Source: a virus. From it: DNA of 34,923 nucleotides. Each line of letters opens with the position of its first letter. Position 1 is the first letter of the stretch. The stretch covers positions 1 through 34,923 of IMG/VR virus record IMGVR_UViG_3300044712_002652. One strand, 5' to 3'. Shown here piece after piece: positions 1-34,923 of the stretch. The translations under genes were made by a program, and so were the position numbers. The notes below the pieces were generated by a model. That model worked only from the letters and a program-made list of their open reading frames with translations. It was not told the origin of the DNA and searched no databases.

Positions 1-954
1 ATGTTTCAACAACAAATTGATATTACCCGGTTGGAAGTTGCGTCATCCAATTGGATGAATGATTTTCAGTTTTGGCTGCGCGAGAATGACCGCGTTGAAA
101 AAACAATCAGCGCGTATGTGCAGGATTTGCGCCATTTCAATAAATTCTTTCACCATGAGAATGCGAGTTCATTTACCCCCGATCAACTCAACGCAACCGA
201 TGTTAAGAAATATTTCGCGGAGCAGGACACGGATAAATCGGTCGCTCCCGCGAGTCGTAACCGCAGACTTTCCACGTTGCGCGTGTTGGTGCGTTGGGCT
301 GTGGAGGCGGGATTGTTGGAGTATGACCCGACTGTCTCTATAAAACGGCAGCCTGTGGAGCCAAGTCCGCGCGATAGGACGGGGAACGAAATGAAACGAT
401 TGAATGCGGCAATCAGCCAGGGATCGCACTTGAAATGCAATAGCGCAAATCATATATGGCTTGGTCTGCGGGACCGCGCAATTTGGATTTTGTTCAACAG
501 CGCGGGCTTGCGAGAAAGCGAGGTTGCGGGCTTGGATGTAACTGACCTGGATTTTTCAGCAAATGAAATCAATGTGTATGGCAAGGGCGCGAAAAAAGCG
601 ACTGTGGAAATGAGTTCTGAGGCGATGAATGAAATCGCTGAGTGGCTGAAAATGCGCGGTGTGAGTTCAAATGCGGTGATTACTGATTGGGATGGAAATC
701 GTATTACGCGCGGGCAAATTTGGCGTCGTATAAAGATGATTGGCGCGGCGGCTGGCGTGGGCGATTTGAAGCCGCATGATTTGCGACATACATACGCATT
801 TGCTTTGTCGGATGCGTTGAAGAAACAGGGGCTTCCTGAAAGCGCGATCACAAATGGCGTGCGAAAGCAACTGCGCCATGCCGATGAAAAAACAACCCGG
901 CTTTATTTTGGAATACGGGATAGCCAAATCCGCGCGGCGTTGGAGGTGATGTGA
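1..954 (+). CDS. phage-type tyrosine recombinase (integrase)
   Basis: A 317-residue site-specific tyrosine recombinase of XerC/XerD and phage-integrase type, which would integrate and excise the element. The N-terminal third (about 15-110) is a SAM-like, helical DNA-binding domain. The catalytic residues are all visible: R171 in AGLRESE, K195 in GKGAKK, H259 and R262 in HDLRHT, H293 in LRHADE and the nucleophile Y302 in TRLYFG, with the usual nine-residue step from H to Y. It lacks the extra insert of integron integrases, unlike the second recombinase at 11071-12054. It begins at the first base of the window, so a start further upstream cannot be excluded, but the length is normal for the family. 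Its stop overlaps the next start (TGATG). No attachment site can be recognised because the flank is missing. Confidence 0.93.
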   Translation: MFQQQIDITRLEVASSNWMNDFQFWLRENDRVEKTISAYVQDLRHFNKFFHHENASSFTPDQLNATDVKKYFAEQDTDKSVAPASRNRRLSTLRVLVRWAVEAGLLEYDPTVSIKRQPVEPSPRDRTGNEMKRLNAAISQGSHLKCNSANHIWLGLRDRAIWILFNSAGLRESEVAGLDVTDLDFSANEINVYGKGAKKATVEMSSEAMNEIAEWLKMRGVSSNAVITDWDGNRITRGQIWRRIKMIGAAAGVGDLKPHDLRHTYAFALSDALKKQGLPESAITNGVRKQLRHADEKTTRLYFGIRDSQIRAALEVM

Positions 955-1253
955 TGGAACAGAAACTTGAAGAAATGACCATGAATGATTTGCTGAAAGC
1001 GATCCGCGTGCAGAGCCAAGTTACTGCGAAGGCGCAGGAAGCGATTGTCGAAGAATTTGAGCGGCGCGTGAGGATGTTGAATATAGGCAAAAAACAGATT
1101 GTGGGAAGGGTTGCCGAACTCAATGCAGACGAGCGATTAGGCTACCCGCCTGCGGATGTGTTTTCCAATGCTCCGCTTGCGCTTGTGCAAGTGCAATTGG
1201 AAACAGAAGTGCGGGCGTTGAAATGGGTTTTGAAAGTTTTGGAGAGTGAATAA
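954..1253 (+). CDS. hypothetical small helical protein
   Basis: A 99-residue protein of unknown function, rich in charged residues and predicted to be mostly helical. I see no catalytic motif, signal peptide or membrane segment. The start is the ATG at 954, which overlaps the integrase stop as TGATG and lies seven bases after a GGAGG ribosome site. The GTG at 951 is only four bases from that site and is less likely. Translational coupling to the integrase suggests a shared transcript and possibly a role in the integration or early module, but nothing in the sequence proves it. Confidence 0.72.
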   Translation: MEQKLEEMTMNDLLKAIRVQSQVTAKAQEAIVEEFERRVRMLNIGKKQIVGRVAELNADERLGYPPADVFSNAPLALVQVQLETEVRALKWVLKVLESE

Positions 1254-1273
1254 TAAACCTCAAAGACCGCTTT

Positions 1274-1390
1274 ATGGAATGGTATTTATCGCGGCTTGAC
1301 CGCGTGATGGATTTTGTCACATTCGGGCTGTGGGAACAGATCCGCGGCGAGGTGACGTGGAACGAAATCAAAATCAAAGGAGAACGATAG
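1274..1390 (+). CDS. possible small protein, 38 residues
   Basis: A short open frame encodes 38 residues starting MEWYLSRLDRVMDF and rich in Trp, Leu and charged residues. It fills the gap between two genes, and its TAG stop overlaps the next GTG start as TAGTG, a coupling typical of packed phage operons. The ribosome site before ATG 1274 is weak. No family is recognised. The fit to the gap and the tight overlap favour a real gene, but it could be chance. Confidence 0.4.
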   Translation: MEWYLSRLDRVMDFVTFGLWEQIRGEVTWNEIKIKGER

Positions 1391-1944
1391 TGAATAATTT
1401 ATATCCAGTCAAATGTCCGTTTTGTTCTGAGGTAATCGAATCAGTGCTTGGAAAGTCGTCCTGTGCAAATTGCGAAAGGGGTATCACCGTTGTTGAAATT
1501 AAAAACGGTGAAAAAGATTTGCGCTATACAACGCTTGAAGCATTACAGAATAATTGGAAAGCCGATCCGAATTGGGATATTGAGAAAACGGAAGGCTTCG
1601 AGGCATACCGTGATGAGTTGTCGGCTTGGCGCAAGACTTATGAATTAGAGTGCGATTTGAGAGAAAAGAAACGCAAACATAAAAGAGCGTACTTTATGCG
1701 CGAACAAACTGGCGTCAAGAATTTCGATATCGCCTTGGCGTTGCACACGTTCAACGAAATCGAGCATGAAGTCTCTGCGCAAGACCGCTATATTGGCGAA
1801 TTTGATAACGTAGCGAATCAAGTGAAAGTTGAATTAATGCAAGCGCAAATCCGCGCTACGTTATTGCTTGCGGCGCAGGTCGAACGTGTGGCGGATGAGT
1901 TGAAAGAGATGCGCCTGCATGGTTTGATTGTCGGTCAGGCGTAA
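1390..1944 (+). CDS. zinc-ribbon protein of unknown function
   Basis: A 184-residue protein. The N-terminus carries two CxxC knuckles, CPFC near residue 9 and CANC near residue 24, spaced as in a small zinc ribbon. The remainder is highly charged and helical, with a likely coiled coil towards the C-terminus (about 130-175). The GTG at 1390 is chosen because AAAGGAG lies just upstream and the frame reads directly into the zinc ribbon. An in-frame ATG at 1330 lacks this context and would add 20 residues that overlap the small ORF before it. Zinc ribbons of this type bind nucleic acid or protein partners; which applies here is unknown. Confidence 0.78.
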   Translation: MNNLYPVKCPFCSEVIESVLGKSSCANCERGITVVEIKNGEKDLRYTTLEALQNNWKADPNWDIEKTEGFEAYRDELSAWRKTYELECDLREKKRKHKRAYFMREQTGVKNFDIALALHTFNEIEHEVSAQDRYIGEFDNVANQVKVELMQAQIRATLLLAAQVERVADELKEMRLHGLIVGQA

Positions 1945-1947
1945 TCA

Positions 1948-2247
1948 ATGGGCAAGCGCGTCGAGTTGGTCACGCAGTTCAAGGCGGCGTATGTTCCACT
2001 CCCGCCAGAAATGGTGGAGGCTCGGCGCGCGGGACTACTGCTGCTATTGCAATGGATTGACGAGGACATAAAAAATGAGCATACGAGATTTGATAGTGAT
2101 TGTCGTGGCAGTGGAATTCGGTCTTCATTATTTCAACTGGCGAATGCTCCTCGGAAAGAAACTTCCGCGCCTGGGCGCTTATACGCTTGGTTTATTGGGC
2201 ATGATGGTTCCGCTGTCCGCGTGGCTTATAGACCGCAACGAGATTGA
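1948..2247 (+). CDS. hypothetical protein, doubtful C-terminal half
   Basis: An open frame of 99 residues begins MGKRVELVTQFKAAYVPLPP. The first 42 or so residues look like a normal phage protein, with a VPLPPEM stretch and an amphipathic LLLLLQWIDEDI helix. From about 2075 the frame lies wholly under the next gene, in another reading frame, and the residues become irregular. Either the gene is real and overlaps its neighbour by 173 bases, or an indel has fused a shorter protein to noise. The ribosome site before ATG 1948 is weak. No family is recognised. Confidence 0.4.
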   Translation: MGKRVELVTQFKAAYVPLPPEMVEARRAGLLLLLQWIDEDIKNEHTRFDSDCRGSGIRSSLFQLANAPRKETSAPGRLYAWFIGHDGSAVRVAYRPQRD

Positions 2248-2416
2248 GATATTCCAAACGTTATGGGCAGTGATATGCGCGGCTGGTTTGACGGTGTTCG
2301 CGCTATATGGTCTTGACCATTATCTTGAGATGCAAAAGCAGAACGTGGAAGCGGATCAACGCGAACAGGCTATGAGCGCAATCATAAAGGACAAGGCAAA
2401 TGAGCCGGGCAAATAA
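2075..2416 (+). CDS. small multi-pass membrane protein
   Basis: A 113-residue protein with about three hydrophobic segments: residues 5-22 near the N-terminus, 35-55 (LGAYTLGLLGMMVPLSAWLI) and 62-82 (TLWAVICAAGLTVFALYGLD). A charged, helical tail of about 30 residues follows. It is therefore probably an inner-membrane protein with a cytoplasmic tail. The start ATG 2075 has a clear GAGGA site eight bases upstream. Holins can look like this, but no lysis gene is nearby, so the role is left open. It overlaps the doubtful upstream frame and the next gene by 17 bases. Confidence 0.7.
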   Translation: MSIRDLIVIVVAVEFGLHYFNWRMLLGKKLPRLGAYTLGLLGMMVPLSAWLIDRNEIEIFQTLWAVICAAGLTVFALYGLDHYLEMQKQNVEADQREQAMSAIIKDKANEPGK

Positions 2417-2642
2417 ACGCGATACTGAGATACGCGCCGCGCTTGAAACCATCAGCGCCGAGGTGGCTGTAACACGCAAGATGATGATTGTCACCAGGCT
2501 ACGAGTGGAGCAGGCAAGGGATCGCACTGGATTGGACGCGCTGTTATGCCCAGCGCTTGACGAGATAGACGAGGTAAACAAGGCGGTCACGATGATTGGA
2601 CAGCAGGTCAGCGTGGCGTTGCGCAAGTTGGAGCAAGGTTGA
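2400..2642 (+). CDS. hypothetical small helical protein
   Basis: An 80-residue, soluble, strongly helical protein with heptad-like spacing of Ile, Leu and Val, so a short coiled coil is likely. AAGGA lies about ten bases before ATG 2400, which overlaps the end of the membrane protein by 17 bases. It closes the first block of small genes. No family is recognised and no catalytic residue is seen. Confidence 0.65.
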   Translation: MSRANKRDTEIRAALETISAEVAVTRKMMIVTRLRVEQARDRTGLDALLCPALDEIDEVNKAVTMIGQQVSVALRKLEQG

Positions 2643-2758
2643 TGGCGCGGCTAACGGTTTATTGCAGTAGTAGTAAGAATCGCATAATACCCATTTTGAG
2701 TGCGTTTCGCTGGGTGGGCGCGGGGTGCGTAGAAAACGGTTTATGGCGGTCAAAAAGG

Positions 2759-2787
2759 ATGCGACATAACATGGGGTTATGTCGCAT
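2759..2787 (+). repeat. perfect 12-bp inverted repeat, bidirectional hairpin
   Basis: ATGCGACATAAC (2759-2770) and GTTATGTCGCAT (2776-2787) are perfect complements around a 5-base loop. An A-run precedes it, so on the minus strand the hairpin would be followed by CCTTTTT and could end transcription. On the plus strand no T-run follows directly. It could also be a protein-binding palindrome near the replication gene. Confidence 0.7.
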
Positions 2788-2833
2788 GGGATGGGTAGGG
2801 GGTGGGGATGGGGGTGGTTTACTTCTTTTTTTT
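2788..2833 (+). other. G-quadruplex-like run followed by T8
   Basis: Five runs of at least three G (2788-2790, 2793-2795, 2798-2802, 2804-2807, 2810-2814) are separated by only one or two bases, which fits the standard G-quadruplex pattern. A run of eight T follows at 2826-2833. The block lies directly after the hairpin at 2759-2787 and about 100 bases before the primase-helicase start. Together these fill the 296-base gap 2643-2938, where I see no credible gene. Confidence 0.6.
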
Positions 2834-2938
2834 GGGGTGGGGGGATCGGTAAGTGGCTGAAAAATTCTGAGCAGGTTTGTAGAAATGCTCAAAAATGAAC
2901 GGACGGTTTGAAAAATTTTGTATGTTTGGACGGTGAAA

Positions 2939-5900
2939 ATGACGGTCAATTATGAACAATTCATTGAGGATGTGCGGAACGCGAATCCGATTGAGGATGT
3001 GATCCAGAGCGCGGAGTTTGGGGGCGTGCAACTGGAGCGGGGATCGCATTTGTTGACGGCGACGCACCATGATAGTTTGAAGGTCAGCATTGATTATCAA
3101 AATTATCATTGGTATTCCAAAGAGGGAAGTGAGAAATTTTGGAAAGGCGACGTATACGCATGGGTGCAGATGCAATGCGGCTGTGATTTCATGGAAGCGT
3201 TGCGGAGACTGGCTGCTCGGGCGCGGATGGAGATGCCGCGCCTGGATGAAGAGACGAAGATTAAGTTTGCGGCAGTACGTTTGACTGAGGACGCTTTTAG
3301 CGTTGCGACGAAGATTTTTGCGGAATGGCTTTGGAAAGACGAGGCGGCTCTGGCTTACACACGCGGGCGCGGCTGGATGGATGAAGTGATTTGTTTATCC
3401 GTTACCGCTGATGAAGCATTACGAGAAAACGCGCCTTATAAATTTTTACCTGAAACCATGAAGGCAGCTGAAAAATTAGTCAAAGAGGGGAGCGGGTTTG
3501 TAGTTATTGCAAGTGGAGCAGGGTTGGGGTTTGCTGGGCGCGGGACGCCGCAAGAATATGAACAGATGAGGAACGCGCTTGCTGCTGCTATTGATATTCA
3601 TTCACCGGCGGCGGTGGCTTTGCTTGGGCTACGCGGCGGGGTGAAGGCATGGGGCGAGGCGCGCGGGATTGACGTTTCTAAATGGGTGGAGAAGGACAGA
3701 ATTCCATCCATGTTGGGATGGGCTAATAATTGCGGATTGATTTATCCGTTTGTCGAGCGCGGAAAAACCGTGACATTCACGCGCAGAAATTTGTTATGGG
3801 GTGAAGATGGGAAGATTGTTGGAAACGATGAATGGAAAAGTTATAACCTGCCGAAAGAGTTAATGGGCGGGATGCGGTTATATCGTAACCGCGTATGGTC
3901 AAAGCATACGGAACGAGAAATATTTGTCGAGGGTCCCGCGTGCGCGGTGACTTTCCTGCAATGGGAAATGCAGCGAAAAGCGCTGCTGAAAAAATATCGG
4001 GATGAGAAAAAAGACGCGCCGATTTGGTTGGAATCCATGCCGGAAATGTCTGCTACTGCTATCAATGGGAAGGAGTGGCACGGCTGGGCGGATGAAATCG
4101 GGAAGGAAACAAAGGCTGAGGATGGTCACGAGTCAAGTTTTATCGGCTTTGACAGCGATAAAGCGGGGAAGTCGCCATTGAAGGGCGAGCGTGGAAATGA
4201 GTTTGAGTTGGCTGAGAAGGTCGGAGCGTTGACGCGCGTGTTGGAGTTTCCCGAAAAGGACGCGAATGATTGGTTGAAATGGATGGTCAAGAGCGGCATA
4301 TCGGTGGAAGACCAATTGGAATTAGTAAATCAACAATTGGGAAACGCGAAGCCGATGGCGATCCATGCGGCGCGGTGGATGGGGGAACAGCGGAATGAAG
4401 ACCAATTGAAGAAAGCGGCGGTGCGCGTGGCGCGGATTTTGAATTCGCTGAATGGGGTGGATGTGCAATTTTATATGAAGGATTTATTGAAGGCGCTGGC
4501 TCCGCTGGTTGGGGATGACGGGCAAAAACTTTATGGAACAAAGCGCGACGTTGACCAGTGGCTCGGCAAGGTGAAGAAGGAAGAAAAGGGGAACGGGAAA
4601 AAAGAAGATAACGTTGAGTATAGTTTCGGCGGGCGCAAGGGGAAGTGGCTTCTGGAATATTGCTATAACCCTGAGACCGTGAAGGCGCATTGGGCATACC
4701 GCGACCCGGATGGGAACGTGGATGAAAAAGACGAGGTGCTGATTGATGGGATTATCCAGCGCCCCAACCCGCCTGAGCAAAATAAGATGATTACCGGCGG
4801 ATCCATTTTGTTTCCGTCTGGTTTGGCGCGAAATAAAGACGGAAGTATTGACCGAAAATCAACGAAAGAAATTGTAAATAAAATGTCTTCTGAATTCCGA
4901 TTAGATTACATTTTCGAGGAGCATAAATGGTCAATCCTTTCCGCGTATTGGGTGATGGGAACGTGGGCTTACGATAATTTCCATGAATTGGTCTATCTGC
5001 GGATGGTGGGCGATGCGGGCGCGGGGAAGTCTGCGCTGCTGAATTTGTTGATGTGGACGAGTTATCGCGCGATCAAAATGAGCGGCGCGGACAGTGATGC
5101 TACATTTTTTCGCATTGCGGATGAATGCCAGGGAGCCATGTTTTTTGAAGAGGCTGATTTTGACGAAAAAACGGGACCGGAAAACCCAAAAATAAAATTT
5201 ATAAATTTGGGCGCGTTCGACGGGAATCCAATTTATCGTTTGGAGGAGTATTACAAGCCAGACGGCACAAAGGGCTGGCGGGCGACTCCATACAATACGT
5301 ATTGTCCAAAGGCTTTTGCGATGCGCGGCGATTTTATGGATAATGCGGTGGCTTCGCGCTCGATCACCATTAAATTGACCGCGGCTGAGACATCCACCAT
5401 GAAAGAAAATAATATTTCATGGCGAATGACCGACGAGATGAAGCGAAAACTTTTACACCTGCGCAATTTATGTTTGACGTGGCGGCTGTATGAATATTCC
5501 TTCGAGGAGCGCGAGTTGGGATGGGATTTGATTGATACAGATATTCCGATGCGATTGAATCAGGTGACTGCGCCGTTGAAATCTTTAGCGAAAAATATCG
5601 ACGGCAGCAAGGATGAAGAATTTCTGAATCAAATGGAGGTTTTACTGCGCGAGCATTACCAAGATTTGATCGGGGACGCTTCAATTTCATGGCAGGCGCG
5701 AACGGCTGAAGCGTTGTGGAAGATTTATACGCTTTCGGATTTACAAGAGCGCATGGATATTGCAAATGACGGCTCGATATTGATTAAGGTTGGAGATGTG
5801 ACTGCCATCGTGAATAATATCGCGGACGAGATGAACGATGAGGGGTCTGATCTGCGCGTGCAAAAAGTGGAATATGAAACCATCAAGGGCGCGGATGGGG

Positions 5901-6238
5901 AGGAGAAGACGATTGAAAAGAAGCGCCATAAGAAAGAATTCGAGAAAGGCGCGCAGAGCATTGGTCATATTTTGCGGAAGGATTTTCAGTTGGAGTTCCC
6001 ACCACGCAGCGGGACTAAAGGCTATCGTGTGAAATGGGACGACGCGAAGATGACGGCAATTGGGAAGAAATACGGATGCCTGCCTGCGACAGATGTGATT
6101 GAAAAGGCAAAACAGGCTCTGGCTGGGCGGCGGGGCGGGATGCCAGAGAAAAAGAAACCTGAACAGGCGCAGATGACGACGGTCTTGGGGAGACCGATGT
6201 ATAAAAACGAGGCTGGGGAGTGGGTGGAAGGGGAGTGA
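2939..6238 (+). CDS. primase-helicase fusion protein
   Basis: A 1099-residue replication protein. Residues 1-100 resemble the CHC2 zinc-finger region of DnaG-type primases in layout (HWYSKEGSEKFWKGDVYAWV corresponds to the usual YHCFGCGxGGDV stretch), but the zinc-binding cysteines are missing. A Toprim-like middle follows: EIFVEGPACAVT, then GFDSDKAG with its D-x-D pair, then KDANDWLKW. The C-terminal half is an SF3/DUF3987-like or DUF927-like ATPase with Walker A GDAGAGKS at about 691-698, Walker B-like AMFFEEADFDE and a possible arginine finger in ASRSITIKL. It would unwind the template and make primers for the phage's own replication. ATG 2939 is preferred; earlier in-frame starts have no ribosome site. 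Candidate origin sequences lie on both sides. Confidence 0.85.
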   Translation: MTVNYEQFIEDVRNANPIEDVIQSAEFGGVQLERGSHLLTATHHDSLKVSIDYQNYHWYSKEGSEKFWKGDVYAWVQMQCGCDFMEALRRLAARARMEMPRLDEETKIKFAAVRLTEDAFSVATKIFAEWLWKDEAALAYTRGRGWMDEVICLSVTADEALRENAPYKFLPETMKAAEKLVKEGSGFVVIASGAGLGFAGRGTPQEYEQMRNALAAAIDIHSPAAVALLGLRGGVKAWGEARGIDVSKWVEKDRIPSMLGWANNCGLIYPFVERGKTVTFTRRNLLWGEDGKIVGNDEWKSYNLPKELMGGMRLYRNRVWSKHTEREIFVEGPACAVTFLQWEMQRKALLKKYRDEKKDAPIWLESMPEMSATAINGKEWHGWADEIGKETKAEDGHESSFIGFDSDKAGKSPLKGERGNEFELAEKVGALTRVLEFPEKDANDWLKWMVKSGISVEDQLELVNQQLGNAKPMAIHAARWMGEQRNEDQLKKAAVRVARILNSLNGVDVQFYMKDLLKALAPLVGDDGQKLYGTKRDVDQWLGKVKKEEKGNGKKEDNVEYSFGGRKGKWLLEYCYNPETVKAHWAYRDPDGNVDEKDEVLIDGIIQRPNPPEQNKMITGGSILFPSGLARNKDGSIDRKSTKEIVNKMSSEFRLDYIFEEHKWSILSAYWVMGTWAYDNFHELVYLRMVGDAGAGKSALLNLLMWTSYRAIKMSGADSDATFFRIADECQGAMFFEEADFDEKTGPENPKIKFINLGAFDGNPIYRLEEYYKPDGTKGWRATPYNTYCPKAFAMRGDFMDNAVASRSITIKLTAAETSTMKENNISWRMTDEMKRKLLHLRNLCLTWRLYEYSFEERELGWDLIDTDIPMRLNQVTAPLKSLAKNIDGSKDEEFLNQMEVLLREHYQDLIGDASISWQARTAEALWKIYTLSDLQERMDIANDGSILIKVGDVTAIVNNIADEMNDEGSDLRVQKVEYETIKGADGEEKTIEKKRHKKEFEKGAQSIGHILRKDFQLEFPPRSGTKGYRVKWDDAKMTAIGKKYGCLPATDVIEKAKQALAGRRGGMPEKKKPEQAQMTTVLGRPMYKNEAGEWVEGE

Positions 6239-6515
6239 ACAGATGAACAGTTTAGCCCGCTGGCGACAAAAACAATTTTGTTTTGTCGCGGGACGCAAAA
6301 AGTGTTCATCTGTTCATTTGGGCGCGATTCTGGGCGTTTTTGGGCGTTTTTTCGCTATTTTTACTGAAAAAGCCTTGTTTAGTTCGTTAGTTAGTTAGTG
6401 TATAGATGATGATGGATGAATATATATAGGTTAGTATGCGCGATTTTGCGCTGTATCAAGTGAACAGATGAACAGTTGTTTTTTGAAGTGTTCACTGCAT
6501 TTGCTAAAGTGTTCA
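6234..6515. repeat. iteron-like cluster of TGAACA hexamers (candidate origin or centromere)
   Basis: TGAACA or its complement occurs eight times: + strand at 6236, 6244, 6461 and 6469; - strand at 6303, 6311, 6489 and 6510. The first and second + pairs belong to an exact 19-base direct repeat, AGTGAACAGATGAACAGTT (6234-6252 and 6459-6477). Paired hexamers are eight bases apart; the last two are 21 bases apart, two helical turns. An AT-rich stretch with GTTAG repeats and TATATATA lies between the two repeats. This fills most of the 365-base gap 6239-6603, which has no credible gene. Such layouts are known from iteron origins and from partition centromeres. Confidence 0.7.
6236..6316. repeat. 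nested inverted repeats (14-bp outer, 9-bp inner)
   Basis: TGAACAGATGAACA at 6236-6249 is perfectly complementary to TGTTCATCTGTTCA at 6303-6316. Nested inside, GCGACAAAA (6263-6271) pairs with TTTTGTCGC (6281-6289). The outer left arm includes the stop codon of the primase-helicase. Two copies of the decamer TGGGCGTTTT follow in tandem at 6331-6350. The structure could be a cruciform, a dimer-binding operator or an RNA hairpin at the end of the replication transcript; no T-run follows the outer stem. Confidence 0.75.
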
Positions 6516-6603
6516 TTAAATAATTTACCCGCCTATCATGGTGGAGTGTCTAGGTCAACCACGACCGGCGGGCGAGTGAAAGTATATCAAAAAAGGAGTG
6601 TCT

Positions 6604-7623
6604 ATGAGCAAGTTACAGGTTACAAGTTACAGGTTGCAGGTTTTGTTGGCGGTTAGTTTGGTTTTGACCAGCTGTGCGGATATGCGAGCGCGGGCGGCGC
6701 AGGATGGGTTGTCTGGTGTGACGGCTTCTCCAGTGGCGACGGGGACTCCTACGGTTGGCTGGCAGGCGACTGCGCAAGCAGCGCAAGCAACGGCGGATGA
6801 GGCACGGCGGGTGAATGCGGCGGCGACTGCCGAACATGAGCGTTATTTGGGGATTGCCATCGAGGGCACAAAAAGCGCGAATGAGTTGGAGTTGGCGCGG
6901 GTGTGGCAGACGGCGACATTTGCGCCCACGTCTATTCCGCTGACTGCAACGGCTCAGGCGAACCACGACCAGCAAATCCTTGCCGAACAGCGATTGATTT
7001 ACACAAAGATTACGCAAACGGCTGAGGCTCCGCGCAGGTTGATCGAGATGAAGGTTGCCGAGGTGTATGACGCGCGGGTAGATTTTTATTTGCGGATGTT
7101 TGCGTATGGCGCGGTCGGATTCTTTTTGATTGCCATTCCGCTTGTCTTCTTTGTGGCAAAGAGGACTCCGCCGGTAATTATCCGCGAGGTGGAAAAGCCT
7201 GCGCCGATGATGATGGTGAACCAGGGTGAAACGGTGATTCATTTGCGCGATGAAAATGATGGATTTGTATCCATGCGGCGGGTGGTGGCGCCTTGTTCGG
7301 CAGGGATGTTGACTGAATTTGCTGAAGGGATCATTTCAGGCGATAAGACCACTTCTTACGAATATTGGGCGCGCGTTCCGTGGTCGCATAAAAAATATTC
7401 CGCGTTTCGCGCCTGGCTTACCGATAAAAAAATAAATTATGCAATTTTGAGCGACAGCACAGGAGAAATTACTATCAACGAAGATGGAAAGAAGTTCTTA
7501 CGCGGATGGCTGGAGACGCGCCAATTGCCCGCGCAGATGGATTTTGGTCTTGAGGATGATGACGCAGAATTGCCGGTGATTATCCCCAGCGCGACAGATA
7601 AATTGACAGCAGTGAATTCATAA
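6604..7623 (+). CDS. putative lipoprotein with internal membrane segment
   Basis: A 339-residue protein. The N-terminus is a hydrophobic signal ending in a lipobox-like LVLTSC, so it may be lipid-anchored. Residues 30-150 are rich in Ala and Thr and largely helical. A membrane segment follows at about 166-186 (YGAVGFFLIAIPLVFFVA), and the C-terminal 130 residues look like a folded domain, probably cytoplasmic. The start ATG 6604 has AAGGAG five bases upstream. The signal peptide is encoded by a 14-base tandem repeat (6611-6638). It stands between the iteron region and the actin-like gene, so a role as membrane anchor in partition or phage positioning is possible. No family is recognised. Confidence 0.72.
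   Translation: MSKLQVTSYRLQVLLAVSLVLTSCADMRARAAQDGLSGVTASPVATGTPTVGWQATAQAAQATADEARRVNAAATAEHERYLGIAIEGTKSANELELARVWQTATFAPTSIPLTATAQANHDQQILAEQRLIYTKITQTAEAPRRLIEMKVAEVYDARVDFYLRMFAYGAVGFFLIAIPLVFFVAKRTPPVIIREVEKPAPMMMVNQGETVIHLRDENDGFVSMRRVVAPCSAGMLTEFAEGIISGDKTTSYEYWARVPWSHKKYSAFRAWLTDKKINYAILSDSTGEITINEDGKKFLRGWLETRQLPAQMDFGLEDDDAELPVIIPSATDKLTAVNS
6611..6638 (+). repeat. 14-base tandem repeat inside signal peptide
   Basis: AGTTACAGGTTACA is followed at once by AGTTACAGGTTGCA (13 of 14 bases the same) and then by GGTT. Similar GTTACAGGTT tandem tracts are scattered as non-coding repeats in many bacterial genomes. Here the tract encodes the n-region of a signal peptide, KLQVTSYRLQV. Confidence 0.7.
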
Positions 7624-7648
7624 ACAAAAATAAAGGAGAATAAATAAC

Positions 7649-8641
7649 ATGGCTACAAAACTTGGTTTGGATATGGGACGTTCGTCAGTAAAGGTTACAG
7701 GGGCGGCGGGAAATATTTTGTTTCCCAGCCTGGCGGCATTGCCCGGTGGAAATAGCGCGGAGTTGGTGAGCCGCTCGAAAAAGAATCGCCCGATGTTGAT
7801 CGGCTTGGACGGGCGCGAGTTGTTTGTGGGACACAACGCGCACCGCGCTGGCATTCAGCCGCTGGAAAATTTTTCGATGGATCAATTGACGGATGCGACT
7901 ATCGAGATGCGCGCAATTTTGGCAGGGACGTTGACGGCGTATCAGCGGAAGTTTGGCGAGTTTACCGAGCCGCTGGAAGTGGTGGTGGGATTGCCGTATC
8001 AGTTGTTGGATGGGGATAAAGAGCAGACTGATAAATGGAATCGCCAAGTTAAGGGGTGGATTGGCGGGGCGCATGAATGGCTGGCGGACGGGAAGGAACT
8101 ATCCGCGACGATTGTGAAGGTGGGGCTTGCGCCGCAGGCGTTTGGGGCGCAAACGGATTACGTGTTTGGGATGGACGGTAATCCGATTGACGAGGCGCGG
8201 GCGCAGGTGATGAAGCGCGAGAACGGCGCAATTTCCATTGGTTCGTCCACTGTGGAAACACAGGTGACGTGGAAAGATATTGATACGCGGCGTTATTGCG
8301 GCGGGAAGCCGATTGGCGCGCGCTGGTTGAAGTCCGTTTCGGATCCGCGCGACCGATATTATTTTGGCGAGTGGAGCGAATTGTTGCAGGCGGGCGAATT
8401 GCCGGAACAATTCAGCGTGACTCCATATCTCGACTCGTGGTGGACTGAGGTGGATCGTTTTTTGAATGAGAAGTGGCGCGAGGATTGGGAGCGTTTCTCG
8501 AAGATTTTCGTGGTGGGCGGCGGGGCGATTCTGTTGAAGGATCACCTGGCGCGGAAGTTCAACGGGCGCGCGGTGTTTTTCGACGATTCGATTATGCCGA
8601 TTAGCCGCGGCCTATATAAAGCGGCGTTGAGGATGAGGTAG
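7649..8641 (+). CDS. actin-like ATPase (ParM/Alp-type)
   Basis: A 330-residue member of the actin/Hsp70 ATPase superfamily, most like ParM, StbA and phage Alp proteins. The phosphate-1 loop is LGLDMGRSSVKV (about 5-16), the phosphate-2 loop is AISIGSSTVETQV (about 194-206) and the adenosine motif is VVGGGAILL (about 288-296). VVVGLPYQLL (about 110-119) fits the strand before the family's central segment. Such proteins form filaments that push plasmids apart or position phage DNA. ATG 7649 has AAAGGAG upstream. A small gene follows seven bases later, as the adaptor parR does in ParM operons. The phosphate-2 loop has SSTVET in place of the more usual GGGTTD-like form, so the protein is a diverged member. 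Confidence 0.87.
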   Translation: MATKLGLDMGRSSVKVTGAAGNILFPSLAALPGGNSAELVSRSKKNRPMLIGLDGRELFVGHNAHRAGIQPLENFSMDQLTDATIEMRAILAGTLTAYQRKFGEFTEPLEVVVGLPYQLLDGDKEQTDKWNRQVKGWIGGAHEWLADGKELSATIVKVGLAPQAFGAQTDYVFGMDGNPIDEARAQVMKRENGAISIGSSTVETQVTWKDIDTRRYCGGKPIGARWLKSVSDPRDRYYFGEWSELLQAGELPEQFSVTPYLDSWWTEVDRFLNEKWREDWERFSKIFVVGGGAILLKDHLARKFNGRAVFFDDSIMPISRGLYKAALRMR

Positions 8642-8647
8642 GTTGCA

Positions 8648-8923
8648 ATGGCGAGACATAAGAATGCTGTTCCATCAAGGCGAATGGAATTGAATGTGAG
8701 AGTGCCGCAACCGATTACTGATCCGCGCATACAAAAAGCGGTAGATTGGGTGATCGAGATGAATAAGAAAAAGAAGGCTGCTCCGATGGCTTGGGCTCTG
8801 CTGGTATCCGCTTTGAATGGGGAGTTGGGGGACGGCGTGCAGGCTGCGGTGGAGGCTGGCGCAAAATCCGCTGATGAGGCAGTGAAGGCATTGGAAGATG
8901 CTATTGAGACATGGATCAGTTGA
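8648..8923 (+). CDS. putative partition adaptor (ParR-like position)
   Basis: A 91-residue protein with a basic N-terminus, a short strand (MELNVRVPQP) and then helices, ending in an acidic helix. A short basic N-terminal strand followed by helices resembles small ribbon-helix-helix adaptors such as ParR. It lies seven bases after the actin-like gene, exactly where ParR genes sit. The assignment rests on position and general shape, not on a clear family motif. If correct, it would bind a centromere (candidates: the TGAACA cluster at 6234-6515 or the palindrome at 8961-9049) and cap actin-like filaments. Confidence 0.55.
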   Translation: MARHKNAVPSRRMELNVRVPQPITDPRIQKAVDWVIEMNKKKKAAPMAWALLVSALNGELGDGVQAAVEAGAKSADEAVKALEDAIETWIS

Positions 8924-8960
8924 ATTATTAACCGCCAAATTGAATTTAACCGCCAAGAAA

Positions 8961-9049
8961 CACTCCCCCAATTTTTGCGCTCATGCGTATGAGCAGATGC
9001 GCGAGGGCGCGCGAGATTTTTGGAAATATCTCCCGGTAATGGGGGAGTG
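8961..9049. repeat. palindromic element after the partition genes
   Basis: CACTCCCCCA (8961-8970) is complementary to TGGGGGAGTG (9040-9049). Inside lies a second perfect palindrome, GCTCAT-GCGT-ATGAGC (8979-8994). Just upstream AACCGCCAA occurs twice. The outer arms share the CTCCCCC / GGGGGAG core of the palindromes found throughout the late genes. It fills the gap 8924-9069. A 60-residue frame through it is not convincing. Confidence 0.6.
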
Positions 9050-9069
9050 GAATGGCGGAAGGATGAAAT

Positions 9070-9390
9070 ATGAAGGATGAAGAAAATAATCTTACGATGG
9101 ATGATTTGATATTGAAACCTTATCGCGGGTTGGTGAAGGCGGTTTTCGAGGGCGGGTCTGAACGGATAGCGGCAGTATGGAACCGCGATGGTTATGAAAA
9201 CCTGCGGGCGGCTATTTACGACGCGGTTTGTTTTTATGAGGATAAGACGAACATCCGCGCGGAGTATGTGTTTGTGAAGGCGTTGCCCAAGGGAGTTGAT
9301 AACGGTTTTGAGGTTGGGAATGTGATTATTTTACAGGCGGATTGGGTGGCGCCGAAGTATCTATTTGTTTGCGCGCGGACGCGCGGTTGA
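9070..9390 (+). CDS. hypothetical protein, 106 residues
   Basis: A small soluble protein with alternating strands and helices; no family recognised. AAGGATGAAAT precedes ATG 9070, which gives an acceptable ribosome site. The last residues (VCARTRG) run up to the start of an intergenic palindrome. There are no cysteine pairs, membrane segments or known motifs. It probably belongs to the same accessory block as the next three genes. Confidence 0.65.
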   Translation: MKDEENNLTMDDLILKPYRGLVKAVFEGGSERIAAVWNRDGYENLRAAIYDAVCFYEDKTNIRAEYVFVKALPKGVDNGFEVGNVIILQADWVAPKYLFVCARTRG

Positions 9391-9450
9391 CCCCACCCCT
9401 AGCCCCTTTCCTTTTGACGCTTCGCGCAAAAGGAGAGGGGGATAAAGAAA
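9391..9450 (+). repeat. C-rich/G-rich intergenic palindrome
   Basis: CCCCTTTCCTTTTG (9403-9416) pairs with CAAAAGGAGAGGGG (9427-9440) through 14 positions, one of them a G-T wobble, after a CCCCACCCC lead. The same plan (CCCCACCC lead, C-rich arm, loop, G-rich arm, then a separate ribosome site) recurs in the late operon. Confidence 0.75.
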
Positions 9451-9459
9451 GGAGAATCG

Positions 9460-9846
9460 ATGGACGACTTGGACGGAAATATTCTGAAAAGTTACAACCT
9501 GTTTTTATGCGAGCGTGGTCATGCTTTGGGCGTGATCATCAAAAGACGCGTGCGCTATGACACGGATAAAGCGCATGTGAATTACAAAACTCCGCGCGTG
9601 TATATTTTCCGAGATGCAGTTGATTTGCAGGGACAAATCCCCAAGAAAATTGTTGTGTCTGGTTTTATGGATGGCAACATGCTGCGGATGCGCTGGAGAT
9701 GCAATGTGAGCGGGTGCGGCTGCGAGACTCGTTGGGACCCTAACAAAGACGCGCTGGATTGGTTGAACGCGCGATATGGAAAAAAGGAAGATGTCATGCC
9801 GCAGGGCGAGCCGGAATATGGGTGTGTTGAAGGAGATGTGAAATGA
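9460..9846 (+). CDS. putative metal-binding hypothetical protein
   Basis: A 128-residue protein. C-E-R-G-H near residue 17 and the cluster CNVSGCGCETRW near residue 82 suggest one bound zinc ion, although they are not arranged as a standard zinc ribbon. The middle is beta-rich. ATG 9460 has AAAGGAG upstream, after a palindromic element. Its end overlaps the DUF4326 gene start (ATG at 9843). The function is unknown; it may act together with its neighbours. Confidence 0.68.
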   Translation: MDDLDGNILKSYNLFLCERGHALGVIIKRRVRYDTDKAHVNYKTPRVYIFRDAVDLQGQIPKKIVVSGFMDGNMLRMRWRCNVSGCGCETRWDPNKDALDWLNARYGKKEDVMPQGEPEYGCVEGDVK

Positions 9847-10163
9847 ATCAATTGCCGAAACGAATTCAGCGGAAGCGCGTGAAGGGTTGGCGAATGCCTG
9901 CAAATACTGTGTATGTTGGACGCCCTACAGATTGGGGGAATCAATTTGTTGTCGGTTTTGGGTGTGATCCTTTTATTGTAGCCAGCCACTGGTTGGCGCG
10001 GCATAAATTCGAGCAATGGATTGAGAAAGAAAAACAACTATATCCGAACTGGTTTGCCGAATGGCTTGCGCCCCTGCGCGGTAAAAATCTCGCGTGTTGG
10101 TGTCCGCTGGATCAGCCGTGTCATGCGGATGTGCTGTTGAAACTTGCAAATGAGGAGAAATAA
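9843..10163 (+). CDS. DUF4326 family protein
   Basis: A 106-residue protein with the hallmarks of DUF4326: RIQRKRVKGWRMP and YVGRPTDWGNQF near the N-terminus, and LRGKNLACWCPLDQPCHAD near the C-terminus, where the cysteines and the histidine could bind metal. The family is common in phages and mobile elements and has no proven function. The start overlaps the previous stop (AAATGA). The next gene follows two bases after its stop, so both are probably co-translated. Confidence 0.88.
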   Translation: MNQLPKRIQRKRVKGWRMPANTVYVGRPTDWGNQFVVGFGCDPFIVASHWLARHKFEQWIEKEKQLYPNWFAEWLAPLRGKNLACWCPLDQPCHADVLLKLANEEK

Positions 10164-10164
10164 C

Positions 10165-11067
10165 ATGCCAGCGCGAACTAATATCCATTGGGCGGATTAT
10201 CAGAGCAATATGCTCTATGCCGTGTTGAAGAGCGATGAATTTCGAGAGGGTCATGCGTGCGTGCGGGTGAGTCCGGGGTGCGAGCATTGCTGGGCATCCG
10301 CATTCAATACGCGACTGGGAACGGGACTGCCCTACACGGCGCAAAATTTGAAAAAGGTCGAGGTCAATCTGCATGAGACCGAGTTGAAGCGCATTACAAA
10401 ATTCAAGCCAAAGCCGCTGAAGGGTGAATCCGCGTTCAAGTGGGGACGGTCCCGCGCGGTGGTGTTTCCGTGCGATATGACGGATATGTTCGGGGAATGG
10501 GTGACGGATGAAATGCTGGACCGCATGTTTGAGGCGATGTATTATCGCGCGGACGTGGATTGGATGGTGTTGACAAAACGCCCAGGACGCGCGGCGCAAT
10601 ATTTACAGGCGAAGGCGCAGGCGGGCAAGATGCCGTTGAAAAATATCTATATCGGATGCACGGTAGAAGACCGGATGCGGGCAGATTTGCGCGTCCATCC
10701 CATGCGGACTATTCACAGTTTGGGATGGAATACGTGTGTGAGTTATGAGCCTGCGCTTTCGAGCGTGGATTGGAATGATTGGTATTTCATTCAATGGCTG
10801 GTGTGCGGCGGGGAGAGCGGCGCGGCGGCACGTCCCATGCACCCGGATTGGGCAAGGGGCGCGCGGGATTTTTGCGTGCGGAATAACATTCCATATTTTC
10901 ATAAACAGAATGGCGAATTTGCGCCACTATCCGCGCTGAATGTTACGGACGCGACAACGTTCAAGCATAAGCCGATCAACTGGGAAGGGACGATGCTCTA
11001 TCGCGTGGGGTTGGGATTGGCAGGCAGGCTGTTGGATGGCAGAGAGTGGAATCAAACGGCGAGGTGA
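10165..11067 (+). CDS. DUF5131 (phage Gp37/Gp68) family protein
   Basis: A 300-residue protein matching the phage Gp37/Gp68 family, which is related to radical-SAM enzymes. A cysteine cluster of the form CVRVSPGCEHCW is near residues 29-40; the CxxC is followed by Trp where CxxCY is usual. Further family stretches are VFPCDMTDMFGEWV, WMVLTKRPGRAAQYL, IYIGCTVEDRMRADLR, WLVCGGESGAAARPMHPDWAR and IPYFHKQNGEFAP. The reaction is not known. The start ATG 10165 has GAGGAG upstream. It precedes the integron integrase by three bases and could be transcribed with it. Confidence 0.88.
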   Translation: MPARTNIHWADYQSNMLYAVLKSDEFREGHACVRVSPGCEHCWASAFNTRLGTGLPYTAQNLKKVEVNLHETELKRITKFKPKPLKGESAFKWGRSRAVVFPCDMTDMFGEWVTDEMLDRMFEAMYYRADVDWMVLTKRPGRAAQYLQAKAQAGKMPLKNIYIGCTVEDRMRADLRVHPMRTIHSLGWNTCVSYEPALSSVDWNDWYFIQWLVCGGESGAAARPMHPDWARGARDFCVRNNIPYFHKQNGEFAPLSALNVTDATTFKHKPINWEGTMLYRVGLGLAGRLLDGREWNQTAR

Positions 11068-11070
11068 AGC

Positions 11071-12054
11071 ATGGCGAAGTTGATGGATGAAGTTCAAAAT
11101 GCTTTGCGGGTTCAGAGATATGCCTATAAAACTGAAATCCAATATATGAATTGGATTCGCAGATACGTGCGTTATTTTTTGCCCAAACATCCGCGCGAGA
11201 CGGGCGTGGAAGGCGTGCGCGAATTTACGACTCGTTTGGCGGTGGATGAAAATATTTCACCATCTACGCAAACTCAATGTCTGGCTGCGCTGACATTTTT
11301 ATATAAGACGCTTGGCATTAAGTTGGGCGATATTGGCATGGTACGCGCCAAAAAAGATAAACTTCTTCCGTTTGTCTTGACCGAGGAAGAGACAATGAAT
11401 CTATTAATGAATTTAAGCGGCGTTTATCGCATTATGGGCGAGATCATCTATGGCGGCGGTTTGCGATTGATGGAATGTTTACGGCTGCGCGTGAAAGATG
11501 TTGACCTGGATAATTTGTCAATTACCCTGCATGAAACAAAAAGCAATCGCGACCGCGTAACGTGCCTGCCATCTTCGGTAACACCGATGTTGAAATTGCA
11601 CCTGGCGAAAGTAAAGGCAATACACACAGAAGACCTTGCAAATGGAATGGGACGCGTCGAGATGCCGTATGCGTTTGACCGTAAATCGAGCAATGCAGGT
11701 TTGGAGTGGGGCTGGCAATATGTCTTTCCGGCGGCTAGATTTTCCAAAAATCCGCGCACAGGCGAGAAAGGTCGTCATCATATTTATGAAACGAGTTTAC
11801 AGCGAGCCGTAAAAGAAGCGGCAACGGCGGCAAGGATTTCAAAACCGGTTGGAGTTCATACACTGCGGCATTGTTTTGCGACGCATTTGTATAAAAACGG
11901 AACGGATATTCGGACAATACAGGAGTTGCTTGGACATCAAAAACTTGAAACGACAATGATTTATGTGCATTTACTCGGGGGCGCGGCAGTTAAGTCGCCG
12001 TTGGATCGGTTGACTGCTAATCCGCTTATACGGCAGGTAGTTGTAGAATCATGA
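11071..12054 (+). CDS. intI: integron integrase (IntI)
   Basis: A 327-residue tyrosine recombinase of the integron class, which captures and excises gene cassettes at attI and attC sites. Catalytic residues are R132, K157, H263, R266, H289 and Y298. From memory of IntI1 (R146, H277, R280, H303, Y312) each lies exactly 14 positions earlier, so the spacing is identical. The integron-specific insert is present: FDRKSSNAGLEWGWQYVFPA, then SKNPRTGEKGRHHIYETSLQRA, which matches ERKYPRAGHSWPWFWVF and RRHHMYDQTFQRA of IntI1. Ordinary Xer proteins lack it. GAGGTGA precedes ATG 11071. It points towards the cassette, the arrangement of so-called reverse integrons, and GTTAGAC begins at the base after its stop. 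Confidence 0.94.
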   Translation: MAKLMDEVQNALRVQRYAYKTEIQYMNWIRRYVRYFLPKHPRETGVEGVREFTTRLAVDENISPSTQTQCLAALTFLYKTLGIKLGDIGMVRAKKDKLLPFVLTEEETMNLLMNLSGVYRIMGEIIYGGGLRLMECLRLRVKDVDLDNLSITLHETKSNRDRVTCLPSSVTPMLKLHLAKVKAIHTEDLANGMGRVEMPYAFDRKSSNAGLEWGWQYVFPAARFSKNPRTGEKGRHHIYETSLQRAVKEAATAARISKPVGVHTLRHCFATHLYKNGTDIRTIQELLGHQKLETTMIYVHLLGGAAVKSPLDRLTANPLIRQVVVES

Positions 12055-12061
12055 GTTAGAC
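12055..12061 (+). other. GTTRRRY core site at the cassette 5' boundary (attI candidate)
   Basis: GTTAGAC matches the core recombination site GTTRRRY, cut between G and TT. It starts at the base after the intI stop codon. It is the exact complement of GTCTAAC at 12464-12470, as expected when the cassette's own attC is split by linear insertion. Another GTTRRRY match, GTTGGAT, lies at 12000-12006 within intI and could belong to an attI site. Confidence 0.75.
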
Positions 12062-12548
12062 CCCTTCGTGAAGGAGAAGGTTATGAACAGAGAAGAAATC
12101 TTGAAAATGCCCGCAGGTCGTGAAATGGATTTGTTGGTTTGCAGGCACGTAATGGGTATCGAAGCGCGTTGTACTGTCATTGAGTATCAGGGCAAAGAGG
12201 TTGTAAATAAAAAATATACAGCAACTATAAATCATGAATTAGTTGACATGCCGTATTATTCCACCGAGATTGAATCGGCTTGGAATGTCGTAGGCAAAAA
12301 AGATATTGATGGCTGGTCGTGTGTTGTTGAAAACCTGCGCGGATATTGGCAATGTACATTTGCAAAAGTTGGAAACACTGGCGCGTATTGTTCTGAAAAA
12401 CTTGCGCCACTTGCAATATGCAAAGCCGCTTTACTAACAGTCGTTCCCGTCACCGAAGGCGGGGTCTAACATCGCGTGCAGTGGATTGGCGGGTACGGCG
12501 CGGCTTGAAAGCGAAGTTTCGCAACCCGCCAACCACTAACGCAAACCG
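12056..12548 (+). mobile_element. integron gene cassette
   Basis: A 493-base unit bounded by G^TTAGAC (12055-12061) and G^TTGGGC (12548-12554). It holds one promoterless gene followed directly by an attC-like site, the standard cassette design. The first six bases and the inverse core of its attC are perfect partners. The coding part is visibly richer in A and T than the genes around it, which fits separate origin. Confidence 0.8.
12083..12469 (+). CDS. cassette gene: phage ABA-sandwich-like protein
   Basis: A 128-residue protein. It starts MNREEILKMPAGREMDLLVC and later has YYSTEIESAWNVV and LAPLAICKAALLTV. These match the layout of the small phage ABA sandwich domain family (INRxEILxMPAGREMDxLV, YSTDIxxAWxVV, LAICRAAL), which has no firm function. 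AAGGAG lies six bases before ATG 12083, so the cassette brings its own ribosome site. The stop TAA is part of the inverse core GTCTAAC of attC, a usual feature of cassette genes. It has several Cys residues and no signal peptide. Expression probably depends on read-through from the intI side. Confidence 0.85.
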   Translation: MNREEILKMPAGREMDLLVCRHVMGIEARCTVIEYQGKEVVNKKYTATINHELVDMPYYSTEIESAWNVVGKKDIDGWSCVVENLRGYWQCTFAKVGNTGAYCSEKLAPLAICKAALLTVVPVTEGGV

Positions 12549-12554
12549 TTGGGC
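12464..12554 (+). other. attC-like cassette recombination site
   Basis: It is 91 bases long, from inverse core GTCTAAC (12464-12470, RYYYAAC) to core GTTGGGC (12548-12554, GTTRRRY). Between them AGTGG (12480-12484) pairs with CCACT (12533-12537), and TTGGCGGGT (12486-12494) pairs with ACCCGCCAA (12524-12532). A12485 is left unpaired, like the extrahelical bases that set strand choice in attC sites. GCGT (12474-12477) can also pair with ACGC (12539-12542). A smaller hairpin, GCGAA-GT-TTCGC, caps the structure. Confidence 0.8.
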
Positions 12555-12585
12555 GGTTCTCGCTCAACGGCATAAGGAGTAAACA

Positions 12586-12696
12586 ATGGAATTTGTAAGA
12601 TTAGAATCCATGTTCTACATATTGCTTTTTGATTCTGATTATGTTAAAATTTTCTGGAAGTTGAATATTTTTGCAAGCCCTTATTTGAAGGGCTAA
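12586..12696 (+). CDS. possible 36-residue leader or small protein
   Basis: AAGGAG lies six bases before ATG 12586. The frame encodes 36 residues, hydrophobic and aromatic (MEFVRLESMFYILLFDSDYV at the N-terminus), and ends within a hairpin upstream of the terminator. The same bases also carry a promoter-like sequence, so this may be a leader peptide, a small protein or nothing. No family is recognised. Confidence 0.3.
   Translation: MEFVRLESMFYILLFDSDYVKIFWKLNIFASPYLKG
12622..12650 (+). promoter_or_regulatory. possible sigma-70-type promoter before late genes
   Basis: TTGCTT (12622-12627) and TAAAAT (12645-12650) are 17 bases apart. The -10 box matches five of six consensus bases, the -35 box only three. 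Transcription would start near 12657, pass a hairpin and a terminator, and enter the late operon. The region is markedly AT-rich compared with its surroundings. Confidence 0.4.
12676..12694 (+). promoter_or_regulatory. leader hairpin before terminator
   Basis: AGCCCTT (12676-12682) pairs perfectly with AAGGGCT (12688-12694) across the loop ATTTG. It lies between the possible promoter and the terminator. It may be part of an attenuation or antitermination leader. Confidence 0.45.
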
Positions 12697-12709
12697 ACCA
12701 TGCAGCAGT

Positions 12710-12751
12710 AAAAAGCGCGCTGCGACCTATTTGGTCGCGGCGCGCTTTTTT
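12710..12751 (+). terminator. strong rho-independent terminator between early and late genes
   Basis: GCGCGC (12715-12720) and GCGACC (12722-12727) pair with GGTCGC (12733-12738) and GCGCGC (12740-12745), with one U-G step between them and the loop TATTT. A T-run (12746-12751) follows and an A-run precedes, so it could work in both directions. It lies 28 bases before the first late gene, so late transcription must start after it or read through it. Confidence 0.9.
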
Positions 12752-12779
12752 GTTGCCTATTTTCAAAAGGAGATTTGCT

Positions 12780-13217
12780 ATGAAAAAATTTGCTTCCATT
12801 TTATTCGTTGCGCTGGCGCTGGCGTTGTTCGTTTTTCCAGCCGTTCAGGTTGGGGCTGCGTCTTCGCAGGCTCCGACGTATGCGCCGCATTTGCAGGACG
12901 CGAATCCGCCCGTTGCTCCGGCGGAGTTACCGCTTGAATTGCAGGCGTTGGTTGCGGCGGGGATTGGTTTCCTCGTGACCGCAGGACTCAAGTCGCTTTC
13001 GGTATTGTTAAATAAGGACATCAGCGGCTGGGGTTCGGTGATCACCGGCGGGCTGGTAACAAGCGCGGTGTATTTCCTGAATGCGATCCTTTCGGCTGTG
13101 CCCGTTAGCGCTCAGCCATCCGTGGCTATTGGGTTGACATTAATTGTTTCGATTTTAGGCGCGTTTGGCGTTGCCGCGACTGTGAAGAAATTTCAGCCTG
13201 TAAAGGCTCCATTTTAA
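12780..13217 (+). CDS. secreted or membrane protein with signal peptide
   Basis: A 145-residue protein. Residues 1-28 form a clear signal peptide (KKF, a hydrophobic core, then VGAA), followed by a Pro-rich linker. Two or three hydrophobic segments follow (about 58-78, 88-108 and 118-135). AAGGAG precedes ATG 12780 by seven bases. It is the first late gene. A holin or other envelope role is possible, but no family is recognised and no endolysin lies nearby. Confidence 0.72.
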   Translation: MKKFASILFVALALALFVFPAVQVGAASSQAPTYAPHLQDANPPVAPAELPLELQALVAAGIGFLVTAGLKSLSVLLNKDISGWGSVITGGLVTSAVYFLNAILSAVPVSAQPSVAIGLTLIVSILGAFGVAATVKKFQPVKAPF

Positions 13218-13222
13218 TTTAG

Positions 13223-13600
13223 ATGATCGGCTTCGAGACGTTCCTGCGCGAAAATGGTTGGCTGGGTTTTCTTATCTATGTTGTTGTCAAGGAAGCCTGG
13301 CCCTTTGTCCGCGATAAGGTATGGCCGTGGCGGGTCGCGGCGGCGGCGGCGGATAGAGAGCGGTTGAAGAAACTAGAAGACCGCGCAATATCGAACGAGG
13401 AGCGTCAGACGAGGGCGCTTGAAAGCATGAATACCACGATGCAATCGGTGGCGCTGGCGATTACTACGAACAACGAGCGCATGTCGCAGTTGATTGTGGG
13501 TCACGCGGATCATGCGCGGTTTACGCAGGACGCTATTTCCGCGATGCGCGAGACGGTGGCGGCGCGGCGCGCGGTAAAGCGCAATGTAAAGAGAATGTGA
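13223..13600 (+). CDS. membrane-anchored coiled-coil protein
   Basis: A 125-residue protein with one N-terminal hydrophobic segment (about 12-30) and a long helical, probably coiled-coil, remainder ending in a basic tail (RRAVKRNVKRM). This resembles some small phage holin-like or BhlA-like proteins in plan only. It lies six bases after the previous gene, and its stop overlaps the small terminase start (TGATG). The pairing with the preceding membrane protein suggests a joint envelope function. Function not proven. Confidence 0.65.
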   Translation: MIGFETFLRENGWLGFLIYVVVKEAWPFVRDKVWPWRVAAAAADRERLKKLEDRAISNEERQTRALESMNTTMQSVALAITTNNERMSQLIVGHADHARFTQDAISAMRETVAARRAVKRNVKRM

Positions 13601-14298
13601 TGACTATTTCAGCGTCTCCAAGTCAATTGAAATTCGAGTGGGACCTTCCAGAGGAAGAGTCCACTTCCGCTTTAAGCGCGGAAGAAATTCAACTGCGGAA
13701 GGATTTGGCTGAGGCTTTTATCTATAACCCCGAACATTGGGAAAAAGATGATCAGGGCAAACCCGTAAAACCCTATTGGCTTGAGCAAGCCACGACCTTG
13801 CGCGAAGGCAAAATGCGTTTCCCGTTCCGCGTAGCGGTCTTGACTGCCTGGTTATGCACGCCGAAAAAATACCGCTTCCCGAAAACGCAGGATGAATTGG
13901 CGAATATGCTCGGTCTGAGCAGCGACCGCGTGTTTACCGTCTGGATGGCGAAAAATCCGCAGATTAAAGCGGTAGTGCATAGCGCCTGGCGCGAACGCGT
14001 GTTGGATCATGTCAATGACAGTATGGAGGCAATGTTTGAGGTTGCCGCGCAACCCGATTACAAAGGACATGGCGACCGCGAGTTGCATTTCAAAGTTGCG
14101 GAAATCTTGACCGATAAAGTTATCCTGGACAAGACCGGCAATGTTGATCTAACCAAGTTGACATTTGAAGAAAAATTGAAACTGGCGGGCTTGGATGATC
14201 CAGACGCGCTGCTTGCATTGAAGAAAGAATTATTGCAAAACGATCTGGAACTTGAAGTCACTGCCGAGGATGAAGGCGATGCTGCCAGCGACGCTTAA
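13600..14298 (+). CDS. putative small terminase subunit
   Basis: A 232-residue protein placed directly before the large terminase. A helix-turn-helix is visible in the stretch TQDELANMLGLSSDRVFTVW (about 104-123), fitting a DNA-recognition subunit that marks the genome for packaging. The acidic C-terminus (about 175-232) may contact the large subunit. ATG 13600 is chosen over GTG 13597 because it forms the TGATG overlap. Its end overlaps the large subunit by about 20 bases. The assignment rests on position and the helix-turn-helix. Confidence 0.78.
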   Translation: MTISASPSQLKFEWDLPEEESTSALSAEEIQLRKDLAEAFIYNPEHWEKDDQGKPVKPYWLEQATTLREGKMRFPFRVAVLTAWLCTPKKYRFPKTQDELANMLGLSSDRVFTVWMAKNPQIKAVVHSAWRERVLDHVNDSMEAMFEVAAQPDYKGHGDRELHFKVAEILTDKVILDKTGNVDLTKLTFEEKLKLAGLDDPDALLALKKELLQNDLELEVTAEDEGDAASDA

Positions 14299-15835
14299 TG
14301 TCACCCGCGAGGAGGCGCGCGCGGAAGTGGGGCGCGTGCTGTTGGCGCGCGAATCGCTGGCGTATTTTGCCGAATACGTGAGCATGGATGATGAGGGAAA
14401 TAGTTGGTACACGGCATACAAAATGCACCAATTGATAGCGCATGAGTTGGAGCAGGTTTTGCTTTACATCGAGAGCGGAGGCAAAAAAGGCACGCAGTTT
14501 TTGATGGTCTTGACCCCGCCCCAGCACGGCAAGTCCGCGCTTATCTCGCGCATGTTCCCGGCGTTCGCCATTGGAAAACTTCCCAATTTGCGCGTGTTGG
14601 AAATTTCATACGGCGCGGACTTGGCGAGCGAGCATAGCAAATTCGTCCGCAATTTAATTTTGTCGGACAGATATAAATCGGTGTTCGGGAAATTCTCGCC
14701 GAGCGAAGAGCCTGTCGCATTGGCGCAGGATAGCAAAGCGGCGGCGGCGTGGGATTTGGCTGCGCCTCATCGCGGCGGGATGATTGCCGTGGGCGTGGGC
14801 GGCGCGGTTCCTGGTCGCGCAAAGGGTCTGGTCGTTTGGGATGATCCAATCAAGGGACATAAAGAAGCGCAGAGCAAAGACGTGCGCGATGACGCCTGGG
14901 ACTTTTACGTTTCCGCGTTGCGCGTGAGAACCATCGCGGGCGTGCTGGTGATGACGCATTGGAGCGACGACGACCCCGCGGGCAGAATTATGAAACAGAT
15001 GGTCGAGAAATCGAACAGCGACCAATGGAAAATTTTATGCCTGCCGGGACTCATCGAAGAGAATATGTTTGCGGCGGATAAAGAGGAACAGCGCAAGAAA
15101 ATGCTCGAAGGCGTTTACCTGCCGCTGCGCGATCCGCTAAAGCGAAAAGTGGGAGAAGCGCTTTGTCCTGAAATTTTATCGAAAGCGGAGATGTTGAAAA
15201 TCCGCGAGCAGAGCGATTTTTATTTTTCGGCTTTGTACCAGCAGCAGCCGTATCCCAAAGACGGACAGAAATACAAACGCGCATGGTTCGAGACGGTGAA
15301 GAAAATGCCGGATGATTGCAAAATAAATTTTGCGGTACGGTATTGGGATAAGGCGAACTCGAAGCGCGGCGATTACACCGTGGGCGCGTTGATGTGCTAT
15401 TGCAGCAATGAGTTTTTTTACCTGCTGGATATTGCGCGCATTCGGGATACATCTTATGGGCGCGATGAATTTATGAAGAAGGTTTCGGCACAGGACGCGC
15501 AGACGTATGGCAATGTGAAAATCTGGCACCAGCAGGACCCGGGACAGGCTGGGAAGGACGCGGCGGAAGCAACCAATAGAATGTTGATGGGCTATCCGGT
15601 GAAGTATGAAACCGTCAGCGGCGATAAAGCGGCGCGTTCGGAAGGATTGGAATCCGCGTTTCAGGGCAAACATATCCTGCTCATCGAAGGCAATTGGAAT
15701 GAGGCGTTCATCAGCGAGTGCGTTGCTTTTACCGGCATGGATGGCGGTCACGACGACCAGGTGGACGCGGCGAGCAGCGCGTATCATAAGTTGATCCAAA
15801 TGATAGGAAAGCACAAGAAGAGCAAAATTCTATGA
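14279..15835 (+). CDS. terL: large terminase subunit
   Basis: A 518-residue packaging motor, ATPase plus nuclease. Walker A is TPPQHGKS (about 79-86, lysine K85), Walker B is VVWDDP (D188, D189) and a coupling motif is MTHWSDDD. The nuclease half shows D357 in RYWDKANSKRGDY and D492, D493 and D496 in HDDQVD, the RuvC/RNase-H-like acidic set. The PPxHGKS motif is typical of the phage_term_2-type terminases. The ATG 14279 is preferred because GAGGA lies eight bases upstream; ATG 14270 and TTG 14252 in the same frame are less well placed. The last four bases overlap the portal start (ATGA). Confidence 0.95.
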   Translation: MLPATLNVTREEARAEVGRVLLARESLAYFAEYVSMDDEGNSWYTAYKMHQLIAHELEQVLLYIESGGKKGTQFLMVLTPPQHGKSALISRMFPAFAIGKLPNLRVLEISYGADLASEHSKFVRNLILSDRYKSVFGKFSPSEEPVALAQDSKAAAAWDLAAPHRGGMIAVGVGGAVPGRAKGLVVWDDPIKGHKEAQSKDVRDDAWDFYVSALRVRTIAGVLVMTHWSDDDPAGRIMKQMVEKSNSDQWKILCLPGLIEENMFAADKEEQRKKMLEGVYLPLRDPLKRKVGEALCPEILSKAEMLKIREQSDFYFSALYQQQPYPKDGQKYKRAWFETVKKMPDDCKINFAVRYWDKANSKRGDYTVGALMCYCSNEFFYLLDIARIRDTSYGRDEFMKKVSAQDAQTYGNVKIWHQQDPGQAGKDAAEATNRMLMGYPVKYETVSGDKAARSEGLESAFQGKHILLIEGNWNEAFISECVAFTGMDGGHDDQVDAASSAYHKLIQMIGKHKKSKIL

Positions 15836-17916
15836 ACTTTTTTCAGAAATTATTTAGAAAGGCGGCGGGCGTTGTCTCGAAGGCATTTTCTTTTATGCCT
15901 GTGTGGACACGCTATGCCTTCTCTGCGATTACGTTCGATAAGATTATCCGCGAGGGGTATAAGGCAAACGCGGCTGTTTCTGCGTGCGCTACAACGTTAC
16001 AGTTGACATTCCCCGAGCCGCCCTTGTTGGCGGGGTATGAGGAAGATGGGCGTTTCCTGCCGGACTATAAACATCCAGTAATGAGATTGCTGAAAAATCC
16101 GAACCCGGATATGGGGCTGGCGGAGTTTTTGCAGTTTGCAATTGCTTACGCTCCCATTGGCGGGAATTGTTATATCTGGAAACAGAGGGCTGTAAATAAA
16201 AAGGTGATTGCATTATGGCCTTTTAGCGACGCGCAAATTAATCCGATTGCGGGGCATGATACGAGCGAGGGCTTTGTTTCATATTATGAATATGACGCGG
16301 GCGACGGGAAGAAAATTCCGGTGTCGAAGGACGACATTATCCATTGGAAATGGATGATTGATCCGGCGCAACCGTGGCGCGGGATTGGGGCAATTGAATT
16401 GTGCGCGCGCGAGGTAGATAAGGATAACGAGGCGACGGCGTATATTTTTGCGCTGTTGAAAAATAACGCAGTACCCCCAGTGGTGATTACGCTGGAGGAA
16501 GACGACGACTCGACGCAAGACGAGATTGACGCGATGGGTTTGAAGTGGGTGCAAAAACATGGCAAGGGTCAACCGGCTTTTATATCCGCAGGGATGAAGG
16601 TCGAGCAGATGGGTTTTGATTTGAATAAACTTGCCGCAGATACGCTGGCGGATATTCCTGAGACGAGAATCGCTGCAAACTTCCATGTGCCGCCCTCGGT
16701 GGCTGGCTTAAATGTGGGGGTGAAGCGATCCGATTATGGAGACGCGGCGGCGCGTAAGGCATTTACTGAACAAACATTGATGGCTCTATGGCGGTCTCTG
16801 GCTTCGGAATTGTTGAACGGATTAAAGGACGAGTATCCTGGCACGCCTGCAAATTTCGTTTTGCAATTTGACTTGCGGCGAGTGGGGGCGTTGCAGGAAG
16901 AGTTGAGCAAACGCTGGGAGCGCGTGACTCTGGCGTTCAATCGGTCGCTGTTGACGCGGGGGCAGGCGAAGCAGGAATTGGGGATGCAGGTTGAACCTGG
17001 CGATGATGTTTATTTTGTTTCGCTGGCGAGCGAGTTTGTGAAGGCAGGCGGGGATGGGGTGGTGGATAGGAGCAGCGAGACCCCACTTCAAAATGGAAAG
17101 AGCGCCCCGACCCTTCCCTTTTTAGATACAAAAGAAGAGGGAAAAAAGGCGAATATGTCGAGCGCGATAGTTTTGCAGAAGATTCGGATGGATGTAGCGC
17201 GGCGGATGGGTGTGGCTGTGGATGTTTATTTTTCGCAGTTGGCGGATCGAGTAGTGGAGAGGGCGGGAAAGGCGACCACACCCCCGACCCCTCCCCATCC
17301 TTCGGCTATTGCTCAGGATGGAGAGGGGAGAAAAGACGATTTTCCGAATGCTGGCGATTTATTGAATGCAGATGATGCGGCAAAGTTGGCTTCATTGATA
17401 AAGCGTTTTTATGTGGAAATTTTGTCGCTTTCATGGGAGACGTTGAATTTGACTCTGGGGGTGGATTTGGCGTTTGATTTGGGCGATCCGCTGGTGGGGC
17501 AGTTGATGAAGATGGCAGCGGCGAATGTGAAGGAAATCAACGATGTGACGCGGGCGGCTATCCGCGAGGCATTGCAATATGGCGCGGATAACGGTTGGAG
17601 TATTGACCAGTTGGTACGCGGCGATGAGACATACCCAGGTTTGCGCGATATTGTGGATGAGGTTTACCAGGGGCGGGCGAGGACGATTGCGCGAACTGAA
17701 TTGGGCAATGCACAAAATGCCGCGACGGCGGCACGGTATAGGCAGGCAGGGGTGAAGTTGGTTGAAATTTTGGACGGCGATGTGGACGCTCAATGCAAAA
17801 TTGCGAACGGTCAGATTTGGACGGTAGATTATTTTGCGGAGAATCGGTTGCAACATCCGAATTGTGTGCGGGCGGCGGCGCCGGTGTTTGAGGATGTGGA
17901 GCCGGATAGAGGATAG
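15832..17916 (+). CDS. portal protein fused to MuF-like head morphogenesis domain
   Basis: A 694-residue fusion. Residues 1-405 are an HK97-type portal (NPNPDMGLAEFLQF, IIHWKWMIDP, IAANFHVPPSVAGLN), the ring through which DNA enters the head. Residues 520-694 are MuF-like (RARTIARTELGNAQNAA, LDGDVDAQC, then HPNCVRAAAP), a minor head protein usually encoded by a separate gene. The linker between them (about 406-520) is odd: it contains two palindromic repeat tracts, one almost identical to an intergenic repeat of this genome, translated in frame as Pro-rich sequence. The start ATG 15832 overlaps the terminase stop. Confidence 0.92.
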   Translation: MNFFQKLFRKAAGVVSKAFSFMPVWTRYAFSAITFDKIIREGYKANAAVSACATTLQLTFPEPPLLAGYEEDGRFLPDYKHPVMRLLKNPNPDMGLAEFLQFAIAYAPIGGNCYIWKQRAVNKKVIALWPFSDAQINPIAGHDTSEGFVSYYEYDAGDGKKIPVSKDDIIHWKWMIDPAQPWRGIGAIELCAREVDKDNEATAYIFALLKNNAVPPVVITLEEDDDSTQDEIDAMGLKWVQKHGKGQPAFISAGMKVEQMGFDLNKLAADTLADIPETRIAANFHVPPSVAGLNVGVKRSDYGDAAARKAFTEQTLMALWRSLASELLNGLKDEYPGTPANFVLQFDLRRVGALQEELSKRWERVTLAFNRSLLTRGQAKQELGMQVEPGDDVYFVSLASEFVKAGGDGVVDRSSETPLQNGKSAPTLPFLDTKEEGKKANMSSAIVLQKIRMDVARRMGVAVDVYFSQLADRVVERAGKATTPPTPPHPSAIAQDGEGRKDDFPNAGDLLNADDAAKLASLIKRFYVEILSLSWETLNLTLGVDLAFDLGDPLVGQLMKMAAANVKEINDVTRAAIREALQYGADNGWSIDQLVRGDETYPGLRDIVDEVYQGRARTIARTELGNAQNAATAARYRQAGVKLVEILDGDVDAQCKIANGQIWTVDYFAENRLQHPNCVRAAAPVFEDVEPDRG
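17082..17150 (+). repeat. degenerate palindromic repeat inside portal-MuF gene
   Basis: CCCCACTTC, then GCGCCCCGACCCTTCCC, then a G-rich arm AAGAGGG resemble the lead and arms of the intergenic palindromes (CCCCACCC, GACCC, CCTTCCC). Pairing is imperfect. It is translated in frame in the linker of the fusion protein. Confidence 0.45.
17278..17336 (+). repeat. intergenic-type palindrome translated inside portal-MuF gene
   Basis: 17291-17328 matches 21166-21203 at 37 of 38 bases (CTCCCCATCCTTCGGCTAT, then a T/C difference, then GCTCAGGATGGAGAGGGG). The arms 17288-17300 and 17316-17328 pair at 12 of 13 positions. Here the repeat is part of the coding frame, adding roughly residues 482-503. Confidence 0.85.
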
Positions 17917-18219
17917 ATGGAAAAGTTTATTAAAGAAGTTAAATACCAGGCGAAAGAGCCGGTGCGGATTGAGCGAGAAGAGAATGATGTGGTAAGCATC
18001 GAGGGGGTGAAATACGCGGGCGATTATTTCCGCGAGTTTGGCGCGCCGGATACGGATGTGTTGTATGCGGTGATGCGGGACAGCGATGGCGTTGTGCGTT
18101 TGACGCTGGTGCGGACCGCGGAAGAAGCGATTGAATTCTTTAATGAACAAGAAGATTGCTTTGCCGCGAAGAACAAGAGCGCGGCTTGCAATGACATAGG
18201 AGATAAACATGCTGTATAA
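17917..18219 (+). CDS. hypothetical small protein
   Basis: A 100-residue protein between the portal-MuF and the protease genes. The N-terminal half has KEPVRIEREENDVVSIEGV and KYAGDYFREFG; the C-terminal half is helical (RTAEEAIEFF). No family is recognised. The start ATG directly follows the previous stop (TAGATG). Its end overlaps the protease start by 11 bases, suggesting coupled translation. Position suggests a capsid assembly helper, but this is inference. Confidence 0.68.
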   Translation: MEKFIKEVKYQAKEPVRIEREENDVVSIEGVKYAGDYFREFGAPDTDVLYAVMRDSDGVVRLTLVRTAEEAIEFFNEQEDCFAAKNKSAACNDIGDKHAV

Positions 18220-18979
18220 AACTTTGACGCATTTCGTGAAGGAATTGGACGCGAAGACGCGAACGGTGACGGGTATTTTCGCGGTGAACGGGAACGTGGA
18301 CAGCGGCGGGGATATGTCTGTCAATGGCGCGTTCGAGAGGCGGCTGAGCGAAGGTCGCTCGCGCGCGCGTTTTTTGTGGAATCACAATTCGATGAACCCG
18401 CCGATTGCAAGTATTAAATCTATCCGCGAAGTGGACAGAGGCGGATTGCCCGCGAAAGTTTTGGAATTTGCGCCGGATGCGACGGGCGGCGTGGAGGTGA
18501 CCCGCAAATATTATGAGGGCGTGCCTCTGGCTGATTGGGTTTTCAAGTCCATCGAGGAGGGCGATGTGACGGAGATGTCATACGCCTACGACATTCACGA
18601 ATATGCCATCAAGAAATTGGACGATGGAAAAGAGATCCGCGTTTTGCAGGATGTGGAACTCTATGATGTGAGCGATGTCAATTGGGGAATGAACCCTGCA
18701 ACGGCTGGAGTTAAGGGTCTGCCTGTGCCAGGCATGACTTTTATGCAACATTCCGCTTACGTGGAGTCCACGTTGGAGGAATACATTGCGCGCGTGAATG
18801 ACCGCAAGACATTCCGCGAGCATGAGGGGCGGACGTTGTCGGATGCGACAAGGCAGAAATTATCTCAAATGGTTGCGGAGATCGAAACCGTTTTGAAAGA
18901 AACTGCCCCGCGCGCGGATGATGCGGACGTGTTGAACGAACTTGCGAAATTTGAGAAGTCAAAATTTATCTTTGCTTAA
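18209..18979 (+). CDS. prohead maturation protease (HK97 family)
   Basis: A 256-residue serine protease of the HK97 prohead type, which cleaves the scaffold part of the capsid protein during head maturation. The probable catalytic pair is H59 in FLWNHN and S124 in EMSYAYD. Other family stretches are VNGNVDSGGD near the N-terminus and VELYDVSDVNWGMNPAT. AGGAG precedes ATG 18209. A charged helical tail (about 190-256) follows the protease core and could act as a scaffold. It sits directly before the major capsid gene, as is usual. Confidence 0.92.
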   Translation: MLYKTLTHFVKELDAKTRTVTGIFAVNGNVDSGGDMSVNGAFERRLSEGRSRARFLWNHNSMNPPIASIKSIREVDRGGLPAKVLEFAPDATGGVEVTRKYYEGVPLADWVFKSIEEGDVTEMSYAYDIHEYAIKKLDDGKEIRVLQDVELYDVSDVNWGMNPATAGVKGLPVPGMTFMQHSAYVESTLEEYIARVNDRKTFREHEGRTLSDATRQKLSQMVAEIETVLKETAPRADDADVLNELAKFEKSKFIFA

Positions 18980-18990
18980 GGAGCAATATC

Positions 18991-20226
18991 ATGAACTGGA
19001 AAGAGAAACTTGCCCTGCTCGATGCAAAACGCGCCGAACTCGCCGCGATTTTTGCGAAGGCAGCCACGAAGGTTGACGGCGCTGACCGCTATAACCTGAC
19101 GCCGGAACAACTCGACGATGTGAAAGCGCGTAATGCGGAAATTGACGCGCTTGCGGTCGAGATCGAAAACCTGAAAGCGGTTGATGAAATCTATCAGCGC
19201 AATGCAGCCGCTATTCGTCATGGCAACCAGCCCGCGAGCCAGTTGCCTTTGGGCGGCGGGAAAAGCGGCGAACAGCAACAGCAGCGCGAGATGAAAAGCC
19301 TCGGGCAGTTGTTTGTAGAAAACGAAGCGTATAAGATGCGCCGCTCGGTCAAGTCCATTGAAGTGCGTTTGGATGATTTCGATTATCTCCAAGCCAAGAC
19401 CCTGATGGAAACCGGCGCGGGCTTTGCTCCGCAGTCAATTCGCACCGGGCGCGTGGCTGAGTACGCTCATCGTCGCCCTGTAGTCGCGGACCTTATTCCG
19501 CAGACTCCTTTTGATCAGGCGGCGGTTGTGTACATGGAAGAGACCACGTTCACCAATAACGCCGCAACCCGCGCTGAGGGCGGTCAGGCGGGCGAGAGCG
19601 CGCTGGCGTTCACCGAGCGCAGCGCGGCTGTGCGCGAGATCGCGCATTTCCTGCCAGTGACCGAAATTCAGATCGAGGATGTGTCTTCGATTCAAAGCCT
19701 GATTGATAACCGCTTGTTGACCATGCTTGACCTGACCGAGGAAGTGCAACTCCTCACCGGCGATAACAACGCGCCGAATTTGAACGGTTTCCACACTGCG
19801 GTTTCACAGTCGCAGGCGAAGGGCGCGGATCCCACTCCCGATGCGATCTATAAGGCGATGACGAAAGTACGTCACACCGGGTTCGCCGAACCCAGCGCGG
19901 CAATTTTCCACCCGAACGATTGGCAGGACGTGCGTTTGCTGCGCACCACCGACGGCATTTACATCTGGGGCAGCCCCAGCGAAGCAGGTCCCGAACGCAT
20001 TTGGGGTTTGCCGGTCGTCATCACCACCGCCGAAACCGAGAACACTTGTTTGCTCGGCGATTTCCAGTTGTATTCGGAGATCAAGCGTCGCCGCGGCGCG
20101 ACCATCAAGGTCAGCGACAGCCACTCGGATTATTTCATTAAGGGCAAACTCGCCATTCGCGCCGATAAGCGGCTCGCGCTGGTGATCTATCGCGCAACCG
20201 CGTTTTGTAAGGTGACGGGAATCTAA
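18991..20226 (+). CDS. major capsid protein (HK97 fold)
   Basis: A 411-residue capsid protein. Residues 1-100 are charged and helical, with coiled-coil character, as in the delta (scaffold) domain removed by the prohead protease. The mature HK97 fold follows from about residue 125 (GAGFAPQSIRTGRV, then PVVADLIPQTPF, VYMEETTFTNN, LPVTEIQIEDV) to the end (IKGKLAIRADKRLALVIYRATAF). AAGGAG precedes ATG 18991. It should be the most abundant virion protein. Codons look slightly richer in C than in neighbouring genes, consistent with strong expression. Confidence 0.93.
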   Translation: MNWKEKLALLDAKRAELAAIFAKAATKVDGADRYNLTPEQLDDVKARNAEIDALAVEIENLKAVDEIYQRNAAAIRHGNQPASQLPLGGGKSGEQQQQREMKSLGQLFVENEAYKMRRSVKSIEVRLDDFDYLQAKTLMETGAGFAPQSIRTGRVAEYAHRRPVVADLIPQTPFDQAAVVYMEETTFTNNAATRAEGGQAGESALAFTERSAAVREIAHFLPVTEIQIEDVSSIQSLIDNRLLTMLDLTEEVQLLTGDNNAPNLNGFHTAVSQSQAKGADPTPDAIYKAMTKVRHTGFAEPSAAIFHPNDWQDVRLLRTTDGIYIWGSPSEAGPERIWGLPVVITTAETENTCLLGDFQLYSEIKRRRGATIKVSDSHSDYFIKGKLAIRADKRLALVIYRATAFCKVTGI

Positions 20227-20268
20227 GAACCCTCACCCCTAACCCCTCTCCCTAAAAGGGAGAGGGGA
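20227..20268 (+). repeat. intergenic palindrome after capsid gene
   Basis: CCCCTCTCCCT (20243-20253) pairs perfectly with AGGGAGAGGGG (20257-20267) around a 3-base loop, after the lead CCCTCACCCCTAA. A separate ribosome site, AAGGAG, follows at 20271-20276. Confidence 0.85.
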
Positions 20269-20284
20269 ACAAGGAGAAAATATT

Positions 20285-21145
20285 ATGCCTATTATTGAAG
20301 GCGGATACGAATTTCAAAACGCAGGGGCGCCTGGCGCTGGCACTGACGAGGTGCAGACGCTGACGATTGGCGGGTCGCCTACGGGCGGGACGTTTAAGTT
20401 GGCGTTTGACGGTTTTACGACCGCGCCGATCACATGGAGCGCGACGAATAATACGCTGCGCGATAACGTGGATGCGGCATTAGAAGCCCTGCCGAATATT
20501 GGCACGGGCGGCGTGACAACCGCAGTCGGGACGATGACCAACGGCGTGGGCACTTTGACAATTACATTCGCGGGCAATCTCACAAAGTTGGCTGTGCCGC
20601 TGATTACGGTGGCGAATAACAGTTTGGTGGACGCGACGCCTGCGACCATTGCGGTGGTTGAGACCACTCCGGGCGCAAGCCCATCCACCAATGAGGTGCA
20701 GACGCTGACCATTGCGGCAGGTCCTCCGACCGGAGGAACTTTCCAACTTGAGTTTGACGGCGAGACCACCGCGCCGATCACATGGAGCGCGGTAAATAAC
20801 ACGCTGCTGGCGAATATTGACGCGGCATTGGAAGCGTTATCGAACATTGGCGCGGGCGAGATTGCTTGCGCAGCAACCACATTAACGAATGGCGTGGGCG
20901 CGTTGACGATCACATTTAGCGGCGCGCTGGCGGCTACGGATGTGGCGCTGATCACTGTGGCAGATAACAGCCTGACAGGTAATGCCGGTTCGGTGGCTGT
21001 GGAAGAGACTACCCCGGGCGTGGACGCGGATTTTCGCGGATGCTCGAAAGGCGCGACGGTGCAAGATGTAACCAATGGCGTGCTGTATATCAATACCGGC
21101 ACTGCGCTGGCTCCCACCTGGACGAAGGTTGGGACGCAGTCTTAG
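20285..21145 (+). CDS. capsid decoration-like protein with two tandem repeats
   Basis: A 286-residue protein made of two internal repeats of about 115 residues (about 20-130 and 135-245). Each begins NEVQTLTI or DEVQTLTI, continues GGTFKLAFDG or GGTFQLEFDG, TTAPITWSA, AALEALPNIG or AALEALSNIG, and ends in VVETTPG or VEETTPG. The repeats are beta-rich and Ig-like, a form common on phage heads and fibres. The C-terminal 45 residues differ. Located just after the major capsid gene, it is most likely a head decoration or fibre protein. The role is inferred from position and form. Confidence 0.75.
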   Translation: MPIIEGGYEFQNAGAPGAGTDEVQTLTIGGSPTGGTFKLAFDGFTTAPITWSATNNTLRDNVDAALEALPNIGTGGVTTAVGTMTNGVGTLTITFAGNLTKLAVPLITVANNSLVDATPATIAVVETTPGASPSTNEVQTLTIAAGPPTGGTFQLEFDGETTAPITWSAVNNTLLANIDAALEALSNIGAGEIACAATTLTNGVGALTITFSGALAATDVALITVADNSLTGNAGSVAVEETTPGVDADFRGCSKGATVQDVTNGVLYINTGTALAPTWTKVGTQS

Positions 21146-21165
21146 CCCTGCCCCACCCCTAATCC

Positions 21166-21204
21166 CTCCCCATCCTTCGGCTATCGCTCAGGATGGAGAG
21201 GGGG
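21166..21204 (+). repeat. intergenic palindrome, intergenic copy of the portal repeat
   Basis: The arms CCCTCCCCATCC and GGATGGAGAGGG pair apart from one mismatch. 37 of 38 bases equal 17291-17328 inside the portal-MuF gene. A CCCCACCCC lead precedes and a ribosome site for the next gene follows. Confidence 0.85.
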
Positions 21205-21217
21205 ATTGAGGAAAATT

Positions 21218-21727
21218 ATGACCAGTCTTGTTAGCCCTGCGGATGTGAAGGCAATACTTAATACGGCGATGTCGGATGCGAATTTGCAGACGGTGATTGA
21301 CCGCGTTGAGGCGCAGATTATCGAAAAGATTGGCGCGCCGCAAGACGACAGTTACACCGTTGAAATCGAGAAGACCCTGCGCGGAGATACTCAATATCTT
21401 TTTACGCCTGCGGAGATTTATTCGGTGACGAGCATTGTGGAGGACGGAACCACATTGAGCGCTGACGAGTATCGGATATGGGGCGGCGGCGTGATTGAGC
21501 GTTTGCCTGAAGGCGCGTATTGGGGAGACCGCTGTGTGGCGACGTATAAACCGACTGACGATAGATTGAAGCGGGCGCAGGTAATTATTGATTTGGTAAG
21601 ACTGGTTATCGAGCGGACTGCGCTGAAGAGCGAGAACATCGCGGGCGAGTATTCGTATACCGCGCCGGACAATTGGAACGCGGAATTTAGGAAGGCTTTG
21701 AAGCGGTTGACGTTTCAGGTTTTGTAA
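21218..21727 (+). CDS. head-tail connector protein (adaptor-like)
   Basis: A 169-residue protein. The N-terminal half is helical (SPADVKAILNTAMSDANLQTVI and DRVEAQIIEKIG), followed by a beta part and a helical C-terminus. The layout and position resemble gp6-like (adaptor) proteins that join the portal to the tail in HK97-like phages. GAGGA lies five bases before ATG 21218; the TTG at 21206 is not needed. Family assignment by shape and order, not by a unique motif. Confidence 0.75.
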   Translation: MTSLVSPADVKAILNTAMSDANLQTVIDRVEAQIIEKIGAPQDDSYTVEIEKTLRGDTQYLFTPAEIYSVTSIVEDGTTLSADEYRIWGGGVIERLPEGAYWGDRCVATYKPTDDRLKRAQVIIDLVRLVIERTALKSENIAGEYSYTAPDNWNAEFRKALKRLTFQVL

Positions 21728-21738
21728 CCCACTCTGCC

Positions 21739-21800
21739 CCCTCTGTCGCGGGTACGCGACATCTCCCCCAAATGCAACGAACGCATTTGTAGGAGACGGG
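21739..21800 (+). repeat. double-hairpin intergenic element
   Basis: First hairpin TGTCGCG-GGTA-CGCGACA (21744-21761), second CAAATGC (21769-21775) with GCATTTG (21783-21789). The same two-hairpin plan with changed but still paired bases occurs at 25075-25143. Confidence 0.75.
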
Positions 21801-21833
21801 AAAGAGGAGAAAATAAAAAAGGAGAATTGAGCA

Positions 21834-22172
21834 ATGACAGCACCTACAGCAATTGCTTATCAGCAGATTGTGAGAACCGGGTTGGAAGAGACCCTGGCGG
21901 CGGTTGATGGGACGAATGGAAATTCGTTCCAGAATGACGGACGGATGATTTTGCATGTGGCGAATGGGGCGGTTGCGCCGATTACGGTGACGATTGATAC
22001 GCCGAACACTGTGGACGGTTTGGCGGTGGCGCAGTTGCCGGTTGTGGTGACGAATGGCGAGGAGAGATATATCGGGCCGTTCCCGCCGAATATTTACAAC
22101 GATTCGAGCGGGAACGTGAACGTGACATATTCCTCGGGCGCGACTGTGACTGCGGCTGTGCTGAGGTTGTAG
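21834..22172 (+). CDS. hypothetical structural protein, beta-rich
   Basis: A 112-residue, beta-rich protein without charged helices or membrane segments, of the form seen in small head or neck proteins. ATG 21834 has AAGGAG upstream, after a long gap filled by a palindromic element. Key stretches are NDGRMILHVANGA, ITVTIDTPNTVDG and NIYNDSSGNVNVTYSS. Position between the connector genes suggests a virion protein. The function is not known. Confidence 0.68.
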   Translation: MTAPTAIAYQQIVRTGLEETLAAVDGTNGNSFQNDGRMILHVANGAVAPITVTIDTPNTVDGLAVAQLPVVVTNGEERYIGPFPPNIYNDSSGNVNVTYSSGATVTAAVLRL

Positions 22173-22184
22173 GCCCCCACCCGA

Positions 22185-22227
22185 CCTCCCCCAAAACCGC
22201 GAGAGAGCATCTCGGTTTTGGGGGAGG
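22185..22227 (+). repeat. intergenic palindrome with 15-bp stem
   Basis: CCTCCCCCAAAACCG (22185-22199) is perfectly complementary to CGGTTTTGGGGGAGG (22213-22227). The right arm ends in GGGGGAGGAG, which resembles a ribosome site, 12 or more bases before the next ATG. Confidence 0.88.
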
Positions 22228-22242
22228 AGATAGGACAATGAC

Positions 22243-22584
22243 ATGAGTATTCAAAGTTTTTTTAATCAGCGATGCACGATTAGCAGACCGACGGCGGAGG
22301 TTGCGCGGGACCGGTATAACGCGAATGTTTATTCGGGCGTGACGGTTGGGGCGGAGGTTGCGTGCAGGCTGGTTGAGAAGAGCGTGAAGATTATGAACGA
22401 GCAGAGCGCGGAATATTCGTGGATTAAGGCGAAGGTATTACTGCTTCCGGCGGGAACGGATGCGCGGGTAAACGATGAAATCATTATTGGAGATGTGACT
22501 TACCTGGCGCAGAGCGTTTTGAGCCGCACGCGCGGAAATGCGGAACATCATTTGTCTGTGGTGGTGGAGGCGTTGAATGTCTGA
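22243..22584 (+). CDS. head-tail joining protein (stopper-like)
   Basis: A 113-residue protein of the size and beta-barrel plan of head closure or stopper proteins (SPP1 gp16, HK97 gp7 types). It begins SFFNQRCTISRPT and later reads VACRLVEKSV, WIKAKVLLLPAGTDARVNDEI and GDVTYLAQSVL, in line with this group. Its end overlaps the next gene by eight bases. Identification is by order and general pattern. Confidence 0.75.
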   Translation: MSIQSFFNQRCTISRPTAEVARDRYNANVYSGVTVGAEVACRLVEKSVKIMNEQSAEYSWIKAKVLLLPAGTDARVNDEIIIGDVTYLAQSVLSRTRGNAEHHLSVVVEALNV

Positions 22585-22993
22585 TTGGAAGTTGACGTGG
22601 AACGGCGATGAGATTGCCGAGTTGACGCGCGAGAATGTGGCGAAGGCGCTTTCGGAATTTGCGTTGACGGTCGAGGGCGAATCAAAACGCGAGTTGCGTA
22701 AAGGACATGGCGTTTTGACGGGAACGCTGCGCCGCTCGATCCATACGGCTTTGCCTGGCTACGATTGGAGCGGCGACGATGTCGAGAATGGACCTGAGCG
22801 CGGCGGAAGGAGAGTGGCTCTGTCTGAGACGCGCGTATTACGCATCGAGGTTGGAAGCGGGATGGTGTATGCGATGGCAGTACACCAGGGGCATCACAAT
22901 TTCAGCGGATACCATTATTTGACGAATGGTTTGAAGCGCGCGCAGGGTAAGTTGCCGAGCATTATCGAGAAGTATAAGGCGAAGCATGATTGA
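22577..22993 (+). CDS. neck protein, HK97 gp10-like
   Basis: A 138-residue protein resembling HK97 gp10-like minor tail or neck proteins. It has a helical N-terminus (ENVAKALSEFALTVEGESKRELRKG), the characteristic TGTLRRSI, then VGSGMVYAMAVHQGH and a helical C-terminus. GGAGG precedes ATG 22577 by about six bases. It overlaps both neighbours by eight bases, so the three connector genes are probably translated together. Confidence 0.85.
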   Translation: MSDWKLTWNGDEIAELTRENVAKALSEFALTVEGESKRELRKGHGVLTGTLRRSIHTALPGYDWSGDDVENGPERGGRRVALSETRVLRIEVGSGMVYAMAVHQGHHNFSGYHYLTNGLKRAQGKLPSIIEKYKAKHD

Positions 22994-23411
22994 CGCGCTG
23001 GAAGCCGCGATTAAGTATTTACGAGGGCGCGCTGAGTTGGCGAGCCTGAGCGACCGCATCTCGAACAAGCACCGCTATGGCGAGGAGTGGACGAAGGATG
23101 ACGCCTCGCTGATTCTAATTTTGGACGACAGCACGCCTGATTGGTACGTGCCGATTTTTGATATTCGGTTTGAGGTGTGGTGCATGGCTGGCAATGACGC
23201 GGCGGCGATGGATACGTATCTCAAGTTGGTTGAGATTTCGCGGGACGGCAATCGGTATGCGATTATGACTTCGTCCGGCGAGGCGCTGATTTATTCCTTT
23301 TTGCCGGAGAGCGGGCCGTCTTATGTGAATGACCCGGAACTGGCGAAGGTGAATGTGAAGCGCGTGTTGAGTTTTTGGCGGGTGCGGGTGAGCGAGAATG
23401 AAATAGCCTAA
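22986..23411 (+). CDS. tail terminator/completion-like protein
   Basis: A 141-residue protein. It starts IDALEAAIKYLRGRAEL and later has IFDIRFEVWCMAGNDAAAMDTYLKLVEI and VNVKRVLSFWRVRVSE, the alpha-beta pattern of tail completion proteins (gp17-like) placed just before the tail tube gene. Start ATG 22986 overlaps the previous gene by eight bases. The family is inferred from gene order and pattern. Confidence 0.75.
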   Translation: MIDALEAAIKYLRGRAELASLSDRISNKHRYGEEWTKDDASLILILDDSTPDWYVPIFDIRFEVWCMAGNDAAAMDTYLKLVEISRDGNRYAIMTSSGEALIYSFLPESGPSYVNDPELAKVNVKRVLSFWRVRVSENEIA

Positions 23412-23419
23412 TCACTCCC

Positions 23420-23481
23420 AGCCTCCCTCATTTTCATCCTTCGACTGCGCTATGCTTCGCTCAGGACGAAAATGGGGCAGG
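23420..23481 (+). repeat. intergenic palindrome containing TCCTTCGACTGCGCT
   Basis: The arms CCTCCCTCATTTTC (23422-23435) and GAAAATGGGGCAGG (23468-23481) pair at 12 of 14 positions. The segment 23430-23473 matches 27490-27533 at 43 of 44 bases, so the two copies share a common origin. Confidence 0.85.
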
Positions 23482-23505
23482 AGAGGAATGCAGGAGATAA
23501 AAATT

Positions 23506-23724
23506 ATGGAAGATGCAAAAAAGAATAAGTCTGTGAAGCCGAAGTTGAATAAGACGCCATGGAATACAGGCGGATTGGTGAAAATCAAAATCAACGCGAA
23601 CCGAGCGATTGCGGGCTTGGGGAAGGCTGGGGACGTGGTTGAGGTAAGCGAATTGGTCGCTAAAAATTTTGTGTCGCAGGGTTTTGCGACGATTGTTGAA
23701 AAGGAGAAAACAAACCATGAATAG
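23506..23724 (+). CDS. hypothetical small basic protein
   Basis: A 72-residue basic protein. The N-terminal 15 residues are Lys-rich; the rest reads like a small beta-helical domain (GLVKIKINANRAIAGLGKAGDVVEVSELVAKNFV), similar in length and type to small neck-region proteins. ATG 23506 has AGGAG upstream; an earlier in-frame start lies inside the palindrome and is unlikely. It overlaps the tail tube gene by eight bases. Function not known. Confidence 0.65.
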   Translation: MEDAKKNKSVKPKLNKTPWNTGGLVKIKINANRAIAGLGKAGDVVEVSELVAKNFVSQGFATIVEKEKTNHE

Positions 23725-24289
23725 TTACGCGCTTTTGACAAACGTTGGAAGGATATATATTGCGCCGGTGGGAACTGCGTTTCCGGCGTTGACTGCGACG
23801 CCTGCAAGCCCGTGGCGCGATTTGGGCGATACGCAGGACGGCGTGGATTTCAACTCGGACGATAAGGTGGAACTGGTGAGGACTGATCAGCGGACGGGAC
23901 CTGTTAAGGCGACGCGCTCGGATGAGACGGTGGTGGTCAAGACCAAACTGGCTGAGGCTACATTGGAAAATTTAGCGGATGCGCTGGGCGTGACGCTGAC
24001 GGATACAGCGCCTGGGTCTGGAACGATTGGGACGCGGGAGATCCCCCTGCATCGCGGTTCTACGGTGGGCGAGTTTGCGTTTTTATTCCGCGGGGATTCG
24101 CCTTATGGGGCGTTTCCGGCGCAGTATGAATTGCCGCGCGCGTTTTGCGACGAGGTGGGCGCGCTGAAGTATGACAAGGGCAAGAATGTGCCTATTCCGA
24201 TGACGTTCAAGTGCCTTGAGGATTTGAACGCGGCTACCGAGAGCGCGCGGTATGGTCGTTTGGTTGCGCAGGATGCGGCGGCGATTTAG
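23717..24289 (+). CDS. major tail tube protein
   Basis: A 190-residue tail tube subunit, which forms the hollow tube through which DNA passes. It begins MNSYALLTNVGRIYIAPVGT, followed by WRDLGDTQDGVDF, the usual opening of these proteins, and then a beta-rich core (TVVVKTKLAEATLENLADALG; NVPIPMTFKCLEDL). AAGGAG precedes ATG 23717. The longer frame from 23669 lies inside the previous gene and is not used. The position before the tail chaperones fits. Confidence 0.85.
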   Translation: MNSYALLTNVGRIYIAPVGTAFPALTATPASPWRDLGDTQDGVDFNSDDKVELVRTDQRTGPVKATRSDETVVVKTKLAEATLENLADALGVTLTDTAPGSGTIGTREIPLHRGSTVGEFAFLFRGDSPYGAFPAQYELPRAFCDEVGALKYDKGKNVPIPMTFKCLEDLNAATESARYGRLVAQDAAAI

Positions 24290-24308
24290 CCCGACCCCCA
24301 TCCCCGGC

Positions 24309-24345
24309 CCTTCCCCCCAATTCAAAGTGCGAATTTGGGGGAAGG
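24309..24345 (+). repeat. first of two tandem intergenic palindromes
   Basis: CCTTCCCCCCAATTC (24309-24323) pairs with GAATTTGGGGGAAGG (24331-24345) at 14 of 15 positions, with the 7-base loop AAAGTGC. It follows the tail tube gene directly. Confidence 0.85.
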
Positions 24346-24359
24346 AGACCCCCTCCCGA

Positions 24360-24394
24360 CCTCCCCCATTTTCAAAGAACGAAAATGGGGGAGG
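24360..24394 (+). repeat. second of two tandem intergenic palindromes
   Basis: CCTCCCCCATTTTC (24360-24373) pairs perfectly with GAAAATGGGGGAGG (24381-24394), with the 7-base loop AAAGAAC. Its sequence differs from the first copy, but the plan and the loop length agree. Confidence 0.88.
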
Positions 24395-24416
24395 AGAAAG
24401 ATAAGGAAAAAATATT

Positions 24417-24767
24417 ATGGACGATAAGAATGTTTTGAATTTGGACGAGATGCTGGGGCAGAAGAGTTTGAAGGTGACATGGAAGGGGGATGAGTATGTA
24501 TTGAAGACTTCTACGGATTTGAGCCCGGAGGAGTATATGGAAATTATGGCGCTGGGCGAGAAGTTCACTGGGTTTGCGAACGCGCAGAACAGCGCGGAGG
24601 CGGGGAAGGAAATTACGGCGGCGGTGAACCGGATGATGGGAATTGTAGCACCGGAGTTAAGCGCGAAGGGAATCCCGTTTAGCGGGCAGATGCTGGTGTT
24701 GACGTTTTGGAAGGAGCAACAGCAACAGGACGCTTCATCAAAAAAGAAACCGGCGAAGTCGAAATAA
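24417..24767 (+). CDS. tail assembly chaperone, gpG-like
   Basis: A 116-residue cytoplasmic chaperone that would bind the tape measure protein during tail assembly. It is acidic and helical in the middle (SPEEYMEIMALGEKF; AAVNRMMGIVAPEL) with a basic Lys-rich tail. It lies between the tail tube and tape measure genes, the standard place. Its last codons contain a slippery heptamer, A AAA AAG (24740-24746), at which ribosomes may shift to the -1 frame and make the longer gpGT product. Both forms are needed in lambda-type phages. Confidence 0.88.
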   Translation: MDDKNVLNLDEMLGQKSLKVTWKGDEYVLKTSTDLSPEEYMEIMALGEKFTGFANAQNSAEAGKEITAAVNRMMGIVAPELSAKGIPFSGQMLVLTFWKEQQQQDASSKKKPAKSK

Positions 24768-24784
24768 AGCCGCTTGACTTTGCC
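24740..24784 (+). promoter_or_regulatory. programmed -1 ribosomal frameshift signal
   Basis: The slippery heptamer A AAA AAG (24740-24746) is in the zero frame of gpG. Five bases later GGCGAAGTC (24752-24760) can pair with GACTTTGCC (24776-24784), a 9-bp stem with one G-U pair. An AGGA at 24727-24730 lies about ten bases upstream of the heptamer, like the internal stimulator in dnaX. Confidence 0.88.
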
Positions 24785-25144
24785 GATGTTTTTTCACGGC
24801 TTTCATTTTGGTACGGTTTGGATTATTGGACTATTCGCAGGATGCCGCTTTCGGCGATACGGAATTATGCGGAGACGCTGGATAGGCGACAGGCGGAGAT
24901 GCGGATGATGATGGCGGAGGCGGCGAGCGTGCCGCATTTGGATGAGGCTGCGCACGGCGAATGGGCGCGGAGTATTCGCGAGTATTTTGAGAGCGAGCGA
25001 CGCGCGGAGATAGTTGCGCCGAGGAAACTTGCTGGCGCTGGGATTCAGGCGGTGTTTGTGCCGCCTGTCAGCGACCCCCCTGTCAGCGAGTACGCTGACA
25101 TCCCCCCAAATGCAACGAGCAAGAGCGCATTTGGAGGGAGATGA
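24746..25144 (+). CDS. tail assembly chaperone gpT extension (made by -1 frameshift)
   Basis: An open frame of 132 codons, one base back from gpG. After the shift it reads ETGEVEIKPLDFADVFSRL, then WYGLDYWTIRRMPL and a helical stretch, giving a gpGT fusion of about 242 residues. The extension has no good start of its own. Its last 25 or so residues (from VPPVSDPPVSEY on) are encoded by a palindromic repeat element, so the original C-terminus was probably replaced or lengthened. gpGT helps the tape measure protein bind tail tube subunits in lambda-like phages. Confidence 0.85.
   Translation, partial: ETGEVEIKPLDFADVFSRLSFWYGLDYWTIRRMPLSAIRNYAETLDRRQAEMRMMMAEAASVPHLDEAAHGEWARSIREYFESERRAEIVAPRKLAGAGIQAVFVPPVSDPPVSEYADIPPNATSKSAFGGR
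25075..25143 (+). repeat. double-hairpin element overlapping the gpT end
   Basis: First hairpin TGTCAGCG-AGTA-CGCTGACA (25081-25100), second CCAAATGC (25106-25113) with GCATTTGG (25127-25134). It shares plan and loop positions with 21739-21800. The stem bases differ but still pair. Part of it is translated as the end of gpT. Confidence 0.75.
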
Positions 25145-25162
25145 TAATGGAGAGAGGTAACG

Positions 25163-27466
25163 ATGAGTAGTTTAGGCGAGGCTGTTTTATCACTGGGGGC
25201 GGATGATAGTAAATTAAATGCGGCTTTGGCGAGCGCGAAGAGCAAGGTTGCCTCCACCCTGAGCGGGATGGGCGGAGGCTTTGCGGCTATTGGGAGTTCG
25301 TTGAGCAGCCTGGGCGGAACTATTACTCGGAGCGTTACGCTGCCGTTATTGGCGGTTGGGGCTGGGCTGGGGTTGATGGCTACGAATGCGTTGAAAACCG
25401 GAGCGGATTTTGAGAAGGCAATGAGCGGGGTATCTGCGATTTTGGGGGCGACTGAGGAGCAGGCAAAGCGGTTGAGCAATATGGCGATCACTTTGGGGAT
25501 GGACCCGAAGTTGGTTGTTTCGACACAAGAAGCGGCGCAAGTGATGGAGGAACTTGCGAAGAACGGTTTGACGGCTGACCAAATTATGGATGGAGCGGCG
25601 CGAAGCGCGATTGCTTTGGCGAATGCGACGGGGACGGATTTTGCAACGGCGGCGCAAGTTGCATCCACGGCGATGCAGTTGTTTAACTTGGATGCGACAC
25701 AGATGGCGTCCATCGTCAACAATATTACGGGCGTGGCGAATACCTCGCGTTTCAGCGTGGAGGATTTTGCGCAGGCGATGGCAATGGGCGGCGGGGTGGC
25801 GGCTTCTATGGGAATTCCGATTGAGGATTTTGCTACCGCAGTAGCGGGGCTTTCGACCAGTTTTTCGAGCGGTTCGGATGCCGGGACATCGTTCAAGGTG
25901 TTTCTGCAAAGATTGGTTCCAGAAACTAAAAAAGCAAAAGAGATGATGGCTGACCTTGGCATTGTGACCGATGAGGCGGGTAATCGCTTTTTCGACGCCG
26001 AGGGCAACATGAAGAGCCTGTCTGAAATTGCGGGGATATTGCAGGTTGCGTTCAAGGATTTAAGCGACGAGCAAAAAATACAGGCGCTACATACGTTGTT
26101 TGGAACGGATGCGATGCGGGCGGCGAATGCGATGGCTAACCTAGGGGCTGAGGGTTTTGATAAATTATCAGAGGCGATGGCAAAGACAGACGCGGCGGGC
26201 AACGCGGCGACACGGATGAATAACCTGGCGGGAGCAGTGGAGATTTTGAGCGGGATTGTGGAGGGATTCAAAATTAAGTTTACACAGGCGGTTGGACCTG
26301 GTATGCGTTCGATGGTTGAGACATTTTCGGGATTTTTGAGCGAAAATAGCGTGACGATTGAGAATTTATTCGCATCATTAGCAACTGTGTTCGATGGGTT
26401 TGCGGCGAATTTTGGGACGTGGCTGAATACGCATGGTCCCGAAGTGATTGCATTTTTCCAGAAAATGATTGATAACCTGCCGAAATTTATCGAGCAGTTG
26501 GTGAAGGTTGGGACAACGGCTGCGCCACATTTGCAGAAATTATTCGACGCGTTTATGAACGCAAAGCCTGAAACGATTGTAAAGATTATGGAGGCGATTG
26601 CCGGACTGGCTGTGCTGGGTCCCGTATTGAGCGCAATTGGCGGATTTATTACGGCATTGGTTTCGATTGGAACAGTTGCCAGCACAGTGGCAGGCGGAAT
26701 ATCCTCGTTAGCATCGGTATTTTGGAGCGTATCGGTAGCGATTGGGACGGCAATTACAGGCGGAATTTTGCTGCCATTATTAGTGATTATTGGGACGGTG
26801 GCTTTGGTGTATCTGGCGTTCAAGAACAATTTTGGCGGGATACGCACCACAGCGGAGCAATTATTTTTTATCCTTGGATATGGAGCGACACAGGCTGTTG
26901 AAAAAGTGAGAACGACGTTTGCAGGGTTGGGAACAACACTTTCACAGTTATGGGCGATTATAAAGTTTGGGGCGGAGCAAGGGTGGAACGCAATTGTGGA
27001 ATACCTCAAGAGCAAAGCAGTTGAGGCGTATACAAATATGAAAAATTTTGTGGCGGACATCCGCAAGACGTTTGATATTGATTGGACGGAGTTGGGGAAC
27101 CGAATTATTGACGGGCTGGTGGCTGGGTTGATGAATGGGGTGAACGCGGTGGTGGATGCGGCGACGAGCGTGGCGCAGGCGGCGTATAACGCGGCAAAGA
27201 ATGTGCTCGGAATTCAAAGTCCCTCGAGGGCATTTGCAAGTTTGGGGGATATGAGCGGGGTTGGATTTACGCAGGGCTTGCAGAAGAGTCTTGCGCCGCA
27301 GAAGGTGGCGGGGATTATGAACCGCGTAGTGGCTGGGGCTGGACAGGCGGTGAGTAAAAATATGACGAATACGGTGAATGTGTATAACCCGAAGGCGGAA
27401 CCGGCTTCGCGGAGCGTGGAGAGCACGTTGAAGAAGATGAGTTATATAGGGATTTTGAAACCTTAG
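25163..27466 (+). CDS. tape measure protein
   Basis: A 767-residue protein that sets tail length; at about 0.15 nm per residue this would mean a tail near 115 nm. The N-terminal half has the conserved core of the TP901-type tape measure family (FEKAMSGVSAILGATEEQ, ATGTDFATAAQVASTAMQLF, SRFSVEDFAQAMAMGG, GTSFKVFLQRLVP). Two or three hydrophobic segments lie at about 485-565 (AIAGLAVLGPVLSAIGGFI; ILLPLLVIIGTVALVYLAF), as expected of a protein that helps DNA cross the membrane. The C-terminus is helical and contains NVLGIQSPSRAFASLGD, a common ending in this family. Long frames on the opposite strand are shadows. Confidence 0.93.
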   Translation: MSSLGEAVLSLGADDSKLNAALASAKSKVASTLSGMGGGFAAIGSSLSSLGGTITRSVTLPLLAVGAGLGLMATNALKTGADFEKAMSGVSAILGATEEQAKRLSNMAITLGMDPKLVVSTQEAAQVMEELAKNGLTADQIMDGAARSAIALANATGTDFATAAQVASTAMQLFNLDATQMASIVNNITGVANTSRFSVEDFAQAMAMGGGVAASMGIPIEDFATAVAGLSTSFSSGSDAGTSFKVFLQRLVPETKKAKEMMADLGIVTDEAGNRFFDAEGNMKSLSEIAGILQVAFKDLSDEQKIQALHTLFGTDAMRAANAMANLGAEGFDKLSEAMAKTDAAGNAATRMNNLAGAVEILSGIVEGFKIKFTQAVGPGMRSMVETFSGFLSENSVTIENLFASLATVFDGFAANFGTWLNTHGPEVIAFFQKMIDNLPKFIEQLVKVGTTAAPHLQKLFDAFMNAKPETIVKIMEAIAGLAVLGPVLSAIGGFITALVSIGTVASTVAGGISSLASVFWSVSVAIGTAITGGILLPLLVIIGTVALVYLAFKNNFGGIRTTAEQLFFILGYGATQAVEKVRTTFAGLGTTLSQLWAIIKFGAEQGWNAIVEYLKSKAVEAYTNMKNFVADIRKTFDIDWTELGNRIIDGLVAGLMNGVNAVVDAATSVAQAAYNAAKNVLGIQSPSRAFASLGDMSGVGFTQGLQKSLAPQKVAGIMNRVVAGAGQAVSKNMTNTVNVYNPKAEPASRSVESTLKKMSYIGILKP

Positions 27467-27481
27467 CGACCCCACCCCTTG

Positions 27482-27541
27482 CCTCCCCTATTTTCATCCT
27501 TCGACTGCGCTACGCTTCGCTCAGGACGAAAATAGGGGAGG
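27482..27541 (+). repeat. intergenic palindrome, partner of the 23420 copy
   Basis: CCTCCCCTATTTTC (27482-27495) pairs perfectly with GAAAATAGGGGAGG (27528-27541). 27490-27533 equals 23430-23473 at 43 of 44 bases. A separate AGGAG site for the next gene follows. Confidence 0.88.
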
Positions 27542-27560
27542 GGGAGTTAGGAGATATTTT

Positions 27561-28334
27561 ATGAGATGGAATTTTGAAGGAACTAATTTAGACGATTTGG
27601 GGATTGTGACTTTGGTGTCGGATTCGCTTAAGATGGCGAAGAAGCGCGGGGAGAATATTTTGATTCCAATGCGGGATGGGCGGGTGTTTGTGGAAAAGTT
27701 TTATGACCAGCGCGCGATGACGCTGGGGTTGGAGATTGTGAAGGATAACATCGAGGAGTTGGAGACGGCAATTGACGCGGTGAAATTATTGTTTGGAGGA
27801 AGAGGGCTGGGGACGTTGACACAGACGCTGGAGAATTTATCTGTGCGGACGATTGAGGCGGAACTGGCAGGAGATTTGGATACGAATCGCACGAGTCCGG
27901 GGGCGGTGAAGATGGTGTTGGATTTTATCGCGCCTGATCCGTTTTTTAGAGGGGTATTGGTTGAGAATACGCAGGTGATTAGCGCTTCGCCTACGGCATA
28001 CACCGTAAATAATCCGGGGACGGCGGATGAGAGGAACGCGACGATTGTGCTGACGGGACCGTTACACAATACTGTCATCACGAACAGCACGACCGGCACG
28101 TCGCTGACATATACCGGCACGATAGCCAGTCCGCGCGTGGTGACGATTTGGACGAGCGCCTATGGCGAGTTTTTGGCGTGGGACGATTTGGGAAATAACG
28201 TGATTGGAAATATTACGCATGTGGGCGCGGCGGCGCTGTTGGTGTTTGCGCCGGGCGATAATGCGTTGAGCATCACAGACGCGACCGCGACCACAGGAAC
28301 TGTGAAAGTTACGTTTAATGCGCCGTTTATTTAA
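27561..28334 (+). CDS. distal tail protein (Dit-like)
   Basis: A 257-residue protein in the place of siphovirus Dit proteins, which form the hub ring at the end of the tail tube. The N-terminal part (RWNFEGTNLDDLGIVTLVSD, GENILIPMRDGRVFVEKFYD, MTLGLEIV) is the typical opening of this group. VLDFIAPDPFFRG marks the join to the C-terminal beta-sandwich domain (about 140-257). AGGAG lies ten bases before ATG 27561. The identification rests on order plus opening pattern. Confidence 0.83.
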   Translation: MRWNFEGTNLDDLGIVTLVSDSLKMAKKRGENILIPMRDGRVFVEKFYDQRAMTLGLEIVKDNIEELETAIDAVKLLFGGRGLGTLTQTLENLSVRTIEAELAGDLDTNRTSPGAVKMVLDFIAPDPFFRGVLVENTQVISASPTAYTVNNPGTADERNATIVLTGPLHNTVITNSTTGTSLTYTGTIASPRVVTIWTSAYGEFLAWDDLGNNVIGNITHVGAAALLVFAPGDNALSITDATATTGTVKVTFNAPFI

Positions 28335-28380
28335 CCGCAGAGACGCGGAGCGCGCAGAGAGAAAACAAGAGGATTTTTGA
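28335..28380 (+). repeat. CGCAGAGA-type dispersed repeat
   Basis: CCGCAGAGACGCGGAGCGCG contains CGCAGAGA, which appears again directly after it. CGCAGAGA-rich tracts of this kind are known as dispersed intergenic sequence in many bacteria. Here it precedes the ribosome site of a small gene. Confidence 0.4.
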
Positions 28381-28599
28381 ATGACTGCATCGGCAAAGAT
28401 TGAAAAAATAAAGGCGCATTTGGAAGCGCATGGAAAAGTCAGCCGCGAGGAATTGATGAGCGTGGCTGAGATTAAGAGCGTGGAACATTTTGCCGCGCTG
28501 TTGCATGTGTTTCGGAAAAAGAAAAAATTATATAGTTTCAAAACGCATGGCGGAAAAATTTCTTATGCGCTGCGCGTGGATAGAATGAGGATGCAATGA
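28381..28599 (+). CDS. small winged-helix-like protein
   Basis: A 72-residue, basic protein. Helices AKIEKIKAHLEAHGKVSREEL and SVEHFAALLHVFRKKKKLYSFKT followed by a short beta hairpin (KISYALRVDRM) give the plan of a minimal winged helix. GAGG precedes ATG 28381. It is unusual to find a possible DNA-binding protein between two tail-tip genes; it could be a regulator carried as an extra gene or a structural protein using the same fold. Its stop overlaps the next start (ATGA). Confidence 0.65.
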   Translation: MTASAKIEKIKAHLEAHGKVSREELMSVAEIKSVEHFAALLHVFRKKKKLYSFKTHGGKISYALRVDRMRMQ

Positions 28600-31500
28600 C
28601 AACGCCTGACCCTATTGAGAATGTGATCGAGTTTGTTTTGCTGGATACGGATTTGACCAGCGCGCTGGCGATATTGCCCGCGGCGGACGCTGAGTTGTAT
28701 ATGGAGGTCAACGAGCCCGGCAGCGGCAGTTTGTCTGTGCCTGCGCTATCGAACGCGGCGGGCTTGATTGCTTCGGGGCAATTTGTGAGGGCAACGTTTC
28801 GCGGGGATACGATAGGCGGATTTTTTATTGAGAATATCGAGGAAACGTTTGCAAGTTCGGGGGAGGAGGGCGATAGGTGGATGAAGGTTTCGGGAAGGGG
28901 CGGGCTGGCGTTGTTGGATGACGCGATTGTGTGGGATAACGGATCATCAGATGCGAGCCGCGAATTCAGCGGGACAAAGGCATCCATTTTAATTATGCTG
29001 TTGACTGAGGCGCAGTCACGCTCGGCGCTGACGACATTATCGTGGGATTTTTCAGCGACGCTGGACAGCAACGGCGCTTCGTGGGCAGACGATGAAACGC
29101 TTAAATTCAACGCGGGCATATCCATGCTTGAAGTTGTGCGCGAAATCTCATCATTGGGTATTGATTTTGAAATGCTGCCGGATGGCGCTGGCGGATTTGT
29201 TTTGAGCGCATACAGCGCAATTGGAACGGATAAATCAAGCACGATTTATTTCCGCACGGGAACGAACTGCGAGGAAATAGAATCGACTGAAGAAGGCGCG
29301 GATATTAAGAATGTTTTGCGCGTGCAATACAAGGGCGGGTACACGACTGTTAAGAATAATACATCCATCGCCGCGAGACGCAGGCGCGAAAGTTCGATTG
29401 ACGCGCAGTTTGCGGCAGGCACAAAGGCGGCGCGGGCGTTTGGGAATTCAAAACTTGTGATAACGAAGGACCCGAAGAGGCAAATTTCAATCAACGTGTA
29501 TGACGGCGTGAAGCCTTATTACATACAGGATTACGGAATCGGGGATGCCATCACGCTTGATAAGCACGGCGTCGAGACTGAGTACCGCATCCGCGCGGTA
29601 CGGCTTTCGCTTGGCGAAGGCGAGAAAGCGCATGTGGCGCTTGATTTGAATTCGATGATTACCGAACATCAGATACGGATGCAGCAACAAATTGACGCGC
29701 TGATTAATAAGGTCTCGGCTGGCGACGATGCGGGAGAAATCAAGACCGGGTTTTGGGCGGCGTTGGGGCGTAATAGCAATAATGGAAACATCAACTGTAT
29801 GGCTGCGCTTGGCAGCGATATTTACATCGGCGGACATTTTACAATATTCGGCGGGATAGAAGCGAACAATGTTATTAAATTTGATACGGTAGCGGTAGAA
29901 TTTTCCGCGTTGGGCGAAGGCGCAGAAAATGGATTTTCTAGCCCCATAAATGACGGCGATGTTTTAGCGGTGACGGTTATAGGAAATGATGTTTTTTTTG
30001 GCGGCATTTTTAGATATGCTGGTACGGTAGACTTAGGCAGCGGCTTTATTGCAAAGTGGAATGGATCGGCGTGGTCTGCGTTGGGCGGTGGACTTGGAAC
30101 ATATTGTTATTCTCTTGCGAATAACGGTGTAGATTTATTTGCGGGCGGGTACGGCGCGGGTAATTTTATAAAAAAGTACAGCGGCGGCGCATGGTCAACT
30201 ATTGGAACGACAGCGGACAGTAGTAAAGGTTGTTATGCTCTCAATTATTCCACCAACGGCAATTTGTATGCGGGCGGGGATTTCCTTGCCGTGTCTGGCG
30301 TGCCTGTAAACCGGATCGCAAAATGGGATGGGGCGGTATGGACTGCGCTTGGCGCGGGGTTGAGCGGTCCGTGCTATGCGATTACATCTAATGCAAATAG
30401 CATTTATGTAGGCGGAACTTTCGACACTGCGGGCGGCGTGACTGTAAACAGCATTGCGCTTTATAACGGTTCATGGTCTGCATTTGGCACGGGCTTTACA
30501 TCTCCGGCGGAAGTTGATTCAATTTGGCTTGATGGAGAAGATATTTATGCGGGTGGAGGTTTTCAACAATCCGAGCCGGGCGTGTATGTTAATTCAATCG
30601 CTTTTTATAACGGCGAGGGATGGAATAAAATGGGGCGCGGAGAAAACGGCGCGACCATTGCAACAATTGGGCTTATTTCCGGCGCTTGTAAATCAATCGT
30701 TATCGTAAATAATATCGTCTATGTTGGCGGAAACTATACGTTGGCGGGCGGGAAAGCCTCGAAACATTTTTCGGCTTTTATCCGAAAATTGGAAGACGTA
30801 ATCAATAACGTGGAAGCGCGTGGGGGGGATAAATATAATCTGGCGGGTAATGTGCATGGGGCGGCTTCTAAAACTCCGCCAGTGAACGCGGATGAAATTC
30901 CGCTGATTGATAGCGTGACTTCGTACACGTTGAAGAAGTTGACCTGGGCGAATGTCAAAGCGACACTAAAAACTTATTTTGATACTATCTACTCTGCGAT
31001 TGTAACCACTACGCGGGGCGATATGATTCGGCGCGGAGCGATAACAGACGAACGATTTGACGCGAAAACCTCCGGCTTTATCGTGCAGGGAAACGGTACG
31101 GATGCGGTGTCAGCGGCGTTTGATTGGGATACCATTTCAGTGGCTGCGGGCGCGGATATGGTGCATTCGCACGCGAACGCGAGCGAGGGCGGCGCGTTGG
31201 ATTTGAATGTAAATAATCCTCCGTTCTTTTTTGTAGCGGGCGCGTTAGCGACAGGCACGAATATTTTATCAATAGCGTTTGCATCTTTGACAACGGTCGA
31301 AAGTTGGTATTTGCTATGCAAGGTTACTGGAATATCTTCATCAACTATTGCGGATATTAACCTGACTGGAACTGGAACTATATTTTCAACGCAGGCAAAC
31401 CGTCCAGCACTCGCTTATAACGACGCGGATGGGTTGACGATAAGCGGAGCGCCAAGCACGACCGTTTTCCCAGCAGGCTCGATTCTTACGCTTGACATTG

Positions 31501-31973
31501 ACCAGGTTGCGCCTGGCGCAGCCGATATGATTATTGTGCCTAAAGTAACTACAAACGCGGGTGAAGCGTTTACGCCGTCTCATTATCCGCTGCCTGTATT
31601 TTTCCCTTCGTCACAAACAAACTGGAACAATATTTCCTCAACAGGCTCGGTTGATTATTATTCTTTTTCAAGCGGCGCGCAAAACGACCAAATTATCTGG
31701 AGCGTCAATTTGCCAGCAGGAACCTATACATGGTCATTGCTGCATTTTCGCGCAACTACCAGCGGAATTTATACTCTGTACATCGCAGGCGCATCGGTCG
31801 GGACGGTCGATGGATATGGGAGTTCGTTGATTGTCGCAAGCAGCGTGACGGGGATAGTTGTGGCGGGGGGGAATCCTGTGGAAGTGAAAATAAAAATGGC
31901 AACAAAAAACGCCAGCGCATCGGCGTATTATGGCGTGTTGTGGCAGTCGTGGCTGGTAAGGACGGGAGCATAA
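28596..31973 (+). CDS. tail-tip protein with seven-repeat beta-propeller
   Basis: A 1125-residue virion protein. Residues 1-375 resemble tail-hub proteins that follow Dit (PIENVIEFVLLDTD; GGFVLSAYSAIGTDKSS). Residues about 384-735 hold seven repeats of about 35-50 residues. Each has a core such as DIYIGG-F, followed by N-I-K or N-I-A-K-WDG and WSALG-G, so they probably fold as a seven-bladed propeller that could bind host glycans. After this come a fibre-like stretch (IPLIDSVTSYTLKKLTWANVKATL) and a C-terminal beta domain (about 995-1125). The start overlaps the previous stop. Propeller function is inferred. Confidence 0.85.
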   Translation: MTTPDPIENVIEFVLLDTDLTSALAILPAADAELYMEVNEPGSGSLSVPALSNAAGLIASGQFVRATFRGDTIGGFFIENIEETFASSGEEGDRWMKVSGRGGLALLDDAIVWDNGSSDASREFSGTKASILIMLLTEAQSRSALTTLSWDFSATLDSNGASWADDETLKFNAGISMLEVVREISSLGIDFEMLPDGAGGFVLSAYSAIGTDKSSTIYFRTGTNCEEIESTEEGADIKNVLRVQYKGGYTTVKNNTSIAARRRRESSIDAQFAAGTKAARAFGNSKLVITKDPKRQISINVYDGVKPYYIQDYGIGDAITLDKHGVETEYRIRAVRLSLGEGEKAHVALDLNSMITEHQIRMQQQIDALINKVSAGDDAGEIKTGFWAALGRNSNNGNINCMAALGSDIYIGGHFTIFGGIEANNVIKFDTVAVEFSALGEGAENGFSSPINDGDVLAVTVIGNDVFFGGIFRYAGTVDLGSGFIAKWNGSAWSALGGGLGTYCYSLANNGVDLFAGGYGAGNFIKKYSGGAWSTIGTTADSSKGCYALNYSTNGNLYAGGDFLAVSGVPVNRIAKWDGAVWTALGAGLSGPCYAITSNANSIYVGGTFDTAGGVTVNSIALYNGSWSAFGTGFTSPAEVDSIWLDGEDIYAGGGFQQSEPGVYVNSIAFYNGEGWNKMGRGENGATIATIGLISGACKSIVIVNNIVYVGGNYTLAGGKASKHFSAFIRKLEDVINNVEARGGDKYNLAGNVHGAASKTPPVNADEIPLIDSVTSYTLKKLTWANVKATLKTYFDTIYSAIVTTTRGDMIRRGAITDERFDAKTSGFIVQGNGTDAVSAAFDWDTISVAAGADMVHSHANASEGGALDLNVNNPPFFFVAGALATGTNILSIAFASLTTVESWYLLCKVTGISSSTIADINLTGTGTIFSTQANRPALAYNDADGLTISGAPSTTVFPAGSILTLDIDQVAPGAADMIIVPKVTTNAGEAFTPSHYPLPVFFPSSQTNWNNISSTGSVDYYSFSSGAQNDQIIWSVNLPAGTYTWSLLHFRATTSGIYTLYIAGASVGTVDGYGSSLIVASSVTGIVVAGGNPVEVKIKMATKNASASAYYGVLWQSWLVRTGA

Positions 31974-31974
31974 T

Positions 31975-33957
31975 ATGATAGTGAATGACACTCAAAAGGG
32001 AACTCCCTTTGTAAATTATACAGGGACAAAAGCGGCGATTGAGGCGTTGAGCGGAATCGCTGAAGGGGCGACGGCATACGCGACTGACACTGACCAGCCA
32101 GGAAATTACACAGGCGCGGCTTGGAAATGGACGGCGCAAATTCCTGTATCCAGCACTGATGTGGCTATGCCGAAAATCGGAAGCCCGACAATTGATAATC
32201 TTGCGGAAGATTTTACAACTCGCGGAAGCGCAGGAGTCATTGATGGGACGCTGACCTACATCGAGGCGGATACTGGAACGTTCAAGGTAAAAGTAAACGC
32301 GGGCGAGGGATATATTAGAACATCCAACGACCAGCAAGCGGAACTAAAAATTATTACATGGAGCGCAGTCACTCAAATTGACATCCCCGCGCCAGCGGCG
32401 GGTTATGAAACTTTGCGCTACATCGGCATTGAATATAACGCTGGAAGTCCACAAGTGACGGTTCGCACGACATTCAATTGGAACTGGCATAGCGATTTTC
32501 CGCTTGGCAGAGTTTCAGTTGACGCGCTGGGTGTGATGCACATTTTGAACGCATACGCACACTCTGAGGATGTGTCAAATCTCACGCGTAAATGGATGCG
32601 GCTCAATTTTCCATTTCATAGGGAGGAACCGCCTGAGGGTTCGGGCGGAATTGTAATTGGCGAAACCGGAACGCGAAACCTAACATTATCAGCCGGGTAC
32701 GTTTGGCACGGCTTTAACCGCTATTATGTCCCCGCGAGAGATACATCAGGCACAGATAGATTTGATTTGCTTTATCGCAGAGCGGGCGGAGGATTTACAG
32801 GCACAGCCTCAAATTCCCAATGGCCAAATACGCAATACGACGATGGAAGCGGAACGCTGGCAACAATGACAGTCGGACGTTACGCATGTCTATGGATATA
32901 TCTTGACCTTGCCGAAGATACAGGCGGCATACCGGGATTCGATGTGGTTTATGGTCGTGGTCAATACACAACATCAATTCTTGCAGAAGCGGAAGCCGCA
33001 CCCACCATACCCGAACATCTTACATATCATGGAAGATTGATAGCGAGGTTGATTTTCAAAAAATCAGACGCGACCGCTACGCTGATTGAATCTACGTGGA
33101 CGACCAGTATAGGCACAACGCCTATTTCAGACCACGCGCAGTTATCAAACCTACAAGGCGGAACAGCAGGTGAGTATTATCACCTTACTTCCGCACAGGC
33201 AACTGACCTTACAGATGCGGGAGAATCAGCGCTCCATTATCACCAAATGGGAGCGGGAAATAACAGTTACTTCTTCGGAATAAACGACGCAACCCGCGTT
33301 TATCTCCCCACACCTACCGGCGCGGAATATGCGAGGTTTTTTAAGTTAGTCGCATCCTCAGACCCGCTATCCAAAATTCAAGCGGCAGATTGGCTGGGAA
33401 CATCTGCCACATATCTACAAGCCAAATCGTTAGGGTGCAGCGCAACGGTTATTACAGCGGCATCCGGCACGCCATTTACAGCAGATATGAAATACTGTGT
33501 CATCAAACATGCGTCCACATCCAACGGCGTAACCAATGCGGGCGTAAGTATTGTCAAAAGCGTTGATAGTTCAACGCAGTTGACCATTGAAAAGGTATCC
33601 GGCACAGATTTTGCCAATAGTTATTATTTCTACATCTCCCACAACGAATGGATTGTGCCAACAACAGGCATTTATCTTATAACCACAAAGTTATACCTAA
33701 ATGCGCCAGTTGACTTGCGTAATTATTTTTACAGCGGATGGTCAGCCGCGAACGGAAGCGCGCCTGCGCGTAAGTTCCTAGTCGCCCTGCAATCAGCCGG
33801 AACGTCAGACATGGCGCAGCCTGTCACGAATATGGTTTCCCTCACAAAAGACAATTACTTTTTTATTGCCGGTTCCACAACCGACACCACGAAAGGAACA
33901 AATATGTTTGAAAGTCTCGCAACCATAGACCTTATGCTACTCAGGCAAACGGCATGA
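31975..33957 (+). CDS. tail fibre protein
   Basis: A 660-residue, beta-rich protein. The N-terminus (NYTGTKAAIEALSGIAEGATAYATDT, followed by YTGAAWKWTA) is a common opening of fibres that attach to a tail tip. The middle includes DHAQLSNLQGGTAGEYYHLTSAQ, a fibre repeat motif, and the C-terminus looks like a receptor-binding or C1q/TNF-like beta domain (IPTTGIYLITTKLYL). ATG 31975 is one base after the previous stop. Compared with the genes before it, the coding strand looks less G-rich and more A- and C-rich, which fits a module acquired separately. Confidence 0.82.
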   Translation: MIVNDTQKGTPFVNYTGTKAAIEALSGIAEGATAYATDTDQPGNYTGAAWKWTAQIPVSSTDVAMPKIGSPTIDNLAEDFTTRGSAGVIDGTLTYIEADTGTFKVKVNAGEGYIRTSNDQQAELKIITWSAVTQIDIPAPAAGYETLRYIGIEYNAGSPQVTVRTTFNWNWHSDFPLGRVSVDALGVMHILNAYAHSEDVSNLTRKWMRLNFPFHREEPPEGSGGIVIGETGTRNLTLSAGYVWHGFNRYYVPARDTSGTDRFDLLYRRAGGGFTGTASNSQWPNTQYDDGSGTLATMTVGRYACLWIYLDLAEDTGGIPGFDVVYGRGQYTTSILAEAEAAPTIPEHLTYHGRLIARLIFKKSDATATLIESTWTTSIGTTPISDHAQLSNLQGGTAGEYYHLTSAQATDLTDAGESALHYHQMGAGNNSYFFGINDATRVYLPTPTGAEYARFFKLVASSDPLSKIQAADWLGTSATYLQAKSLGCSATVITAASGTPFTADMKYCVIKHASTSNGVTNAGVSIVKSVDSSTQLTIEKVSGTDFANSYYFYISHNEWIVPTTGIYLITTKLYLNAPVDLRNYFYSGWSAANGSAPARKFLVALQSAGTSDMAQPVTNMVSLTKDNYFFIAGSTTDTTKGTNMFESLATIDLMLLRQTA

Positions 33958-34202
33958 ACGCCATAGATATTTTTCGCGCGCGCACAGCCTTCGGAATGGC
34001 AATGTCAGAAGATATAAAATGGCAGGTTATCAAAGCCTATCGCAATGACTTGCTGACGCAATCTGACTGGACTCAGTTGCCCGATGCAGCGCTAACCAGC
34101 ACAGAGCAAACAGCCTGGCAGAATTACCGCCAATCCTTGCGAGACATCCCCCAAAATTACGCGATCCCCGACGAAGTTATTTTTCCAGAGATTCCAACAT
34201 GA
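33954..34202 (+). CDS. tail-fibre assembly chaperone-like protein
   Basis: An 82-residue protein. The stretch NDLLTQSDWTQLPDAAL, followed by WQNYRQSLRDIPQNY and ending with PEIP, matches the small phage tail assembly chaperone family (Phage_tail_APC) found after fibre genes. It would assist folding or assembly of the fibre before it. The start overlaps the fibre stop (ATGA), and the stop overlaps the next start. Confidence 0.82.
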   Translation: MNAIDIFRARTAFGMAMSEDIKWQVIKAYRNDLLTQSDWTQLPDAALTSTEQTAWQNYRQSLRDIPQNYAIPDEVIFPEIPT

Positions 34203-34381
34203 GCAACGATAAAAAGATTTTAGGCGCGCAAAAGAAAGCCGAGCGCGAGAAAGCCGCCAATCTGCTGGCAGAGTTGAAAGATAAAACCATATCAACAATG
34301 AGCAAAGCGGAAATTGATAAATTGATAACTGCGCTTTGTTTGCGACTCGGAATTGCAGATGTGACTGGAAAGATTAAATAA
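34199..34381 (+). CDS. hypothetical small helical protein
   Basis: A 60-residue, charged, helical protein (KKILGAQKKAEREKAANLLAEL at the N-terminus) with coiled-coil character and no recognised family. The ATG start overlaps the previous stop. A short palindrome, CCCGC-GAGA-GCGGG, follows at 34390-34403. It probably closes the tail cluster. Confidence 0.6.
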   Translation: MSNDKKILGAQKKAEREKAANLLAELKDKTISTMSKAEIDKLITALCLRLGIADVTGKIK

Positions 34382-34425
34382 GTTTATCAACCCGCGAGAG
34401 CGGGAATTAAATCAAGGAGTTTGAG

Positions 34426-34923
34426 ATGTATAACGATAAGTATGTATTTGAATTCAAGACGGCTGAGGTTCTGCGGATCCAAAATATGGCGACCCTGACA
34501 GCTGCCATATTTGCGCAGCATAACGACAATGGCAAGCGCCACCTGCGCAAAGACTGTGATGCCACGCTCAAAATTCTGCGCGAGGCGGAGGCGTTTGTCA
34601 ACGCGAACATTGGCAAGACGCGGAAGGGAATCCCGACTGTGTATGATGTCCGCAAGAACGTTCACAACTTTGCGAATCCGCCATTTCGCCCGGATGATTT
34701 GACCGAGTATCGTCTCGCCCGCGCGGTCGAATCGCTGGAACATATCTATACTCAGTTCAATGTCGCCGAGCAAGCCAAGACGGTTAATGTCGTTTTGCAG
34801 AACACGAACGGCGGCGGAAAGGTCAAGGCTGAGTTGAAGGTCTCGGAGATGTACGACCGCGTGAGGTTTGTCCTTGCAGCGCTGCGGGATAACGTGCAGT
34901 TCTGGGATGAGCAGATCAAGTAA
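34426..34923 (+). CDS. hypothetical protein, 165 residues
   Basis: A soluble, mostly helical protein with a middle beta part (TVNVVLQNTNGGGKVKAELKV). No family is recognised and there is no signal peptide or membrane segment. AAGGAG precedes ATG 34426, after a short gap. It ends exactly at the window end with TAA and is therefore complete. It may start a new functional block, such as lysis or lysogeny, that lies beyond the window. Confidence 0.72.
   Translation: MYNDKYVFEFKTAEVLRIQNMATLTAAIFAQHNDNGKRHLRKDCDATLKILREAEAFVNANIGKTRKGIPTVYDVRKNVHNFANPPFRPDDLTEYRLARAVESLEHIYTQFNVAEQAKTVNVVLQNTNGGGKVKAELKVSEMYDRVRFVLAALRDNVQFWDEQIK

Follow-up and report, generated by a model that had tools for sequence, protein, structure and literature searches.

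What purpose might be served by a dense cluster of repeats lying between a primase-helicase gene and a set of partition genes in an uncultured phage? The window, by which we mean the whole stretch of DNA analysed, is an IMG/VR virus record of 34,923 bases, and the cluster occupies positions 6234–6517. The original prediction proposed either a replication origin or a parC-like centromere for this region, and hence a plasmid-like life of the phage. Considering the repeats, their conservation in relatives and the alternatives weighed below, we conclude that 6234–6517 is very probably the replication origin of the phage, bound and opened by the adjacent primase-helicase.

Repeat architecture and its conservation

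All repeats named in the original prediction were recovered. Eight TGAACA/TGTTCA hexamers start at 6236, 6244, 6303, 6311, 6461, 6469, 6489 and 6510, and these are eight of the 15 copies in the whole record, gathered in 283 bp, with the other seven scattered; in 2,000 dinucleotide shuffles of 6234–6516, the commonest hexamer that was not AT-rich reached a maximum of five copies, compared with the eight observed. None of 2,000 such shuffles produced a 19-base repeat like the direct one present at 6234–6252 and 6459–6477. A perfect 14-bp inverted repeat (6236–6249 and 6303–6316) encloses a 9-bp stem (6263–6271 and 6281–6289), and the palindrome at 6233–6320, folded as single-stranded DNA, gave z = -7.5 against 200 shuffles. 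Two TGGGCGTTTT decamers follow at 6331–6340 and 6341–6350 (+ strand), and the AT-rich core at 6378–6437 (unstranded), presumed to be a DNA unwinding element, has, by nearest-neighbour energy, the weakest duplex of any 60-bp stretch in the 34,923 bases. The description of the region as the only long gap was slightly too strong, because two further gaps of 275 and 280 bp exist, although 6239–6597 is the longest gap between ORFs taken as genes up to 15.8 kb.

Read as iterons, the hexamers form an ordered series. Pair A (AGTGAACA GATGAACA, direct, 6234–6249, + strand) overlaps the stop codon of the primase-helicase, and pair B (6303–6318, − strand) is inverted relative to it, the two pairs making the arms of the palindrome on either side of the inner hairpin GCGACAAAA/TTTTGTCGC (6263–6289, unstranded), which is built around an A-tract/T-tract. 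A degenerate pair C (AGTGTATA GATGATGA, 6397–6412, + strand), missed in the first reading, has the same offsets as the third pair of the close relative L004 and exactly matches it in position. Iterons D1 and D2 (AGTGAACA GATGAACA, 6459–6474, + strand) are direct, and D3 (6489–6496, − strand) and D4 (6510–6517, − strand) are inverted. Paired hexamers are separated by two variable bases (GA, AG or AT in the window group, with L004–L006), so the repeat unit is better written as the octamer (A/G)(A/G)TGAACA.

Searching with the adjacent primase-helicase yielded 17 relatives, three close ones (L004–L006, about 71% identity to the window over the primase-helicase protein alignment) and 14 distant ones (roughly 24–37% protein identity in the best segments). 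The counts given here refer to 18 elements, namely the window, L004–L006, L017–L025, L028, L031 and L039–L041; duplicate records of L004, L005 and L017–L025 (L015, L016, L027, L029, L030 and L032–L038) and pattern-match loci (L001–L003 and L007–L014) were left out. In L004–L006 none of the eight hexamers is lost, and the AT core and nested palindrome are likewise retained; the TGGGCGTTTT decamers are not, and as such they are not conserved in relatives. An iteron cluster lies downstream of the helicase gene in 17/17 relatives, and its start is no more than 80 bp from the helicase end in 16 of the 18 elements; in L021 and L028, other sequence intervenes and the cluster is displaced by about 0.4 and 1.2 kb after the helicase stop, respectively. 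Phages carrying the same replication gene and lacking the repeat cluster, which the original prediction had named as counter-evidence, did not occur among the 17 relatives found.

Neither a nucleotide search of phage records with 2918–8923 nor a protein search of phage records with the window's primase-helicase gave a match. The L020 helicase had one fragmentary match in phage records, Virus Rctr41k; a score scan over 12.3 kb of it showed other repeats at its start and no cluster after the helicase match. Against plasmids, the L017 helicase gave primase-type matches covering at most 43% of the query among the best 20 of 52. Scans of genome contigs found no relatives, and hence no cultured host or genome. 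Exact terminal repeats of 99–127 bp were present in three of the five relatives' records checked (G004, G005 and G007), which fits genomes that are complete and possibly circular; in the window, no exact terminal repeat of at least 10 bases is present.

With sites placed by eye and degenerate ones included, ten sites could be located in 14 of the 18 elements at near-constant spacing, with a total span of 272–320 bp. Their order is pair A, direct and overlapping or near the helicase stop codon, then an A-tract/T-tract within the palindrome, pair B inverted, pair C direct, the AT-rich core and four D sites, the D1–D4 steps being 22/9/12 bp in 8/9 GTGA-type elements and 23/8/12 in L025. Four elements, mostly of the TATGAAC type, fit the plan only partly (L023, L039, L040 and L041). 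Spacing and orientation stay while the letters are exchanged between elements (GTGAACA, GTGAGGGT, TATGAACA and GGAACTTT); by group, the iterons read AGTGAACA in the window group, GTGAACAT/GTGAAGAT/GTGAGGGT, TATGAACA and, in L017, GGAACTTT, which stands at 10/10 sites with the plan kept. Mean octamer identity was 0.82 within an element versus 0.67 between elements, values uncorrected for the relatedness of the elements.

A letter-blind score, counting near-identical 8-mers per 370 bp, was run along each locus, with the scored segment shifted to the previously seen cluster in L021 and L025. The region topped every other segment of its locus in nine of the 18 elements, and in the record's own locus 0 of 377 other segments scored at or above it. 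Segments equal to or above the region numbered one in each of L018 and L019, three in L040 and 7–15 in L022, L024, L031, L039 and L041. In L028, the helicase-adjacent stretch fails the score (85/91) because the cluster is displaced, and the top segment of that locus is the displaced cluster. The pair A/B palindrome beat shuffles (at most 4/200 as good) in 15/18 elements, the exceptions being L022, L039 and L041.

Ten of the 17 relatives carry a further perfect palindrome, TTGTC(A/T)GACAA, as a single copy per locus next to the last iteron (L004 at 11485, L005 at 11477, L006 at 7280, L019 at 11353, L020 at 11284, L021 at 6069, L024 at 8602, L025 at 5799, L028 at 4639 and L031 at 8147); the window and the remaining seven lack it. 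The palindrome is possibly a site for another regulator or a host factor.

The presumed initiator and a model of its action

The gene at 2918–6238 (+ strand) encodes a primase-helicase with a DnaG-like zinc-binding fold, a Toprim region, a P-loop helicase and a predicted C-terminal winged helix. It matched DNA primase in PHROG (E 1.2e-06) and, below the curated cut-off, TIGR01391 dnaG (E 2.3e-06); Toprim and primase/helicase families were matched in relatives, through which the Toprim region of the window was named. Foldseek with the full-length model, a poor one (pLDDT 57), returned the DnaG zinc-binding domain 1d0q (E 2.9e-03). Pfam matched no helicase family, and profile searching against solved structures was unproductive; the P-loop GDAGAGKS is visible in the alignment, after the N-terminal primase part. 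The primase half of the window's protein also contains an insertion of about 40 residues (approximately 3392–3514), absent from L004–L006 and from the distant relatives aligned. L018–L025 encode primase and helicase in two overlapping ORFs; the window, L004–L006 and L017 have them as one chain.

The presumed iteron binder is the predicted winged helix at 5687–6076 (+ strand), modelled from 18 aligned relatives; the model, built from 18 sequences, covers the final 228 residues with a mean pLDDT of 79. In VIA-align, many of the best rows for this C-terminal model were winged helices, including ORC/Cdc6 initiators on origin DNA and CRP-type regulators, with a best Z of 7.0, a level that can mean a common fold only. 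Foldseek on the same model returned IpaD-type helical matches (TM about 0.2), which were judged meaningless, and Foldseek alone was uninformative. The P4 origin-binding domain, whose structure we take to be 1KA8, was not among the matches listed by Foldseek or VIA for the C-terminal model, which is no evidence against it. The modelled winged helix fits an iteron-binding initiator.

The claim of a replication origin is thus well supported by computation: the repeat cluster tracks the adjacent helicase in 17/17 relatives, its geometry is kept where the letters differ, it contains the weakest duplex of the record, and a winged helix is predicted at the C-terminus of the helicase. From these features we infer binding, melting, loading, priming and a direction of replication, and we have proposed a model for the process. 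The C-terminal winged helix of the primase-helicase would bind the short iterons (A/G)(A/G)TGAACA, and the initiator would be held in opposed orientations on both sides of the AT-rich core. Assisted by the cruciform-capable palindrome, the bound protein would distort and melt this core; the primase-helicase would load itself as helicase rings on the single strands, and its DnaG/Toprim half would prime synthesis.

The GC-skew check around 6300 suggested in the original prediction gave no support, as the cumulative skew keeps climbing past 6.3 kb at a steady rate and does not turn until about 32.5–34 kb. The genes taken as real all lie on the + strand, and the test is either unfavourable or uninformative. 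The skew itself drops to zero and below only at 32500–34500.

Partition genes and alternative functions

An actin-like (ParM/ALP) partition gene forms a separate module at 7649–8641 (+ strand; Pfam ALP_N, E 5.7e-13; PHROG partition protein, E 1.6e-21), together with a small possible ParR-like adaptor at 8648–8923 (+ strand), which has similar proteins in L006, L021 and L025 and no family match in Pfam or PHROG. The ParM-like gene is present in 16 of the 18 records with the cluster, and plasmid-like life of the phage is therefore plausible; of the two records without it, G015 is 22.7 kb long and G002 stops shortly past the origin. Directly after the adaptor gene, TTAACCGCCAA occurs twice, 18 bp apart (8928–8938 and 8946–8956, + strand). 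Such TTAACCG-type pairs adjoin the par module in 10 of the 15 ALP-bearing loci examined (the window, L004, L006, L019, L020, L021, L023, L025, L028 and L041); L024 has one copy, L018, L031 and L040 have a TTAACAACC form, and L022 has no clear pair beside the module. In relatives the usual distance between the two copies is 27 bp, and a conserved TGCGTGCGCTCGGA stretch and GTGGGGGAG often come after them. When the TTAACCG region was folded as a consensus RNA, no base pair was predicted, and the one Rfam match, elsewhere in the record, was judged to be chance. Because these different repeat pairs lie beside the par genes, a centromere is more likely at 8928–8956 than in the iteron cluster.

The centromere half of the original prediction, unlike the origin half, was not supported. 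Repeat arrays are typical of parC, and the region lies 1.1 kb upstream of a ParM-like gene that accompanies the cluster in most records. However, the distance to that gene varies, from 1.1 kb in the window to about 1.6 kb in L004, 3.4 kb in L006 and 3.3 kb in L019, whereas the cluster stays close to the helicase end, and the ParM-like/adaptor module is adjoined by its own, separate TTAACCG-type repeats. It is thus very unlikely that the iteron region is the parC-like centromere of this module. The clustered inverted sites, with TTGTC(A/T)GACAA after the last iteron in 10/17 relatives, do look regulatory, and initiator autoregulation could exist alongside origin function; a repressor operator array controlling the downstream operon is nevertheless highly improbable as the explanation of the region. 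The directly downstream genes differ between relatives and the upstream helicase does not, no promoter-like site was found in 6150–6650 with the sigma-70 consensus only, and ten sites with an AT core would go beyond normal operator design.

An attachment (attP) or packaging site has hardly any probability in our estimate, although the phage encodes two tyrosine recombinases and attP can be flanked by arm-type repeats: the integrase genes (1–954 and 11071–12054) are not adjacent to the region, the terminase starts at 14252, and the cluster goes with the helicase rather than with the integrase. The two recombinases differ from each other within one phage and could serve integration or multimer resolution; the second has a counterpart of up to 60% identity in the relative L020.

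A candidate replicon type and its nearest known systems

Taking 6234–6517 as a replication origin, we regard it as an evenly balanced question whether these elements form an undescribed replicon type of tailed phages, probably phage-plasmids, in which a satellite-style, self-loading primase-helicase, with no detectable relationship to P4 alpha, would act on a fixed ten-site origin. The letters appear exchangeable wholesale with no change of spacing or orientation, so that, on this proposal, the geometry of the origin would evolve separately from the specificity of the initiator. A literature search, with most subscription journals outside its reach, found no paper on such an origin type. If the proposal is true, uncultured phages would provide a compact two-part replicon (gene plus adjacent origin of about 285 bp), as well as a naturally occurring set of origins that share their geometry and differ in recognition letters. 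Co-change of the initiator winged helix and the iterons would then be directly testable, as would spacing versus sequence in helicase loading, and satellite-type replication would be joined to actin-like partition in free-standing phages.

In the available part of PMC4234260, ORF904 of pRN1 is described as a primase-helicase with a C-terminal winged helix and a required origin 3' of its gene, a stem-loop of about 100 nt. The winged helix (predicted in the window) and the origin 3' of the gene are points of likeness; pRN1 differs in its archaeo-eukaryotic primase and, as far as that text goes, in an origin without iterons, whereas the stem arms of the window are iterons. SaPI Rep and SCCmec Cch2 both act on iterons directly 3' of their genes via C-terminal domains, Cch2 being a helicase that binds direct repeats with an AAGTG iteron (PMC7581432, accessible sections). 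These five letters recur within AAGTGAACA of L004–L006; the SCCmec system differs, as described there, in that its iterons number just three, its primase partner is of another kind and its ori is putative. Gram-negative PICI origins are reported always to have two sets of iterons, with an AT-rich region between them, and a PICI rep-ori segment replicates a plasmid (PMC6092414, in part). As far as these sources describe them, an ori directly downstream of the helicase gene and two iteron sets flanking an AT-rich region are shared by SaPI/PICI and the window, and the C-terminal domain with which SaPI/PICI Rep recognises iterons would have its counterpart in the predicted winged helix. This likeness lies in the layout and in the presumed binding domain, and the window differs in its own terminase and in the ParM-like gene found in 16/18 records. 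Nor does it look like a helper-dependent satellite, as it carries a terminase large subunit at 14252–15835, followed by an array of long ORFs.

P4 alpha, like the window protein, is a Toprim-type primase plus helicase, and it binds repeats by a winged helix, then unwinds and primes (PMC4234260, available part). The type-1 repeats in crr and ori of the P4 record X51522 are mostly TGTTCACC, i.e., GGTGAACA, a core sharing 7/8 letters with AGTGAACA of the window. This core is identical at 11/140 placed sites, in seven elements; six of the ten window sites match it at 7/8 or better, against a background of 23 of 34,622 positions, and 0/10 sites do so in L017. P4 crr also sits immediately 3' of the alpha gene; it contains A-tract/T-tract stretches, and its paired iterons are spaced by 9 bp. 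In contrast, P4 has two separated sites, with ori at least 2 kb from alpha, and is an 11.6-kb satellite, whereas the window, a 34.9-kb record, encodes a terminase of its own and has one compact cluster; no second separated cis site (ori plus crr) was found in it, with 8/15 TGAACA copies in that cluster and the other seven scattered. By hhalign, A5 and A3 against P4 alpha gave Prob 0.5 and 6.4, respectively, and profile similarity did not extend past a weak N-terminal stretch; the template was a single sequence, which makes for low sensitivity. Because alpha homology is undetectable, the cis sites form one cluster and the terminase is its own, the window is not filed as a member of P4 or PICI. 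By analogy, its logic is the same as that of P4 alpha/crr/ori and SaPI/PICI Rep-ori, which are its closest known systems.

Follow-up and report, generated by a model that had tools for sequence, protein, structure and literature searches.

The window, that is, the whole 34,923-bp stretch of DNA analysed here (positions 1 to 34,923 of IMG/VR virus record IMGVR_UViG_3300044712_002652), is by its gene content a contig of a tailed phage, as indicated by genes for the small and large terminase subunits and the portal (Table 1). Upstream of these genes, and on one strand, lie a DUF5131 gene, an integron integrase gene (intI), a complete gene cassette with its attC site, the head of a second cassette and a conserved stretch of phage backbone. 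Only 3 bp separate the DUF5131 gene from intI, and 28 bp separate the intI stop from the start of the cassette ORF.

Table 1. Features of the integron and its surroundings, and of loci compared with it (window coordinates unless another contig is named).
Feature	Location	Strand	Evidence or remarks
DUF5131 gene, left backbone marker directly 5' of intI	10144..11067	+	PF07505, E 2.5e-52
intI, integron integrase, 327 aa	11071..12054	+	TIGR02249, 368 bits (cut-off 265)
attI core, GAATCATGA followed by GTT, fused to intI 3' end and stop codon	12046..12057	+	motif conserved before the G/TT point
Gene cassette, excisable unit of 493 bp	12056..12548	+	start complements own R''; homologue in L003
Cassette ORF, 128 aa, Phage ABA sandwich domain protein	12083..12469	+	PF18066, E 4.5e-13
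attC	12464..12554	+	R'' 12464-12470; L'' ~12474-12484; extrahelical A12485; L' ~12527-12542; R' 12548-12554
Second cassette head, truncated, no attC	12549..12596	+	resembles heads of L003 cassette 2 and L017 cassette 2
Conserved phage backbone 3' of the array	12597..12752	+	TTAGAATC box, then GC-rich hairpin with T-run, ahead of the holin-like gene
Terminase small and large subunits, portal	13597..17916	+	PHROG 38, Terminase_6C; portal PF04860 and phrog_2662
Chromosomal integron L108	G579:C23 8532-13026		inverted layout
Palindromic leader copies	L005 6189-6260, 6584-6692, 7464-7574, 8413-8546; also L016, L124, L178, L196		
ORF tails encoded by L'' (examples)	L015 9018-9224, L005 6301-6531		

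By its sequence characters, the intI product is a true integron integrase. It exceeds the curated cut-off of the IntI-subfamily model TIGR02249, and its closest solved structure is V. cholerae IntI4 (2a3v, E 5e-67), in an alignment that spans the IntI-specific insertion (EWGWQYVFPA region), which is present in the window protein. The catalytic set is complete (R132, K157, H263, R266, H289, and Y298), and these residues are invariant across 10 relatives, divergent members of its clade at 60-82% identity, which argues for long purifying selection on IntI. The window enzyme is probably active. Its stop codon TGA (12052-12054) lies immediately 5' of the G/TT point at which the cassette begins. With an intact intI, the locus falls outside the definition of a CALIN (an array without intI).

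The cassette opens with GTTAGAC (12055-12061), the exact reverse complement of GTCTAAC (12464-12470), which forms the R'' of its attC. The stop codon of the cassette ORF (TAA, 12467-12469) falls within this R'', and R' is a different word, GTTGGGC. An initial annotation, made from the sequence alone, had recognized these features as the ends of a mobile integron cassette, and all of its coordinates are correct; a real cassette with an attC does lie beside the intI end. Its cassette boundaries stand, but its wording of the extent does not, since the excisable unit ends at 12548 and the last bases up to 12554 already belong to the following cassette. The same annotation had proposed folding the bottom strand, and we found that 12464-12555 folds at -21.4 kcal/mol on that strand, compared with -15.4 ± 2.5 for shuffled sequences (z -2.4). 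The top strand folds about equally well, so that folding energy alone cannot show strand choice. In the fold A12485 is unpaired, in keeping with its proposed likeness to the extrahelical bases of attC, and all 12 sites of our first attC alignment have an A at the corresponding position. This alignment combines the window site with those of two related phages and has the architecture R''-L''-loop-L'-R'.

Downstream of this attC, the sequence resembles a cassette head, with the shared pattern GTTGGGCG.TTC...GCTCAAC...AAGGAG, and runs into conserved backbone at about 12597, which identifies it as a truncated second cassette. No Rfam family matched at the attC site. The ABA cassette protein was not found in 396 genomes of the class presumed to contain the hosts or in the plasmids searched, nor was the cassette DNA found in the sequenced phages searched. 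PADLOC recognized none of nine cassette proteins as a defence gene product.

We built a covariance model (R2) from 20 attC sites, leaving out that of the window. In the underlying alignment 92.5% of the cells are paired, the pairing is lost when the alignment is slid by one column, and the helices contain 77 double-change cells (25 when shuffled). Model R2 recovered the window site at 12464-12554 with 69.4 bits (E 1.8e-18) and no second attC on either strand of the 34.9 kb. Both alignment and model show the R'', L'', L', and R' arms pairing as an imperfect hairpin.

In integron cassettes, the first bases must complement the cassette's own R'', and R' comes from the next element. We examined this rule in 28 cassettes from 11 related loci, with 112 variable positions and 100,000 shuffles. 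The start word was the complement of R'' at 104 out of 112 positions (shuffles 62.8 ± 4.1, maximum 83), and the match was perfect in 23 out of 28 cassettes, where 3.2 were expected, including all seven cassettes in this table that adjoin attI. For a single cassette, a match at the four variable positions would arise by chance about once in 256 cases; across the 28 cassettes the agreement bears out the initial view that it is unlikely to be accidental. By comparison, R'' and R' within one attC agree at only 60 out of 112 positions, as expected if R' derives from the next cassette.

The docking site of the cassettes (attI) is predicted from a conserved motif at the end of intI and a sharp break in homology at the G/TT point. 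The predicted recombination point lies between G12055 and T12056, and the motif before it is kept in clade members with different cassettes, reading (G/T)AATCATGA followed by GTT, or close variants, at the intI end. In L017 and L018, IntI ends in GL and a stop, not in VES and a stop, and attI there reads TAATAATGA followed by GTT; that the DNA is kept despite the differing protein end suggests selection on the DNA itself.

Comparison with related phages places the breaks in homology exactly at this point. The window and its sister phage L002 are 84% identical over the 150 nt before G/TT and 25% identical after it, whereas the window and the sixth cassette of L003 are unrelated before G/TT and then share 32 identical bases from G/TT onward. 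These opposite breaks mark both cassette boundaries as recombination points. The cassette that lies directly on attI in the window has its homologue at array position 6 in L003 (2983-3452), and another cassette is common to L114 and L116, again at different positions. More generally, different cassette heads follow the same attI in about 20 related viruses, and the cassettes stand in tandem, with one in the window and up to 10 attC sites in relatives. The initial annotation had named an ordinary intergenic palindrome, fixed in related phages and lacking cassette boundaries, as the observation that would speak against it; the varied cassettes behind one attI and the displaced homologue in L003 contradict this. 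Sequence comparison thereby establishes cassette turnover between relatives and the cassette boundaries, as it does the attC structure and the integrase family. A phage lacking the cassette, which had also been suggested as a check, was not found, as no relative examined has an empty attI.

The surrounding backbone is conserved as well. The DUF5131 gene adjoins intI or alternative cargo in L002 and L009, and the TTAGAATC box and hairpin recur 3' of the L002 and L017 arrays as well as in L009, which is integron-free. In L009, whose terminase is 65% identical, two methyltransferase-like genes occupy the same locus. We also observed a likeness between a backbone gene of the window (9843-10163, MNQLPKRIQRKRVKGWRMPANTVYVGRPT...) and the cassette gene that comes first in phage L112 (after 8973), which points to a possible exchange between cassettes and phage backbone.

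Twenty viral contigs encode integrases related to that of the window (51-80% identity). In a first tree (65 rows), the nine phage-context IntIs then known made up one side of a branch with support of 100/99, and the extended clade comprises the 20 viral contigs and one chromosomal locus, L108 (SH-aLRT 97), which is nested beside L017-L019. We dropped the description of a phage-only clade when genomes of the host order added this locus inside it, and L108 shows that the clade is not exclusive to phages. Like the phage elements, L108 (G579) has the inverted layout, an attI (TAATAACGA followed by GTT), and an IntI that is 84% identical to that of phage L017; unlike them, it is bordered by ordinary bacterial metabolic genes. 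It may represent a transfer from phage to chromosome or, possibly, a relative of the source.

The hosts of these phages are likely Chloroflexota, as two phage contigs of the clade fall into bacterial genome bins of a single order, one of them titled Chloroflexi. Of the 396 genomes of this presumed host class, 98 contain an IntI. In the clade members in which attC was found, every attC hit of the phages lies 3' of intI and on the intI strand, and the chain of start and R'' words, which uses sequence only, agrees on this layout where arrays hold several cassettes. The canonical integron layout is divergent, whereas in the window intI points towards the array, making it an inverted variant of an integron rather than something other than an integron. 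Chromosomal integrons of the host class that have attC near intI follow the canonical layout, with attC upstream and on the opposite strand (L079 has one weak opposite hit), and their IntIs, at 42-56% identity, fall on different branches. Their attC sites are nevertheless of the same type: the phage-trained model scores them at up to 83 bits, and they reach 82% identity to a phage site over 125 bp. A cassette pool shared between phage and host would fit these scores and identities, and we infer that phage and host integrons may exchange cassettes; no complete cassette common to phage and host was found in our searches.

Phage integrons are known from Vibrio anguillarum phage Va_90-11-286_p16, the P1 isolate L-II, and the Shewanella prophage M16-3, and CALINs have been reported in virulent phages (Qi et al. 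2023, PMC9892861). These phages resemble ours in having IntI, attI, attC or cassettes in their genomes, and phage attC sites were found to be active with IntI1 (Qi et al. 2023, PMC9892861). However, the complete integrons of that study are sporadic and either close to those of the host (for example, 95% identical to the Shewanella IntI) or class 1, and their IntIs are at most 42% identical to that of the window. The window IntI, in contrast, belongs to a clade of its own with some 20 viral contigs, a shared attI, an inverted layout, and varied cassettes. The inverted layout itself has precedents: in Treponema, intI is transcribed towards attI in the cassette direction (PMC3607928), and typical Spirochaetota IntIs are also termed reversed (PMC9668308). 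Treponema integrons are chromosomal, in spirochaetes, and are likened to the window element by layout alone. Phage integrons and the inverted layout are thus already known, and what appears to be new is a lineage of phage integrons that maintains itself and turns over its cassettes; no phage-maintained clade with such anatomy and turnover was found in the papers searched (subscription papers and preprints were outside the scope). The layout, the phage clade, and the truncated second cassette also go beyond the initial annotation.

Together, these observations make it very probable that the window contains a phage-borne integron in which the 3' end of intI and its stop codon double as attI. We propose that IntI, by the mechanism established for other integrons, would recombine attI with the folded bottom-strand attC of a cassette circle, the crossover falling between G and TT. 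New cassettes would then enter right behind the intI stop, and older ones would be displaced downstream or lost by excision or deletion, leaving in the window phage one complete ABA-sandwich cassette and a truncated second head. The consensus promoter scan gave 7 promoter-like sites (6.6 expected), with no convincing Pc promoter. As intI, the array, and the neighbouring genes are co-oriented and tightly packed, transcription that reads through from the phage operon, rather than a divergent Pc promoter, probably accounts for cassette expression.

On balance, we favour the broader hypothesis that at least one phage lineage maintains integrons of its own as an accessory module. In Chloroflexota phages this would be an inverted form whose attI is fused to the stop codon of intI, which is read from the phage operon and shares its cassette pool with host chromosomal integrons; a second, separate viral set of IntIs has canonical arrays. 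The reduction of the window array to one cassette and a fragment, together with the loss of most of intI in L003, indicates that the system decays in some phages. These two cases, the truncated intI of L019, and the explanation of Vibrio phage integrons as captured host pieces (Qi et al., PMC9892861) would also suit an inactive relic, in which a piece of a host integron was caught once and inherited passively, and cassette differences reflect phage mosaicism. We consider this improbable, as the catalytic residues remain intact over the 10 divergent members, breakpoints fall exactly at G/TT in many phages, within a single attC R' differs from R'' in the way expected of recombination, and the layout, inverted relative to the host class, argues that the phage integron was not simply cut out of a host locus. 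It is far less likely still that the attC is an ordinary intergenic palindrome, such as a terminator or DNA-binding site: palindromes are common between phage genes and this region folds on both strands, but a model built without the window site matched here and nowhere else in the window, relatives have tandem arrays of sites behind intI with all hits of this clade on one strand, cassette starts match R'', and Rfam offers no family. Metagenomic contigs can be chimeric and IMG/VR calls can err, but a bacterial integron joined artificially to a phage contig is hardly credible when the same order of intI, attI, and array recurs in some 20 contigs drawn from different samples, when related genes for primase, ParM, DUF5131 or terminase occur in many of them, and when phage genes abut the integron on both sides in the window.

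Integrons have been studied as bacterial gene-capture systems. Few examples had been reported from phages, and most of these were parts of host integrons or of class 1 integrons. Phages of a clade that keeps an integrase and a docking site of its own, and whose cassettes change, would have a cut-and-paste route to new genes, and the cassettes would gain a virus-borne route between hosts. The exchange of cassettes between phages and chromosomes, and cassette expression without a divergent promoter, thereby become testable.

In addition, we observed a second, separate group of about 51 IntIs on viral contigs (L126-L187; SH-aLRT 98). By the chain of start and R'' words, several of its members have canonical divergent arrays (8 cassettes in L126, 10 in L127, 8 in L128, and 9 in L167), and the array of L128, a phage-like contig (3600-8100, minus strand), includes a cytosine methylase ORF. 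A third small viral group (L175, L177, L178, and L182) has IntIs 41% identical to that of the window, and here too the attC arrays follow intI and run in its direction. In virus Rctr41k, which comes from a DAMO enrichment, an integrase annotated as xerD (KX853513.1, 4680-5663) is 38% identical to the window IntI over 98% of its length.

Within the clade of the window, L003 has an intI (238-434) reduced by a large internal deletion to its first few codons and the 3' end with attI, followed by ten attC sites; it looks like a platform that has lost its integrase, a step towards a CALIN. The intI of L019 is truncated. One cassette occurs twice in the L003 array (438-902 and 3450-3914), in copies that are 87% identical. 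A repeated palindromic leader (GACGCTGCGCTCCCCC...GGGGGGCTTGGTC) heads many cassettes and is common to several phages. Cassette ORFs often extend into attC, where the L'' arm encodes a common tail such as TKRAVD or TLRAPD. Finally, the Chloroflexi phage-like contig L020 has further attC sites at 15752-15863 and 16774-16903, about 6-7 kb after its first array, close to an ORF for a Dam-like methyltransferase.
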